The notes below the pieces were generated by a model. It saw only the letters and a program-made list of their open reading frames with translations, had not been told where the DNA came from and did not search any database. From an uncultured Verrucomicrobia subdivision 3 bacterium (GTDB lineage: Bacteria > Verrucomicrobiota > Verrucomicrobiia > Limisphaerales > UBA11358), in the NCBI GenBank assembly GCA_903875465.1, contig CAIQWB010000051.1, positions 1 through 51,968 of the forward strand: 51,968 nt of DNA, in the 5' to 3' direction. The position numbers were made by a program, and so were the translations under genes. Positions 1 through 51,968 of the stretch are shown in pieces (within the stretch, counting starts at the first letter, position 1; every line of letters starts with the position of its first letter).

Positions 1-54
1 TAATTCTTCAACTGCAAAAACCATTAAACCATTGTAAACATTGACTAAAATAGA

Positions 55-131
55 TGGTGCATCCGGAGGGACTTGAACCCCCAACCGCCTGATCCGAAGT
101 CAGAAGCTATATCCAATTGAGCTACGGATGC
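55..131 (-). tRNA. tRNA-Arg (anticodon TCG)
   Basis: On the minus strand a full cloverleaf can be folded. The acceptor stem pairs GCATCCG (131-125) with CGGATGC (65-59), the discriminator base is A, and a 3' CCA is encoded at 57-55. The anticodon loop reads CTTCGGA, giving anticodon TCG, which reads the arginine codon CGA. The T arm contains the usual GGTTCAAGTCC-type sequence. The gene stands alone; no second tRNA is visible nearby. Confidence 0.95.
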
Positions 132-441
132 ACAAAACGAATGCGGGCGCTGTGCGGCCGGCCACCCAAGATTGCGCCTTTTGGGTTCGCAACTCAACTC
201 GCGAATTCACCGCCGTTCAGCACCGCAAACTAACCGCCCGGTGATTATTTGCCCGCTTGTACCAGTGGCATACACTTAATTTCCGTGCCATCGCGACAGC
301 TCAGCACGGCAAAACCGCAAATCACTTAAACCCTCTCGAGGTGCCCGCTTGCTTCACATTGCCTTAAGCATTCTTCCGGCCGGGAGCCTCGGCCCCGAAA
401 ATATCTCGCTTGCGGCCGCTTTTTTTTGCAAATTGTGCCGG
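132..441. other. Intergenic region between tRNA-Arg and yicC
   Basis: About 310 bases separate the divergent tRNA and yicC genes. I see no conserved open frame, no strong inverted repeat and no convincing -35/-10 pair. It presumably holds the two promoters. An in-frame ATG at 349 would extend YicC by 31 residues, but that extension does not resemble the family's N-terminus. Confidence 0.5.
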
Positions 442-1323
442 ATGAAATCCATGACGGGCTACGGCCGGGGTGAGTGCTCCCAGGACGGGTTCAAAATCAC
501 GGTGGAACTGGCGGCCGTTAACCGCCGCCAGTCAGAAATCTCGGTAAACCTGCCGCGGGAGTTGGAAATGCTCGAGGCCCAGGTGCGCGACGCCATCAAT
601 GGCACCGTGGCGCGCGGGCGCGTGACCGCCCGCGTCAGCATCCATGCGGCCGAGGGCAAGCTTTCGGCCCGTATGCATATCAACGTCCCGCTGGCCCAGG
701 CGTATGCGGCTGAATTGGGCCGGCTCGCCAAAAAGCTCAAGCTCGCCGGCAAGGTGAATCTGGACCAAATCGTCCGCGCCCCCGGGGTCTTTCAGAGCGA
801 CGAAGAACTGGTGGATCCGGACACCATTTGGCCGGTCGTGGAAAAAGCCATCAAACCCGCCCTCGCCGCCCTCGTCAAAATGCGCGAGCGCGAAGGCCGC
901 CATCTGGCCCAGGATTTGGTCGCCCGCATCGAGGTCATGCGCGGTGCGGTGGAAAAAATCCAAAAACAAGCCCCGCAAACTGCCGAAAATTACCGTGGCC
1001 AGCTCAGCGAACGCATCAAATGTGCCGGCCTGGAAGGCATCGCACCCGACGACGAACGCCTGCTCAAGGAAATCGTCCTCTTTGCCGACCGCTCCGACAT
1101 CACAGAGGAACTCACCCGTCTCCAAAGCCACTTCCAGCAGTTTGAGGACTGCCGCAAGGCCAGGGAACCTGTCGGCCGCACCCTCGATTTTCTGGCCCAG
1201 GAAATGAACCGCGAAATTAACACCATTGGGTCCAAGGCCAACGACGCCGTGATTTCCCGCGAAGTCGTCACCCTCAAGGCGGAACTCGAAAAATTCCGCG
1301 AACAGGCGCAAAACGTGGAATGA
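442..1323 (+). CDS. YicC/YloC family endoribonuclease
   Basis: The 293-residue product starts MKSMTGYGRGE, the hallmark N-terminus of the YicC/YloC family. This is why I start at 442 and not at the upstream ATG at 349. The C-terminus (TIGSKANDAVISREVVTLK) matches the conserved family end, and the length is typical. Family members are cytoplasmic endoribonucleases; in E. coli YicC is linked to small-RNA decay and stationary-phase growth. The stop codon overlaps the start of the guanylate kinase gene (ATGA), so the two are almost certainly co-transcribed and translationally coupled. A yicC-gmk pairing is common in bacteria and supports both calls. Confidence 0.93.
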   Translation: MKSMTGYGRGECSQDGFKITVELAAVNRRQSEISVNLPRELEMLEAQVRDAINGTVARGRVTARVSIHAAEGKLSARMHINVPLAQAYAAELGRLAKKLKLAGKVNLDQIVRAPGVFQSDEELVDPDTIWPVVEKAIKPALAALVKMREREGRHLAQDLVARIEVMRGAVEKIQKQAPQTAENYRGQLSERIKCAGLEGIAPDDERLLKEIVLFADRSDITEELTRLQSHFQQFEDCRKAREPVGRTLDFLAQEMNREINTIGSKANDAVISREVVTLKAELEKFREQAQNVE

Positions 1324-2003
1324 AAAAAACCACCCAAAAAATCGCCCTCCCGGCCGACAAAAACGCCCCGGCGTCCCCGGCGGCGGAACGGAAATCCGCG
1401 CCCCTGCTCATTCTGATCTCGGCCCCTTCGGGCGGCGGGAAAACCACGCTTTGCAACCTGCTGCTCGAAGCCCGGCCGGAAATGACCCGCGCCATCACCT
1501 GCACCACCCGCGACCCGCGCGCGGGCGAGCGCGAGGGCGTGGATTACTACTTTCTGGAGGCCGAAAACTTTCTCAAACGCCTGCAGGCCGGCAATTTTCT
1601 CGAACACGCCACCGTCTACGGTCACAGCTACGGTCTGCTCCGCTCCGAACTGACCAGCAAATTGCGCGACGGCCACGATGTGCTGCTTAATGTGGACGTC
1701 CAGGGCGCCGCCACCATCAAGGAACGTGCCCTGGAGGACCCGGAACTTCGCCGGGCCCTCGTCTCCGTATTCCTCACGCCGCCGTCCCTGAAAATCCTGG
1801 AGGAACGTTTGAAAAAACGCGGTGCCGATGCCGAGGCCGTCATGCGCAAGCGCCTCGCCGTGGCCCGGCAGGAAATCGCCCAGTGGAAAAATTTCGATTA
1901 CCTCCTCATCAGCGGTTCCAAGGAAGAGGATTTGCGCCAGATGCTGGCCATTGTGGAAGCTGAAAAAATGCGCACCACCCGCGCCCATCCCGGCCAGTTC
2001 TAA
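1320..2003 (+). CDS. gmk: Guanylate kinase
   Basis: Guanylate kinase phosphorylates GMP to GDP with ATP in the cytoplasm. A P-loop (SAPSGGGKTTL) lies near residues 33-43, followed by the GMP-binding region with TTRDPRAGEREGVDYYF and the conserved LNVDVQGA segment. The 227 residues slightly exceed the usual 205-210 because of an N-terminal Lys/Ala/Pro-rich tail of about 25 residues. The ATG overlaps the yicC stop. The usual rpoZ neighbour is absent; instead a convergent kinase gene ends 85 bases downstream. Confidence 0.96.
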   Translation: MKKTTQKIALPADKNAPASPAAERKSAPLLILISAPSGGGKTTLCNLLLEARPEMTRAITCTTRDPRAGEREGVDYYFLEAENFLKRLQAGNFLEHATVYGHSYGLLRSELTSKLRDGHDVLLNVDVQGAATIKERALEDPELRRALVSVFLTPPSLKILEERLKKRGADAEAVMRKRLAVARQEIAQWKNFDYLLISGSKEEDLRQMLAIVEAEKMRTTRAHPGQF

Positions 2004-2037
2004 TCGCATTGCCCCCGGTTCAGGGAGCCGGCGTTTT

Positions 2038-2061
2038 CGTGGAACTATTCGTGGAACTATT
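2038..2061. repeat. Tandem 12-bp duplication between gmk and the kinase gene
   Basis: The 12-mer CGTGGAACTATT occurs twice back to back in the convergent intergenic region. It is followed by TTCACGAAAAA, which can pair partly with the first TTTTCGTGGAA. It may be simple slippage or part of a weak shared terminator. Confidence 0.5.
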
Positions 2062-2087
2062 TCACGAAAAATCCTGGAGTCCAAAGC

Positions 2088-5000
2088 TCAGGGCGTCAGC
2101 GGGAGAACCCAGACGTTGCGATTGAAGCCGACCGCGATCAGGTTCTGGCCGTCCGTGGCCAGGCCCATGAAGAGTTGGTTGCCGTTGGCGCTGGGGAAAA
2201 TATTCGTCCACGTGGTGCCGTCATCGGTGGATTGCTCCAGCACGTTGTCGCCGGCCACGTAAATGGCACCGTTGAAGGTAAGCGCAGCCCGGAGGGAGGC
2301 GGTGATCGTTTTCTCGCGCAAGGTCCATTGCTCCCCATCCGGGCTCGTGTAAATGGTGGGTAATTGATCCAAGCCCAGGCCGCAGGCGAGAAACTGGCTG
2401 CCGGTCCAGGTGCAAGCGGTAAAGGGCACCCGGGCAACTTCGACCCAGCTGACCGGTTTTCGCCAGGTGCGGGCATCGTCGCTGATAATAATCCCGTCAT
2501 TGCCCACCGCCACATAGCGGGTGCCGGAATAACCAAAGGCAGACAGGTGAATGTGCGTCCCGGAAACTCGCGGGGTCCAGTTGATGCCATCCGGGCTGGC
2601 CAAGAGGGTGCCATGATCCCCGCCCACAAGATATTGGCGGCCATCCCAGAGCACGCCCAGCAAGTTGTTGGTGACGGTGGAATCACGCGGCGTCCAGGCC
2701 TGCCCATCCGGACTGGTCTGGATGCCACCGCCTTCGCAAACGGCGACAAACTGGCCGTGGGCATAAAGGATGCCGCGGAAATCTTTATTATCGGCGACCT
2801 TTTCCATCTGCCACACCCCGGAGACGGGATGGCGGGTGGCGAGCAGACCGTGCACGCCGGCGGCCACAATGGTATTGCTGGAAGCGGCCACGGCATAACC
2901 CGGGCCGATTTCCTGATGGTTATTCCAATTGGTCCAGGACATGGCGCCGGGGAAGCGGCCGGGCAGCCCGGGCTGGACCCCGGAAGTATCGGCCAGATCC
3001 AGCTTTCGCTCCGCGGCCACTTCCGCCGGGTTGCCAAAATAAACATTGGCGAAGGGGTGGCCATGGGCGTACATCGCCACGTGAGGCAGGCCCGGCACCA
3101 CGTGGTTGTTCGTGAGGCTGAAGTCGCCCCAGCCGGGGAAAATGGTTAGTTCCTGGGAGGCGGCCACGGGCGTGCTGGCAGGGTTGGTAGTGGTCAGGAA
3201 AAGCGCGAGGCGCGCCTGATCCTGGCTGACGAGATGGTAATGGCCCTTGACGATCATTTGATCACGAGTCCGATTGATGGAGGTGATATCGATGAAATCA
3301 CCTTGTGGAAACAAGGCCTGGCCGATGAAGGAATCCGGGGTATTGGCGAGCACGCCGGTATTCGACGCGCGCCAATAGACGCTGAAGACGCGGCCGATAA
3401 CGTCACCGTAGGGAATGGTGACATCCCCCTGCCCGTTGCGGTTGACCAACAACCCCTCGCGGGTGCGGCCCGTCACCCGGCCCACATTGTTCCAATTCGC
3501 GGATTGATAGGCAACGAGATCGCCGGGGGCAAAATTGCGCGCCAGTTTCCAGACAAAGAAACGGCTGGCACGCGGGATTTCGGGTGCGGCGGCATCGGTC
3601 TCCGCACGAAAGGGTTGGACAATGAAAGCCCGCAGAATCAGCGCGACCACGATGCCAGCGGGCAGGTCAAACTGGACCATGCGCAGGAGGCGGGCTTTGA
3701 ATTTGCCGGCGGGCGGTACCGGGGGTTTCCCCAGCGAGCGGTGCAGGCAGCGCAGCGCATAAGCAATGGCGCCAAGGCAGGCGGCAGCGATGGCGATCAG
3801 CCAGGGTTCGGGCAGGATCGGATTTTGGGTGGCGCACCACAGGGCGGTGGTGGCGGTAAAAATGCCGTCGATGGCAATCAGCCGGCTGGCGAGGCGGGCA
3901 TATTTGGCCGGCTGGCCGGGCAACAGGAGCAACCCGCTGGAGAGGATCAGCAGCGCCAAGCCCCACGTTTCAATCAATCGCCCATAAGCCGCCTGCGGGA
4001 CATTTTCGCCCATGAAGAAACAGGCGGCCGCGAGGGCGAGCCCCCAAACTACCACATCCCGACGCGAACAGCACCCATCCGCCGGGGCGAGCGCCGGTGA
4101 CGGGGGTGGAACGCCGACAGGTGGCGATGTGGAGGGGGTGGCACCCGGGCCGGACGGGCTCCGGGATTCCGGGGTGGCGGTGATGGTCTCCACGCAGGTC
4201 TTCACCTCGCTGGCCTGCTGGAAGCGGAGTTCGGGGGTTTGCTCCAGGGCCCGCAGCACCACCTGGTCCAGGCGGACATCAATCTGCACTTTTCGGGAGG
4301 GCGGTTCGATGCGCTGGCCGGGGAGTTCGCCAGTGAGCATTTCGTAGAAGACGACGCCGAGGGAATAAATATCCGCCCGGCTGTCCACGCGTTGGGGATC
4401 GGTTTTTTGCTCGGGAGCGCTGTAGCCGGGGGTGCCGAGGGCGTTTTGGGTGGCGTTGTCCGGCGCGGTGGGCTCGGCCGCCGGGCCATGGCCATTCGCG
4501 GAGCCAAGCATTTTGGCGATGCCGAAGTCGGCGACTTTGACCCGGCCGGTTTTGTCCAGGAGCAGGGTTTCGGGTTTGATGTCGCGATGAACGATGCCGC
4601 GCTCATGGGCAAATTGAAGGGCGTCGCAGAGGGGCGGGACGATGGCCAGGGCCTCTTCGGGCGTGAATTTGCGGGTGCGGAGCAACTGGCGGAGGTTCAC
4701 GCCATCCACATATTCCATGAGGAGGTAATAAAATCCGCCGGCCTGGCCGAAATCGTGAATGGTGACGATGTTGGGATGGTTAAGGGCGGCCAGCGCCTGG
4801 GCTTCGCGGGTGAAACGATCGGCGAATTTGGCATCATGCACGCGCTCGGGCGCAAGCAGCTTGAGGGCCACGAAGCGGTTGAGGGTTTTTTGCCGCGCCT
4901 TGTACACCACGCCCATGCCGCCGCGGCCGAGGCATTCGAGGATTTCCAATTGCGGGAAGTGGGGGGCGAGCGCAGCGGGCGGCAGGGGTGGTTGCGCGGC

Positions 5001-5135
5001 GGGTGTGTCGTCGGTAAAAACGGTTTCGGTCTTCAGGTTCAGCGCCATGAGGCAGCGGGGGCACAAGCCCCCGGGAGCCCCGGCCGGCAGCGGGGTGCCA
5101 CAGTGCGGACAGTTGGGTGAGGCGGAGTTGCTCAT
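2088..5135 (-). CDS. Ser/Thr protein kinase with degenerate signal-peptidase-like domain and C-terminal propeller
   Basis: This is a 1015-residue multidomain membrane protein. An N-terminal zinc ribbon (C9, C12, C25, C28) precedes a PknB-type kinase with the glycine loop GRGGMG (70-75), K92, HRD (183-185), DFG (203-205) and an APE-like SAPEQ. After a proline-rich linker come hydrophobic segments at about 360-460. Residues about 490-590 align with type I signal peptidase (FIVQPFR, then PGDLVAY and IGRVFSVYW). By my alignment the catalytic Ser is Ala515 and the catalytic Lys is Gly552. From about 730 to the end, repeats of the type ILYAHGQFVAV and QTSPDGQAWTPR suggest a Ycf48/BNR-like propeller. 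The gene lies 61 bases downstream of the ECF-type sigma gene on the same strand, so the two probably form one signalling unit. Kinase activity is likely; peptidase activity is not. Confidence 0.88.
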   Translation of the reverse strand: MSNSASPNCPHCGTPLPAGAPGGLCPRCLMALNLKTETVFTDDTPAAQPPLPPAALAPHFPQLEILECLGRGGMGVVYKARQKTLNRFVALKLLAPERVHDAKFADRFTREAQALAALNHPNIVTIHDFGQAGGFYYLLMEYVDGVNLRQLLRTRKFTPEEALAIVPPLCDALQFAHERGIVHRDIKPETLLLDKTGRVKVADFGIAKMLGSANGHGPAAEPTAPDNATQNALGTPGYSAPEQKTDPQRVDSRADIYSLGVVFYEMLTGELPGQRIEPPSRKVQIDVRLDQVVLRALEQTPELRFQQASEVKTCVETITATPESRSPSGPGATPSTSPPVGVPPPSPALAPADGCCSRRDVVVWGLALAAACFFMGENVPQAAYGRLIETWGLALLILSSGLLLLPGQPAKYARLASRLIAIDGIFTATTALWCATQNPILPEPWLIAIAAACLGAIAYALRCLHRSLGKPPVPPAGKFKARLLRMVQFDLPAGIVVALILRAFIVQPFRAETDAAAPEIPRASRFFVWKLARNFAPGDLVAYQSANWNNVGRVTGRTREGLLVNRNGQGDVTIPYGDVIGRVFSVYWRASNTGVLANTPDSFIGQALFPQGDFIDITSINRTRDQMIVKGHYHLVSQDQARLALFLTTTNPASTPVAASQELTIFPGWGDFSLTNNHVVPGLPHVAMYAHGHPFANVYFGNPAEVAAERKLDLADTSGVQPGLPGRFPGAMSWTNWNNHQEIGPGYAVAASSNTIVAAGVHGLLATRHPVSGVWQMEKVADNKDFRGILYAHGQFVAVCEGGGIQTSPDGQAWTPRDSTVTNNLLGVLWDGRQYLVGGDHGTLLASPDGINWTPRVSGTHIHLSAFGYSGTRYVAVGNDGIIISDDARTWRKPVSWVEVARVPFTACTWTGSQFLACGLGLDQLPTIYTSPDGEQWTLREKTITASLRAALTFNGAIYVAGDNVLEQSTDDGTTWTNIFPSANGNQLFMGLATDGQNLIAVGFNRNVWVLPLTP

Positions 5136-5196
5136 GCTGATTACTTACCGGGCCACCGGGAGTTGTTACCGGAAAAGTTTATCACCATGGCAGGGT

Positions 5197-5940
5197 TCAC
5201 AGCGCGGCGGCGAGGTGGCGCAATTCCTCCTTTAAATCGGCTCCCTCGGCAAGGGTCTGGGCGATTTCTTCACGATAAATCTCCCGGAATCGCTTGCGGA
5301 GCCGGTGCACGGCCACGCGGGCGGCCCCGGGCTGGAGGCCCAGGCGGGCGGCTATATTGGCATAATCAAAGCTGCCCGGTGCGGCCAGCAGGCAGCCTTT
5401 AAGCACACCAAAGTCGCCAGCCCGGCTGCCGGTGGCGAACTCGGCCTCGAGCCGTTTCAGGGCAAGGTCCAACAGCGTCAGTGCCCATTGACGGTCGTAA
5501 GCGGCGTCCGGGGCCAGTCCGGCGGTGGGGTCCACGGCATACTGGCTCTCGGCACATTGGGTGTCGAGTTCCACCGGGACCATCCCGCCACCGCGCTTTT
5601 GGGCGGAGGCCCGGCGCCATTCCTTGTGGAGGAAGTGTTTGAGCGCAACGATGAGAAAGGTGCGCAAGCGGCCACGCTCGCGATCGGCCGTTTCGAGCCA
5701 GTGATGTTCCAGCAGCCGGGCAAAAAATTCCTGCGTGAGATCCTGGGCATCATGCGGGGACTGGCCGCTGCGCCGGACATACGCATAGAGGGGATACCAA
5801 TACGCCCGGCACAAGTCCTCCAGAGCCCGGGTGGACTCCGGCGAATGCCGCCGGGTGGCGGCCAGCACCACCGACCAGCGCGTGGGCGGAAACATCCCGG
5901 GCATAGTCCCGGCGGCAACTTGCGTGCTCATGGCAGACAT
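5197..5940 (-). CDS. RNA polymerase sigma factor, ECF-like, of the kinase-linked type
   Basis: The product contains FPPTRWSVV, YPLYAYVRRSG, DAQDLTQEFFARLL and RLRTFLIVALKHFL, which is region 2 of the large-kinase-associated ECF sigma factors common in Planctomycetota and Verrucomicrobiota. A region 4 helix-turn-helix follows (YANIAARLGLQPGAARVAVHRLRKRFRE). The start at 5940 (MSAMSTQ) is preferred because codons further upstream encode no family sequence, and 5931 is also possible. No anti-sigma factor is adjacent. The downstream kinase probably serves the regulatory role, as known for such pairs. It would direct RNA polymerase to an unidentified regulon. Confidence 0.9.
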   Translation of the reverse strand: MSAMSTQVAAGTMPGMFPPTRWSVVLAATRRHSPESTRALEDLCRAYWYPLYAYVRRSGQSPHDAQDLTQEFFARLLEHHWLETADRERGRLRTFLIVALKHFLHKEWRRASAQKRGGGMVPVELDTQCAESQYAVDPTAGLAPDAAYDRQWALTLLDLALKRLEAEFATGSRAGDFGVLKGCLLAAPGSFDYANIAARLGLQPGAARVAVHRLRKRFREIYREEIAQTLAEGADLKEELRHLAAAL

Positions 5941-6149
5941 CGTATGCAGGAGAGTTACCCATGGCGAGCGGGGTGTTACCGAATTTGTTTGGCGGCCAAG
6001 GTTCGCGGCGCGGGAAAACCGCAAATTCCAAAATTCACACTTCCGGGCCTGGGCCAGCATCCATCAGCAGCGCCGACGCAGCTATATTTATTGTTACGTT
6101 AAATAATCTCTGAGCGACGGTTTTAACGTTAATTGCCTTAATCTATGAG

Positions 6150-6538
6150 GTAATAGGCGGTCGTTGGAATTGCGCGGGGTGCGGGTGATCTATGCCAGCA
6201 GTACGCAATCCCTGGCGGCCTTGGAAACACTGGTGCATCTCAACCCGCCGGTGACTTTCAAATACGTGTTGTTCCAACTGGAATTCGCCACGGCTCTGGT
6301 GGAAGTTTTTCCCCGCCAGCGTTTGCCGGCGGGCTGGCGGAACATGCCGGCTCCCGGTTTTACCCGGACCTTGGGCGATATCTGTGTGCGAGCCAGCCGG
6401 TGAGCGGTGCTGGCGCTGCCGCGTGTCCTCATCCCGGGCGAGCTCAATTACCTGCTCCATCCGGCGCATCCGGACTTTCCGAAGATCATCCTACACCAAC
6501 CGGCGGCCTTTGCGTTTGACCGGCGACTACTGGATTGA
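6150..6538 (+). pseudogene. Remnant of a RES-domain toxin gene
   Basis: Three pieces of a RES domain (NAD-consuming toxin of RES-Xre systems) lie in order. GGRWN is encoded at 6156-6170. After a shift of frame come GVRVIYASSTQSLAALETLVHL and further conserved sequence. After an in-frame TGA at 6401-6403 the same frame continues with VLALPRVLIP and NYLLHPAHPDFPKI, then stops at 6536-6538. The N-terminal part before GGRWN is missing and no Xre-type antitoxin gene lies upstream. One frameshift, one nonsense codon and a 5' truncation indicate a decayed gene, though sequencing error could explain one lesion. Confidence 0.8.
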
Positions 6539-6562
6539 AGGATCTTAGCCGGAACCAGGCCT

Positions 6563-7111
6563 TCACAGCGGCGCGCCCACATTAATATTGTGCTTTAAAC
6601 AATAGGCGGCGTTGCTGACGTATTTTTGGCCCCACCATTTCAGGTGGGCGCGTTCCTCGGGGGTGAGTTTGCGAACGATTTTGGCGGGGGAGCCGAGCAC
6701 GAGGGAGCCGGCGGGAATTTTCATGCCCTGGGTCACCAGGGCTTTTGCCCCAATCAGACATTGGCGGCCAATCACCGTGCCGTCCAGCACCACGGCGCCC
6801 ATGCCCACGAGGGTTTCATCGCCAATCCGGCAGGCATGGATGATGGCGGTATGGCCGACCGTGACCCAGTTGCCCAGGATGCAGGGATAATCATCGGCCA
6901 CGTGCAGCACGGAGTTGTCCTGGATATTGGAGTGGTGACCAACGGCAATGCGGTTGATGTCCCCGCGCAGGACGGCGTTGTACCAGACACTGCTGTGCGC
7001 GCCGAGGGTGACGTGCCCGAGCACCATCGCCCCGCGCGCGAGGTAAACACCCCGGCCCAGCTTGGGCTTGGCCCGCAAATAAGTATCCAACTGGCGGTCG
7101 AGGTTGTCCAT
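6563..7111 (-). CDS. Gamma-carbonic anhydrase-like hexapeptide-repeat protein
   Basis: The 182-residue protein is built of left-handed beta-helix hexapeptide repeats, e.g. ARGAMVLGHVTLGAHSSVWYNAVLRGD. It carries the family histidines in NSVLHVADD and VTVGHTAIIHAC, which correspond to the metal ligands of gamma-class carbonic anhydrases (YrdA/PaaY/CaiE-like relatives). The C-terminal GSPAKIVRKLT is typical. The start at 7111 (MDNLDRQL) fits the family length; upstream in-frame codons encode low-complexity proline-rich sequence. It lies 73 bases downstream of a secreted-protein gene on the same strand. Whether it acts as a carbonic anhydrase or a thioester hydrolase/chaperone-like member cannot be decided from sequence. 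Confidence 0.9.
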   Translation of the reverse strand: MDNLDRQLDTYLRAKPKLGRGVYLARGAMVLGHVTLGAHSSVWYNAVLRGDINRIAVGHHSNIQDNSVLHVADDYPCILGNWVTVGHTAIIHACRIGDETLVGMGAVVLDGTVIGRQCLIGAKALVTQGMKIPAGSLVLGSPAKIVRKLTPEERAHLKWWGQKYVSNAAYCLKHNINVGAPL

Positions 7112-7184
7112 GCCTGCTTGATACCCGATTCCCCGCGAATGCCCAAGCAAAAATCCGCTGGCCGGAGCCGGGGGCGGCGGCGGG

Positions 7185-8243
7185 TCAAGGGCCCGGGCGC
7201 TGCGCGCTGAGCATGCGGAGCGTGAGGTAGTTGGCCTCGTCCGCCGGGTTTTCCGCCAGGAACCCAACCACCCCGCCACAGACCAGTAAAGGTGGGCGGG
7301 GGGCGGTCACCAGCAGGGTCACATCCAGGGTGGGATGTTTGTTGATGACGAGGTGCGAGGGCAGGGAAAAGGTGGGGGCATTGGTGGGCAGGGACCAGTC
7401 CAGGTTGGTCAGTTGGTTAACGGCCTCCTCATCGAAATTAAATTCCACCTTCACGCCCAGGTTTTTGACGACGGACCACGCGGAGGGCAGGCTGATGACT
7501 TTTAGCAGCATGTCCTGCAAATGCGGTGTTTTTCCCACCGTGGTGAAGTAGGCATCCATGGCCGGGTCCCAGCCAGTCACCGCCCGCTCTTCCGCCGGGG
7601 TCACCTGCCAGTGGCGGGCCAGTTGGGCATCGTGATTGGTGCGGTCGCTGCTGAAAGGTTTGGGGTCAAACTCAAAGGCCTCCATGAAATTAGTCGCGCC
7701 CTGCAACCGGGCGGCCTGCACCCAGCGGATGACTGCCGCCGCCCCCTCGTCCAAACCGACCCGCAAAAAACTCTGATTGATGGCCACCCGGGTGCTTTGG
7801 TCGCCCCCCTTGGGGCTGGCCCCCCGGTGCGTGTCAGCATCCGCGAACGGGCCGAGGAGGCGTACCCGAATGCTGGCCGGCACCCGGTCGAACTCAAACC
7901 GGTGGCCCGTGGAAGTGTACAAAACCAGCGGCTGGGGCGGCTTGGCGGACTTGGCGGGAAGGTTGGTGATGGCTTCAAAACGAATCAGCCACTGGGTGAC
8001 CCCACGCTTTTTTTCGTGCAGGGTGATCAGGCCGGTCACGGCATCGCCTGGCTCCCAATCCGCACCCGGCGGCGGGGGCACAAAACCCGTCAGGGGAATG
8101 CCCGCGGACTGGGCGGCCGCGCACACGGCGGGAAAGGGCGGCACGGGGGCCAGTTTCGCGGCCAGGGTCGCTGCCCCGACCGCGCCAGCTTCGGCGGCCA
8201 GGAAAACGGTGCCCAGGACCAGCCAGGTTGCGAGCTTCATCAT
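7185..8243 (-). CDS. Secreted protein of unknown function
   Basis: I do not recognise this family. The 352-residue product begins MMKLATWLVLGTVFLAAEAGAVGAA, a clear Sec signal peptide with probable cleavage after an Ala-rich site. Met22 or Met23 of the longer frame is therefore the start; 8240 is equally possible. The mature part has no obvious catalytic motif. It contains PFPAVCAAAQSAGIPLTGF near the N-terminus, a DAVTGLITLHEKK segment and a FNFDEEAVNQLTNLDW stretch. It is probably exported to the periplasm. It is co-oriented with the carbonic anhydrase-like gene and divergent from the metallo-hydrolase gene at 8364. Confidence 0.72.
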   Translation of the reverse strand: MMKLATWLVLGTVFLAAEAGAVGAATLAAKLAPVPPFPAVCAAAQSAGIPLTGFVPPPPGADWEPGDAVTGLITLHEKKRGVTQWLIRFEAITNLPAKSAKPPQPLVLYTSTGHRFEFDRVPASIRVRLLGPFADADTHRGASPKGGDQSTRVAINQSFLRVGLDEGAAAVIRWVQAARLQGATNFMEAFEFDPKPFSSDRTNHDAQLARHWQVTPAEERAVTGWDPAMDAYFTTVGKTPHLQDMLLKVISLPSAWSVVKNLGVKVEFNFDEEAVNQLTNLDWSLPTNAPTFSLPSHLVINKHPTLDVTLLVTAPRPPLLVCGGVVGFLAENPADEANYLTLRMLSAQRPGP

Positions 8244-8363
8244 GCGCGTTTGTGCCAGAATTGGCGGGGATTGGACAGCAGAAACGCTGCGAGGTTCAAT
8301 CCTCACCCGGCGGGAATTTTGGTTTTGTTCACCCGACCGAAGGTGTACTGTGGTATCTTAGTC

Positions 8364-9284
8364 ATGACCAAGCCGACCAAAACCGGACTCAAGCGCAAGT
8401 TGCCGCGTTCCTTCAAGGATTTAACCCCGGCCAAGCATTTCAAACCAGCGGTCTTTTTTCGCGAACTGGTCATCAAGGCCCTGCTCACACCGCGCACCGG
8501 AAAATCCCAGGTGCCGGTCTTTCCCAAATTAAAATATGGCGAGGTGGCCATCACCTGGATCGGGCATGCGTCGTTCCTGATTCAGTTCACGGATTTAAAC
8601 CTGTTGATCGATCCGAATTTTGCGAACTGGCTGTTCCTGCTCAAGCGCATCAAGCGGGCGGGCCTGAAGCTCAAGGATTTGCCGCCCATCGATGTGGTGC
8701 TGCTCACCCACGCGCACTTTGACCATTTCCACCGCCCCACGTTGCGCCGGCTGCCGCATCCAAAAATCGGCGTGATGCCGCGCGGCGTGGGCGATCTGGC
8801 CCACAACCTGGGTTTTTCCCGCGTGATCGAACTGGACCATTGGGAGAGCTTCGGGCAGGGCGGCTGGAAGGTGACTTTTACCCCCAGCAAACACTGGGGG
8901 GCGCGCACCCTGCACGATGAACACCGGGGCTACGGCGGCTTTGTGCTGGAGCATCAGGGCCGGAAGATTTACCACGCCGGGGACAGCGCCTACTTCGACG
9001 GCTTCAAGGAAATCGGCGCGCGGCTCGCCCCGGAAATCGCCCTGCTGCCCATCGGCGCCTACTACCCGGAAACCTTCCGGCGGGTGCACATGGGACCCGA
9101 TGAGGCGATTAAGGCCTTCCAGGAGCTGGGGGCAAAATGGCTGATACCAATGCACTACGGCACCTTCCGGCTCGCGTTTGAGGAGATGGACGAGCCGCCG
9201 CGCTGGTTGCTGGAAATTGCCGCCCGGGAGCATCTCACCCGGCAGATTCGGATTTTGACCGAAGGCGTGCCCGAGGTGTTTTAA
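8364..9284 (+). CDS. MBL-fold metallo-hydrolase (UlaG / NAPE-PLD-like)
   Basis: The 306-residue protein has the metallo-beta-lactamase zinc motif THAHFDHFH near residues 113-121. It is preceded by WIGHASFLIQFTDLNLLIDPNF, and followed by SKHWGARTL, YHAGDSAYFDGF and IPMHYGTF, the order seen in UlaG-like and N-acylphosphatidylethanolamine phospholipase D-like hydrolases. No signal peptide is visible. Start ATG 8364 gives MTKPTKTGLKRKLPRSF. The stop overlaps the end of the convergent pterin-dehydratase gene by four bases. The natural substrate is unknown; a phosphodiester or lactone bond is likely from the family. Confidence 0.9.
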   Translation: MTKPTKTGLKRKLPRSFKDLTPAKHFKPAVFFRELVIKALLTPRTGKSQVPVFPKLKYGEVAITWIGHASFLIQFTDLNLLIDPNFANWLFLLKRIKRAGLKLKDLPPIDVVLLTHAHFDHFHRPTLRRLPHPKIGVMPRGVGDLAHNLGFSRVIELDHWESFGQGGWKVTFTPSKHWGARTLHDEHRGYGGFVLEHQGRKIYHAGDSAYFDGFKEIGARLAPEIALLPIGAYYPETFRRVHMGPDEAIKAFQELGAKWLIPMHYGTFRLAFEEMDEPPRWLLEIAAREHLTRQIRILTEGVPEVF

Positions 9285-9982
9285 GGACTGGCCAGATCAA
9301 TTTGCCGGGCCAGCGCAAAATCCTTCTCCGAGAGTCCCCCCGCGTCGTGAGTGGTGAGCGCCAGGGTCACCCGGTTCCAGCGAATATCAATATCCGGGTG
9401 ATGCGCCGCCGCCTCGGCCAGGCTGGCCACCTGATGCACAAACGTCATCGCGCCCAAAAAATCTTTGAACTGAAAGGTGCGCGTGATCGCCTCCCCCTGG
9501 CGCCGCCAGGCCGGCACGGTCAGGAAGGCCGAGGGCAAACGCTCGACGGACAGGCGGTCACCAGCGACCCGCAGCAACGGGGGCGGCGGCGCCAGCTCGG
9601 CCAGCCGCGGGGGCGGGCCCGACCGGTTCACGGGGGCGGACCGGGAAATGGCCATGGCTTCCTGCACCAGACTGATGCTGGTGCTCAGGGACCACAGCCA
9701 GGCCAGGCCAAAAAACAGCACCCCGGCCTGCCACCAAAAAGCCGGCACTGGCGGGGCATCCGTGCCATTCAGGGCGGCCGTCATGGGGCCCATGGTGGCT
9801 TTAAACATCCACGTGGTAATCAGCAAAAAGCCCGTCACGGAAGCGCACAACTGGCCGGCCCCGGCAAACTTTCGTCCGCCCATGAACGAACCCAAACCGG
9901 GCGTGGCAAACTGATTAATCCCCAGATAGGTCCACGCCCGGGTGACTGTCAGGCTGCGACCAGTGGCGGAAAAGAGGGCCAT
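9281..9982 (-). CDS. Membrane protein fused to a pterin-4a-carbinolamine dehydratase domain
   Basis: The 233-residue product has an N-terminal part with NQFATPGLGSFMGGR and two hydrophobic helices (CASVTGFLLITTWMF and FWWQAGVLFFGLAWLWSL). After a proline-rich linker, a C-terminal PCD/DCoH domain of about 95 residues follows. Its signature is clear: LSVERLPSAFLTVPAW, then EAAAHHPDIDIRWNRVTLALTTHDAGGLSEKDFALARQID. PCD enzymes recycle 4a-hydroxytetrahydropterin and normally are about 100-residue soluble proteins. Start 9982 is 7 bases after the stop of the GYF-domain gene, so both form an operon. No aromatic amino-acid hydroxylase lies nearby, so the role of the anchored domain is open. Confidence 0.82.
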   Translation of the reverse strand: MALFSATGRSLTVTRAWTYLGINQFATPGLGSFMGGRKFAGAGQLCASVTGFLLITTWMFKATMGPMTAALNGTDAPPVPAFWWQAGVLFFGLAWLWSLSTSISLVQEAMAISRSAPVNRSGPPPRLAELAPPPPLLRVAGDRLSVERLPSAFLTVPAWRRQGEAITRTFQFKDFLGAMTFVHQVASLAEAAAHHPDIDIRWNRVTLALTTHDAGGLSEKDFALARQIDLASP

Positions 9983-9989
9983 GGGCGGG

Positions 9990-10670
9990 TTAGTGGAACT
10001 GCCCCTTGATGCCCGGTTTGCGGAGGGCCACAATCGCCCAAATGCCGAAGGGCAGGCCCAGCAAGCACATGGGCGTCATGCAGGGCAGGATGGCCAGAAT
10101 GGCCGCGATCAAACTGAATTCGTAGTTCCGCAGGGCTTTCATGTGCCAGGCACCCAGGGCAATGAGCACGGAGATGGCCAGCATGAACAGGTCGTTGCCC
10201 ACGGAAAAGGCCGTGCCGCAAAAGAATTTGATCATGGGACCATTGAGCATGGCCTGCACCTGGGGATCTTTCACATCCACCATGGGCGTGACCAATTTCG
10301 TAAACTCCTCAAACTTATGGTTCGGCGTAAAGGCATCGCCCAGCAAAATATAAAGGGACCACAGGCTGTTGAGCACGCCGGTGACAAGCAGGGAGGAGGC
10401 CGGGCTGCGGACCACGTCCAGGGCGTCTGCTGGGCTGCCCTCGCGCGCCCGGCTCGGCAGGGCGGTCAGCGGGGGCGGGGTGGTGCCCCGGGGCGTGGGA
10501 GCGCTGGCAAATTCCGGGAAGGTCGCGAGGGGGCGCCACTCGGTGTCGCTATCGGACCGCATCAAGGAATTGGCATCCAGCCGGCCTTCCGCCTGCCATT
10601 GCCGCACTTCTTCCGCGGTCACCGGACCGTATTCTTTTTTGTCCCCGCCGATGATGGTATAGTTCGCCAT
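9990..10670 (-). CDS. GYF-domain (DUF4339-type) membrane protein
   Basis: The 226-residue protein begins with a GYF_2/DUF4339 domain (MANYTIIGGDKKEYGPVTAEEVRQWQAEGRLDA), in which the GPVT and W positions are diagnostic. A Pro/Thr-rich linker follows, then at least three hydrophobic segments in the C-terminal half. The last segment (MCLLGLPFGIWAIVALRKPGIK) is typical of DUF4190-like tails. GYF-type domains bind peptides. It probably sits in the inner membrane with the GYF domain in the cytoplasm. It precedes the pterin dehydratase fusion by 7 bases. Confidence 0.85.
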   Translation of the reverse strand: MANYTIIGGDKKEYGPVTAEEVRQWQAEGRLDANSLMRSDSDTEWRPLATFPEFASAPTPRGTTPPPLTALPSRAREGSPADALDVVRSPASSLLVTGVLNSLWSLYILLGDAFTPNHKFEEFTKLVTPMVDVKDPQVQAMLNGPMIKFFCGTAFSVGNDLFMLAISVLIALGAWHMKALRNYEFSLIAAILAILPCMTPMCLLGLPFGIWAIVALRKPGIKGQFH

Positions 10671-10806
10671 AGTCGTTCTGCTTCATGGTGTTCTAGTTCA
10701 TCGGCGGGAGGGGCGCAAGCTCTGGGTGGGTCAATTCTGCGGGTGCGCGCCGGGTCCGCTCCCACCAAAGGGGCTTTCCTTTGGCCGCCAGCCGGGTAAT
10801 TTGGCG

Positions 10807-12033
10807 GTGGTGAAGCCTGACGAATCCACTTTAAACCAGCCGGCCGCCGCACCCGCCTCGTGGTTGCTCGATCCGGGCGTGACCTACCTCAACCACGGCG
10901 CCTTTGGCGCTTGTCCCCGCCCCGTGCTGGCCGCCCAAACCGCATGGCGCGAGCGGCTGGAGCGGCAGCCGTTGCATTTCCTCGTCCGGGAATTGGAACC
11001 CGCGTGGGATGCCGCGCGGACGGCCCTGGCCCAGTTTGTGGAAGCCCGCCCGGAAGATGTGGTGTTCGTGCCCAACGCCACCGCCGGCGTCAACACTGTG
11101 TTGCGCTCCCTGGTTTTTCAACCGGGCGACGAGTTGCTGGTCACAAACCAGGAATACAACGCCTGCCGCAACGCCCTGGACTTCGTGGCGGAACGTTCGG
11201 GCGCCCGGATCGTGGTGGCGCGCCTGCCCTTTCCATTGTCGCACGCGGAGGAACTGGTCGCCCCCATTCTGGCGGCGGTGACCCCGCGCACCCGGCTGGC
11301 CTTGCTGGATCATGTGACCAGCCAGACCGGCCTGGTCCTGCCCATCGCCCGGCTGGTGGCGGCCCTGCGGGAGCGGGGTGTGGAGACGCTCGTGGATGGG
11401 GCCCACGCCCCGGGCATGGTGCCCCTGCGCCTCCACGAACTCGGCGCCGCCTATTACACGGGCAATTGCCACAAATGGTTGTGCGCCCCCAAGGGCGCGG
11501 CGTTGCTGCACGTGCGGCGCGACCTGCAAGCGGCCATCCGCCCCTTGATTATTAGTCACGGTGCGAATTCAGCGCGGACCGACCGGTCGCGTTTTCTCTT
11601 GGAATTTGCCTGGCCGGGAACCTGGGATCCCTCCGCCAGCCTGAGCGTGCCGGTGGCGCTGGAATTTATGGCCGCGCAAGTGCCCGGGGGATGGCCCGCG
11701 ATCATGGCCCGCAACCGGGCCCTGGCACTGGCGGGCCGGAGCATTCTGACCCGCCTCCTGGGCGTGGCCGAACCGTGCCCGGCAGAATTCATTGGCTCCC
11801 TGGCCGCCGTGCCCCTGCCGGACGCGCCCCCGGGGGCCGGCCCGCGACTGCCCTACAATGAGTATCCCCTCCAGGACGCCTTGCGCTGGCGACATGGCAT
11901 TGAGGTGCCGGTCATTGCCTGGCCGGCCCCGCCCCGGCGATTCGTGCGCCTTTCCGCCCAGCTATACAATTCCCGCCCGCAATACGAATGGCTGGCCCGG
12001 GCACTGGCGGCAGAACTGGCGGCGGAAGGCTGA
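10807..12033 (+). CDS. Aminotransferase class V, isopenicillin-N epimerase-like
   Basis: This fold-type I PLP enzyme has YLNHGAFGACPRPV near the N-terminus, FVPNATAGVNTVL in the cofactor site, LVDGAHAPGMVPL with the PLP-binding Asp, and YYTGNCHKWLCAPKG with the Schiff-base Lys. These motifs and their order match the isopenicillin-N epimerase/cysteine desulfurase-like subfamily. The start is uncertain: no ATG precedes the conserved region, and GTG codons at 10726, 10807 and 10810 are candidates. I chose 10807 because homologues begin shortly before the WLLDPGVTYLNHG segment. No iron-sulfur assembly or beta-lactam genes are near, so the substrate is unknown. Confidence 0.87.
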   Translation: MVKPDESTLNQPAAAPASWLLDPGVTYLNHGAFGACPRPVLAAQTAWRERLERQPLHFLVRELEPAWDAARTALAQFVEARPEDVVFVPNATAGVNTVLRSLVFQPGDELLVTNQEYNACRNALDFVAERSGARIVVARLPFPLSHAEELVAPILAAVTPRTRLALLDHVTSQTGLVLPIARLVAALRERGVETLVDGAHAPGMVPLRLHELGAAYYTGNCHKWLCAPKGAALLHVRRDLQAAIRPLIISHGANSARTDRSRFLLEFAWPGTWDPSASLSVPVALEFMAAQVPGGWPAIMARNRALALAGRSILTRLLGVAEPCPAEFIGSLAAVPLPDAPPGAGPRLPYNEYPLQDALRWRHGIEVPVIAWPAPPRRFVRLSAQLYNSRPQYEWLARALAAELAAEG

Positions 12034-12050
12034 CCGCCCGGACCGTGGGC

Positions 12051-15000
12051 TTATTGCCCCACAATGCGGTAAAAGGCCGCCGGACTGGCCGGTTGTAAAA
12101 TAAAGGTGTTCGAACGGAGGACGCCGCTGGCATTCACCCAGTTGCTGCCCGCCAGCTTCGTGGCCATTTGCACTTGGAACGGCGCAATTCCCCCGGTCCA
12201 TCCCAGCCACAGGTTGGTCGGGGTGCTGGTGATGCTCGGCACAATCGGCGGGGCCGGCAGCACGGTGATATAAAACGTGGCGGAATTCGACCGGCCGTCG
12301 GTGGCCCGCACGCTCACTCCAAAGGTGTTCGTGCCAATATTCATGGAAAGGGGCGTGCCACTGAGATCTCCAGCGGGCACCAGGTTCAACCACGCCGGCC
12401 CGCTGGCCAGCGTGAACGTGAGCGCCGCCCCATTGGCCCCGGTGATCTGGGCGGCCAGATTGGCGGCATACCTCTGTCCCGCCACCACGGCCGGCTCGGT
12501 GAACGGATTGGAGGAAAAGTTCAGCCCAGGATTGGTCACGGTCAGCATGCCATTCTGGAGGGTGACGAGATAATTCGTCAGCAAGCCCGCCGGATCCACC
12601 AGCGTGGGCACGATCGCATAACTACCCGCCGGACTGTTCAGGGTTGCCAGGGAGGTGTAAATCGCACTGATATTATCCCCGTTCTGAAGCCCGGTCAGGG
12701 TGCCGTTGAAAACGGGATTGGTCGTGCCATAGCCGCGCGCGGCATTGCTGGCGGTCACTGTTAAAGGCGCGGGCTGGACCAGCAGGCTCACCGTGCTGGT
12801 CACGCTAAAATAATCCACCGTGTCCGTGGGCTGGCAGGTCACTGCCAGCGTATTGGTTCCCGTGCCTGGGACCGTGCCCGCCGGCGGGCTGTACACCAGG
12901 GTTCCGGGCGTGCTGACGGTGGCGTTCAATTGGTTGGTGCCCAGGGCCCCGCCATAAACCAGGGCGGCGGGATTCGTCCAGGTAATCACCGGCGTGGCGG
13001 GGCTGACGGTCACATTCACATTCGTGACCACATTTGCGTAGTCCGTGCTGTCCGTGGGAATAAACGTCACGCTCTGCGCCGCCGTGCCCGTGTTCGGTGT
13101 GGTGGCCGCCGTGGTGAAGAAAAAGCTCCCCGCCACCGAAGCCACCCCGCCGCTCAGGGTGGAACTGCCCAGGCTTTGCCCGTAGGTAATGGGGCTGGCC
13201 ACCGGCAGGGTGATAATCGCCGGGCGGAGCACGGGGGCCAGGCTGATGGCCAGGATGATCACGTTGGGGTTGGCCGGCAGTTTGAGGCTTTGCAACACCT
13301 TGGTCGCATTGAGCTTGAAGCCATATCCATAAATGTTAAACGTCCGGTTGTCCGCCGTGCCATCGCTGCTGTTGCGGTGCCCCTGCGGCAGGGCCTGGAC
13401 TTCACCGGCATAACCCTGGGGGGAGAACCAGTCACTGAGGCTCTGGACAAACGCGGACGAGGTGCCGTCCGTGTATTTGACCGTGAAGGTTTGGCTGGCC
13501 TGGCTGCCTTGCACCCCCGAGCCCAGCATCCGCAAAAAGGCGAAGTTGCCGGCGGGCAGGTTGAGGGTCTGGTTGGTGGCGCTGATGACATTGGTGACGT
13601 TGGCCGGCCCAAAGTTAAACAGCATGTTGGTCCAGGTTTGCGCCCCGCCCAGCAGCGAGGCGGAATAGGCCGCACCACCACCATCAATGCCGCCGGTGGC
13701 CGGATTCGTGAACGTCGTGCCGTCGGTGTACAAGCCCGGCCGGTTGTAGTAACCCGCCAGCGGGGCGCTGACCGGCTCATTCGCCAGCGCCAGCGCCAGC
13801 AGCTCCACGTTGGCATTATTCGGCAGCATCACGCTTTTGACCGTTTTCGTCTGGTTGAGCGTCAGGTTGTAGCCATAAAGATTGACCGCCGTGTAAACAT
13901 CCTTGGAGCCGCCGCCATTATTACGGTAGCCCATCGGCACCACCACGGATTCCCCGGCGTAATGTTGCGGATTCGCCCAGTCGCTAAAGCTTTGAATATT
14001 CGTGGTCGTGGAACTGTCCGTGTAAGTCACGATGAACGTCTGCGCGGGCTGGCTGCCATTCACCGCCGTGCCCAGGATTTGCAAACTGGTGAAATTACCG
14101 GCGGGCAGCGTTACGGTCTGGCCCGCACAACTGATCACATCATTCGCGTTGGTCGGCCCGAGCGGGAAGACCAGTCCGTTCCAACTGGGAGCCCTGCCCA
14201 CGAGATTGGCGGAATAAGCATAGCCGCCCGCATCCAGCCCCCCGCTGAAACTGCGACCATCCGTCCACAAGCCTGCCCGGTTATAAATGCCCGTCAACGT
14301 GACCGTGGCCGCCCCCGGCAGTGGGGCGGTGACCACCAGCGTCAGGGTAATGGCATGAACCAGTGCCCCGGAGGTGCCGGTCAGGGTGATGACGTTGGTG
14401 CCCAGGGACGAGGCGCTGGTCGCGGTCAGCGTCAATAACGCCGTCGTGCTGGTGGTGGCCGGACTGACTACGGCCGTGACTCCCGCCGGCACACCCGTGA
14501 CGGTAAAAGTGACGGCCCCGGCATAGCCGTTCAGACGTGTGACGACCATGGCACTGGTGGCCGCCCCGCCCCGGACCAGGCTCACTCCGGCCGGTGAAGT
14601 GTAAAACGTGAAATCGTTCGTGCCGCTGCCGGCCAGGGCCGCCAGGGTGTTGCTGCCGGTGGGTGTGCCCCAGCCGGTGCACAAATCATAGCCGGTGACT
14701 GCGGGAAACCGGGTGGGATTCTGGCTGTTGAAATTATTGCCCGTCACAATGTCGTGAAAACAATTGGTATAGGTGGTGCGGGGTCCCTTGCCGAAGGCGT
14801 AAAGGGCCGGGTTGGCAAAACCAATCGCCGGTTTGCCCAGCGCCGCCGCCTGCTGGTTGGCCAGTGCCATGAACCCCGTCCACAGCGGCGAGGAGCAACT
14901 GGTGCCGCCCACCGTGCCCGCCGCCGATCCATTCTTGAAAATTAAATACACGCCGTCGGCGGGCATGCTTACATCGGGATAATTGCGGTAGTTGGTGGAG

Positions 15001-16283
15001 CCCAGATTGGAACTCATGGCCAGGCCCTGCTGCCAGTTGGGAATGCCATACCCGCTGATGCCCCCGCCACTGCCGCCATTATTGCCCCAGTTCCAGGTGG
15101 TTTCCGCACTCCACGCCCCGCCCGCCCCGCTGGTGGACAACGTCGTGCCGCCCACAATCGTCGCGTAAGGATTGCCCGTCAACCCGGTCCCACCATTCAA
15201 ATCCGCATCGCCATCACCCGAGGCCTGGCTCATGGCCTGGCCCTGGACCAGAAATTGTTGGCAGGATTGAATGATCCCCGCATCTATTTCAAACCCGTAT
15301 GATAAGGTCATTTGCTTGGCCAGATTGTCGCTGGCAATGCGGTTGAAAATATCCGCGCCATTGCCCTCATAATTCAAAACCACCGCCCCCGGCGCCATGG
15401 CGAGGGCCATGCAAATATCCAGCGCCTCCTCCCCGTCGTCCTGGTTGGTGCCCGCCGGAATGCCCGTCCAGCCAGACAACAGCACATTGGTCACCGCCAG
15501 GTTGGTGGGCAGTTTGGCGGCAATTTCATACTGGTAAATGTCATTCGTATAGTAAGGCCCTCCCACATCAATCACCGCGATATACTGGCCGGCCCCCGTG
15601 TTGGTCACCCCCGGGGCATGGGCGGCGCGAAAGTCCTTCCCCATGAAATTGCCACCCGGACCGGAACCCGTGTAATCCGCCGTGATCCCATTGGTGGCCA
15701 GCGGCACGGGCTTCAAGTGGCCGCCCAGCCGGTAAGGCAGCATGAAATTATCCAGGCCGCGCACATGCAGCAGCGGAATGTTGGTGTCCACCACCGGGTC
15801 CGTGTCCGGCGCGTAAAATTGCCGGGGTTCCGTCGGGTGCGCATAGTGGTGCAGCTTGATATGGAAGGCCTTCTGAATGTTGCCGGCCGGCGCCTCCACA
15901 TCCACCAGCATCCGGTTGGTCCACCGGCCCGTGATCTGCAAACCATTGGTCCGCGCAAATTCCACCACCGCTTGATATTCCGCCTCGGTCGGGCCAAACC
16001 GCTGGTTAAATTGGTCCGGCGTCAGCCATTGATGATAATTCGTGCTCGCCGGATCGCTCAATTGCCCGATCAAGGCCGTCAAACCCTCCGGGTGATGCAG
16101 CGGCAGGGAAAGCACCAGTTGCAAACGATTGGTTTCGGAAAAGGCCGCCAACGGTTGCAGCCGCGCCACCGCCGCCGGCACATGGCCGGGAATCGTGCGG
16201 TGCTCCCGGGCCTGGGTGGACTGCCAGTTCGCCAGCACAAACAAGGAAAGGCCCATGAAAAGTCGAAGTGCCTGGCGGTTCAT
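12051..16283 (-). CDS. Secreted sedolisin (S53) protease with repeated C-terminal modules
   Basis: The 1410-residue protein starts with a signal peptide (MNRQALRLFMGLSLFVLANW). A pro-kumamolisin-type prodomain (about 40-190) and a sedolisin domain (about 220-550) follow. The catalytic Glu and Asp are in GEEALDI (E285, D289) and the nucleophile is in GTSCSSP (S462). The calcium site is FHDIVTGNN with the closing GYDLCTGWGTP. After an Ig-like stretch, two copies of a module of roughly 180 residues begin YNRAGLWTDG and YNRPGLYTDG. MBG-like and Ig-like repeats follow, ending in a putative cell-surface region. It is an acid-active serine-carboxyl endopeptidase by family, likely secreted or surface attached. 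Start 16283 is chosen for the signal peptide. Confidence 0.93.
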   Translation of the reverse strand: MNRQALRLFMGLSLFVLANWQSTQAREHRTIPGHVPAAVARLQPLAAFSETNRLQLVLSLPLHHPEGLTALIGQLSDPASTNYHQWLTPDQFNQRFGPTEAEYQAVVEFARTNGLQITGRWTNRMLVDVEAPAGNIQKAFHIKLHHYAHPTEPRQFYAPDTDPVVDTNIPLLHVRGLDNFMLPYRLGGHLKPVPLATNGITADYTGSGPGGNFMGKDFRAAHAPGVTNTGAGQYIAVIDVGGPYYTNDIYQYEIAAKLPTNLAVTNVLLSGWTGIPAGTNQDDGEEALDICMALAMAPGAVVLNYEGNGADIFNRIASDNLAKQMTLSYGFEIDAGIIQSCQQFLVQGQAMSQASGDGDADLNGGTGLTGNPYATIVGGTTLSTSGAGGAWSAETTWNWGNNGGSGGGISGYGIPNWQQGLAMSSNLGSTNYRNYPDVSMPADGVYLIFKNGSAAGTVGGTSCSSPLWTGFMALANQQAAALGKPAIGFANPALYAFGKGPRTTYTNCFHDIVTGNNFNSQNPTRFPAVTGYDLCTGWGTPTGSNTLAALAGSGTNDFTFYTSPAGVSLVRGGAATSAMVVTRLNGYAGAVTFTVTGVPAGVTAVVSPATTSTTALLTLTATSASSLGTNVITLTGTSGALVHAITLTLVVTAPLPGAATVTLTGIYNRAGLWTDGRSFSGGLDAGGYAYSANLVGRAPSWNGLVFPLGPTNANDVISCAGQTVTLPAGNFTSLQILGTAVNGSQPAQTFIVTYTDSSTTTNIQSFSDWANPQHYAGESVVVPMGYRNNGGGSKDVYTAVNLYGYNLTLNQTKTVKSVMLPNNANVELLALALANEPVSAPLAGYYNRPGLYTDGTTFTNPATGGIDGGGAAYSASLLGGAQTWTNMLFNFGPANVTNVISATNQTLNLPAGNFAFLRMLGSGVQGSQASQTFTVKYTDGTSSAFVQSLSDWFSPQGYAGEVQALPQGHRNSSDGTADNRTFNIYGYGFKLNATKVLQSLKLPANPNVIILAISLAPVLRPAIITLPVASPITYGQSLGSSTLSGGVASVAGSFFFTTAATTPNTGTAAQSVTFIPTDSTDYANVVTNVNVTVSPATPVITWTNPAALVYGGALGTNQLNATVSTPGTLVYSPPAGTVPGTGTNTLAVTCQPTDTVDYFSVTSTVSLLVQPAPLTVTASNAARGYGTTNPVFNGTLTGLQNGDNISAIYTSLATLNSPAGSYAIVPTLVDPAGLLTNYLVTLQNGMLTVTNPGLNFSSNPFTEPAVVAGQRYAANLAAQITGANGAALTFTLASGPAWLNLVPAGDLSGTPLSMNIGTNTFGVSVRATDGRSNSATFYITVLPAPPIVPSITSTPTNLWLGWTGGIAPFQVQMATKLAGSNWVNASGVLRSNTFILQPASPAAFYRIVGQ

Positions 16284-16437
16284 GGAGCGGAATTTATTAC
16301 AAATCAACTTTGCCCGCAAGGGTTTGCACCGTTCGCCGCCGGGCGCAACTCGACTGCCCGAGCCCGCTCGTGTCCGCCTCATTTTGCCCCCGTGTTCCGT
16401 TTGCCCTGGCCCAGGATAATGCTTATGTTGTGTGGCG

Positions 16438-17685
16438 ATGACCGTTTCCCTCCTGCGCAAACCGCTCTCTCCGGCCTGGATTTTGGGCATCCTCACCGGC
16501 CTCAATCTGTTCAATTACCTCGACCGCTTTGTCCTCTCGGCCGTGCTGACCCCGCTGCAACACGACCTGGGCATCAATGATGGCCAGGCGGGCCGGCTCG
16601 TAACGGCCTTCATGATTGGCTATTTTCTCACCTCGCCCGTCTTCGGCTGGCTGGGCGACCGCGCCTCGCGCAAATGGCTCATCGCCGCCGGCATTTTCGT
16701 GTGGAGCGTGGGCACCATCCTGACCGGTTACGCGGCCACGTTTGCCGTCATGGTGGGCTTTCGCATGCTGGTCGGCCTGGGCGAGGCGAGCTACGCCACC
16801 ATCAGTCCGAGTTTGATTTCGGATAGTTTTGTGCCGGCCAAACGGAACAATGCCCTGACGATTTTTTATGTGGCCATTCCCGTGGGCGCGGCCCTGGGCA
16901 CCATTATTGGCGGGTACGTCGCCACCCATTGGGGCTGGCGGCATGCCTTCATCTGGGCGGGCGTGCCGGGACTGTTCCTCGCCCTTGTATTGCTGCCGTT
17001 TGCCGAACGGGCGCGCGGCCAGGCCGAGGGGCAGACCGTGGCGGCGGCCAAACACCCCGGCGTGCGCGACATCCTGAATCTCTTGCGCATCCCCGATTAC
17101 CTCCTGGTGGTCCTGGGCTACACGGCCTATACCTTCGCCCTGGGCGCTTTCGGCCATTGGGGCCCCACCTTTCTCCACCGTGCCCACGGGGTGGCGGTGG
17201 CGCAGGCGGGCGAGTTTTTCGGGGCCGTGCTCGTGGTGGCCGGCCTCGTGGGCACCTTGATCGGCGGCTTCGCCGCCACCGCCTGGCAAAAGCGCAATCC
17301 CGCCGGTTACGCGTGGACCCTCGGACTCTCCGCGCTGGTGGCCGTGCCCCTCGCCTTCGGAGCGTTCCTGGCCACGTCCACGTTTTGGTCCATGGTCGGA
17401 CTGGCGGCCGCCATGTTCTTCCTGTTCCTGTCCACTGGCCCGGTGAACACCCTCATTCTGGAATCCGCCCCGGTGAATCTGCGCTCCAGCGCCATGGCCG
17501 TTTCCATCTTTATGATCCACCTGTTCGGCGACATGTGGTCGCCGGAAATCGTCGGCCGCCTGGCCGATGCCTTCGGCGGTAACCTGGCGAAAGCCGTGTT
17601 GATCTTGCCGGTGGCACTGTTCGTGGCCAGCCTGCTATGGCTGGCCCTGGCGGTGAAAACCATGCGGAAACCAAAAGCGGCCTGA
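16438..17685 (+). CDS. MFS transporter (spinster-like)
   Basis: The 415-residue protein has about twelve hydrophobic helices. It carries the MFS motif A-like GWLGDRASRKWLI between helices 2 and 3, and an N-terminal NLFNYLDRFVLSAVLTPLQ typical of the spinster-type major facilitators. The start may be ATG 16438 or GTG 16432; neither has a strong ribosome-binding site. It lies divergent to the sedolisin gene, with about 150 bases between them. The substrate is unknown; bacterial spinster-like members carry organic acids, sugars or lipids. Confidence 0.92.
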   Translation: MTVSLLRKPLSPAWILGILTGLNLFNYLDRFVLSAVLTPLQHDLGINDGQAGRLVTAFMIGYFLTSPVFGWLGDRASRKWLIAAGIFVWSVGTILTGYAATFAVMVGFRMLVGLGEASYATISPSLISDSFVPAKRNNALTIFYVAIPVGAALGTIIGGYVATHWGWRHAFIWAGVPGLFLALVLLPFAERARGQAEGQTVAAAKHPGVRDILNLLRIPDYLLVVLGYTAYTFALGAFGHWGPTFLHRAHGVAVAQAGEFFGAVLVVAGLVGTLIGGFAATAWQKRNPAGYAWTLGLSALVAVPLAFGAFLATSTFWSMVGLAAAMFFLFLSTGPVNTLILESAPVNLRSSAMAVSIFMIHLFGDMWSPEIVGRLADAFGGNLAKAVLILPVALFVASLLWLALAVKTMRKPKAA

Positions 17686-17738
17686 TTTTTATGGGCGCTG
17701 TGAACCGGTGACTGGCAACCACCCGTTGCCCGCCAAAA

Positions 17739-19880
17739 TCACGGAGCCTTTGCCTCGCTCAGCAACGCTTGCAGCGCCCGGTGATTCACTTTGCCCGTCC
17801 CCAGCTTGGGAATCTCGGCCACCACTTTAATTTCCCGCGGCACACTGAGATTCGTCAATCCCTTGACTTTGATGGCCTCGCGAATTTCCGCGAGGGTCAG
17901 TTTGGCCTCGTTGGTCACCGCAATCAGCACCTCGCCCTTGTCCTCGTCCGGCCGCGTGACCACCGCCACCTGGCAGCGCAGGCCATGCTGGGGAAACGCC
18001 CCGGCCAGCGCATCTTCCACGGCGGTAAGGCTCACCATTTCGCCGCTCACTTTGGCAAAGCGTTTCAACCGGCCGAGAATATGCAGGAAACCCTCGGCAT
18101 CCACCTTAACAATGTCGCCGGTATCGTACCAGCCACCCAGGGCCTGAAAATGCGCGTTGGCATCCGCGTTCAAGTAGCCCTTCATGACGTTCGGCCCGCG
18201 CACCACCAGCCGCCCGCCCTCCGCCACCCCCTCGACCGGCTCCAATTTGTATTCCATCCCGGGCATCAGCCGGCCGGCGGACCCATAACGCGGCTCCAAC
18301 GGCGTGTTGAGGCTCACACACGGCGCGCATTCCGTGGCGCCATAACCTTCCAGAATGCGCACGCCAAATTTCTGCGACCACGTCTGCGCCGTGGCCTCCT
18401 GCAACTTTTCCGCGGCCGCGTATAAATACCGCAGGCTGCGAAAATCATAAGGATGCGCCTTGCGCGCGTAACCATTCAGAAACGTGTTGGTGCTGATGAA
18501 AATGGTGCAGTCGCGCTCATAGATCACCGCCGGCACCATGCGATAATGCAGCGGGGAGGGATACAGAAACACATAAAGCCCGCGCACCAGCGGCAAAAAC
18601 GTGCCCACCGTCAGCCCAAAGCTGTGAAACAGCGGCAGGCAGTTGAACAGCCGGTCGCGGTCCGTGAAATCCGTCACGGCCAGCATCTGGCGCATGTTGG
18701 CCAGAATATTGCCATGGGTCAGCTCCACCCCCTTGGGCACCCCCTCGGAGCCGCTGGTGAACACCACCACCGCCGTGTCACTCGCGGTCAGGGCCGTGGC
18801 CGGGGTCGCCGGCAAATGGGCCACATACCGCAACAGCGTGGCCAGCTTCTGGGTCGGGGTGATCCCGGCCCGCACGTCTTCGAGATAAATCACCTGCAAG
18901 CCCGCCGCGACAAAATCCTCCGCCTTGATTTTCGCCCGCTCCAGAAAGACGCGCGACGTGACCAGGTGTTTCAGGCCCGCCAGTTGCACACAAGCCAGCA
19001 TCGTGGGGGTGCCGCTGGAAAAATTCAGCACCGCCGGCACCTTGCCCAGCCGCCACAGCGCCAGCACCGTCACCGGCATGGCATTCACATTGGGCAGTAG
19101 TAAGCCAATGCGCCCGCCCCCCGCCACCGCCGCCCCCAGGGCCTCCGCCAGCACCTCCACCCCCACCATGAGCTGGCGGTAGGTCAGCGCCTTTAAGGTG
19201 CCATCTTCCAGAATCACGAAGTTCGGCTGCCGCCGCGCCGTCGCCGCCACCGCCGCCAGCACATTCGGCGCCCCCAGCGCCATCTCCGCCGCAAATTGCT
19301 GACGCACCAGTTCATCCCGCAGCCAGGCGGTCAGGCGCGCGCGGGCCTGGACGGTGCTGACCTCCCCCAGTTCCGGCGCCGTGAGCACCGCGCTGAAATG
19401 CACGGTCACCCGGGGCAGGGCATGCTTCGCATTCGGATTGGGCGACCAGGGCAGCCGCTCCGCACCGCGCAGGCAGGCCGTGATCACTTTGGCCTTGGTC
19501 TTGAAAATCAGAAACCCCGTGCCGTCAAACAGCTTCATCAACTGTCCCGTCCGGGAGAGCCGGCCCTCGGCAAAAAGCACCAGCCGCCCGCCGCCTTTCA
19601 GAAACTCCGCCATGCGCTTCACCGCGTAGGGCGACCGCGTGTCAATCGGCAGCGTGTACCGGTTGATCATGATTTTCCGGTGCAGCCAGCTCGTCTGGGC
19701 CGTGGTGCTGGAGGTGACGAATTTCCAATCCCCCTCCAGGCACACCCAGAGAAACAGCCAGTCCAGCCAGGACACATGGTTGGGCACCAGCAATGCCGGT
19801 CCGGGCGTTTTCAGGACTTCCAGATTATACGCCCGAAAACGAAACAGGACTTCTAATACCCAGCGAAAACAGGTTTTCAT
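17739..19880 (-). CDS. Bifunctional lysophospholipid acyltransferase / acyl-ACP synthetase-like protein
   Basis: The 713-residue fusion has an N-terminal PlsC-type acyltransferase domain with the HX4D motif (H35 in NHVSWLD, D40) and the second motif FAEGRLSRTG (103-112). A full adenylate-forming domain follows. Its P-loop is VVFTSGSEGVPKGVELTHGN, followed by EGYGATECAP, GWYDTGDI, GRLKRFAKVSGEMVSL and the C-terminal catalytic-Lys region GTGKVNHRAL. This architecture matches Aas, which re-acylates lysophosphatidylethanolamine on the inner face of the membrane with fatty acids activated on ACP. E. coli Aas is of similar length. The LplT transporter that often accompanies Aas is an MFS protein; the MFS gene just downstream is convergent, so a link is only suggestive. 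Confidence 0.9.
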   Translation of the reverse strand: MKTCFRWVLEVLFRFRAYNLEVLKTPGPALLVPNHVSWLDWLFLWVCLEGDWKFVTSSTTAQTSWLHRKIMINRYTLPIDTRSPYAVKRMAEFLKGGGRLVLFAEGRLSRTGQLMKLFDGTGFLIFKTKAKVITACLRGAERLPWSPNPNAKHALPRVTVHFSAVLTAPELGEVSTVQARARLTAWLRDELVRQQFAAEMALGAPNVLAAVAATARRQPNFVILEDGTLKALTYRQLMVGVEVLAEALGAAVAGGGRIGLLLPNVNAMPVTVLALWRLGKVPAVLNFSSGTPTMLACVQLAGLKHLVTSRVFLERAKIKAEDFVAAGLQVIYLEDVRAGITPTQKLATLLRYVAHLPATPATALTASDTAVVVFTSGSEGVPKGVELTHGNILANMRQMLAVTDFTDRDRLFNCLPLFHSFGLTVGTFLPLVRGLYVFLYPSPLHYRMVPAVIYERDCTIFISTNTFLNGYARKAHPYDFRSLRYLYAAAEKLQEATAQTWSQKFGVRILEGYGATECAPCVSLNTPLEPRYGSAGRLMPGMEYKLEPVEGVAEGGRLVVRGPNVMKGYLNADANAHFQALGGWYDTGDIVKVDAEGFLHILGRLKRFAKVSGEMVSLTAVEDALAGAFPQHGLRCQVAVVTRPDEDKGEVLIAVTNEAKLTLAEIREAIKVKGLTNLSVPREIKVVAEIPKLGTGKVNHRALQALLSEAKAP

Positions 19881-19946
19881 GGCTGGGAGAGTTCAACAGG
19901 TGCGGCCGATCACATCAAACAAAATAACGCGCGCCCCGGCCCGCGT

Positions 19947-21053
19947 TCACCGGTTTTTCACAAACCGCTTCCCCGGCAACTGTTTCACCAGCCGCTTCAT
20001 CTCCAGCCCCAGCAACGCCACGGACACGGCCGAGGAGGGCAGGCTGCTGCGCTGGATCACCTCGTCAATCGCACTCTCCTCCACGGTCAGCACATCGTAC
20101 ACCGCCTGCTCATTCGGCGGCAATTCCAGCGCCGGCAGCAGGCCCGTTTCATTGGCCGTGGGCGGCTTGTTGCTGGCGGGGAACAGGTATTCAAACTCGC
20201 TTAAAATATCCTCCGCCCCCTCGCACAGCTTCGCGCCTTTCTTGATGAGATCATGGCAGCCTTTGCTGCGCGGCGAATCAATCCGCCCCGGCACCGCAAA
20301 CACCTGGCGGCCGTATTCCGTGGCAAAATTAGCCGTGATCAGCGCGCCGCTCGTCAGGTTCGCCTCCACCACCACCGTGCCCAGCGTCATCCCCGCCACG
20401 ATCCGGTTGCGAATGGGAAAACTCTGCTTGTCCGCCGGCCGGTTAAACGGAAACTGCGTGATCACCGCGCCGCTGGCCGCAATCCGGTCAAACAACTCTT
20501 TGTTCTCCGGCGGAAATATCAGATTAATCCCCGTCCCCAGCACCGCAATCGTCCGGCCCTTGGCGGCCAGGGCTCCTTGATGCGCCGCCGTGTCCACCCC
20601 GCGCGCCCCGCCGCTCACCACGGTAACCCCCACATACGCCAGTTGATACGCCAGCTTGCGCGCGGTTTCCACCCCGTAATGCGTCACCATCCGCGACCCC
20701 ACCAGCGCCACCCCGTTTTTATCCTTCGGCGACAGCGCCCCTTTCACATAAAGCACGAGCGGGGGATCATAAATTTCGCGCAAGGATTCCGGATACAAAG
20801 CATCCGTTTGAATCAAAATGTGCACCCCAAAATCCTGGATGCGCTGCCATTCCCCCGGCAGGTCAATCGTCTTCTCCCAGCCATGAATCGCCCGGGCGGT
20901 ATCCTCCCCAATGTTGCGCACCCGCCGCAATTCCGCCTCCGAGGCGGCCAGAATGCGCGGGGCCTCGCCAAAGTGTTCCAGCAGGGAACGGGCGCGTACC
21001 GGCCCGACCCCTTCGATCATGTTGAGTGCGACCAGTGCTTCACGGGCGTCCAT
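19947..21053 (-). CDS. dprA: DNA-processing protein DprA
   Basis: The 368-residue protein has an N-terminal helix-hairpin-helix region (MIEGVGPVRARSLLEHFG). The Rossmann-like DprA core includes ALVGSRMVTHYGVETARKLA, VVSGGARGVDTAAHQGAL and GTGINLIFPPEN. RNRIVAGMTLGTVVVEA and the closing FAVPGRIDSPRSKGCHDLI follow. The C-terminus forms a winged-helix DML1-like domain. DprA loads RecA on incoming single-stranded DNA during transformation. Start 21053 (MDAREALVALNMIEG) matches homologues; an upstream in-frame extension of 73 residues looks non-coding. No other competence gene is adjacent. Confidence 0.95.
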   Translation of the reverse strand: MDAREALVALNMIEGVGPVRARSLLEHFGEAPRILAASEAELRRVRNIGEDTARAIHGWEKTIDLPGEWQRIQDFGVHILIQTDALYPESLREIYDPPLVLYVKGALSPKDKNGVALVGSRMVTHYGVETARKLAYQLAYVGVTVVSGGARGVDTAAHQGALAAKGRTIAVLGTGINLIFPPENKELFDRIAASGAVITQFPFNRPADKQSFPIRNRIVAGMTLGTVVVEANLTSGALITANFATEYGRQVFAVPGRIDSPRSKGCHDLIKKGAKLCEGAEDILSEFEYLFPASNKPPTANETGLLPALELPPNEQAVYDVLTVEESAIDEVIQRSSLPSSAVSVALLGLEMKRLVKQLPGKRFVKNR

Positions 21054-21355
21054 GCTGTTGGGATACCGGTTGGCCCCGCTTTCGGCAAGCTTAACCACGC
21101 ACCCCATCCCGGCTTTCCAAATAGCCAGACGTAATGTGCCGGCACCAGCCAGCCTTTCACGGTGGCCCCGCTGGCACTGGGAAACTCCCCTGCGTTCACC
21201 GGGAAAGCCACTCCAACGGCCGCGGCAGCGCGCGCTGGCTGGGCCAGGTAAGCACCCTGCCCGCCACCCCATCCAATCATACGCCGGGCAACAGGGCGGC
21301 CAGCAGAATCTGAACCTGCCTGCGCCCCCGCCGGGGTTGCGGGGCCACTGGCCCC
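21054..21355. other. Intergenic region between kamA and dprA
   Basis: About 300 bases separate the kamA stop and the dprA start, both on the minus strand. An 87-codon minus-strand frame (21017-21280) overlaps the dprA start and encodes SGATVKGWLVPAHYVWLFG, vaguely SH3-like. I do not trust it as a gene. No clear promoter or terminator was found. Confidence 0.4.
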
Positions 21356-22591
21356 TCAGATAAACTCATACTGCTCAATCTTCCCCGCCCGCCGCCCCGC
21401 GCCCGGTTCCGCCACCTCGGGATATTCAAACACCCGGCCCTCGTAATTACGCAACACCACGCGGTCGGCATTGTGGCTCAGCACGGTCTCCGGGTTCACC
21501 GGAATCTTCCCGCCCCCGCCCGGCGCGTCGATCACATACTGCGGCACCGCATAGCCTGTGGTGTGGCCGCGCAATTGCCGCATGATCGCCAGCCCTTGCC
21601 GCACACTCGCCCGCAAATGCGCCGACCCGGCAATCAAATCGCACTGGTACAGGTAGTACGGCTTCACCCGGCACATCAGCAGCTTTTGCACCAGCGCCCG
21701 CATCGTCACCGGGTCATCGTTCACCTGCTTCAGCAGCACCGACTGGTTGCCCAGCGGAATCCCCGCCTCCGCCAGCCGGCCCAGCGCCGTCCGCACCTCC
21801 GTGGTCAGCTCCCGCGGATGATTGGCATGAATGCTCATGAATAACGGATGAAACTGCTGCAGCATCGCGCACAATTCCGGCGTGATGCGCTGCGGCAGGA
21901 AAATCGGAATGCGCGTGCCAATGCGCAAAAACTCCACGTGCGGAATCGCCCGCAACCGGCTCAGCAGGTTCTCCAGCTTCTCATCGCTCAACAACAATGG
22001 ATCACCCCCACTCAGCAGCACATCGCGCACCTCCGGATGCGCCGCAATATACGCAATCTGACGGTCGTATTCCGGATGAAAATCATAGCCACTGGCGTTG
22101 CTCACCAGCCGGGAACGGGTGCAGTACCGGCAGTAGGCGGCGCACCGGTCCGTCACCAGAAACAGCACCCGGTCCGGATACCGGTGCACGAGCCCCGGCA
22201 CCGGCGAATGCGCGTCCTCACCGCAGGGATCGCTCAATTCCCATTCCGCCGTCGCCATCTCCGCCAACTGCGGCACCACCTGCTGCCGGATCGGACACTG
22301 CGCCGCCGCCGGCTGGATGAGATTGAAAAAGTAAGGTGTGATGCCCAGGGCCAGCTTGTGATTCGCCTGCTGCGCGCCCGCGCGTTCCGCCGGGGTGAGA
22401 TTGGGCAGCAACCGCTCCAATTGCGCCGCCGTGGTGATGCGCTGCTTCATTTGCCAGCGCCAGTCCTGCCAGTCCGCGTCCGGCACGTGCGCCCAGGGAC
22501 CGCGCCCCGCTGAATGAAATTGTTTAAGCTCGTGAAACCGGCGGTCCGCCTCCGGATCGCCGCCGCCATCCGCTATTGGATCGGACTGCAT
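21356..22591 (-). CDS. KamA family radical SAM protein (lysine 2,3-aminomutase-like)
   Basis: The 411-residue protein has the radical-SAM cluster CAAYCRYC (C150, C154, C157). SGGDPLLLSDEKLENLL binds S-adenosylmethionine, and NQSVLLKQVNDDP contains the PLP-binding Lys. RVKPYYLYQCDLIAGSAHLR contributes substrate-binding residues. Length and motifs fit lysine 2,3-aminomutase, which interconverts L-lysine and L-beta-lysine. No acetyltransferase (AblB) or EF-P gene is adjacent, so the physiological substrate is uncertain. A consensus-like promoter lies so close to the ATG that the mRNA would be nearly leaderless. The first 50 bases of the gene and its promoter form copy A of a 103-bp repeat. Confidence 0.9.
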   Translation of the reverse strand: MQSDPIADGGGDPEADRRFHELKQFHSAGRGPWAHVPDADWQDWRWQMKQRITTAAQLERLLPNLTPAERAGAQQANHKLALGITPYFFNLIQPAAAQCPIRQQVVPQLAEMATAEWELSDPCGEDAHSPVPGLVHRYPDRVLFLVTDRCAAYCRYCTRSRLVSNASGYDFHPEYDRQIAYIAAHPEVRDVLLSGGDPLLLSDEKLENLLSRLRAIPHVEFLRIGTRIPIFLPQRITPELCAMLQQFHPLFMSIHANHPRELTTEVRTALGRLAEAGIPLGNQSVLLKQVNDDPVTMRALVQKLLMCRVKPYYLYQCDLIAGSAHLRASVRQGLAIMRQLRGHTTGYAVPQYVIDAPGGGGKIPVNPETVLSHNADRVVLRNYEGRVFEYPEVAEPGAGRRAGKIEQYEFI

Positions 22592-22644
22592 GTGCCATTA
22601 AATATAAATGGGGAACCGGGCGTGTCAAGTTGCCCGGCGGACCG
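22542..22644. repeat. 103-bp direct repeat, copy A (kamA promoter and start)
   Basis: This stretch recurs at 23514-23616 in the same orientation with only two mismatches by my count: T/G at position 10 of the repeat, and G/A just upstream of the start codon. It covers the first 50 bases of kamA and 53 bases upstream. Homology stops abruptly on both sides. Confidence 0.95.
22601..22628 (-). promoter_or_regulatory. kamA promoter
   Basis: Reading the minus strand, a perfect -35 box TTGACA (22628-22623) and a -10 box TATATT (22606-22601) are separated by 16 bases. Transcription would start about 22594, only a few bases before the kamA ATG at 22591, which predicts an almost leaderless message. 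The AT-rich -10 stands out in GC-rich DNA. Confidence 0.7.
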
Positions 22645-22823
22645 GTCCCGGGAAGTGGAAGGAAATTGACCAGAGTAACGCGCAAGAAAACCGGCATTGG
22701 CGAGTCATCGCCGATGTGCGACCGCCGAATGACCATTACCATCCTCCTGCGCCAAGGCTACGTCGGTCAGAAGGATGGTTGGCTCTGGGAACTTAATAAG
22801 ACCAATGTTTCTCAAATGTTCTT

Positions 22824-23396
22824 TCATGGCCAGGTATGCTGCAAGCAAATGTCCGACTTGCCATCAAACTCGCGCACGGCATAACGCCCCGCAAACTCGG
22901 CTATCGAACCTGGCTGCCCATCGCCCATGACTGCGACCATGCTGTTGCAAAAGTGGTACGTGCTGTAATACCAGCGCCCGTCCGAACCGTGCGCCAGGAA
23001 TAAATGGTCAATGAAGCCATCATTAAAGCCATGATGAAACGCATAAACCATAAACTCGCCATTGGTGAGCAGCAGTACCTGCTCGTGCGTCCAGCCAAAA
23101 TCTCGGTTCGGGGTCGGATGCCGCATCTCGTCGATCTCCGTGACCACTTCCGCGCTCGTCATGGCGGTCTGGGCGATCTGCCGCAAAGCGCCCTCCTTCC
23201 ACACCGCCCGTGCCTGCTCATACCGGTGCTTCACCACCACCCGGCCACCCGCCAGCACCAGCACCATGAGGCCAGGGACCGCGAGCCAGATAATCAGCTT
23301 GCGGCGAATCGCTCCACGATGGCCATGCGCACTCATGTGGCCTAAAACGAATTTAACAGCACGGTTTGTTTCCGCCATTGGAACCTGCGGCCACAT
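22824..23396 (-). CDS. Membrane-anchored protein of unknown function
   Basis: I do not recognise this protein of up to 190 residues. A basic stretch and one hydrophobic helix (KLIIWLAVPGLMVLVLAGG) lie near residues 33-51, indicating an N-terminal anchor with the rest outside the cytoplasm. The C-terminal half contains WTHEQVLLLTNGEFMVYAFHH and DGRWYYSTYHFCNSMVAVM, rich in aromatic residues. The start could be 23396, 23378 (MAETNRAV) or 23336 (MSAHGHRG); none has a good ribosome-binding site. It is the only gene in the first accessory slot between kamA and its duplicated promoter. Copy B of that promoter lies upstream on the same strand and could drive it. Confidence 0.6.
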   Translation of the reverse strand: MWPQVPMAETNRAVKFVLGHMSAHGHRGAIRRKLIIWLAVPGLMVLVLAGGRVVVKHRYEQARAVWKEGALRQIAQTAMTSAEVVTEIDEMRHPTPNRDFGWTHEQVLLLTNGEFMVYAFHHGFNDGFIDHLFLAHGSDGRWYYSTYHFCNSMVAVMGDGQPGSIAEFAGRYAVREFDGKSDICLQHTWP

Positions 23397-23474
23397 GTTT
23401 CAGACTTTTCAACCTGAGGTCAAACCTAAACCGGGAACGGAGCGTGTCTGGTGGCCTGGCGTGCCGCTCCCCAC

Positions 23475-23526
23475 CCTAGCCGGCCTGACGCGCCGTTTGC
23501 AACCCCGCTTCCACGGTCCGCCGCCG
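23475..23526. repeat. 52-bp repeat of the 3' end of the secreted-protein gene at 27770
   Basis: This segment matches 27769-27820 with one mismatch (23479/27773). On the minus strand it encodes AGLQTARQAG and the stop codon, that is, the last codons of the gene at 27770-29227. Here they have no gene body attached and run straight into copy B of the kamA-start repeat. The two repeats overlap at CGGTCCGCC (23514-23522). Confidence 0.93.
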
Positions 23527-23616
23527 GATCGCCGCCGCCATCCGCTATTGGATCGGACTGCATGTACCATTAAATATAAATGGGGAACCGGGCGTGTCAA
23601 GTTGCCCGGCGGACCG
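23514..23616. repeat. 103-bp direct repeat, copy B (orphan kamA start)
   Basis: Near-identical to 22542-22644. It retains the ATG and the first kamA codons, then switches into the 3' end of the unrelated gene represented at 23475-23526. A chimeric frame of about 45 codons (MQSDPIADGGGDPAADRG...) could be read from it on the minus strand. I regard that as a by-product of the junction. Confidence 0.95.
23573..23600 (-). promoter_or_regulatory. Duplicated kamA-type promoter
   Basis: Copy B keeps the -35 TTGACA (23600-23595), the 16-base spacer and the -10 TATATT (23578-23573). It points on the minus strand toward the unknown membrane-protein gene at 22824-23396, which it could now transcribe. 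It is divergent from the restriction-modification gene. Confidence 0.6.
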
Positions 23617-23683
23617 CTTAATTACCGCACCAGCTTGCTTTGGGTGTCATGCTTGCCCCTGACGACATTCATTGGTTAATATC

Positions 23684-26600
23684 ATGCCCATGTCGAGCCA
23701 AGCCACTTTTGCATCGTTTGAAATAGAACTCAACCGGCTCGTGGAATCCTTTGGCCGGCGCCTGAACGAACTCAAAAGCACCGAATACAGCGAGGCCAAA
23801 CTCCGGGACGACTACCTCAACCCCTTCTTTCGCGCTTTGGGCTGGGACATGGAAAACCGCGCGGGGCTCATCCAGAAGGAGCGGGAAGTGGAGATCGAAA
23901 GCCCCACCCAAATTGGCGGCGGGCGCAAGCGCGCTGATTATCTCTTCCGCGCCCAGTTGCGCGACCGGTTCGTTTGCGAGGCTAAAAAGCCGGCGGAGGA
24001 ACTCCACGCCCGTTATGCGTTTCAAGCCAAACGCTATGCCTGGAACAAGGGCGTTTGGGTGGCCATCCTCACCGACTTCGAGGAATTCAAAATTTACATC
24101 GTCGGCGGCAAGCCCCATTTGGACGAACCGGAAGTGGGCCTCTGGGAGGCCTGGCACTACTCGCAATACCCGCTCTTCGCCCGCAAATTGTGGGATTTGT
24201 TCGCGCAGGAAACCGTGGCCGGCGGCAGCCTCGACCGCCTCATTGAATCCCTCCCCAAGAAACCCACCGGCAAGGGCAAGCTCCGGCAGCAATGGCTCCT
24301 CCGCCCCGACCGCACCCGGTCGCTGGACCAGGATTTTCTGGAATTTCTCGATGAAGCCCGCCGCGAACTCGCCTCCGACCTCCTCCGCCAGAATAAACGG
24401 TCGGAAATGCTGGAGCACAACAAGCTGAACGAAGCCGTCCAACACATCCTCGACCGGATTTTATTCCTGCGCATTTGCGAGGACCGGGATATTGACACTG
24501 GCACCCGGCTCCAGTCCATCGTGGAAACGTGGCGTAACCATACCGGCCATGACGAGGCCGGCCGCCGCGCCCGCCAGCAACCCCTGGATCTGCGGGAGGA
24601 AGCCCCGGCCGATTTCGGCCCCGGCGACATCCGTGCGCCCAAAGACTCCCTCTGGCGGGCGGTCGTCCGGCATTTCCGCGCCCTGGACCGTCGGCCCCCC
24701 TCGCATGTGCCCTTCTTCAACGGCAACCTGTTCAAGCCGCATTTTAGCGAAACCCTGCTGCTGACCGATGAATGGCTGGCCGGGTTCATTGGGGAATTGA
24801 GCGATGAGGAAACACCCTACCTGTTCAACGTCATCTCCGTGGAAATTCTCGGCAGCGTCTATGAGCGCTTTCTCGGCAAAGTCGTCCGGCCGCAAGGCTT
24901 GGGCGTCACCATTGAGGAAAAGCCGGAAGTCCGCAAGGCCGGGGGCGTCTATTACACCCCGCGCTACATCGTGGATTACATCGTCGAGCAAACAGTGGGC
25001 AAGTTGCTGGAGGGCAAAACGCCCAAGGCAACCCTGGAACTCAAGCTGCTCGACCCCGCCTGCGGTTCCGGCTCCTTCCTTATCCGCGCCTTTGAACGCG
25101 TCTGCGAACACTGGCAGCGCTGCCTGACGACCGATTTGCGCACTGTGGTAGGAGACGAGGTGACGAGTCTCAAATCAACGGAGCCGTCCAAGGCCAAAAC
25201 TACTTCCCCTGCGCTCAAAGACTGGCAGAAACGCAACCGGCCAGTCTGCTGGGTGGAGGAGACCACCGGCGACGTGCATTTGACCGTGGACCTTAAACGC
25301 AAAATCCTGACGCAAAATATTTTTGGGGTGGATTTGGACGGAGCCGCCGTGGAGGTAACCCAGCTTTCGCTCTACCTCAAGATGCTGGAAAACGAAAACC
25401 GCACCACCCTGCAACGCCAGCGCGAACTGCTCGCCGTCCCCAGCGACATCGCCCTGCTGCCACCATTGCAGGACAATATCAAATGCGGCAACTCCCTGAT
25501 TGCCTCTGATTTTTCCATGATCCCCGAGGACCTCATTCGGGTGCATGCCTTCGACTGGCCGGTGCAATTTTCCGCCATCATGAAGGCTGGCGGGTTTGAT
25601 GCAGTGGTGGGGAATCCGCCATACATTCCAATTGAGACGATGGAAGAAAATGAACGAGGATATTACCAAGGTGCATATCCTCAACTTGAACGTAAATTCG
25701 ACACAGGAGTGATTTTCATACTTCAAGCACTGCGCCTGGTCAAACTAACTGGTTTGGTTGGATACATTTCATCAATCACATGGGAAACTGGAGAGAATTT
25801 CTCAAAGCTCCGAGAAGTGATGTTCAAGAAATGCGGTGTTGTAGAAGTTATTAATCTTCCTTTTAATACATTTGCCGATGCATATGTTGATACTGGAGTG
25901 TATATATTGGCCGGCCGGCCAACATCAGAATACCATATATATCGTTATCACAAAAAAGCTAAAATCGATTCTCTGAAGAACGCTGCGCCGATTACAGTTT
26001 CTACCAGCTTAATCACCCCTCCAGATTTCCGCCTTGTACTAGAACCAGCGGCACAGAAAATTCTCTTAAGAGCTTTAAAAAGCGATAAATTTAAAGCGCT
26101 TGGTGACCTTACAAAATCGACCCAAGGGTTGGCCGCAGACAGGTTTAAGCGTAGCTCTACAGCAAAATCGGCGGAATGGTATCCATTTGGGGAAACAGCC
26201 CAAGCGTATCGCTATGACTTTGCTGTTGAGGAAAGCAGTTTTGCCTATATGCGTGACAACCCCTCCTTGAAGCAGTTCTACGAAGCAGAACCCAAAATAC
26301 TGATTAGGCGAATCATTAATCGGCAGGATCGTTTGGATGCTTGTTATTGTGAAGAAAAGATGGTCTTCAAAAAGGACATCAATCCATTTGTTTTGACACT
26401 TTCCAAACCTGGGGCGAAATATGTTCTTGGAATCTTAAACAGTAAATTAATTTCTTATCTTTATATCAATACTTCTGCCATAGCCACCAAAGACGATTTT
26501 CGACAAACAACCCTTGCAGAATTAAGGCGTCTTCCAATTCCTCTCACAGGCTTAACAAAGGATGACAAAGCCATTCACGATAAAATGGTTTCCTTGGTAG

Positions 26601-26794
26601 ACAAAATGTTGGTTCTGATGCCAAAGCTTAGCGTTGCCACCACCGAGGCGGAAAAGTCCACCCTGCAAAACGTGGTCACAGCCACAGACCAACAAATTGA
26701 TCAACTCGTTTATGAGTTGTACGGGCTCACCCCGGAGGAAATTGCCCTGGTGGAAGCTCCCGCCACCCCCTCTCTCAGTCCTGAACCCAAATGA
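23684..26794 (+). CDS. Type IIG restriction-modification enzyme (fused nuclease, N6-adenine methyltransferase and specificity)
   Basis: The 1036-residue protein combines three functions. An N-terminal HsdR/PD-(D/E)XK-like nuclease has ADYLF (D85) and FVCEAKK (E99, K101). A helical connector follows. The gamma-type adenine methyltransferase has motif I DPACGSGSF (from D457) and motif IV NPPY (from N644). The C-terminal TaqI/Eco57I-like region should hold the target-recognition domain. It would cut unmodified invading DNA and methylate host sites. ATG 23684 or 23690 is the likely start, since upstream TTG 23672 is weak. From about 25600 to 26635 the gene is visibly richer in A and T than the rest, implying a replaced specificity module. 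Its stop overlaps the next gene (ATGA). BREX PglX is related, but no other BREX gene is present. Confidence 0.88.
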   Translation: MPMSSQATFASFEIELNRLVESFGRRLNELKSTEYSEAKLRDDYLNPFFRALGWDMENRAGLIQKEREVEIESPTQIGGGRKRADYLFRAQLRDRFVCEAKKPAEELHARYAFQAKRYAWNKGVWVAILTDFEEFKIYIVGGKPHLDEPEVGLWEAWHYSQYPLFARKLWDLFAQETVAGGSLDRLIESLPKKPTGKGKLRQQWLLRPDRTRSLDQDFLEFLDEARRELASDLLRQNKRSEMLEHNKLNEAVQHILDRILFLRICEDRDIDTGTRLQSIVETWRNHTGHDEAGRRARQQPLDLREEAPADFGPGDIRAPKDSLWRAVVRHFRALDRRPPSHVPFFNGNLFKPHFSETLLLTDEWLAGFIGELSDEETPYLFNVISVEILGSVYERFLGKVVRPQGLGVTIEEKPEVRKAGGVYYTPRYIVDYIVEQTVGKLLEGKTPKATLELKLLDPACGSGSFLIRAFERVCEHWQRCLTTDLRTVVGDEVTSLKSTEPSKAKTTSPALKDWQKRNRPVCWVEETTGDVHLTVDLKRKILTQNIFGVDLDGAAVEVTQLSLYLKMLENENRTTLQRQRELLAVPSDIALLPPLQDNIKCGNSLIASDFSMIPEDLIRVHAFDWPVQFSAIMKAGGFDAVVGNPPYIPIETMEENERGYYQGAYPQLERKFDTGVIFILQALRLVKLTGLVGYISSITWETGENFSKLREVMFKKCGVVEVINLPFNTFADAYVDTGVYILAGRPTSEYHIYRYHKKAKIDSLKNAAPITVSTSLITPPDFRLVLEPAAQKILLRALKSDKFKALGDLTKSTQGLAADRFKRSSTAKSAEWYPFGETAQAYRYDFAVEESSFAYMRDNPSLKQFYEAEPKILIRRIINRQDRLDACYCEEKMVFKKDINPFVLTLSKPGAKYVLGILNSKLISYLYINTSAIATKDDFRQTTLAELRRLPIPLTGLTKDDKAIHDKMVSLVDKMLVLMPKLSVATTEAEKSTLQNVVTATDQQIDQLVYELYGLTPEEIALVEAPATPSLSPEPK

Positions 26795-27240
26795 CCGATA
26801 GTCCGGCACCCTCTCCGTCTGTCTCGCCCGGCCAATCCCGGCGGCCAAAAGTGTTGCGGGTTAGCCTGGGTGGCTTTGGGCCTAATTGGGAAGTGAAATA
26901 CCTCGGCAAAGGCCGCCTGCGGTATGCTTATTCCGCTGGGGCGCTCTTTGACCGGTCCGGCACCATTGTCGAACCCACCCCCGCCCAGTGGGAGCAATTC
27001 TGGCGGGAGCTGTCGACGATTGGCTTCTGGGATTGGGCCGGGGAATACCTGCCCAAGGAGGATATTTTGGATGGGTTGTGCTGGTCGCTGGAGGTGGCGG
27101 TGGCCGGCCAGTCCTTAATCTCGCGGGGCGACAATGCCTACCCGGGCGGACAGCATTGCGCTTACGACAAAAACAGTGAGTTTTATTTATTTCTGGCCGC
27201 TCTGGCCCGCTTGACGGGCTGCCGTAAATTAGTGCGATAA
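26791..27240 (+). CDS. Small protein of unknown function coupled to the restriction-modification gene
   Basis: The 149-residue product is not a family I can name. After a Ser/Pro-rich N-terminal tail it has VLRVSLGGFGPNWEVKYLGKGRLRYAY, then QWEQFWRELSTIGFWDWAGEYL and ILDGLCWSLEVAVAGQSLISRGDNAYPG. The last part resembles small stand-alone proteins with a conserved W-S-x-E and G-x-N-A-Y-P pattern. No signal peptide or membrane segment is seen. It starts inside the stop of the restriction-modification gene, so it is translated from the same message. A helper, controller or independent defence role is possible but unproven. Confidence 0.75.
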   Translation: MTDSPAPSPSVSPGQSRRPKVLRVSLGGFGPNWEVKYLGKGRLRYAYSAGALFDRSGTIVEPTPAQWEQFWRELSTIGFWDWAGEYLPKEDILDGLCWSLEVAVAGQSLISRGDNAYPGGQHCAYDKNSEFYLFLAALARLTGCRKLVR

Positions 27241-27247
27241 TTTTCCT

Positions 27248-27270
27248 CCCTGGACAGCCGTTGTCCAGGG
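27248..27270. terminator. Perfect 9-bp hairpin between the two small genes
   Basis: CCCTGGACA and TGTCCAGGG flank a five-base loop (GCCGT). There is no T-run after it on the plus strand; the flanking TTTTCC lies on the upstream side and would be an A-run on the other strand. It may be an attenuator, an operator palindrome or a weak terminator for the gene pair upstream. Confidence 0.4.
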
Positions 27271-27296
27271 TCCCCGGCCATACTGCCGGCACTATT

Positions 27297-27728
27297 ATGG
27301 GATATCTAATCGAACTGGAGCCACTGACCGCGCCCTTTCTGGAGCGCAATGCTGCCCGCGCCGTCCGAAAAAGTGTTGGCCACGCCTGGCGGGCCATCCT
27401 GCCGACCGCCCTGGAGCAGGATACGTTACTCATGCCCGATGTCATGGCTGAAACCGTGGTGGCCGAGGCAGAGCGGTTTCTCCATGCGGACCTGCCCGCC
27501 GGCTGGGCGGTCCGGCTGGCCGTGCGCGCGGAACACCTGTATGGGGCCAACCGCCATTTTAAGCGCACCCTGAACCGGCCCGGCAATCAGGGCCGGAACG
27601 CCTTGTACCGGTACCTGCGGCACTGGACCGCCGGCTGGCTCCAGCGGGAGCAAAACCCCTTGTTCCAAAGGCTGCCACCGGCCTATGCCCTGGGCCGCCG
27701 CCTGCCCCCTGGCCAGGTCCCCGGTTAA
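27297..27728 (+). CDS. Small cytoplasmic protein of unknown function
   Basis: This 143-residue basic protein has no family I recognise. It begins MGYLIELEPLTAPFLERNAARAV and is mostly helical by composition, with Arg-rich segments (FKRTLNRPGNQGRNALYRYL, then WLQREQNPLF). No signal peptide or membrane helix is visible. It follows the gene at 26791 after 56 bases containing a perfect hairpin, so it may be separately regulated. Its TAA stop abuts a solitary end of the 227-bp MITE-like family. It may form part of the same accessory module as the restriction-modification gene. Confidence 0.65.
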   Translation: MGYLIELEPLTAPFLERNAARAVRKSVGHAWRAILPTALEQDTLLMPDVMAETVVAEAERFLHADLPAGWAVRLAVRAEHLYGANRHFKRTLNRPGNQGRNALYRYLRHWTAGWLQREQNPLFQRLPPAYALGRRLPPGQVPG

Positions 27729-27754
27729 GCCCGAACTCCGAAAGTAAAATGACT
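27729..27754. repeat. Solitary terminal repeat of the 227-bp MITE-like family
   Basis: GCCCGAACTCCGAAAGTAAA and the following ATG-ACTGG match the left end of the elements at 37202 and 39143 with one or two changes. The preceding TAA resembles the 3-base target duplication of the first full copy. No matching right end is present before the next gene, so it is a truncated remnant at the border of the restriction-modification module. Confidence 0.8.
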
Positions 27755-27768
27755 GGTCTGCGCCAAAT

Positions 27769-27820
27769 CCTACCCGGCCTGACGCGCCGTTTGCAACCCC
27801 GCTTCCACGGTCCGCCGCCG
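27769..27820. repeat. 52-bp repeat, native copy at the 3' end of the secreted-protein gene
   Basis: Partner of 23475-23526. Here the sequence is continuous with the body of the gene transcribed from 29227, so this is the original location and 23475-23526 is the duplicate. Confidence 0.93.
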
Positions 27821-29227
27821 CGCGTCCAGCGCATCCAGTCGCCGCACAAATTCCCGCGCCCGCAAATGCACCACGGCGGTCGCTGCCCGCCGCCCCGAGG
27901 TCACCCGCCGGGGCGGCGCCAGGCTTTCCCCCAAGTACCCCGCCAGCACCTGGCAATATTCATCCGTGAGCGCAATATACTGGTGCGCCATCCGCAATTC
28001 CGCCATCCGCAAATCATGCAACCGCGCCTCCAGCACCTCCGTCTGATGCGCCGGGCTGAAATCCCGCACCACGGCCTGCAAGGGAATGCTCGCGTGCCGC
28101 GGCAGCGCATTCGACGTCGCGCGAATCGCCACCGGCACCTGCAACAATTCGTTCAACCGGCTCGCACTATACGCCGGTGTCCAGGCCGCCCCCGGCTCGT
28201 GCGCCTGAAAACTCGTTGCCGCCAGCGCCCACCATTTTTCCAAATCCACCGGCCGGGGGAATTCCTGGCGAAACGCCACCTGAAACGCCGTCTGCCAGTT
28301 ATACCCCTGCGGCAAAATTTCCAGCATCTTCCGCAGCCGGGCCGGTCCGTCATTCAGCCGCAGTAATTCCACCACCAGCAACTGCGCGCTTGCCTGATAC
28401 ACGCCCCCGTCCTGCCCCGCAATTTGCGCCACCGTCGGCCAGCACATCTGCTCGTAAGTCAGCACCGGATGCTTCCGCAACACCTGCCGGGCCGCTGCCA
28501 GCGGGTCCAGCTCATGGTCATGCGCCGCCGGCCGCGTGCGGGTCGGCTGGTCGATCACACCCTGCGGGGCCGTCACCACCACCTTCGCCAGTTCATTCCG
28601 CAAGAGCTGGCGCGACAGGCCGTCAATCAACCAGGCGGGCAGTTCGGCACAATGCCCGTCGGCACTGCTGCGGCGGTTGGCCAGCTCCAGGAGCAGTGCC
28701 CCGGTCATGCCCCGCATATATCGGTCCGCCGCCACCACATCCGGCAATTGCACCAGATAACTCCAGCTCCGGTCAATCGGCCGCGCCACCACGGTCACCT
28801 GCTCGTCCGTGTACAACGCCGGCCGCAGTGCCAGATAAATTTTCCCCTGCCAGTTCGGCCCCACCGGCACCCCCAGCGTGCGATATAGCGATTGTTTGAT
28901 GCGCTCCGCCGAAACCGAGAGCAACGCCGGCTCCAACCGCACAAAATTCGCATTCGTGGTCACGGACGGCAGTCTTAACAACGGGGATTTTTCCGCCGAA
29001 CCCGTCACCACAAACTGCCCGGAATAGCTCAAAGCGAGCTGCTCCCGTCCCGGCAATGCTGGCAGTGCGGGCACTGTCGCCGGCGTCTGGGCCCTGGCCA
29101 TCAAAGGGGCGGCCAGCCATAAAAGCGCCAGCATCAGGCCGCCGGCCCCACCCCGTCGCCCGCGTCCGTTAACGGGCGCCCGCCGGGTCACCGTCACCCC
29201 CCGCTTTCGTTGGCTGTAACCGCACAT
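27770..29227 (-). CDS. Secreted protein of unknown function
   Basis: The 485-residue protein has an N-terminal basic tail followed by GLMLALLWLAAPLMARAQTP, a signal peptide or anchor. The body contains PAWLIDGLSRQLLRNEL, resembling the helix of peptidase-MA-like gluzincins (usually W-L-x-E-G-L), but no HEXXH is present. The C-terminal third (LHDLRMAELRMAHQYIALTDEYC to the end) is helical and rich in Arg and Ala. Start 29227 (MCGYSQRKRG) is the nearest good ATG; a later internal start before the hydrophobic segment is possible. It is divergent from the carboxylesterase gene. Its last codons are duplicated at 23475-23526, which ties it to the kamA locus. Confidence 0.75.
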   Translation of the reverse strand: MCGYSQRKRGVTVTRRAPVNGRGRRGGAGGLMLALLWLAAPLMARAQTPATVPALPALPGREQLALSYSGQFVVTGSAEKSPLLRLPSVTTNANFVRLEPALLSVSAERIKQSLYRTLGVPVGPNWQGKIYLALRPALYTDEQVTVVARPIDRSWSYLVQLPDVVAADRYMRGMTGALLLELANRRSSADGHCAELPAWLIDGLSRQLLRNELAKVVVTAPQGVIDQPTRTRPAAHDHELDPLAAARQVLRKHPVLTYEQMCWPTVAQIAGQDGGVYQASAQLLVVELLRLNDGPARLRKMLEILPQGYNWQTAFQVAFRQEFPRPVDLEKWWALAATSFQAHEPGAAWTPAYSASRLNELLQVPVAIRATSNALPRHASIPLQAVVRDFSPAHQTEVLEARLHDLRMAELRMAHQYIALTDEYCQVLAGYLGESLAPPRRVTSGRRAATAVVHLRAREFVRRLDALDARRRTVEAGLQTARQAG

Positions 29228-29372
29228 GTTTAAAGTACTGTAACACCTGCCCCGGCCAAGGCAACCTCGCAAACCTGCGGTATCGCCAGCCGGTGGCCGG
29301 TACACCTTGACACGGCCCCTCCACCCAGAGATGGTAACCCCGGCACCGCTTCCGGCGTATGCCTGTTGGATT

Positions 29373-30875
29373 ATGCGATGGATCATCCTGACCGCCGTGC
29401 TGGCGCTTGGTCTCCCCAATAGCCGGGCCGTACCCGCCCAAAAGGTGCTCACCGCCGTGACCGGCGGGGTGCTTGCCGGCGAACGAAACGGCGCCATTAC
29501 CAGTTACAAGGGCATCCCCTTTGCCGCGCCGCCGGTTGGCCCGCTCCGCTGGCGGCCGCCCCAGCCGGTGCCACCGTGGACGGGGGTGCGGCCGGCCACC
29601 CAGTTTGCCCCCGCCCCCCTGCAAAGCCGGCTGGTCGCGACTCTGCTGGGCGTGCCCTGGCACTTCAGCGAGGACTGCCTGTATCTGAATGTCTGGACCC
29701 CCGCCACCAACGCGACCCAAAAGCTCCCGGTAATGGTTTGGCTTTACGGCGGAGCCTTCAACTTTGGGTCCACCGCCCAGCCCCTTTACGACGGCACACA
29801 TCTGGCCGAACAAGGGGTGGTCGTGGTTTCGGTGGCCTATCGGCTGGGAGTTTTTGGTTTCCTCGTGCATCCCGAACTGACCCAGGCGGGTGCCCCGGGA
29901 AACTTTGGCATCCGCGACCAAATTGCCGGCCTGCAATGGGTGCACGACAACATCGCCAGCTTTGGCGGCGATCCCGGGCAGGTGACCCTCTTTGGCGAAT
30001 CGGCGGGCGGCCTGTCCGTGGGTTTGCTCGTCACTTCCCCCCAGGCCAGAGGCCTGTTCCAGCGCGTCATTGCCGAAAGCGGTGCGCTGGCCCCGCAGAA
30101 GAAATTGGCGGCCGCCGAACCGGAAGGCGTGGCCTTTTTCGCGAAACTGAAAGTCAAAGACCTGGCCGCGGCGCGGGCGCTGCCCGCCCGGGATATTCTC
30201 AACGCCAGTTTCTTTGCCACCGTGACGGTTGATGAGGAATTATTTGCCCCTGACCCGTATCAATGCCTGAAGGCTGGCCAGGCGAATTCCACGCCCATCC
30301 TCCTCGGCTTCAATTCCGATGATGGCGGATTATTCGTGTGGGGCCGCAAGACCCCGGCGGACTTCACCAATGGCGTTCGCCAGGCCTTCGGCGAAAACGC
30401 CGGCAAAGTCCTGGCCCTTTACCCGCACGCGAACCAGCCGGAGGCAACCCATTCCGCCAAAGCCGCCTTCCGCGATGTCGCTTTTGCCTGGCCGGTTTGG
30501 CAGTGGGCCAGCCTCCAGACCGAACTCACCACGAATGCCGCGTTCGTTTACCTCTTTGATCAACACTCCTCGTTTTGGCAGCCGGATGGAGCGATGCATG
30601 CCGCCGAGCTGGGTTATGTGTTTGACAACCTCAAATGGCCAAATCGCGAAGCTGCCGAATTGGCCGGACGGATGAGCCGCTATTGGGTCAATTTTGCCCG
30701 GACCGGCAATCCCAACGGACCGGGCCTGCCGGCCTGGTCGCCTTTCAACCGAACCAATCATGACTTCATGTATTTCGGGGGACCTCCCCGGATGGCCCCC
30801 ATGCTGGACCTGCCGCAGATCGAAAGGCTGGCCCCCGAAATCGAACTGTTTTGGAAAACCGGGCCGGGCAGGTGA
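29373..30875 (+). CDS. Secreted type B carboxylesterase
   Basis: The 500-residue alpha/beta hydrolase has a signal peptide (MRWIILTAVLALGLPNSRAV). The family signature follows: SYKGIPFAAPPVGPLRW, EDCLYLNVWTP and the nucleophile elbow FGESAGG. The oxyanion hole is in WLYGGAFNFGS. The catalytic His lies in HAAELGYVF. Where most members have Glu in the N-x-D-E-G motif, this one has NSDDGGLF, so the acid residue appears to be Asp. It would hydrolyse short-chain or aromatic esters outside the cytoplasm, perhaps deacylating plant or algal polysaccharides. It is co-oriented with the downstream fucosidase. Confidence 0.93.
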   Translation: MRWIILTAVLALGLPNSRAVPAQKVLTAVTGGVLAGERNGAITSYKGIPFAAPPVGPLRWRPPQPVPPWTGVRPATQFAPAPLQSRLVATLLGVPWHFSEDCLYLNVWTPATNATQKLPVMVWLYGGAFNFGSTAQPLYDGTHLAEQGVVVVSVAYRLGVFGFLVHPELTQAGAPGNFGIRDQIAGLQWVHDNIASFGGDPGQVTLFGESAGGLSVGLLVTSPQARGLFQRVIAESGALAPQKKLAAAEPEGVAFFAKLKVKDLAAARALPARDILNASFFATVTVDEELFAPDPYQCLKAGQANSTPILLGFNSDDGGLFVWGRKTPADFTNGVRQAFGENAGKVLALYPHANQPEATHSAKAAFRDVAFAWPVWQWASLQTELTTNAAFVYLFDQHSSFWQPDGAMHAAELGYVFDNLKWPNREAAELAGRMSRYWVNFARTGNPNGPGLPAWSPFNRTNHDFMYFGGPPRMAPMLDLPQIERLAPEIELFWKTGPGR

Positions 30876-30918
30876 AATCAGCCGGCCATTACCGGCCATT
30901 ACCGCTCGCTGATTTTTC
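30875..30918 (+). terminator. Possible intrinsic terminator after the carboxylesterase gene
   Basis: AAATCAGC (30875-30882) can pair with GCTGATTT (30908-30915), followed by TTCCC. The loop holds a tandem GGCCATTACC duplication. The stem is short, so this is a weak call. Confidence 0.4.
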
Positions 30919-31122
30919 CCGGTCCATCGGCGGGCATGCCAGCGCCTTAACCTCACCGAACTTTACCGGGCCAATTTCCCGGGAGGTTGTATGCCCCTGG
31001 ATGGACGGGGGCTTGCCGCCTGTTCTTTAAGGTATACATTCATGGAACGGCCTGGTGCTTGCAAGTTCAGATTGACGCTGCCCGGCTCGCGATGCAACTT
31101 AAGGGCCGTCCGCAACTTTGTT

Positions 31123-32526
31123 ATGCGCCTGCGCCTGTTTGTAATCATAACCTCATTCTGGTTCGTCGCCCTGCCGTCCCCCGGCGAGCCGGCGGCCCGC
31201 CCGCCCGCCACTCCCGTCATTACTGCCACCGAGGCGGACAAACTGGCTTGGTTTAAAAATGCCAAATTTGGCATGTTCATCACCTGGGGACTTTACTCCG
31301 TGCCCGCCGGCAGTTGGCACGGCCTCACGGAAAACCATCCTTACGGGGAATGGATTGAATGGGCCCTGGATATTCCCCACGCCGATTACGCGGCCCTGGC
31401 CCAAACCTGGAACCCCCGCCAGTTTGATGCCGAGGCCTGGGTCACCGCGGCTGCCTCGGCGGGCATGAAGTACCTGCTCATCACCGCCAAATTCCATGAT
31501 GGCTTTTTGATGTACCCTTCCCGCCTGACGCCTTACAACCTCCGCGATGCCACCGCCTGGCCGCACGACCCCGTCCAGGAACTGGGCGATGCCTGCGCCC
31601 GCCACAACCTGAAGTTTGGCGTTTATTGGAACCACGTCTATGACTGGCAGGATCCCCATGCGCTCCGGCCGGACTGGCGGCACCCCGGCGCCTCCGCCAC
31701 CGACATCAAACACGCCCCCGGCCGGGATTTGGACAAGTATATCAACGAAGTCTCCCTCCCCCAGCTCCGCGAACTCCTGCTCACCCACCCGCAAATTAGT
31801 TTTGTGTGGTTCGACCAGGCCGGCAAAACCCCGGCCTTGACACCCGCCCGCGCCCAGCAATTCGCCGACCTGATTCATGCCATCAATCCCCGGATTATCT
31901 TCAACAGCCGCATCGGCCCCTGCCCGAGCGACTACCAGTCCGAGGGCGACAACGAAATTCCCACCGGCCAAAACCACCAGCCTTGGGAAACCGCCGGCAC
32001 CATGAACGCCACCTGGGGCTACAAACAGCAGGACACTCATTTCAAATCGGCCGCCACTCTCCTCCATAATCTCATCGATATCGCCAGCAAAGGGGGTAAC
32101 TATATTCTAAATGTCGGCCCGACCGGCGAAGGAGTCATTCCCGCTCCCGAGCTGGAGCGGCTTCAAGTCATCGGCCAATGGCTCAAAGTGAACGGCGATT
32201 CGATCTACGGCACCCAGGCCAGCCCCTTCCCAAAGCCATTTGCCTGGGGCCGCGTTACCCAGCAGCCGGGGCAACTCTATTTGCATGTCTTCCCCTGGCC
32301 GGCGGAGGGTAAACTCCTGCTGCCGATAATCAATTCCTCCATCCGTGTGCGCTGGCTGGCCTCTGGAAAAAAACTGCCCGCGATGCCTACCCCGGATGGC
32401 TGGCAAATCACCCTGCCCGCCACCGCCCCCGACCCCATCGCCAGCGTCATCGCCGTCGATTGCACCAGACCGCTAGTATTCCCCAAAGCCAGCCCCGACG
32501 AACCCCCTCAGCCCGGCCCCCACTAA
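31123..32526 (+). CDS. Secreted alpha-L-fucosidase, GH29 family
   Basis: The 467-residue protein has a signal peptide (MRLRLFVIITSFWFVALPSPGEP). The GH29 signature is KFGMFITWGLYSVPAGSW, with KYLLITAKFHDGFLMYPS and YWNHVYDW following. The nucleophile Asp is expected in SFVWFDQAG. The NHQPWETAGTMNATWGY segment and YILNVGPTGEGVIP are also typical. GH29 enzymes release L-fucose from fucosylated glycans with retention. Start 31123 is chosen because it begins directly with the signal peptide. It lies about 250 bases after the esterase gene and may act with it in extracellular polysaccharide breakdown. Confidence 0.94.
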   Translation: MRLRLFVIITSFWFVALPSPGEPAARPPATPVITATEADKLAWFKNAKFGMFITWGLYSVPAGSWHGLTENHPYGEWIEWALDIPHADYAALAQTWNPRQFDAEAWVTAAASAGMKYLLITAKFHDGFLMYPSRLTPYNLRDATAWPHDPVQELGDACARHNLKFGVYWNHVYDWQDPHALRPDWRHPGASATDIKHAPGRDLDKYINEVSLPQLRELLLTHPQISFVWFDQAGKTPALTPARAQQFADLIHAINPRIIFNSRIGPCPSDYQSEGDNEIPTGQNHQPWETAGTMNATWGYKQQDTHFKSAATLLHNLIDIASKGGNYILNVGPTGEGVIPAPELERLQVIGQWLKVNGDSIYGTQASPFPKPFAWGRVTQQPGQLYLHVFPWPAEGKLLLPIINSSIRVRWLASGKKLPAMPTPDGWQITLPATAPDPIASVIAVDCTRPLVFPKASPDEPPQPGPH

Positions 32527-32801
32527 CACCCTTGTAATCTGGTGGCTACGGCATGCGGGTCAGCCCGGAAATCAACGGCCTGCACCTCACCGGACGGCCC
32601 CCCAGCCTTCAGCCGGTTCGGGGATGGGTCTGGCCGGGGAATCCGGCCATCATATCTGAATGGCGCCCTGCCCGGGTGGGATAAAACGTGCCCCGCATCA
32701 ATTACCCCACCGTTGGGTGGGTCTTATTGGGCCATCACTTGCCTTCGAAATTCAGTGCCAGGCTGAGGTCTGAACCGGGATTGCTCAATTCCGCCTAAAC
32801 C

Positions 32802-33155
32802 TCACTTCTTCGCTGCTTTGGCCGGCTTGGCTGGGGTTGCCGCTGGAGCCGCTGCGGGGGTGCTGGCAGGGGCGGCTGCGGGCGTGGCCGGGGTGCTCGC
32901 GGGCGTTGTCGCCGCCGTGGTATCCTTCTTGGCCGACTCTTTATATTTCTCGCTCCGGTAATCGGTGATATAAAACCCGCTCCCCTTGAACAACAGACCA
33001 CCACCGGTGCTAATCTGGCGCTTCACCTTGCCGCGGCCCCACTTTTTTTGACCGCATAATTCCTTCGGGCAAACCGTCAGGGCCGCGTCGGACATTGACT
33101 GGCGGATTTCAAACTCGTGATCGCACTTGGCGCATTTATAACCGTAGGTAGGCAT
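32802..33155 (-). CDS. FmdB-family zinc-ribbon protein
   Basis: The 117-residue product begins MPTYGYKCAKCDHEFEIRQSM, the hallmark of FmdB-type regulatory/zinc-ribbon proteins. A second Cys pair lies in VCPKELCGQ and the conserved GGGLLFKGSGFYITDYRS follows. The last 40 residues are an Ala/Pro/Thr/Lys low-complexity tail, common in the family. The function is not well defined; a metal-binding regulatory role was proposed from the Methylophilus FmdB locus. It lies downstream of a coiled-coil protein gene on the same strand with 43 bases between them. Confidence 0.92.
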   Translation of the reverse strand: MPTYGYKCAKCDHEFEIRQSMSDAALTVCPKELCGQKKWGRGKVKRQISTGGGLLFKGSGFYITDYRSEKYKESAKKDTTAATTPASTPATPAAAPASTPAAAPAATPAKPAKAAKK

Positions 33156-33198
33156 AAGACATTGCTAACTGAAATGGACCGACTAGCCGCCCGCGCGC

Positions 33199-34017
33199 TC
33201 AACGCGCCGGGGCGTTCGTGGTCGCACTATTGGTGGCGGGACTATTGGTCGTTCCGGGGGGAATAACCTTTACCGTGTGATCCGAACCGACTTCGACAGT
33301 CAGCCCAAAATTGGTTCCCGATCTGCCGGCATGATTTCCCATCCCATCGCGTGCCTGCATCATTAATTGCGCGCCTTTCATGGGCGTATCCGTGCCTTCC
33401 TTGATCCATTGCAAGCGGCGCGCGAGCACCAATTCCGCCTTGAGCTTGCTCACTTGATCCCGCACCACCGCCAAAGTGTTGAAGTTGTGTTCCAACTCCG
33501 CCTTGGCCGCCATCAACTGCTGCAATTGCTTTTCCAGAAAGGCATTGTCCGCCTTGCTCGCCCCCAGCAACTTCACGGTCTCGCTGATTTGCTGATTCAG
33601 CGCGATAATCGTGTTCGTCAATTCCAGCGCCTGGTCGCTCATGCGCTTGGCCCGGTCATCCAATTCCTTGTTCTGGGCCTGCAAATCATTGATGCGCGCC
33701 GCATCATTGGTGATTTGGTCCTGGGCGGAAACCAGCGCCAGCTTTGTGTTGGTCACCGTCACCGAAACCTCCGTCAGCGTGTTCGAGAGTTCCGCCAGCA
33801 CCACGCGATTGGTCGCCAGATCACGATTGAGGGTCAGGTTGACCTGCTGTAACTCATTCACATCCAAGCTCGCTTTGGACCATTGATTGGAAAAGTCCAG
33901 AATGGTGCTGGCATCATGGTTTTGCCGCTCTTCCGCCTGCTTGCGCGTCGCGACCAGGCCCACCGCCAGCCCCAAGGCCACCAGCGCCAGGACAATAATT
34001 CCAATTTTACTTTTCAT
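33199..34017 (-). CDS. Membrane-anchored coiled-coil protein of unknown function
   Basis: The 272-residue protein starts MKSKIGIIVLALVALGLAVGLVATRK, an uncleaved anchor or signal peptide. It continues with a coiled coil over roughly residues 45-200 (SVTVTNTKLALVSAQDQITNDAARINDLQAQNK and following heptads). The C-terminus has VKVIPPGTTNSPATNSATT, a low-complexity tail. It probably lies in the periplasm as a rod or a scaffold. It sits between a parvulin gene and the FmdB-like gene, all minus strand and closely spaced, so a serA-parvulin-coiled-coil-fmdB transcript is likely. Confidence 0.8.
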   Translation of the reverse strand: MKSKIGIIVLALVALGLAVGLVATRKQAEERQNHDASTILDFSNQWSKASLDVNELQQVNLTLNRDLATNRVVLAELSNTLTEVSVTVTNTKLALVSAQDQITNDAARINDLQAQNKELDDRAKRMSDQALELTNTIIALNQQISETVKLLGASKADNAFLEKQLQQLMAAKAELEHNFNTLAVVRDQVSKLKAELVLARRLQWIKEGTDTPMKGAQLMMQARDGMGNHAGRSGTNFGLTVEVGSDHTVKVIPPGTTNSPATNSATTNAPAR

Positions 34018-34067
34018 AACCCTGTAAACATGCCCTGCCCGGTGCGGACTGGCAAGCCCGCATCACG

Positions 34068-35207
34068 TCACGGCTTGGAGGCACCCGCCGGTGCCGGCGC
34101 GGGCTCAGCCGCCGCGCCGGTGGTGCCCGCCGCCGCTGCCGCCGCCGCCGCCGCTTCCGCCGCGTCCAATTTCGCCTTCAGATCCGCGTCCTCAATGACC
34201 AGGCCCGAGCTCGCTTTCAATTTCGTAATGTAATCCGGGGCCAGCTTGCTCACCTTCTGCTGGATCAAATACTTCCGGATGTCATCACTCACTGTGGCCA
34301 GCTCCACTTTCTTCGCCGGCACCTTGTCCAGCAGCTTGATAATGTGAAAACCGTACTTGGTGATGACCACATCGCTAATCTGATTGTTGGTCATCGCGAA
34401 GGCCGCCGCCTCAAATTCCGGGACCATCTGGCCACGGCCAAAGGTGTATTCCCCGCCCGTTTCCTTGGAACCGGTGTCTTCCGTATATTGCTTGGCCAGC
34501 GCGGCAAAATCCTCGCCGGAGCGCGCCCGCTTGAGCAGCGTGTCGACTTGCTGGCGCTTGGCGGTCACCTGCTCAGCCGAGAGGGGCGCCTGCGTGGTCG
34601 GATCCATCGTCATCAGCAGCAAATGCCGCACATGCGCCTTTTCCCCCTCCTCAAAATCCGCCGGCCGGTCGTTGTAGAGCTTCTGCACGTCGGCATCCGT
34701 CACCACCACACTCAATTCCCGTTGCAACGCCGCCTTGGCCACCGATTCCTGAAAGGCCTTCGTGCGCAAATCCGCCATCGTCATCCCCACGGCCTTCAAT
34801 TGGCGCGTAAACGCCTCTTCCGAGCCAAAATGCTTGAGAATGTTCGTGTACTGCAAATCCGCGTCCTTTTGCCCGGCCGCTTTGTCCGCGTCGGTCGCCT
34901 TTTGCAACAGTAACTGGATGGTAATCAACTGGTTCAATGCCCGCGCCTCAAAATCGGACGGCAATTGCTGGCCCGCCGCCGCCGCCTGCCCTTTCGCCCC
35001 CACCACAATTTGATCCAGCGCACTCCGCTTGATCTCAAAACCCTTGCCCTTGGCCACCACCGGGTCGCCAAACAACGCCGTCATGGCATCCGCCGGGTTG
35101 CCATTGGTGATTCCGGCCGGCGTGGCAGTGTTGGCCTGGCTGGCCGCGGTTCCCAAAACCATTCCGGCCAGGGCGGCGCTGAGCAATTGACGCGTAATTT
35201 TATTCAT
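34068..35207 (-). CDS. Exported parvulin-type peptidyl-prolyl isomerase (PpiC/SurA-like)
   Basis: The 379-residue protein has a signal peptide (MNKITRQLLSAALAGMVLGTAAS). A SurA-like helical N-domain is followed by one parvulin domain of about 95 residues, marked by VRHLLLMT, FAALAKQYTEDTGSKETGGEYTFGRGQMVPEFEAAAF and ISDVVITKYGFHIIKLLDK. It ends in an Ala-rich tail with a poly-Ala run. Such enzymes isomerise proline bonds and assist outer-membrane protein folding in the periplasm. Start 35207 gives the signal peptide directly. It lies 67 bases downstream of serA. Confidence 0.92.
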   Translation of the reverse strand: MNKITRQLLSAALAGMVLGTAASQANTATPAGITNGNPADAMTALFGDPVVAKGKGFEIKRSALDQIVVGAKGQAAAAGQQLPSDFEARALNQLITIQLLLQKATDADKAAGQKDADLQYTNILKHFGSEEAFTRQLKAVGMTMADLRTKAFQESVAKAALQRELSVVVTDADVQKLYNDRPADFEEGEKAHVRHLLLMTMDPTTQAPLSAEQVTAKRQQVDTLLKRARSGEDFAALAKQYTEDTGSKETGGEYTFGRGQMVPEFEAAAFAMTNNQISDVVITKYGFHIIKLLDKVPAKKVELATVSDDIRKYLIQQKVSKLAPDYITKLKASSGLVIEDADLKAKLDAAEAAAAAAAAAGTTGAAAEPAPAPAGASKP

Positions 35208-35274
35208 TATTGAGAGGGTTGGAGCTGATTGGGCGGGAAATCGTTCACAATTTCCCACATTTTTATGATATTTT

Positions 35275-36873
35275 TTACAATTTTACGACTTTGACGTTGC
35301 TGATATCCTTGTCCTGCTGAATCTCCGCCAGCACCGCCGCCGAAGGCGCGCTGTCCAGGCTCAGCACGGTCAGGGCACTGCCCCCGGCGGTGTCGCGCCC
35401 CAAACTCATGCTGGCGATGTTGATCTGATGCTTGCTCAGCAGGCTGCCGAGATAACCGACAATCCCGGGGCGGTCTTTGTTGTTCAGGAGCAATAACGTG
35501 CCCGTGATCGGAATTTCCACCGGCGAACTGTACAGGCGCACAATCCGGGGATTGTTCGGCGACCCAAAGAACGTGCCGCCCGCCGACACCAGCTTGGTGC
35601 CGCCTTTGAAAATCTGCACATGCACCCATTCATTGAAGGTGACTGGTTCGTCCGATTTCTTTTCTTCCACCGTCAACCCAATGCTCGCGGCCGCCGCGCG
35701 CACGTTGACGTTGTTCACGTCCTTCAAGTCGCTGGCCGCCAGGAACCCGCGCAGGATGGAACGGGTGACGGGGTCCACATTGGGCAATTGGCGGGCATTA
35801 CCGCCATAGGAAATGTAAATCCGATCCGCCCCGACGGGCGCGAGCTGGCCCAGCAATTTGCCCAGGGATTCACCCAGCGGCAGGTAAGGCTTCACCTGTT
35901 CATAGGTCCGGGCATCCAGATAAGGGAGATTCACCCCGTTGCGGACTTCCCCGGTCAGCAGGTACCCGGCAATGACTTCCGCCACTTCGATGCCGCATTT
36001 TTCCTGGGCTTCCTCCGTGCTGGCCCCGAGATGCGGGGTCAAAATCAAATTCGGCTGCTTGCGGTACGGATGATCCGCCGGCAGCGGTTCCACGGCAAAC
36101 ACATCCAACCCCGCCCCGGCCACCTTGCCGGACTCCAGCGCCGCAATCAAATCCGCCTCGGCAATAATCTCGCCGCGCGCACAATTCACAATCCGCACGC
36201 CCGGCTTCATCTTGGCAAACGCCGCGGCATTAAGCATTTCGCGGGTTTCATTCGTCACCGGCATGTGCACCGTGATAAAATCCGCCACCCGGTACACTTC
36301 ATCCAGGCTGTCCGCAAATCCGGCCCCAATGGCCCGCGCACGTTCCTCGGTCAAATAGGGATCATACGCCACCACATGCATGCCAAAGGCAATCGCCCGC
36401 TTGGCCACTTCCGTGCCAATCCGGCCCATGCCCAAAACCCCCAGCGTCTTGCCAGCCAGTTCCACCCCTTGGAACGCCTTGCGATCCCACTTGCCCGCCA
36501 CCATCGTGGCGTATGCCTGCGGCACCTTGCGCGCCAGGGAGAGCAGCATGGCAAAACTCAATTCCGCCGTCGTAATGGTGTTCCCACCCGGCGTGTTCAT
36601 GACCACCGTGCCGTGCTGTGTGGCGGCCTCGATATCCACATTGTCCACCCCCACCCCGGCACGACCCACCACGCGCAATTTGGGCGCGGCTTCGATGACT
36701 CTGCGCGTCACCTTGGTTTCTGAACGGACCACCAGGGCGACGGCATCCGCCACCACCGGCAACAATTCCGCCTCAGTGAGCCGCTTGGGCAGCACCACCA
36801 CTTCAAATTCCGGGCGTTGCTGGAGCAGCGCGATTCCCTTGGGGGAAATAGGATCACAAACGACAATTTTCAT
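35275..36873 (-). CDS. serA: D-3-phosphoglycerate dehydrogenase, long form
   Basis: The 532-residue enzyme makes 3-phosphohydroxypyruvate, the first step of serine biosynthesis. NAD-binding GxGxxG is in GVLGMGRIGTEVAKRA, the active-site Arg in VNCARGEII and the catalytic His in PHLGASTEEAQEK. After the dehydrogenase core come the intervening (ASB-like) domain and a C-terminal ACT domain (LLLLNNKDRPGIVGYLGSLL), as in Mycobacterium- and Bacillus-type long SerA. The ACT domain suggests serine feedback. Start 36873 (MKIVVCDPISPKG) is standard for the family. Confidence 0.96.
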   Translation of the reverse strand: MKIVVCDPISPKGIALLQQRPEFEVVVLPKRLTEAELLPVVADAVALVVRSETKVTRRVIEAAPKLRVVGRAGVGVDNVDIEAATQHGTVVMNTPGGNTITTAELSFAMLLSLARKVPQAYATMVAGKWDRKAFQGVELAGKTLGVLGMGRIGTEVAKRAIAFGMHVVAYDPYLTEERARAIGAGFADSLDEVYRVADFITVHMPVTNETREMLNAAAFAKMKPGVRIVNCARGEIIAEADLIAALESGKVAGAGLDVFAVEPLPADHPYRKQPNLILTPHLGASTEEAQEKCGIEVAEVIAGYLLTGEVRNGVNLPYLDARTYEQVKPYLPLGESLGKLLGQLAPVGADRIYISYGGNARQLPNVDPVTRSILRGFLAASDLKDVNNVNVRAAAASIGLTVEEKKSDEPVTFNEWVHVQIFKGGTKLVSAGGTFFGSPNNPRIVRLYSSPVEIPITGTLLLLNNKDRPGIVGYLGSLLSKHQINIASMSLGRDTAGGSALTVLSLDSAPSAAVLAEIQQDKDISNVKVVKL

Positions 36874-37198
36874 ATTGTAAAAGGAACAACGATTCTAGGC
36901 TATGGGGTACCCAAGGTCAAACATCCTTTATCCAACCTTGCTTGCCCATTTCACACCTTCCGCCCGCCCAAAAAATGCTCGCAAACCATTTTGGGACCCG
37001 GATTGCGGCTGCCCCGGGTTCCCGGCCAAAATCCATCCCCCCCGACTGAAAATGCGCCCTGCATCCTTCCGCCACCGCCCCGGTCGCTAGATTCCTTGCC
37101 CCTATTTGTCTGAAGTCGGCAAACAGGGGCAACTTCCGCCAGCGGATCCTGGAAAGTGGCGTTTTTCGCCATTTTAGGCACTGGAGCTCCATGGTTTT
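36874..37198. other. Intergenic region upstream of serA, containing an inverted repeat
   Basis: This stretch holds no credible gene. Its notable feature is an imperfect inverted repeat: TTGCCCCTATTTG (37096-37108) and CAAACAGGGGCAA (37120-37132), 13 bases with one mismatch and an 11-base loop. It may be an operator or a transcript hairpin. The serA promoter should lie at the left side, but I see no convincing boxes. Confidence 0.5.
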
Positions 37199-37201
37199 TA
37201 A

Positions 37202-37428
37202 ACCCGAACTCCGAAATTAAAATGGCTGGGATGTGTCAAGCTTTTGGCGCAGAAACACTTTGGAAAAATCGCCGGCCTGCCCGCAGTGGTCTGGTGAGAC
37301 TGCCTCGGCGCGCAGCGCGCATCCTTAAATGGGCAACTGCTTGGCAGCGGCTTGGGAAGCCAATGTTCCCAAGCGTTTATGCCCAAGCGATGGATGCCGA
37401 CCGGCCATTTTAATTTCGGAGTTCGGGT
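37202..37428. mobile_element. 227-bp MITE-like element, copy 1
   Basis: The element has terminal inverted repeats of about 25 bases; the outer 20 are ACCCGAACTCCGAAATTAAA on both ends. It is flanked by a direct TAA (37199-37201 and 37429-37431), consistent with a 3-base target duplication. Copy 2 at 39143 has the same length with about 16 substitutions and no indels by my count. No transposase is encoded. An inner hairpin, CTTGGGAA ... TTCCCAAG (37351-37373), is perfect here. Confidence 0.88.
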
Positions 37429-37545
37429 TAAACCTTACTCGGCTGGCCGGCATCAAACTGGATGGACAATCTTGAAAGTCTGAAACATCATCGCCGCATG
37501 GTGCAATTGCTCAAGCGCCCGCAGCGATCGAATCTCTGGTAAGCC

Positions 37546-38022
37546 ATGCGGCCCGTTCTCCCATGCCCGCGTCCATTCTGGCTCCTCATCGCCAGCGCGC
37601 TTGGCTTACTGGTACTGGGATTTGTGTGTTGGCTGGTCGGCAATCCGGACTTTAAGCATCCGTCGGCTTACAAGGAATGGTGTGCCCGTGCCGGCCTCGT
37701 TTTAATACTGGCGGCCGATCTTGGCTGGCTGGCTGCCCTGGCTAAATGTGCGCGTGATTGGACACCGCCCGCCCGGTTTTGGGCCTCCGTTCTGGTTGCC
37801 GTGTTGCTTTCCCTTTTGGGCCTCGTTATTCTGTTTCTTGAGTATGGAGTCCTTAATTTCGGCGATAGTGATTTGCCTCCCTACCAGCCCGACACTCCTT
37901 TCGAGCGGGCGTTTGATTTCTTGTTTTGGGTGGTTACGATTGGGGCGATGGTGTTTTGGTCGGGTGCTGTTCTTTATGCCGTCCTGTTATTATCCAAATA
38001 TTTTAAGCGACGCCTTGCCTGA
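37546..38022 (+). CDS. Small four-helix membrane protein of unknown function
   Basis: The 158-residue protein is largely hydrophobic, with likely helices at about 10-31 (WLLIASALGLLVLGFVCWLV), 47-65, 78-99 and 128-152. The loops include GNPDFKHPSAYKEWCARAG and FGDSDLPPYQPDTPFERAF. It ends with a basic YFKRRLA. No family is recognised. It is the first of four small genes lying between two copies of a MITE-like element, all on the plus strand. Confidence 0.65.
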   Translation: MRPVLPCPRPFWLLIASALGLLVLGFVCWLVGNPDFKHPSAYKEWCARAGLVLILAADLGWLAALAKCARDWTPPARFWASVLVAVLLSLLGLVILFLEYGVLNFGDSDLPPYQPDTPFERAFDFLFWVVTIGAMVFWSGAVLYAVLLLSKYFKRRLA

Positions 38023-38097
38023 CCCGGGGGCTGGGTCCCATCCCTGTCCGGTCCACCCACGTGTCCATTTTTCGAAGCAAGCCCACCCGATCATTAA

Positions 38098-38445
38098 ATG
38101 AGCAAATCAAAAATTCCGTTAATATCGTTTATTGCCACATTATGCCTGCTTGGCCTGGCCACCTATTGGCCGCACTTCACGCCCAGTCTGGCGGTCAACC
38201 CCGAACCTCATCCCGCAAATCCGTCGATCCCAGCTACCAACTCCCTTCCTGACCCAACGGCCATTGCCCTGTCGGCCGCGCCCTCCGGCGTGGATGCCAA
38301 AGTCATGATGCGGGTCGTGGTAAGTCTCTCCGTTCTGGCCGCCGCCTTATTTGTCATTTTGTGGAAAAATTACGATGCCAATGATAAAAAGTGGGCTTAC
38401 GGTTCTGTGGGGGCAATTGTCGGCTATTGGCTCGGCGGAAGTTGA
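38098..38445 (+). CDS. Small membrane protein of unknown function
   Basis: The 115-residue protein has an N-terminal hydrophobic segment (ISFIATLCLLGLATYW) that may be a signal anchor. A Pro/Asn-rich exterior stretch (NPEPHPANPSIPATNSLPDP) follows, then a second helix (VVVSLSVLAAALFVILW). The short tail NDKKWAYGSVGAIVGYWLGG is reminiscent of small holin-like or scaffold membrane proteins. It starts 75 bases after the preceding gene and ends 4 bases before the next one. Confidence 0.6.
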   Translation: MSKSKIPLISFIATLCLLGLATYWPHFTPSLAVNPEPHPANPSIPATNSLPDPTAIALSAAPSGVDAKVMMRVVVSLSVLAAALFVILWKNYDANDKKWAYGSVGAIVGYWLGGS

Positions 38446-38449
38446 CAGG

Positions 38450-38779
38450 ATGCCATCCAAACAGTCATCAGAACCAACCGGCCGTAATCCGACCGCCAGC
38501 GAGTGGCTGGCCGCGGAGCGCATTTTGAGTCTCACGCCCTTTCAGCAGCGGCATCATCCTTCGGCGGTCCCCGCCGACCACCGCAAACTGGCACACATCA
38601 ATACGTACGGCAGCCTCCCCGAATTTTATCTCGACCAGCCATTCACTTGTCGCCTATGCGGCCAGCGCGAGATTTGGCGGGCCAAAGACCAGCAATGGTA
38701 TTATGAAGTGGCCAAGGGCCACCTTGGCGCGCGAGCAGTTGAGTGCCACGCTTGTCGGAAGGCAAAAAAACAGGCTTGA
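38450..38779 (+). CDS. Zinc-ribbon protein (PF13451-like)
   Basis: The 109-residue product has a probable zinc ribbon: FTCRLCGQREIW, then QQWYYEVAKGHLG, then ECHACRKAKK. This is the C-x2-C ... W/Y ... C-x2-C-R arrangement of the family usually called probable zinc-ribbon domain. The N-terminal 60 residues are polar and without recognised motifs. The start at 38450 is supported by a GACAGG upstream and lies 4 bases after the previous gene, so the two are probably co-translated. Such proteins may bind nucleic acid; the role is unknown. Confidence 0.75.
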   Translation: MPSKQSSEPTGRNPTASEWLAAERILSLTPFQQRHHPSAVPADHRKLAHINTYGSLPEFYLDQPFTCRLCGQREIWRAKDQQWYYEVAKGHLGARAVECHACRKAKKQA

Positions 38780-38865
38780 TTAAATATGACACTTTTATCG
38801 CTGAACCAATTGCCCGGGCAAACCGCTGTCCCGTCCGCTCGCGCGGTTCACATCAGGAGCCAGCG

Positions 38866-39135
38866 ATGGTTCCGCTTTTTCGTCTGGCCACCTGGCCTCC
38901 CTCGAAATGGCCGATGCTAACCTCACTCATGGAGCTGGTTTTGGGATTCATCGTTGAGTGCCTGCTGAGCCTCCTCTGGTGGTTCCTGCTCTTTCCGGTC
39001 GTGTGGCTCGTCTCGTTGCCGTTCATTTTGATAATGGCCCGGTTTCGGCCCCAGCCTTACGGCCTCGCCGTCACCGGGATGCTCACTACCGTTCATTGCG
39101 CCTGGCGTGACTGGGGGCTTTTCCTCACCCCTTGA
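38866..39135 (+). CDS. Small membrane protein of unknown function
   Basis: The 89-residue protein has one long hydrophobic region (LLSLLWWFLLFPVVWLVSLP and flanks, residues about 22-55) preceded by MELVLGFIVECL. It ends TVHCAWRDWGLFLTP. I recall similar short proteins with a W-R-D-W tail annotated only as hypothetical. An AGGAG about 7 bases before ATG 38866 supports this start over an upstream one at 38743. It ends 7 bases before the left end of the second MITE-like element. Confidence 0.7.
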   Translation: MVPLFRLATWPPSKWPMLTSLMELVLGFIVECLLSLLWWFLLFPVVWLVSLPFILIMARFRPQPYGLAVTGMLTTVHCAWRDWGLFLTP

Positions 39136-39142
39136 GGCTTGA

Positions 39143-39369
39143 ACCCGAACTCCGAAAGTAAAATGGCTGGGATGCGTCAAGATGTTGGAGCAGAAACACT
39201 TTGGAAAAATCGCCGGCATACCCGCAGTGGTCTGGTGAGACTGCCTCTGCGCGCAGCGCACACCCTTAACTGGGCTACTGATTGGCAGCGGCTTGGGAAG
39301 CCAATGTTCCAAAGCGTTTATGCCCAAGCGATGGATGCAGACCGGCCGTTTTAATTTCGGAGTTCGGGT
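39143..39369. mobile_element. 227-bp MITE-like element, copy 2
   Basis: Same length, orientation and inverted termini as the copy at 37202. It is flanked by a direct TGA (39140-39142 and 39370-39372), again a 3-base duplication. The inner hairpin is weakened here by one change (TTCCAAAG). Most substitutions in the shared 63-codon open frame change the residue, so the frame is not under protein selection. Confidence 0.88.
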
Positions 39370-39723
39370 TGAATTGTTAACCCGGCGCTCTAAATAACTG
39401 CCTGGTCACGGCGTTCGGTTGGCACTTTGGCTCTCGGACATCTTTCCCCTCCGGCTCATCCCAAGCGCATGATTTGGCGCTGGATCGTCGCCCATAAGCC
39501 CGCCCCAGCCGTCGGGACCCAAGCTCAGGTTAAAGCGAATCAAACCTTATCAATGTTAGAAATGGGCGCGGATGGAATGGCCCGGTTCGCTCCAACCGCC
39601 TTGCCTGCCGATGGCCTTTTTGGCCTGCTCCTGCCCGTGGAACCTGGCAACGCGGTTTGATGCGTGCCCTTCGTCCGCTGCGTGGGCCACCCTCGCCTGA
39701 CCTAGATCCAACGAGTTCGCTGT
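39370..39723. other. Region without a supported gene
   Basis: About 350 bases lie between the second MITE-like element and the convergent end of the AddB-like gene. A 77-codon plus-strand frame (39427-39660) is open but low in recognisable signal, and no ribosome-binding site precedes it. I see no terminator or RNA gene. Confidence 0.45.
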
Positions 39724-42700
39724 TCATTCCGCCGGCGCGCGGAGCCGTCGATACTGGTGGGTCCAGGGATCAATGCGGCAGACTGAGGCGTAATCGCAGT
39801 AATCGCAGGGAGTGGTGGTGCCTTTGCGATACGGGTCCACCGCCGCCGCCCCGCCATAGATCCGGCGGCCCATGGCGATGAGCTGCGTTTCCACGCCCTC
39901 GAGCAAACCCAATAACTCCGCGCCCGTCAGGGCCTCGGTGGAACCCTGGCGCAGACTGCCGTCCTTGTTGCGCCGGTAGTTAAACTGATCGGCCGCACCC
40001 AGGCGGTCGAGTTGGGGCAGGCGGGCGGCGTCAAATTTCCCATTATGCCGGTAGGCCAGTTGCCGGTCCTGGGCCGCGCCTTCCAGCACTTCCGACCGGC
40101 TGCCCCCGGAATCAAAGGCGCCGCGCAGGTTGACATAAAAGACGCCGGCGGGTTCGATCCGGCGCAAGCCGGGCCACAAATCGGGTTTGGGCCAGTGGCG
40201 CAGCACATTCAGGTAGGCGAGCAATTGGAGCTGCACGCCATTGGCCACCAACAGCGGGTCGAGCTTTTTGCCGCCGGATTTGTAATCAATGATCACGGCC
40301 AGGGCGGTTTCGCCGGCGGGGTCGCGCCAGATATCCACGCGGTCAATGCGGCCGTGGAGCGAGAGTTTGAGGCCGGGAAGGTCGGGTCCCAGCGGGAGGT
40401 CCCACGCCGGCAGTCGGGAACCGGGTTTGCTGTCGAAGGCCACCTCGGCCAGGGTGGGATCAAACTCGTTTTGCCGGCGTAGCCACGTGACGACGACCTC
40501 CACGAAATCCTGCAACGCCCCGGTCATGGCCCGGGCGGCAAACCGCGTTTTGGCGGATTCGCGAAAGAGGCCGTCGCGATACTCCGGCATGAGTTCCTGG
40601 GCGATGGCCGCGATCTGTTCGCGCGCCGCCAAAGGCGTGAGCTCGCGCCAGCGCTGGTGCGCCGACTCCAGCCGCTCATGGAAGATTTTGAGAATGTCAT
40701 GCTGGAAATTGCCGCGTTCCCGGGCATCCAGTTCAAAGAGTTTGCGTTCGTTCGCCTGGAGGCCGGACCGCACAAAGTAGCGGAAGGGGCAGGCGGCAAA
40801 TTCCTCCAGCCGGCTCACGGAGGAGCGCAGGGTGGGCCCGTACAAACGCCGCGCCAGGGCCGGGGCCAGCGCTTCGGTGGGCTCGGGCTCCCGCAAAGCC
40901 TTGAGGCGGCGAACCCAATCGCCCAACTCCGGTATGGCGAGCAGGTCGGACCAGCCGGGACCACCGGCGGTAGGTGCGGGGTCGCGTTCCCAGGCCCCAA
41001 GCAGGGCCGGGGCCAGTTCCCCGGCGGTTTCCGCCTGGGACCAGCTGGCTTCGGGCGTGAAGACTTCGGCCACGAGCGCGGGAAACTGGCGTTGCACCTG
41101 CCCGATAAAGGGCGAGGGATTGAGCGCCTGGCCGGTGACATCGTGCCGGGAACAGGCCAGCAGTAATTGTTCGCTGGAGCGGGTGCAGGCGATGTAGCCA
41201 TAAAAACGTTCCCGGGCCAGGCGTTCGCGGAGGTCCGGCCCCAGCAGGCAGGAGCGCTCGCTTAATTCCGCCCGGTCCGCCTCGGTCAGGATGGTCGGCG
41301 GCGCGGGCGTGGCCGGGAAGACGCCCTCATTCAGGCCCAGGACCACGGTGAGCTTGAGCTCGGGGTTGCGCGCGCGGTCAATGGCCCCGACGAGCACCTG
41401 GTCCAGCGCCGGGGGGATTACCCCGATGGTAAGGCCGGCGAGGCCGGCATCCAGAATCGGGAGCCAGTCGCGCAAGGCCACCGGCTCGCCGGCGAAAGCG
41501 AGGGCCACGTTGTCCAGCCAGGCATTCATCTGCTCCAGCACGGTGCGGTGCATGGCGGCTTCGCTGACGGCCGCAGTGCTCCAATGTTCCAGCGTGTCTT
41601 GAACTTGCAAGGCGCGCCAGAGCTGGCGCATGGCGGCGGCCAGTTGCGTGCCCGTGGGCCGGGACTGGTTCACGGTGAGCTGCCGGGCCAGGCGGGCGAA
41701 GGGCGGCCAGATGACCTGGCGCAGGGATTCCGCCCACTCGGCCAGGGCCGGTTGCTCGCTGATCTGGATGGGTTCCCGCCATTTCTTTCCGCGCCAGCCG
41801 CGGGCGAGGGATTCATTTTCCAGGCGGTCGATCTGGGTTTCCGCCACGGGGGAAAAGCCCGCCTTCAAGGCGCTGAACCAGTCTTCGTGCGGCCAGTCAA
41901 AGGCCACCGTGCGCAGGGCGCTGCGCGTCAATTCCGCCAGCGGGTGATGCGCGATGGATTCGCGCTGGTCCAGGAAAAAGGGAATGGCATGCCGGCGAAA
42001 GCTGCGGGCCAGGGCTTTATGGTAGCCCGCCAGCTGGCGGACGATCACCGCGCAGTCCCGGTAGCGCCCGCCGGCGCGCACGTGCTGGAGAATGGCCCGG
42101 GCGGCGTGCGTGGCCTCGGCCTCGGCATCCGGGCACAGGACCAGCCGGATACCCGCCGGCGGCTCCGTCTGCCCGGGGGCCGCCGGTGGGAAATTCCGCG
42201 CCCAGGCGGCTTCCAGTTGGCGCAGGGCGGGGCGGGCCGCGAAACGGGTGTGGCCGGCGTCCCGGTCCAGCACTTCGATGGTGACCTCCGTATCCGGCAG
42301 CCGGCTGGCCCGTTCCCGGCATTGCTGGTAGAGCCGGCCCACGGCGGACCAGATGGAGAGCCAGGAACCGCCACTGCCGGCCGCCTCCGCGCCCGGGGCA
42401 TCCAGGCAGAACGCCAGCGTGGCTTCCCGGCAATGGGGCAGGATGCCCAGAAGCAAATCGAGTTCCTGGGGCGTCATCTCCGCAAAACCATCCAGCCACA
42501 ACCGGCCGATGACGAGCTGAAGGGGGTTTTTCGCCCGTGGGTTCAGGCGGGCGGCGGCGAGATCGAGCAAATGGCTGCCATCCTGCAGGTCATGCGCCTG
42601 CAACCAGTCCCGGTAGGCGGCGAGCAGCACGGCCAGGTCGCCCAGCTTGGCTTTCAGTTCGCTGGGAACATCGGCCCGCCCGGACCAGTCGCGCAGGGTG

Positions 42701-43173
42701 GCGGGGCCAACCTGGTGCTGTTGGAATTCCGCCAGCAACTGGCTGAGCTGGCGGGCAAACCCCGCCCGGCGGGCGCTGCGGCGGAATAATTGCAGTTCAT
42801 CAGCATGCCGCATGAGCAGGGCGCGCAGCACCATGACCCGGCCCTCCTCACTCAACGACTGCGGAGGCACCACGGCGGCCTGTTCCAATACAAAGCGGGC
42901 GAGGCGTTCAAACGAGAGAATCTGCAGGCGGGCAAACCCGCCGGGCGGCCCGGCGGCGAGCAACTGGCGCTCCAGTTGGAAAGTGGCTTGCTTGGGCGCC
43001 AGCAGGATGAGCGGTTCGCCCTCCGGTTGGTCCGCCAGGGCCGCGCGCACCTCCGCCAGACAGCGCCAGGTCTTGCCGCTGCCGGCGGGGCCCAGGAGGA
43101 AACGCACGTGCATAAGACGGTTTTCGCGGAAAGCGGCCGTAATGGAAAGCAATTTATGCGCAGCATTGGGCAT
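39724..43173 (-). CDS. AddB-like helicase/exonuclease subunit with Fe-S nuclease domain
   Basis: The 1149-residue protein has a Walker A (FLLGPAGSGKTW, residues about 25-36) and a UvrD-like core. A C-terminal RecB-type PD-(D/E)XK nuclease has VIIDYKSGGKKLD. Four cysteines in the spacing of an AddB iron-sulfur cluster are visible: C795 in EEFAACPFRYF, and C1123, C1126 and C1132 at the end. AddAB processes double-strand breaks and degrades foreign linear DNA. The AddA partner is not adjacent within this window. Start 43173 has an AAGGAAA upstream; 43113 (MHVRFLLGP) is an alternative. It is divergent from fba. Confidence 0.87.
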   Translation of the reverse strand: MPNAAHKLLSITAAFRENRLMHVRFLLGPAGSGKTWRCLAEVRAALADQPEGEPLILLAPKQATFQLERQLLAAGPPGGFARLQILSFERLARFVLEQAAVVPPQSLSEEGRVMVLRALLMRHADELQLFRRSARRAGFARQLSQLLAEFQQHQVGPATLRDWSGRADVPSELKAKLGDLAVLLAAYRDWLQAHDLQDGSHLLDLAAARLNPRAKNPLQLVIGRLWLDGFAEMTPQELDLLLGILPHCREATLAFCLDAPGAEAAGSGGSWLSIWSAVGRLYQQCRERASRLPDTEVTIEVLDRDAGHTRFAARPALRQLEAAWARNFPPAAPGQTEPPAGIRLVLCPDAEAEATHAARAILQHVRAGGRYRDCAVIVRQLAGYHKALARSFRRHAIPFFLDQRESIAHHPLAELTRSALRTVAFDWPHEDWFSALKAGFSPVAETQIDRLENESLARGWRGKKWREPIQISEQPALAEWAESLRQVIWPPFARLARQLTVNQSRPTGTQLAAAMRQLWRALQVQDTLEHWSTAAVSEAAMHRTVLEQMNAWLDNVALAFAGEPVALRDWLPILDAGLAGLTIGVIPPALDQVLVGAIDRARNPELKLTVVLGLNEGVFPATPAPPTILTEADRAELSERSCLLGPDLRERLARERFYGYIACTRSSEQLLLACSRHDVTGQALNPSPFIGQVQRQFPALVAEVFTPEASWSQAETAGELAPALLGAWERDPAPTAGGPGWSDLLAIPELGDWVRRLKALREPEPTEALAPALARRLYGPTLRSSVSRLEEFAACPFRYFVRSGLQANERKLFELDARERGNFQHDILKIFHERLESAHQRWRELTPLAAREQIAAIAQELMPEYRDGLFRESAKTRFAARAMTGALQDFVEVVVTWLRRQNEFDPTLAEVAFDSKPGSRLPAWDLPLGPDLPGLKLSLHGRIDRVDIWRDPAGETALAVIIDYKSGGKKLDPLLVANGVQLQLLAYLNVLRHWPKPDLWPGLRRIEPAGVFYVNLRGAFDSGGSRSEVLEGAAQDRQLAYRHNGKFDAARLPQLDRLGAADQFNYRRNKDGSLRQGSTEALTGAELLGLLEGVETQLIAMGRRIYGGAAAVDPYRKGTTTPCDYCDYASVCRIDPWTHQYRRLRAPAE

Positions 43174-43205
43174 TTATTTTTTATTTCCTTTCACCGCCAG
43201 CCACC

Positions 43206-43211
43206 TATAAT
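43206..43211 (+). promoter_or_regulatory. Candidate -10 box for fba
   Basis: A perfect TATAAT lies about 55 bases upstream of the fba start. The matching -35 region is weak (ATTTCC or TTTCCT at about 43183), so the assignment is tentative. Confidence 0.4.
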
Positions 43212-43266
43212 GCCCGCTAGTTGGGACACTGGTAAGGATTTGCGGAAAATTTAAATTTAGAACATT

Positions 43267-44229
43267 ATGCCATTAACACATACAAAGGACCTGTTCGCAA
43301 AGGCGTTGAAGGGTAAATATGCGCTCGGCGCATTCAACGTAAACAACATGGAACTCATTCAGGCCATCGTGGAAGCCTGTGAGGAGGAGAAGGCGCCGCT
43401 GATGCTGCAAATCTCCAAGGGCGCGCGCCAATATGCCAACCCCATCTATCTCAAGAAATTGATCGAGGCCGCCGTCAGCCTCTCCACCGTGCCGATCGCC
43501 GTTCACCTGGACCATGGTGACACCTTTGAACTGTGCAAGGAATGCATCGATGAAGGCTTCACCAGCGTCATGATTGACGCCTCCCACGAACCGTTCGAAA
43601 AGAACATCGAGATCACGAAAAAAGTCGTGGAATACGCCCACAAATATAATTGCTCCGTGGAATCCGAGCTTGGCCATTTGGTCGGCGCGCAGTTTGACGA
43701 CGGCGAAGAAGGCGGCTCCCACTCCATGAGCGGCCACTACACCAACCCCGAGGAAGCCGTGGAATTCGTGAAGCAATCCGGCTGCGATTCCCTGGCGATT
43801 GCCATCGGCAATTCCCACGGTGCCTACAAGTTCAAGGGCGAACAGCACCTGGACTTGGAACGCTTGAAAGCCATCAAAAAAGCGTTGCTCGAAGCCAACC
43901 TGGGCGATTATCCCCTCGTGTTGCACGGTGCCTCCAGTGTGCCGGCCTACCTGGTCACGGAAATCAACCAGTACGGCGGCAAGATGCCCGACGCCCAGGG
44001 CGTTCCGGAAGCCGACATCGAAGTCGCCCGCCGCGTGGGTTGCACCAAGGTGAACATCGACACCGACCTGCGCATGGCCATGACCGCCGCCATCCGTAAA
44101 GTGTTCTCGGAAAAGCCCGGCGAATTTGATCCGCGCAAGTATCTCGGACCGGCCCGCCAGGGCGTCAAGGACCTCGTGCGCCATAAAGTCAAAAACGTGC
44201 TCTGCTGCGCCGGACACGCCTTCGACTAA
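43267..44229 (+). CDS. fba: Class II fructose-bisphosphate aldolase
   Basis: The 320-residue zinc aldolase splits fructose 1,6-bisphosphate to glyceraldehyde 3-phosphate and dihydroxyacetone phosphate. Zinc and active-site motifs are clear: FNVNNMELIQAI, VHLDHGDTFE, ESELGHLVG, IGNSHGAYKF, LHGASSVP and NIDTDLRMAMT. The sequence is closest in style to the CbbA-like class II group. A strong terminator follows directly, so fba is probably monocistronic. It is divergent from the AddB-like gene. Confidence 0.96.
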   Translation: MPLTHTKDLFAKALKGKYALGAFNVNNMELIQAIVEACEEEKAPLMLQISKGARQYANPIYLKKLIEAAVSLSTVPIAVHLDHGDTFELCKECIDEGFTSVMIDASHEPFEKNIEITKKVVEYAHKYNCSVESELGHLVGAQFDDGEEGGSHSMSGHYTNPEEAVEFVKQSGCDSLAIAIGNSHGAYKFKGEQHLDLERLKAIKKALLEANLGDYPLVLHGASSVPAYLVTEINQYGGKMPDAQGVPEADIEVARRVGCTKVNIDTDLRMAMTAAIRKVFSEKPGEFDPRKYLGPARQGVKDLVRHKVKNVLCCAGHAFD

Positions 44230-44249
44230 GCTGCGTTATCAACTTCACC

Positions 44250-44282
44250 AGCCCCGGACGAATTTCGTCTGGGGCTTTTTTT
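44250..44282 (+). terminator. Intrinsic terminator of fba
   Basis: AGCCCCGGACGA pairs with TCGTCTGGGGCT (one G-T pair) around a short AATT loop and is followed by seven T residues. It starts about 20 bases after the fba stop. Confidence 0.92.
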
Positions 44283-44350
44283 ATGGGCCGGCCAAAGTGG
44301 GTATTTATGGCACAGTTGGCACATTGCTGGTGGCTCACATTGTCCGGATT

Positions 44351-44445
44351 TGGCACAGTTTTGGCGCAGTTTTCCCCGGCCAACCCCTGCAAAATGGCAG
44401 TTTTTAGGGTTTTTCCCCACAAATTTGGGTTGGCACGCTGCCAGC
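44351..44445 (+). promoter_or_regulatory. Possible sigma-54-type promoter sites upstream of hsp20
   Basis: Two sequences keep GG at -24 and GC at -12 with the right spacing: TGGCACAGTTTTGGC (44351-44365, close to the TGGCAC-N5-TTGC consensus) and TGGCACGCTGCCAGC (44431-44445). The second runs into TATAAA, so a sigma-70-type promoter is also possible. No enhancer-binding regulator is encoded nearby. Confidence 0.3.
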
Positions 44446-44523
44446 TATAAAGGATTTGTCGCGAATGACCTTAATAACACTGAATCCAATATAACTGTTA
44501 ACCAATAACCCAATATAAAACCT

Positions 44524-44979
44524 ATGAACCTAATTAAATTGCAACGTTCCCCCTTGAATGCCTGGTCCGGTCTGAACCGGCTCTCCAACTTCCACGATGA
44601 AATCGAACGCTTGTTCAGCCTGCCGCTCGCAGCGGGCGGCGCGGCCGTCCCCTGGGTGCCCGCTTTGGAAGTCTACGAGCAGAAGGATGACTACGTGGTG
44701 AAAGTGGAACTGCCCGGCGTGAACAAGGAGGACGTCAAACTCTCCCTGGAAGCCGGCACCCTGACCATCACCGGGGAACGCAAAAATGAAACCAAGCCGG
44801 AAACGGCCGAAGTCTATCATTCCGAACGGTTTTACGGCCGGTTCCAACGGACCGTCAACCTGCCGGAAACGGTGGCGGCCAACCAGGTCACGGCCGGTTA
44901 CAAGGACGGCGTGCTCACAGTGACCCTCCCCAAGAGTGAGGAAGCCAAGCCGAAGCAGATCGACATCACGCTGAATTAA
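44524..44979 (+). CDS. Hsp20 / alpha-crystallin small heat-shock protein
   Basis: The 151-residue protein has an N-terminal FHDEIERLFSLPL segment. An alpha-crystallin domain follows (ALEVYEQKDDYVVKVELPGV, EAGTLTITGERKNE, ERFYGRFQRTVNLP, YKDGVLTVTLPKSEEAKP). The C-terminal I-x-I anchor is IDI near the end. Small heat-shock proteins are ATP-independent holdases that keep unfolding proteins soluble in the cytoplasm. The gene stands alone between two intrinsic terminators, with a possible promoter region in the 240 bases upstream. A heat or stress response is expected from the family. Confidence 0.95.
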   Translation: MNLIKLQRSPLNAWSGLNRLSNFHDEIERLFSLPLAAGGAAVPWVPALEVYEQKDDYVVKVELPGVNKEDVKLSLEAGTLTITGERKNETKPETAEVYHSERFYGRFQRTVNLPETVAANQVTAGYKDGVLTVTLPKSEEAKPKQIDITLN

Positions 44980-44999
44980 TCCGGCGGAGGAATCGGGGA

Positions 45000-45039
45000 A
45001 CACCCGCGGACTGGTCTGGTCCGCGGGTGTTTTGCTTTT
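45000..45039 (+). terminator. Intrinsic terminator of hsp20
   Basis: ACACCCGCGGAC pairs perfectly with GTCCGCGGGTGT around a seven-base loop, followed by TTTGCTTTT. Confidence 0.93.
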
Positions 45040-45166
45040 GGATTATTTGAACATTTGCCAATACTCGATCCGCACTGCCACTGGCGCCCGGTTGAATTTG
45101 GCGCCTCATTTCACTTCATAAGCCGGGGGGGTTGATAACTGGACCGGCCATGGGTTAGCATCGGGC

Positions 45167-46597
45167 ATGTTGACATTCTGCGAATGGGTTCGCCGCCAGA
45201 CGTCGGGCACCGGAGCCGCCCTGATTTTGACCCTGGGTTGCGTGAATACGGCCCTTGCCGCCGCTACACCCGACCAAACGGCCGCCGCGCTGGCACAAAG
45301 CGCACTGACGAATTCCGGCGCGCTGGAGATTCTGACCAGCCTCACCACGGAAGTCGGCCCGCGCCTCGCCGGCACGGCCGCCGAACAGCGCGCCGCCGCT
45401 TGGGCCCGGGCACGCTTTGAAACCGCCGGGTTCGACAAGGTATGGAGTGAGCCGTTTACCCTCACCAATGGTTGGGCGCGCGGCCTTGAGCAAGCCAGCA
45501 TAACCAGTCCTTCCCCGCAACCGCTCGTGGTCACGGCGCTGGGCGGGAGTGTCGCCACGCCACCGCCGGGCCTGGAAGCGGAAGTGGCCCTCTTCAAAAC
45601 GTATGCGGAGCTCCTGGCCATGCCCACGAATTCGCTCACGGGTAAAATCGTGGTGGTCACCCAGCCGATGGTCCGGGCGCAGGACGGCGGCGGCTATGGC
45701 ACTCTCAACGCCATGCGTACCGCCGGTCCTGGCGAAGCCGCGCGCCGCGGGGCCGCAGCGTATCTCCTGCGCTCACTGGGCACCGACCGCCACCGGGTGG
45801 CGCACACCGGGGGGACCCATTACGCCCCGGACGCACCGCGCATTCCCGCGGCGGCACTCTCCGTGCCGGACGCGGAGCAACTGGAGCGGCTGGTGGCTTT
45901 GGGAAAGCCGGTGCGTATCCGGCTGCTCTTGACGCCGCGCGATCTGGGGCCGGTTACCAGTCAGAATGTCATTGCCGAAATCCAAGGACGGGAGCATCCC
46001 GAGAAAATCGTGCTGCTGGGGGCGCATCTGGATTCGTGGGACCTGGGCACCGGGGCGATTGATGATGGCGCGGGCGTGGCCATTGTGATGGCGGCCACAA
46101 AAATGATCCGCGCGCTGCCCGCCCCGCCCCGGTGCACCATTCGCGTTGTTTTGTTTGGTGCGGAGGAACCGGGCGTGATCGGCGGCAATGCCTATGCCGC
46201 CGCCCACCAGGCGGAACTCAGCCATTACGTCATCGCGGCTGAGCCGGATTTTGGGCAGGGCCCGGTCTATCGCTTCCAAACCGGAGTCACCAATCCCGAA
46301 GTGCCGAGCCTCCAGCGCATCCGCGCGGTGCTGGCACCGTTGGGCGTGCTGCCCGGCGACAACGCCTCGCACGGCGAATCGGATGTGGGGCCGCTGGCCA
46401 AACGCCAAGTGCCGGCCGTGACTCTCGCCATGGATGGCACGGATTATTTCGATCTGCACCACACCGCCGATGACACCCTCGACAAAGTCCTGCCCGGGCG
46501 GATTAATCAAAGCACGGCGTGTTACGTCGCCTTTACCTATCTGGCCGCCGAGCTGGGCGACGACTATCGCCAGCCAGCCGCCGTCCCAGCCCGGTAA
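45167..46597 (+). CDS. Exported M28-family metallopeptidase (carboxypeptidase Q-like)
   Basis: The 476-residue protein has an N-terminal export segment (GAALILTLGCVNTALAAATP), then a TTEVGPRLAGTAAEQRAA segment, an inserted PA-like domain, and the M28 co-catalytic zinc core. The ligands are His and Asp in GAHLDSWDLGTGAIDDGAG, Glu-Glu in FGAEEPGVIGG, a later Asp in IAAEPDFG and His in DYFDLHHTADDTLDKV. M28 members are aminopeptidases or carboxypeptidases; the DLHHTADD end is typical of the carboxypeptidase Q/PGCP group. It is likely periplasmic and cleaves dipeptides or short peptides. It is not obviously in an operon. Confidence 0.92.
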   Translation: MLTFCEWVRRQTSGTGAALILTLGCVNTALAAATPDQTAAALAQSALTNSGALEILTSLTTEVGPRLAGTAAEQRAAAWARARFETAGFDKVWSEPFTLTNGWARGLEQASITSPSPQPLVVTALGGSVATPPPGLEAEVALFKTYAELLAMPTNSLTGKIVVVTQPMVRAQDGGGYGTLNAMRTAGPGEAARRGAAAYLLRSLGTDRHRVAHTGGTHYAPDAPRIPAAALSVPDAEQLERLVALGKPVRIRLLLTPRDLGPVTSQNVIAEIQGREHPEKIVLLGAHLDSWDLGTGAIDDGAGVAIVMAATKMIRALPAPPRCTIRVVLFGAEEPGVIGGNAYAAAHQAELSHYVIAAEPDFGQGPVYRFQTGVTNPEVPSLQRIRAVLAPLGVLPGDNASHGESDVGPLAKRQVPAVTLAMDGTDYFDLHHTADDTLDKVLPGRINQSTACYVAFTYLAAELGDDYRQPAAVPAR

Positions 46598-46737
46598 TCA
46601 GATCCTTGGCCCAGGTGCCCGAATGGTAACTTGGAACTTTGGCCGGCCTGTGTCCCTGGCCTTTGCATTTTTTGCCATGAGTGCTCACTATGGCCTTGAT
46701 CTCTGCACCGGAGTTAGCACACAGTGATTTCAGGCGA

Positions 46738-46816
46738 AGAGACTGTTTTAAAATTCAAAGCGGGCCAGCGGCAAAAGACCCGCCGGGGGCTCGGTTGGAA
46801 TTTTAAAACAGTCTCT
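46738..46816. mobile_element. 79-bp hairpin element (short form of a second MITE-like family)
   Basis: Terminal inverted repeats AGAGACTGTTTTAAAATTC (46738-46756) and its perfect complement (46798-46816) enclose 41 bases. Nearly all of the inner sequence recurs in the longer element that starts at 51821. The whole element can fold into one long hairpin. It sits upstream of the DUF5009-type gene at 46941, where it could also affect transcription or message stability. Confidence 0.85.
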
Positions 46817-46940
46817 GAGTCGCAACCATCCCGGCGACTTGGAAGTCAACGGCTAACAAGGTATCGATCGGTCAGTTATTGTAAGCTGACTTCGTCCGGA
46901 GGCGGCTCCGCACGGAACGTCAACCGTAAACCGCAACATC

Positions 46941-48470
46941 GTGAGCAAGACCGCGCCAACCGCACCAGCGACCGCGCCCCGGGCCTATGCCCTGGATGCC
47001 TTGCGGGGCTTCGCCATCCTCGCCATGCTGCTCTCGGGCCAGGAGCCCTTTGGCCACCTGGCCTTGCCCGCCTGGATGTACCATGCGCAAGAGCCGCCGC
47101 CGGATCATGAATGGCTGGGGCATCTGCCCGGCATTACCTGGGTGGACTTGGTCTTTCCTTTTTTTTTATTTTGCATGGGTGCGGCCTTTCCCCTGGCCCT
47201 GTCCCGGCGCATGGACCAGGGAGTCGCACCCTGGCGGCTGGGGCTGTTTATCCTGGAGCGCGGTTTTCTGCTGGGCTTTTTCGCCCTCTATGTGCAGGCC
47301 ATCCGGCCGTTCACTCTGAGCAATCATCCCACCACGGGCACTTGGCTGCTGGCGCTGCTCGGCTTTTTCCTATTGTTTCCCGTGCTGACCCGGTTGCCCG
47401 ACGCTTGGGCACCGTCCACCCGCTGGTTGATCCGCGGCGGGGGTTGGGCCGGGGCGGTTTTGTTTTTAGGCCTTGCGCATTACCCCGATGGCTCAGGCTT
47501 CTTGCTGCGCCGCTCGGACATCATCATCGTGGTCCTGACCAACATGGCGGTGTTTGGTTCCTTAATCTGGATGCTCACGCGCCATAGTTTGGTGCCGCGG
47601 TTGGGTGTCCTCGGGATTGTCTTCGCCTTGCGGATGTCCAACATGCCCGTGCCTTTGGGCGGCTGGGTTACCGATCTGTGGAAATTTTCCCCGGCCCCGT
47701 GGATCTACCAGCTTTATTACCTGCAATACCTCTGCATCGTGATTCCCGGCACCATTGCCGGTGATTTGATTCTCGCCTGGATTCGCACGGGAACCGCCCA
47801 GGTAACCGCCCCGATGGCCAGGTCCAAATGGTCGACCGGTCATTATCTGGCCATCACCGGAGTGATGTTTGGCCTGGTGCTGGTGCTCCTGGCCGGTTTG
47901 GAAACCCGGGTGCCCACCACGCTGACGAGCACCACCCCCGGGGTGTTTTTATTGGGTGAGCAAACCTATCTCCGCCCCTGGCTGCTGCCCGCCACGCTCC
48001 TGGCGTTTGGGTTATGCGGCTTCGGCGCATGGCTCTTGCGCGCGCCGGTAACTTATACGGAGCGCTTGTACCAGTTGCTGTTTCGGTGGGGCACTTATTG
48101 GCTGGTGCTCGGGCTCGTCCTGGAACCCTACGAGGGTGGTATACGTAAGGACCGGGCCACCATGAGTTATTACTTTGTCACGGCGGGTCTCGCCCATTGC
48201 GTGCTCATTGGCTTTTCCATCCTCATTGACCGCTTTCAGCGCCGGCGCTGGCTCCAACTGCTCATTGATAACGGCCAGAATCCCATGATTGCCTACGCGG
48301 GCATCAACAACTTTATCACCCCGGTGCTCGCCCTGACCCTGCTGCTGGGCTGGACTGGCGAGCACGCCACCACGCCATGGCTGGGCTTTCTGCGGGGTCT
48401 GACTATAACCTTGCTCATGGCCGTCACGGTGAGCTTCCTTACGCGGCGGAAAATTTACTGGCGAACTTAA
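46941..48470 (+). CDS. DUF5009 / heparan-alpha-glucosaminide N-acetyltransferase-like membrane protein
   Basis: The 509-residue protein has about ten hydrophobic helices. It contains YALDALRGFAILAMLLSG near the N-terminus and ITWVDLVFPFFLFCMGAAFPLALSRR next. These match the DUF5009/HGSNAT-like family, which moves acetyl groups from cytoplasmic acetyl-CoA to sugars across the membrane. The start is GTG 46941; no ATG precedes the conserved region. The stop lies 4 bases before the FAD-dependent oxidoreductase gene. The context of sugar-type oxidoreductases suggests glycan processing. Confidence 0.85.
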   Translation: MSKTAPTAPATAPRAYALDALRGFAILAMLLSGQEPFGHLALPAWMYHAQEPPPDHEWLGHLPGITWVDLVFPFFLFCMGAAFPLALSRRMDQGVAPWRLGLFILERGFLLGFFALYVQAIRPFTLSNHPTTGTWLLALLGFFLLFPVLTRLPDAWAPSTRWLIRGGGWAGAVLFLGLAHYPDGSGFLLRRSDIIIVVLTNMAVFGSLIWMLTRHSLVPRLGVLGIVFALRMSNMPVPLGGWVTDLWKFSPAPWIYQLYYLQYLCIVIPGTIAGDLILAWIRTGTAQVTAPMARSKWSTGHYLAITGVMFGLVLVLLAGLETRVPTTLTSTTPGVFLLGEQTYLRPWLLPATLLAFGLCGFGAWLLRAPVTYTERLYQLLFRWGTYWLVLGLVLEPYEGGIRKDRATMSYYFVTAGLAHCVLIGFSILIDRFQRRRWLQLLIDNGQNPMIAYAGINNFITPVLALTLLLGWTGEHATTPWLGFLRGLTITLLMAVTVSFLTRRKIYWRT

Positions 48471-48474
48471 CCTC

Positions 48475-50208
48475 ATGGCCCAAACCAATTCCAATACGGG
48501 ACGGCGGACATTCCTGAAACAGGCCGGGCTGGCACTGCCGCTATTGCTGGGGGCAACCAGTGGACTTCGGGCGGACGGGACAAACACCCCGGCCCCGGCC
48601 CCGGCGCCCACCAGGTCGTCAACCTCAGGGGAACTGGTGGCGGACCTGGTGATCATCGGCGGTGGCGTGGGCGGCTGCGCGGCCGCCTTGGCGGCCGCCC
48701 GTTGCGGGGTGCGGGTCATTCTCACCGAGGAGACCGACTGGATTGGCGGCCAGTTCACCCAGCAGGCCGTGCCGCCGGATGAAAATCGCTGGATCGAAAC
48801 CTGCGGCGGAACCCGCAGTTATCTGGAATTTCGCCAGACCATCCGCAATTATTACAAACGCAACTACCCGCTGACGGCCGCCGCCGCGAAGAAGGCCAGT
48901 TTTAATCCGGGCAATTGCTGGGTTTCGGCGCTTGGTCATGAGCCCCGGGTTTCCCTCGCAGCCTTCTACGAACTGCTGGCTCCCCACCTCGGCAGTGGCC
49001 GCGTGCAACTTCTCTTGCAGCACAAGGCGGTGGCTGCCGAAGTGGACGGGGACCGGGTCAAAGCCGTGCGCGTGGTGGACCAGGTCACCGGTCGCGAAAG
49101 CCTTCTCCGCGCCCCCTATTTTGCCGATGCCACGGAAATGGGCGATTTGCTACCCCTGACCGGCACCGAATATAGTTTGGGGGCGGAGGCCCAGCGGGAT
49201 ACCCAGGAAGAGCATGCGCGGCCCGAAGCCGAACCGCAGAGCCAGCAGCCCTTTACCATGAGTTTCGCCCTGGAATACCGGGCGGGCGAAAACCATGTGA
49301 TCGACCGCCCCCGCGACTATGCCTTCTGGCGCGACTTCATTCCCCAAAACCAGCACGGGGCCAACTTTCCGCTCTTCACCTTCAGCGATCCCGAGGCGGC
49401 CAAAATCGGTTTTGATCCCGCCGCCCGGACCGGGTTCTGGACCTACCGCCGCATTGTGGACCGGGACAATTTCACCCCGGGATCCTATGCTGGCGACATT
49501 TCCCTGATTAATTGGCGGCACAACGATTATACCCTGGGCACCCTGGTGGATGTTCCGGCGGCAGCAGCCGCACGGCACATTGACAGCGCGCGCCAGCAGA
49601 GCTTGTCCCTGCTCTACTGGTTGCAAACCGAAGCCCCCCAACCCCGGGGCGGCACCGGCTGGCCGGGCCTGTGCTTGCGGCCCGATTTGGTGGGCACCGT
49701 GGATGGTTTGGTCAAACATCCCTACATTCGTGAAGGCCGGCGGATCCGGGCCGAGTTCACCATCTTGGAACACCATGTCAGCCTGCTGGCCCGCATGAAA
49801 ATTACCGGCCGCAAGCAGGCCGAGGCGCCCGCCGAGGAGTTTCCCGACAGCGTGGGCATTGGCTCCTACTCCATTGATATCCATGCCACCGCCACCCACG
49901 GCGGATTCTTCCTCAAAACCGCGCCTTTCCAAATCCCCCTGGGCGCGCTGCTGCCCCGCCGGATGGAAAATTTGCTGCCCGCCGCCAAAAACATTGGCGT
50001 CACCCACATCACCAATGGCTGCTACCGCCTCCACCCCGTCGAATGGAATGTTGGCGAGAGCGCTGGCCATCTGATCGCCTTTTGCCTGGCCCGCCAATGC
50101 CCGCCCCGTCAGGTCCGCCGCGACGCCGGTCTGCTGGCCGATTTTCAAGCCCAACTCCGCCGCGCCGGCGTGCCGCTGGCCTGGCCCAAGGATCTGGTGC
50201 GCAGCTAA
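48475..50208 (+). CDS. Tat-exported FAD-dependent oxidoreductase
   Basis: The 577-residue protein starts with a Tat signal (GRRTFLKQAGLALPLLLGAT). The FAD-binding motif LVIIGGGVGGCAAALAAARCGVRVILTEE and the DWIGGQFTQQAVPPDE segment place it in the FAD_oxidored family (PF12831-like) of Planctomycetota and Verrucomicrobiota. The C-terminal NIGVTHITNGCYRLHPVEWNVGESAG is the family's second FAD contact. It should act outside the cytoplasmic membrane; the substrate is unknown, possibly a sugar or xanthan/ulvan-type fragment. It is tightly coupled to the gene before it (4 bases) and followed after 51 bases by the Gfo/Idh gene. Confidence 0.9.
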   Translation: MAQTNSNTGRRTFLKQAGLALPLLLGATSGLRADGTNTPAPAPAPTRSSTSGELVADLVIIGGGVGGCAAALAAARCGVRVILTEETDWIGGQFTQQAVPPDENRWIETCGGTRSYLEFRQTIRNYYKRNYPLTAAAAKKASFNPGNCWVSALGHEPRVSLAAFYELLAPHLGSGRVQLLLQHKAVAAEVDGDRVKAVRVVDQVTGRESLLRAPYFADATEMGDLLPLTGTEYSLGAEAQRDTQEEHARPEAEPQSQQPFTMSFALEYRAGENHVIDRPRDYAFWRDFIPQNQHGANFPLFTFSDPEAAKIGFDPAARTGFWTYRRIVDRDNFTPGSYAGDISLINWRHNDYTLGTLVDVPAAAAARHIDSARQQSLSLLYWLQTEAPQPRGGTGWPGLCLRPDLVGTVDGLVKHPYIREGRRIRAEFTILEHHVSLLARMKITGRKQAEAPAEEFPDSVGIGSYSIDIHATATHGGFFLKTAPFQIPLGALLPRRMENLLPAAKNIGVTHITNGCYRLHPVEWNVGESAGHLIAFCLARQCPPRQVRRDAGLLADFQAQLRRAGVPLAWPKDLVRS

Positions 50209-50259
50209 CCCTGACCATTTTTAAAACCATCAACCATCAAACCAAACCTTCTTAAGATT

Positions 50260-51690
50260 ATGAAATCGCAGAACCAACCCCAACCCGGCGCCCCGCTCCT
50301 CATCCAGGGCACGGCCGTCACCCGCCGGCGTTTTATTTACACCTCCGCCATGGCCGCCAGTACTTTGGCCCTGGCCGGCTGTCTCTCGCCCGGCGCGCGC
50401 TACCGCTCGCCGAATGAAAAACTCAACGTCGGTATCATCGGGTGCGATGGCAAAGGCGAGGTCGATTCCGCCGGCATGGCCACCGAAAACATTATCGCCC
50501 TCTGCGATGTGGACACCAATGCCCTGGCCAAAGCCGCCAAAAAATGGCCCAAAGCCCGGCAATACCGCGATTACCGGGTCATGCTGGACAAGGAAAAGTC
50601 CATCGATGCCGTCACCGTCACCATTCCGGATCACCAGCACGCCCCGGCCGCCATGCGGGCCATCCAGCGCGGAAAACATGTCTACTGTCAGAAACCGCTC
50701 ACCCACACCATCTCCGAGGCCCGCGCCCTGACCCTCGCCGCCCGCAAATACAAAGTGGCCACCCAAATGGGCAACCAAGGCCATTGCAACAATAGCATTC
50801 GCAAACTGTGTGAAATGATCTGGTCCGGGGTCATTGGTCCCGTGCGCGAAGTGCATTGCTGGACCGACCGCCCCTATTGGTACCAAGGGTTGAACCGCCC
50901 GCGTGGCACTGATGCCGTGCCGGATTCCCTCGATTGGGACCTGTGGGTGGGCCCCGCCGCCATGCGCCCCTTCGTGGACCAATGGCCCGCCGCCAGCTAT
51001 GCCGGCACCCTGCAATCCAAATACGCCCATATGCATCCCAATGTCTATCACTCCTTTAGCTGGCGGGGTTGGTGGGATTTCGGCTGCGGCTCCCTGGGCG
51101 ACATGGGCTGTCACGTGATGGACGCGCCCAATTGGGCCCTGTCCCTCGGCGCTCCCATCTCGGTGGAACTCGTGGAAGCCTCGCGCATTACCTTGGAAAT
51201 GGCCCCCTACTGGTCCATCGTCCGCTATCAATTTCCCGAGCGGGGCGACCACCCCGCCTGCACGCTTTATTGGTATGAGGGCGGCAAGCAACCCCCGCTG
51301 CCTCCCGAGATGGCCGGTAAGGAATGGGACGACAACGGCACCCTGTTCATCGGGGACCAGGGCAAGATCGTCTGTGGTGCCTTGAGTGAAACCCCGCATT
51401 TGCTGCCCCACACCTTGATGGCGGATTATAAATTCCCCACTCCCACCATCCCTCGTGTGCCGGGTAATGATGCGTACCAAGATTTCATCCGCGCCTGCAA
51501 AGGTGGCCCCGCTGCCAGCTCCAATTTCGACGTGTCCGGGCCGCTGACCGAAACCGTGCTCCTGGGCAACCTGGCCATGCGGCTCGCCGGCAAAAAACTC
51601 CAGTGGGACACCGCTACCATGTCCTGTCCCAACGCCCCGGAAGCCGCTCCGTTTATTCAGGCCCAATACCGCGAAGGCTGGGGCATCTAA
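50260..51690 (+). CDS. Tat-exported Gfo/Idh/MocA oxidoreductase, probable lipoprotein
   Basis: The 476-residue protein has a Tat motif (TRRRFIYTSAMAASTLALAGC) whose end, LAGC, is a lipobox, so it may be a Tat-dependent lipoprotein. The NAD(P)-binding domain shows LNVGIIGCDGKGEVD, IIALCDVD and the H-V-Y-C-Q-K-P-L-T motif with the conserved Lys. The C-terminal GFO_IDH_MocA domain contains DWDLWVGPAAMRPF and WGFGCGSLGDMGCH-like sequence (here WWDFGCGSLGDMGCHVMDAP). Many Verrucomicrobiota encode dozens of such enzymes for sugar oxidation in the periplasm; the cofactor is usually tightly bound. It is the last gene of the operon. Confidence 0.93.
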   Translation: MKSQNQPQPGAPLLIQGTAVTRRRFIYTSAMAASTLALAGCLSPGARYRSPNEKLNVGIIGCDGKGEVDSAGMATENIIALCDVDTNALAKAAKKWPKARQYRDYRVMLDKEKSIDAVTVTIPDHQHAPAAMRAIQRGKHVYCQKPLTHTISEARALTLAARKYKVATQMGNQGHCNNSIRKLCEMIWSGVIGPVREVHCWTDRPYWYQGLNRPRGTDAVPDSLDWDLWVGPAAMRPFVDQWPAASYAGTLQSKYAHMHPNVYHSFSWRGWWDFGCGSLGDMGCHVMDAPNWALSLGAPISVELVEASRITLEMAPYWSIVRYQFPERGDHPACTLYWYEGGKQPPLPPEMAGKEWDDNGTLFIGDQGKIVCGALSETPHLLPHTLMADYKFPTPTIPRVPGNDAYQDFIRACKGGPAASSNFDVSGPLTETVLLGNLAMRLAGKKLQWDTATMSCPNAPEAAPFIQAQYREGWGI

Positions 51691-51692
51691 CC

Positions 51693-51727
51693 GGCTCTCC
51701 TCCGCACCGGGTGGGAGCCTTTAGTTA
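51693..51727 (+). terminator. Probable intrinsic terminator of the Gfo/Idh operon
   Basis: GGCTCTC (51693-51699) pairs with GGGAGCC (51713-51719) with one G-T pair and is followed by TTTTAGTT. It begins two bases after the stop codon. Confidence 0.6.
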
Positions 51728-51777
51728 GCTGGCCGCATGAATATGTGCTAAAATTGTAACCAATCAGCTAACTTTTG
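51723..51777 (+). terminator. Second hairpin downstream of the operon
   Basis: AGTTAGCTG (51723-51731) pairs perfectly with CAGCTAACT (51765-51773), followed by TTTTGG. The loop is 33 bases. It may be a back-up terminator or the end of an element flank. Confidence 0.5.
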
Positions 51778-51820
51778 GCTTTCACTCATAATAGACACGG
51801 CGTATGGTAATTATCAGTTA

Positions 51821-51968
51821 AGAGACAGTTTTAAAATTCAAAGCGGGCCAGCGGCGAGGGATTTTGGCGCTGACCAAGGCGGCGAGGTCCGCGCATCCCC
51901 GCAGCGGGCTGTAAGGACCGAGCCAACGCCGGTCAGCGGCAAAAGACCCGCCGGGGGCTCGGTTGGAA
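51821..51968. mobile_element. Long form of the second MITE-like family, cut by the window end
   Basis: The left end (AGAGACAGTTTTAAAATTC) differs by one base from the 79-bp element at 46738. The first 32 and the last 42 visible bases match that element. About 74 bases lie between two CAGCGGC repeats; deleting them at this repeat gives exactly the short form. The extra segment can form nested stems, GCTGACC/GGTCAGC and GGTCC/GGACC. The right inverted repeat lies beyond the window. Confidence 0.82.

Follow-up and report, generated by a model that had tools for sequence, protein, structure and literature searches.

The locus studied here lies within a 51,968-nucleotide stretch of DNA, hereafter the window, and comprises two intact genes, kamA and sec, separated by two blocks of cargo, slots 1 and 2. 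The gene kamA (21,356–22,591, minus strand) encodes a KamA-family radical SAM aminomutase, scoring 339 bits against TIGR00238 (cut-off 199) and 484.8 bits against the lysine 2,3-aminomutase model TIGR03820, which is under that model's cut-off of 525.4. At the other end, sec (27,770–29,227, minus strand), intact and continuous with slot 2, encodes a conserved protein with matches in 90 of 97 genomes, its own included, and with none in Pfam or NCBIfam; 'secreted' is the label that the initial annotation gave to it.

Slot 1 (22,645–23,474; GC 0.569, as against 0.614 for the window), which lies between the repeats termed A and B′ below, contains a single ORF, gene X (22,824–23,396, minus strand). 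Its 190-aa product, which the initial annotation labelled a membrane protein, is unassigned, with no match in Pfam, PADLOC, NCBIfam or PHROGs and a poor structure model (pLDDT 56.5). Among the 49 other genomes searched, X homologues were found at other loci of three relatives (G008, G056 and, with two, G021).

Slot 2 (23,617–27,768; GC 0.554), between A′ and B, holds a gene for a predicted type IIG restriction-modification enzyme of 1034 aa (RM; 23,690–26,794, plus strand), in which methylase and specificity domains are fused. PADLOC assigns residues 13–758 to REase_MTase_IIG (E = 4.9e-145), and the Pfam families Eco57I (105.5 bits) and TaqI_C (62.9 bits) both score above their cut-offs; a candidate nuclease domain in the same chain, HSDR_N (residues 33–78), scores 19.9 bits, under its cut-off of 25.1. 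Two unassigned genes follow on the plus strand, each encoding 149 aa. Y (26,791–27,240) has no match in Pfam, PADLOC, NCBIfam or PHROGs and matches in 6 of 96 other genomes. Z (27,279–27,728, counted from the given start) is found downstream of relatives' type IIG genes, with a homologue within about 1 kb on the contig of the RM homologue in G031, G013, G001, G085 and G006; its model is helical (pLDDT 71.3), and a fold search gave no match at E ≤ 0.001. Since RM–Z and X occur at other loci (in five and three relatives, respectively), we regard them as accessory genes.

Positions 27,725–27,756 are a truncated copy of a dispersed 235-bp repeat element, matching its end portion at 29 of 32 positions; we take the element to be a MITE and the repeats at its ends to be terminal inverted repeats. 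This element end and the relic P2 (below) are two features that the initial annotation had not recorded. Its description of unrelated cargo in the two slots, one 190-aa ORF on the left and a type IIG gene with two small ORFs on the right, stands, whereas its suggestion that two copies of one segment had lost complementary halves lacks support, because the slots have no common same-strand 12-mer (one is shared on opposite strands).

Repeats and the chimeric join

Repeat A (22,542–22,644, minus strand), the functional copy, includes roughly the first 17 codons of kamA, whose start is at 22,591, and the 53 bp upstream (promoter region P1), in which a promoter is predicted (TTGACA-16-TATATT, an 11/12 match). 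The TTGACA was aligned in all ten relatives' sequences compared; the number of promoter-like sites in the scan (four, against 2.8 in shuffles) is itself not above chance. A relic, A′ (23,514–23,616, minus strand), is identical to A at 101 of 103 positions and repeats the complete promoter match (23,600–23,573), a spare kamA promoter by prediction only, which is now oriented toward X. A second relic, B′ (23,475–23,526, minus strand), copies the 3′ end of sec, stop codon included, and agrees with the functional sequence B (27,769–27,820, minus strand) at 51 of 52 positions.

The two relics are fused through CGGTCCGCC, a 9-bp exact microhomology (eight of the nine bases are G or C) that occurs at 22,542, 23,514 and 27,808. 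If the next four bases are included (23,514–23,526 at the join), A matches B at 12 of 13 positions. The odd base is T in A (22,551) and G at the junction (23,523), as in B, which places one of the two A/A′ differences within the join; outside it, the two repeat pairs together differ at only two positions. The fused reading frame stops after 45 codons. These results bear out the initial annotation, which had proposed both copies, their joining through the shared 9-mer, and a join of the kind expected of head-to-tail units running from the kamA start to the sec end.

Searched in the 5.3-Mb genome, the 103-mer of A returned itself (E = 2.8e-48), A′ (E = 1.4e-45) and a next best match at E = 0.14; a chance origin is excluded. 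Random pairs of window points, with draws less than 60 bases apart skipped, shared an exact run of at least 9 bases in 17 of 200,000 draws. A scan of 43 stretches (843,777 bp) of this draft genome (153 contigs) found no other B′A′ scar or chimeric junction, defined as two repeat pairs each of at least 40 bases and at least 85% identity, a definition too strict to pick up scars of the age of P2.

An older promoter relic

P2 (23,427–23,471, minus strand), which is separated by four bases from the sec stop copied in B′, is an older and diverged duplicate of the promoter region of kamA, with 34 of 45 positions identical to A in an ungapped alignment. Its score of 35 exceeds the highest values reached by 2000 shuffles (25) and by 2596 real pieces (26), and the next best match of this type among 849,279 sampled bases reaches 28 of 45. 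The likeness is to A and not to the relatives' spacers, and P2 occupies the site where the original sec–kamA spacer should be. Given a promoter relic beside the copied sec stop, gene X therefore appears to have entered first, between duplicated promoter regions. X would also be older than the join, since P2 and P1 have diverged to that extent whereas the A/A′ and B/B′ pairs hardly differ; judged by these identities, the B′/A′ join is recent. An identical insertion point for both cargos was considered and dropped, P2 being the old spacer, still beside B′ in slot 1.

The locus in related genomes

The relatives compared are other species, each represented by one genome. In 31 of the 49 genomes of the genus, sec and kamA are neighbours, with 66–551 bp between the protein matches, and in a further 12 they are on different contigs; in 7 of the 11 spacers read, the distance from the sec stop to the kamA start is 48–84 bp. 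Because the genes are so often adjacent, the sec–kamA interval must have begun as a short spacer, and these species present the target as a single, unduplicated sequence. Neither a sec–RM–kamA nor a sec–X–kamA allele was seen among the genus genomes (one per species), and in none of the 48 others does a contig bearing sec or kamA also bear an RM match at E ≤ 1e-100.

A recurring exchange system at kamA gains no support from the prevailing adjacency of the two genes or from the scan of the sampled genome. The initial annotation had named, as a finding that would speak against its reading, related genomes with the join and no kamA or sec next to it; in a search of the 49 genus genomes that scored up to 16 candidates in each, the whole scar was found only here. 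From 23 other genomes this search returned only short GC-rich matches, 20–40 bases long and with E values of 8e-5 to 0.009.

The relative whose sec and kamA proteins are both the most similar to those studied here, G012, carries about 12 kb between the two genes. We rejected this interval as an instance of the same cargo and regard it as a separate rearrangement, because five of its genes are collinear with G000:C117. The enlarged spacers of L057, L065, L067 and L070 contain no relics of the sec or kamA ends outside the overlap built into the query, with the exception of one 17-base match in L070.

Origin of the double slot

The scar is probably the product of a one-sided, illegitimate exchange between alleles at an ordinary intergenic slot, resembling homology-facilitated illegitimate recombination (HFIR); we choose among the possible routes by parsimony, and the donor allele is one that we infer. 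The ancestral order, as relatives show, was sec, a short spacer with the kamA promoter, and kamA. In an early event, some 0.8 kb of DNA carrying X would have entered this spacer, by a mechanism that left copies of the promoter region on both sides, P2 beside sec and P1 beside kamA. Later, DNA of a same-locus allele with RM, Y and Z between sec and kamA would have entered the cell and, at one end, undergone homologous recombination by way of sec, while at the other the 5′ end of the donor kamA was presumably joined to the 3′ end of the resident sec via the 9-mer; resident sec sequence lost in the exchange would have been replaced by the donor copy. In the direction from sec to kamA, the resulting order is sec-B-[Z,Y,RM]-A′/B′-P2-X-A-kamA: the flanking genes are both intact, and the two presumed alleles stand in tandem with one chimeric relic separating them. 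That the slots have no 12-mer in common on one strand fits an origin from distinct alleles. Also in favour, the genome has ComEC and DprA and gave no match to Ku. Against this reading stand the lack of a sec–RM–kamA or sec–X–kamA allele among the genus genomes, the rarity of HFIR in experiments, the E. coli assay described below, the draft state of the genome and the absence of any likeness of P2 to the relatives' spacers.

An unlikely alternative, though the one that fares best, is that the whole X slot, from the end of sec to the start of kamA (about 1 kb), was duplicated in tandem within this genome at the 9-bp microhomology, after which the RM module replaced the inside of the sec-proximal copy. 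The join is exactly as predicted by such a duplication, and copies identical at the start fit the two differences outside the join. However, nothing of X, P2 or the 180-bp spacer is left in slot 2, as the lack of a common same-strand 12-mer shows, and a second event cleanly removing the interior is needed; RM would still have to come from a source whose flanks match, or by a fortunate insertion accompanied by a deletion.

Distinctly improbable is the second option of the initial annotation, the integration, by a single crossover in a shared flank, of a circular molecule of one allele closed at the 9-mer. The expected product is the same, and there is a precedent in an E. coli conjugation assay in which 56 of 60 Lac-minus clones tested gave a duplication-diagnostic PCR product instead of the deletion expected of HFIR; most recombinants there are partial target duplications (109–950 bp in 14 sequenced), ascribed in the available text to single crossovers of circular DNA (PMC3240628). 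Here, however, a circle would add an excision step that no finding demands, the shared flanks measure only 52 and 103 bp, and the exact 26-base junction is absent from the viral contigs searched.

A very unlikely alternative starts with duplication of the compact spacer together with its gene ends (about 160 bp), X and RM being inserted independently afterwards, one into each copy. The compact spacer does exist in relatives, but A/A′ and B/B′ should then be older than the X insertion, and P2/P1 are far more diverged; the order of divergence contradicts this route unless P2 mutated unusually fast or is no relic. Just as improbable is an assembly or binning artefact joining the alleles of two strains in silico. 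The genome is a draft in 153 contigs and the repeats are of 103 and 52 bp; on the other hand, the overlap at the join is only 9–13 bases, which is below the usual word lengths of assemblers, and the repeat copies differ and can hence be told apart.

The 9-mer itself occurs eight times in the window, against 1.45 expected, and none of 100 shuffles reached eight; five of these copies belong to the repeats themselves. In the 844-kb genome sample, it is mildly over-represented (37 against 21 expected) and ranks 80th among the 504 permutations of its composition. It was not found in the 11 spacers of relatives that were compared, one of these spacers cut at 420 bases, and no integrase, transposase or other recombinase family matched the ORFs of either slot. 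Repeat A is bounded exactly by the 9-mer and its inverse, the only such inverted pairs less than 400 bp apart in the sample; this signal is weakened in that A′ may retain a short ancestral stretch past the 9-mer (AAGCGG, which is also present in two relatives). The 9-mer and its inverse were rejected as terminal inverted repeats, the genome sample and the relatives' spacers giving no support for a special site. A dedicated site-specific exchange system acting on the 9-mer, favoured by its enrichment in the window and by the bounding of A, is thus scarcely credible in view of the rank in the genome sample, the share of copies lying in repeats, the lack of a recombinase match in the slots and of a second chimeric junction in the 843,777 bp scanned, and the relatives' spacers; a special exchange site gains no support here beyond the window enrichment, which stands.

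Relation to known systems

The usual traits of HFIR include a short microhomology at the illegitimate joint and a homologous flank opposite, and a joint of this kind is what the locus displays. As in HFIR arrays, homology would have anchored one end and a short join closed the other (PMC5361080, PMC2884548). T6SS immunity-gene arrays in Vibrio cholerae have been proposed to arise by HFIR; under that model, existing genes persist and are displaced by each arrival, so that cargo of mixed origin accumulates in an array (PMC5361080). The same origin has been proposed for dimorphic loci of E. coli and further species (PMC2884548). HFIR is rare in experiments (PMC5361080), and its frequency in E. 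coli conjugation is given as 3e-10 (PMC3240628). In contrast to those arrays, an RM module and an unrelated gene lie here between two core genes, the donor allele is inferred, and the scar is a double relic, the end of one flank fused to the start of the other. The core defence hotspots of Pseudomonas aeruginosa resemble the locus in holding varied defence cargo between fixed core genes (PMC10250203). The sec–kamA locus is, however, compact in at least 31 of the 49 genus genomes, and for this reason we regard it as a local slot and not as a demonstrated hotspot. Integron cassette arrays also carry tandem cargo units between short repeats, a comparison made as well in the accessible part of PMC5361080, whereas the slots here lack a match to an integrase family and no special recombination site was found. 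A literature search on illegitimate recombination and microhomology with the term Verrucomicrobi- found no paper; it did not extend to the kamA locus by name.

The locus looks like a well-preserved example of event kinds that are already known, and not like a new exchange machine. Two events can still be read from it in order, first an early entry that came with duplication of the promoter region and then, recently, the apparent fusion of two alleles. For P. aeruginosa, PMC10250203 names as a matter yet to be worked out how defence hotspots between fixed core genes are built and whether they move by recombination in the flanks; homologous recombination there is a possible means by which the cargo moves. 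We find it rather doubtful, though worth stating, that slots could multiply as by a ratchet, each one-sided exchange at a short spacer between core genes adding a slot and a B′A′ scar of about 140 bp that serves as new homology for the next. Were this true, arrays of defence and other cargo could grow between intact core genes with no integrase at all, and the scars would record the order in which the cargo arrived. The locus also suggests a simple scan, for short chimeric relics, in which the end of one core gene is fused to the start of the next, between accessory blocks.

RM insertions with long target duplications (Nobusato et al. 2000, as summarized in PMC1643837 and PMC3031569) offer a further comparison, in that an RM is flanked by a chromosomal direct repeat. 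Here, a 52-bp repeat (B/B′) surrounds Z-Y-RM-A′ and a 45-bp repeat (P2/P1) surrounds X, with no insertion-sequence gene in the slots. Unlike in those cases, as far as the summaries describe them, the repeat beside RM comes with a fragment of the opposite flank as well, A′, an indication of a same-locus donor allele as opposed to a free-standing insert. At three RM loci of relatives, no direct repeats were found in L111, and the repeats at L113 and L114 include copies of the RM 3′ end. Around the X homologues, three of the four relatives' loci had no direct repeats; the X locus of L108 has two weak direct-repeat pairs, 71–77% identical over 24–30 bases.

The chimeric join

Sequence comparison confirmed all four repeat copies reported in the initial annotation, which lie on contig C51, taken complete (51,968 bases) from a 5.3-Mb draft assembly of 153 contigs. 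Copy A (22542–22644), covering the first codons and promoter region of the radical SAM aminomutase gene kamA (21356–22591, minus strand), is identical to A′ (23514–23616) at 101 of 103 positions, and B′ (23475–23526) is identical to B (27769–27820), the 3′ end of the conserved gene sec (27770–29227, minus strand), at 51 of 52. B′ and A′ overlap in CGGTCCGCC. One of the three differences within the pairs, 22551/23523, falls within the join and has the B version, so that the divergence proper amounts to two changes (22594/23566 and 23479/27773). A search of the genome with the 103-mer gave no third good match, the next best having E 0.14. Among the 49 genomes of the genus, the whole scar (23420–23616) was found in this one only; 23 of the 48 others returned only matches of 20–40 bases (E 8e-5 to 0.009), in a search scoring up to 16 candidates for each genome. 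The fused frame of the A′ relic ends after 45 codons; the relic retains a complete match to the kamA promoter, and a consequence worth noting is that this putative promoter points at gene X (22824–23396, minus strand).

Ancestral order of sec and kamA

The sec query found a match in 90 of 97 genomes, own included (E 1e-10), and the kamA query in 46 of the 49 genus genomes (E 1e-60). In 31 of these 49, both genes lie on one contig with 66–551 bp between the protein matches; 12 genomes have them on separate contigs, 4 lack one or both, and they share a contig 5.2 kb apart in this genome and 12.0 kb apart in G012, its closest relative. Eleven spacers were read from the 31 compact genomes, with three kamA starts projected from alignment: sec stop and kamA start are 48–84 bp apart in seven, and 146, 181, 242 and 509 bp apart in the others. 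The order cc272-FmdB-sec upstream of sec recurs in relatives, and the TTGACA of the kamA promoter aligns in all 10 relatives' sequences shown. Given this compact order and conserved promoter, the 5.2-kb interval is derived.

In G012, where ~12 kb (L053:3261–15218) separate sec and kamA, five of the intervening genes are collinear with this genome's contig C117, so that either kamA or the block must have been relocated. Separately, carboxylesterase and alpha-L-fucosidase genes (29307–32526) lie between sec and FmdB, which are adjacent in many relatives; the scar scan reported no flanking repeat pair around them.

A promoter relic and the order of events

At the end of slot 1 (22645–23474), separated by four bases from the stop codon copied from sec, a 45-base segment (P2, 23427–23471) matches the kamA promoter region (P1, 22605–22649) at 34 positions without gaps. 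Its score of 35 compares with maxima of 25 in 2000 dinucleotide shuffles and 26 among 2596 real window pieces, and, A/A′ aside, it is the best match to the promoter region in 849,279 sampled genome bases on both strands (next 28/45). The match surfaced during a test of nine flank pieces (E 0.012 there), and the case for P2 as a kamA promoter relic, though strong, is a post hoc one. Alignment to the spacers of relatives gives scores of 10–14 for P2 and 20–27 for A, so P2 is identified through A only. Read in the kamA sense, the left part runs B′-stop-P2-X-spacer-P1-kamA, and represents the old spacer holding X, with promoter region on either side. Part of the spacer between A and X (22718–22794) is dispersed sequence, with ~80% matches over 54–56 bases at two other genome sites.

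The P2/P1 pair shows 11 differences over 45 positions, as against two differences beyond the join in the A/A′ and B/B′ pairs, so X entered first and the join formed much later. The two slots have no same-strand 12-mer in common (one on the opposite strand), so duplicated cargo, had there been any, left no residue, and the duplication with complementary loss offered in the initial annotation lacks support. Together, the divergence order and the lack of a same-strand 12-mer common to the slots argue for a fusion of two alleles rather than for duplication and loss. A compact duplication with two later insertions is contradicted by the entry of X before the join.

Possible mechanism

The observations to be accommodated are a compact spacer in relatives, relics, a microhomology join, unrelated cargo and the divergence order. 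Under fusion of two alleles, the restriction-modification (RM) cargo may have come from another allele of this locus together with its flanking sequence, anchored by homology in sec, after uptake by transformation or a similar route. The same reasoning is proposed, in the relevant passages, for successive displacement at Vibrio T6SS loci (PMC5361080) and for dimorphic loci (PMC2884548), and RM gene insertions with long target duplications are known (Nobusato et al., as cited in passages of PMC1643837 and PMC3031569). Only parsimony chooses between a linear donor acting through homology-facilitated illegitimate recombination, a circle, and duplication then replacement; counting against the first process are its rarity and an E. 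coli assay that, in the passage describing it, had it outnumbered by circular single crossovers (PMC3240628). The locus is well preserved and informative, yet explicable by known processes.

No special exchange machinery was seen. Slot ORFs matched no integrase or transposase models, and the sole tRNA gene found in the window sits at its left end. Over 843,777 sampled genome bases, the 9-mer common to B′ and A′ at the join occurs 37 times where 21 would be expected (rank 80 among 504 permutations); the window has 8 copies where 1.45 would be expected, five of them inside the repeats. Among 43 sampled stretches, two separate repeat pairs meet in a chimeric join at this locus only; one other flagged case, L138, consists of copies of locally repeated elements. 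One ORF matches ComEC, DprA adjoins kamA and Ku gave no match; this is compatible with a cell that takes up DNA and lacks classical end joining, but proves neither.

Cargo genes and the slot 2 edge

X (190 aa) had no family match in Pfam, PADLOC, NCBIfam or PHROGs; a search of 49 other genomes found homologues in 3, at other loci. Slot 2 (23617–27768) holds a type IIG RM gene (23690–26794, plus strand), Y (26791–27240) and Z (27279–27728), with homologues in 10 (E 1e-100 or better, own included), 7 (own included) and 17 of 97 genomes, respectively. At the thresholds applied, this genome has a single match each to X, RM, Y and Z. GC is 0.569 in slot 1, 0.554 in slot 2 and 0.614 in the window. 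RM and Z homologues share a contig, within ~1 kb, in G031, G013, G001, G085 and G006. Z, a protein of no assigned family that is modelled as helical, thus recurs in five relatives, ~1 kb or less downstream of a type IIG RM gene, and may work together with the enzyme. In two relatives' loci (L113:9775–9966 and 10209–10412; L114:8795–8938 and 9427–9573), a second copy of the type IIG C-terminal end lies downstream, resembling a displaced orphan end; these are two of the eight loci with a C-terminal match, from 11 given.

At its sec-side edge, slot 2 has the end of a dispersed, MITE-like element of ~235 bp, also seen at 37198–37432 and 39139–39373, which has terminal inverted repeats of ~30 bp and what appear to be flanking repeats of 5 bp. 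Of 43 stretches sampled from this genome, 17 contain matches to it; 15 copies are near full length, and at least two matches extend up to a contig end.
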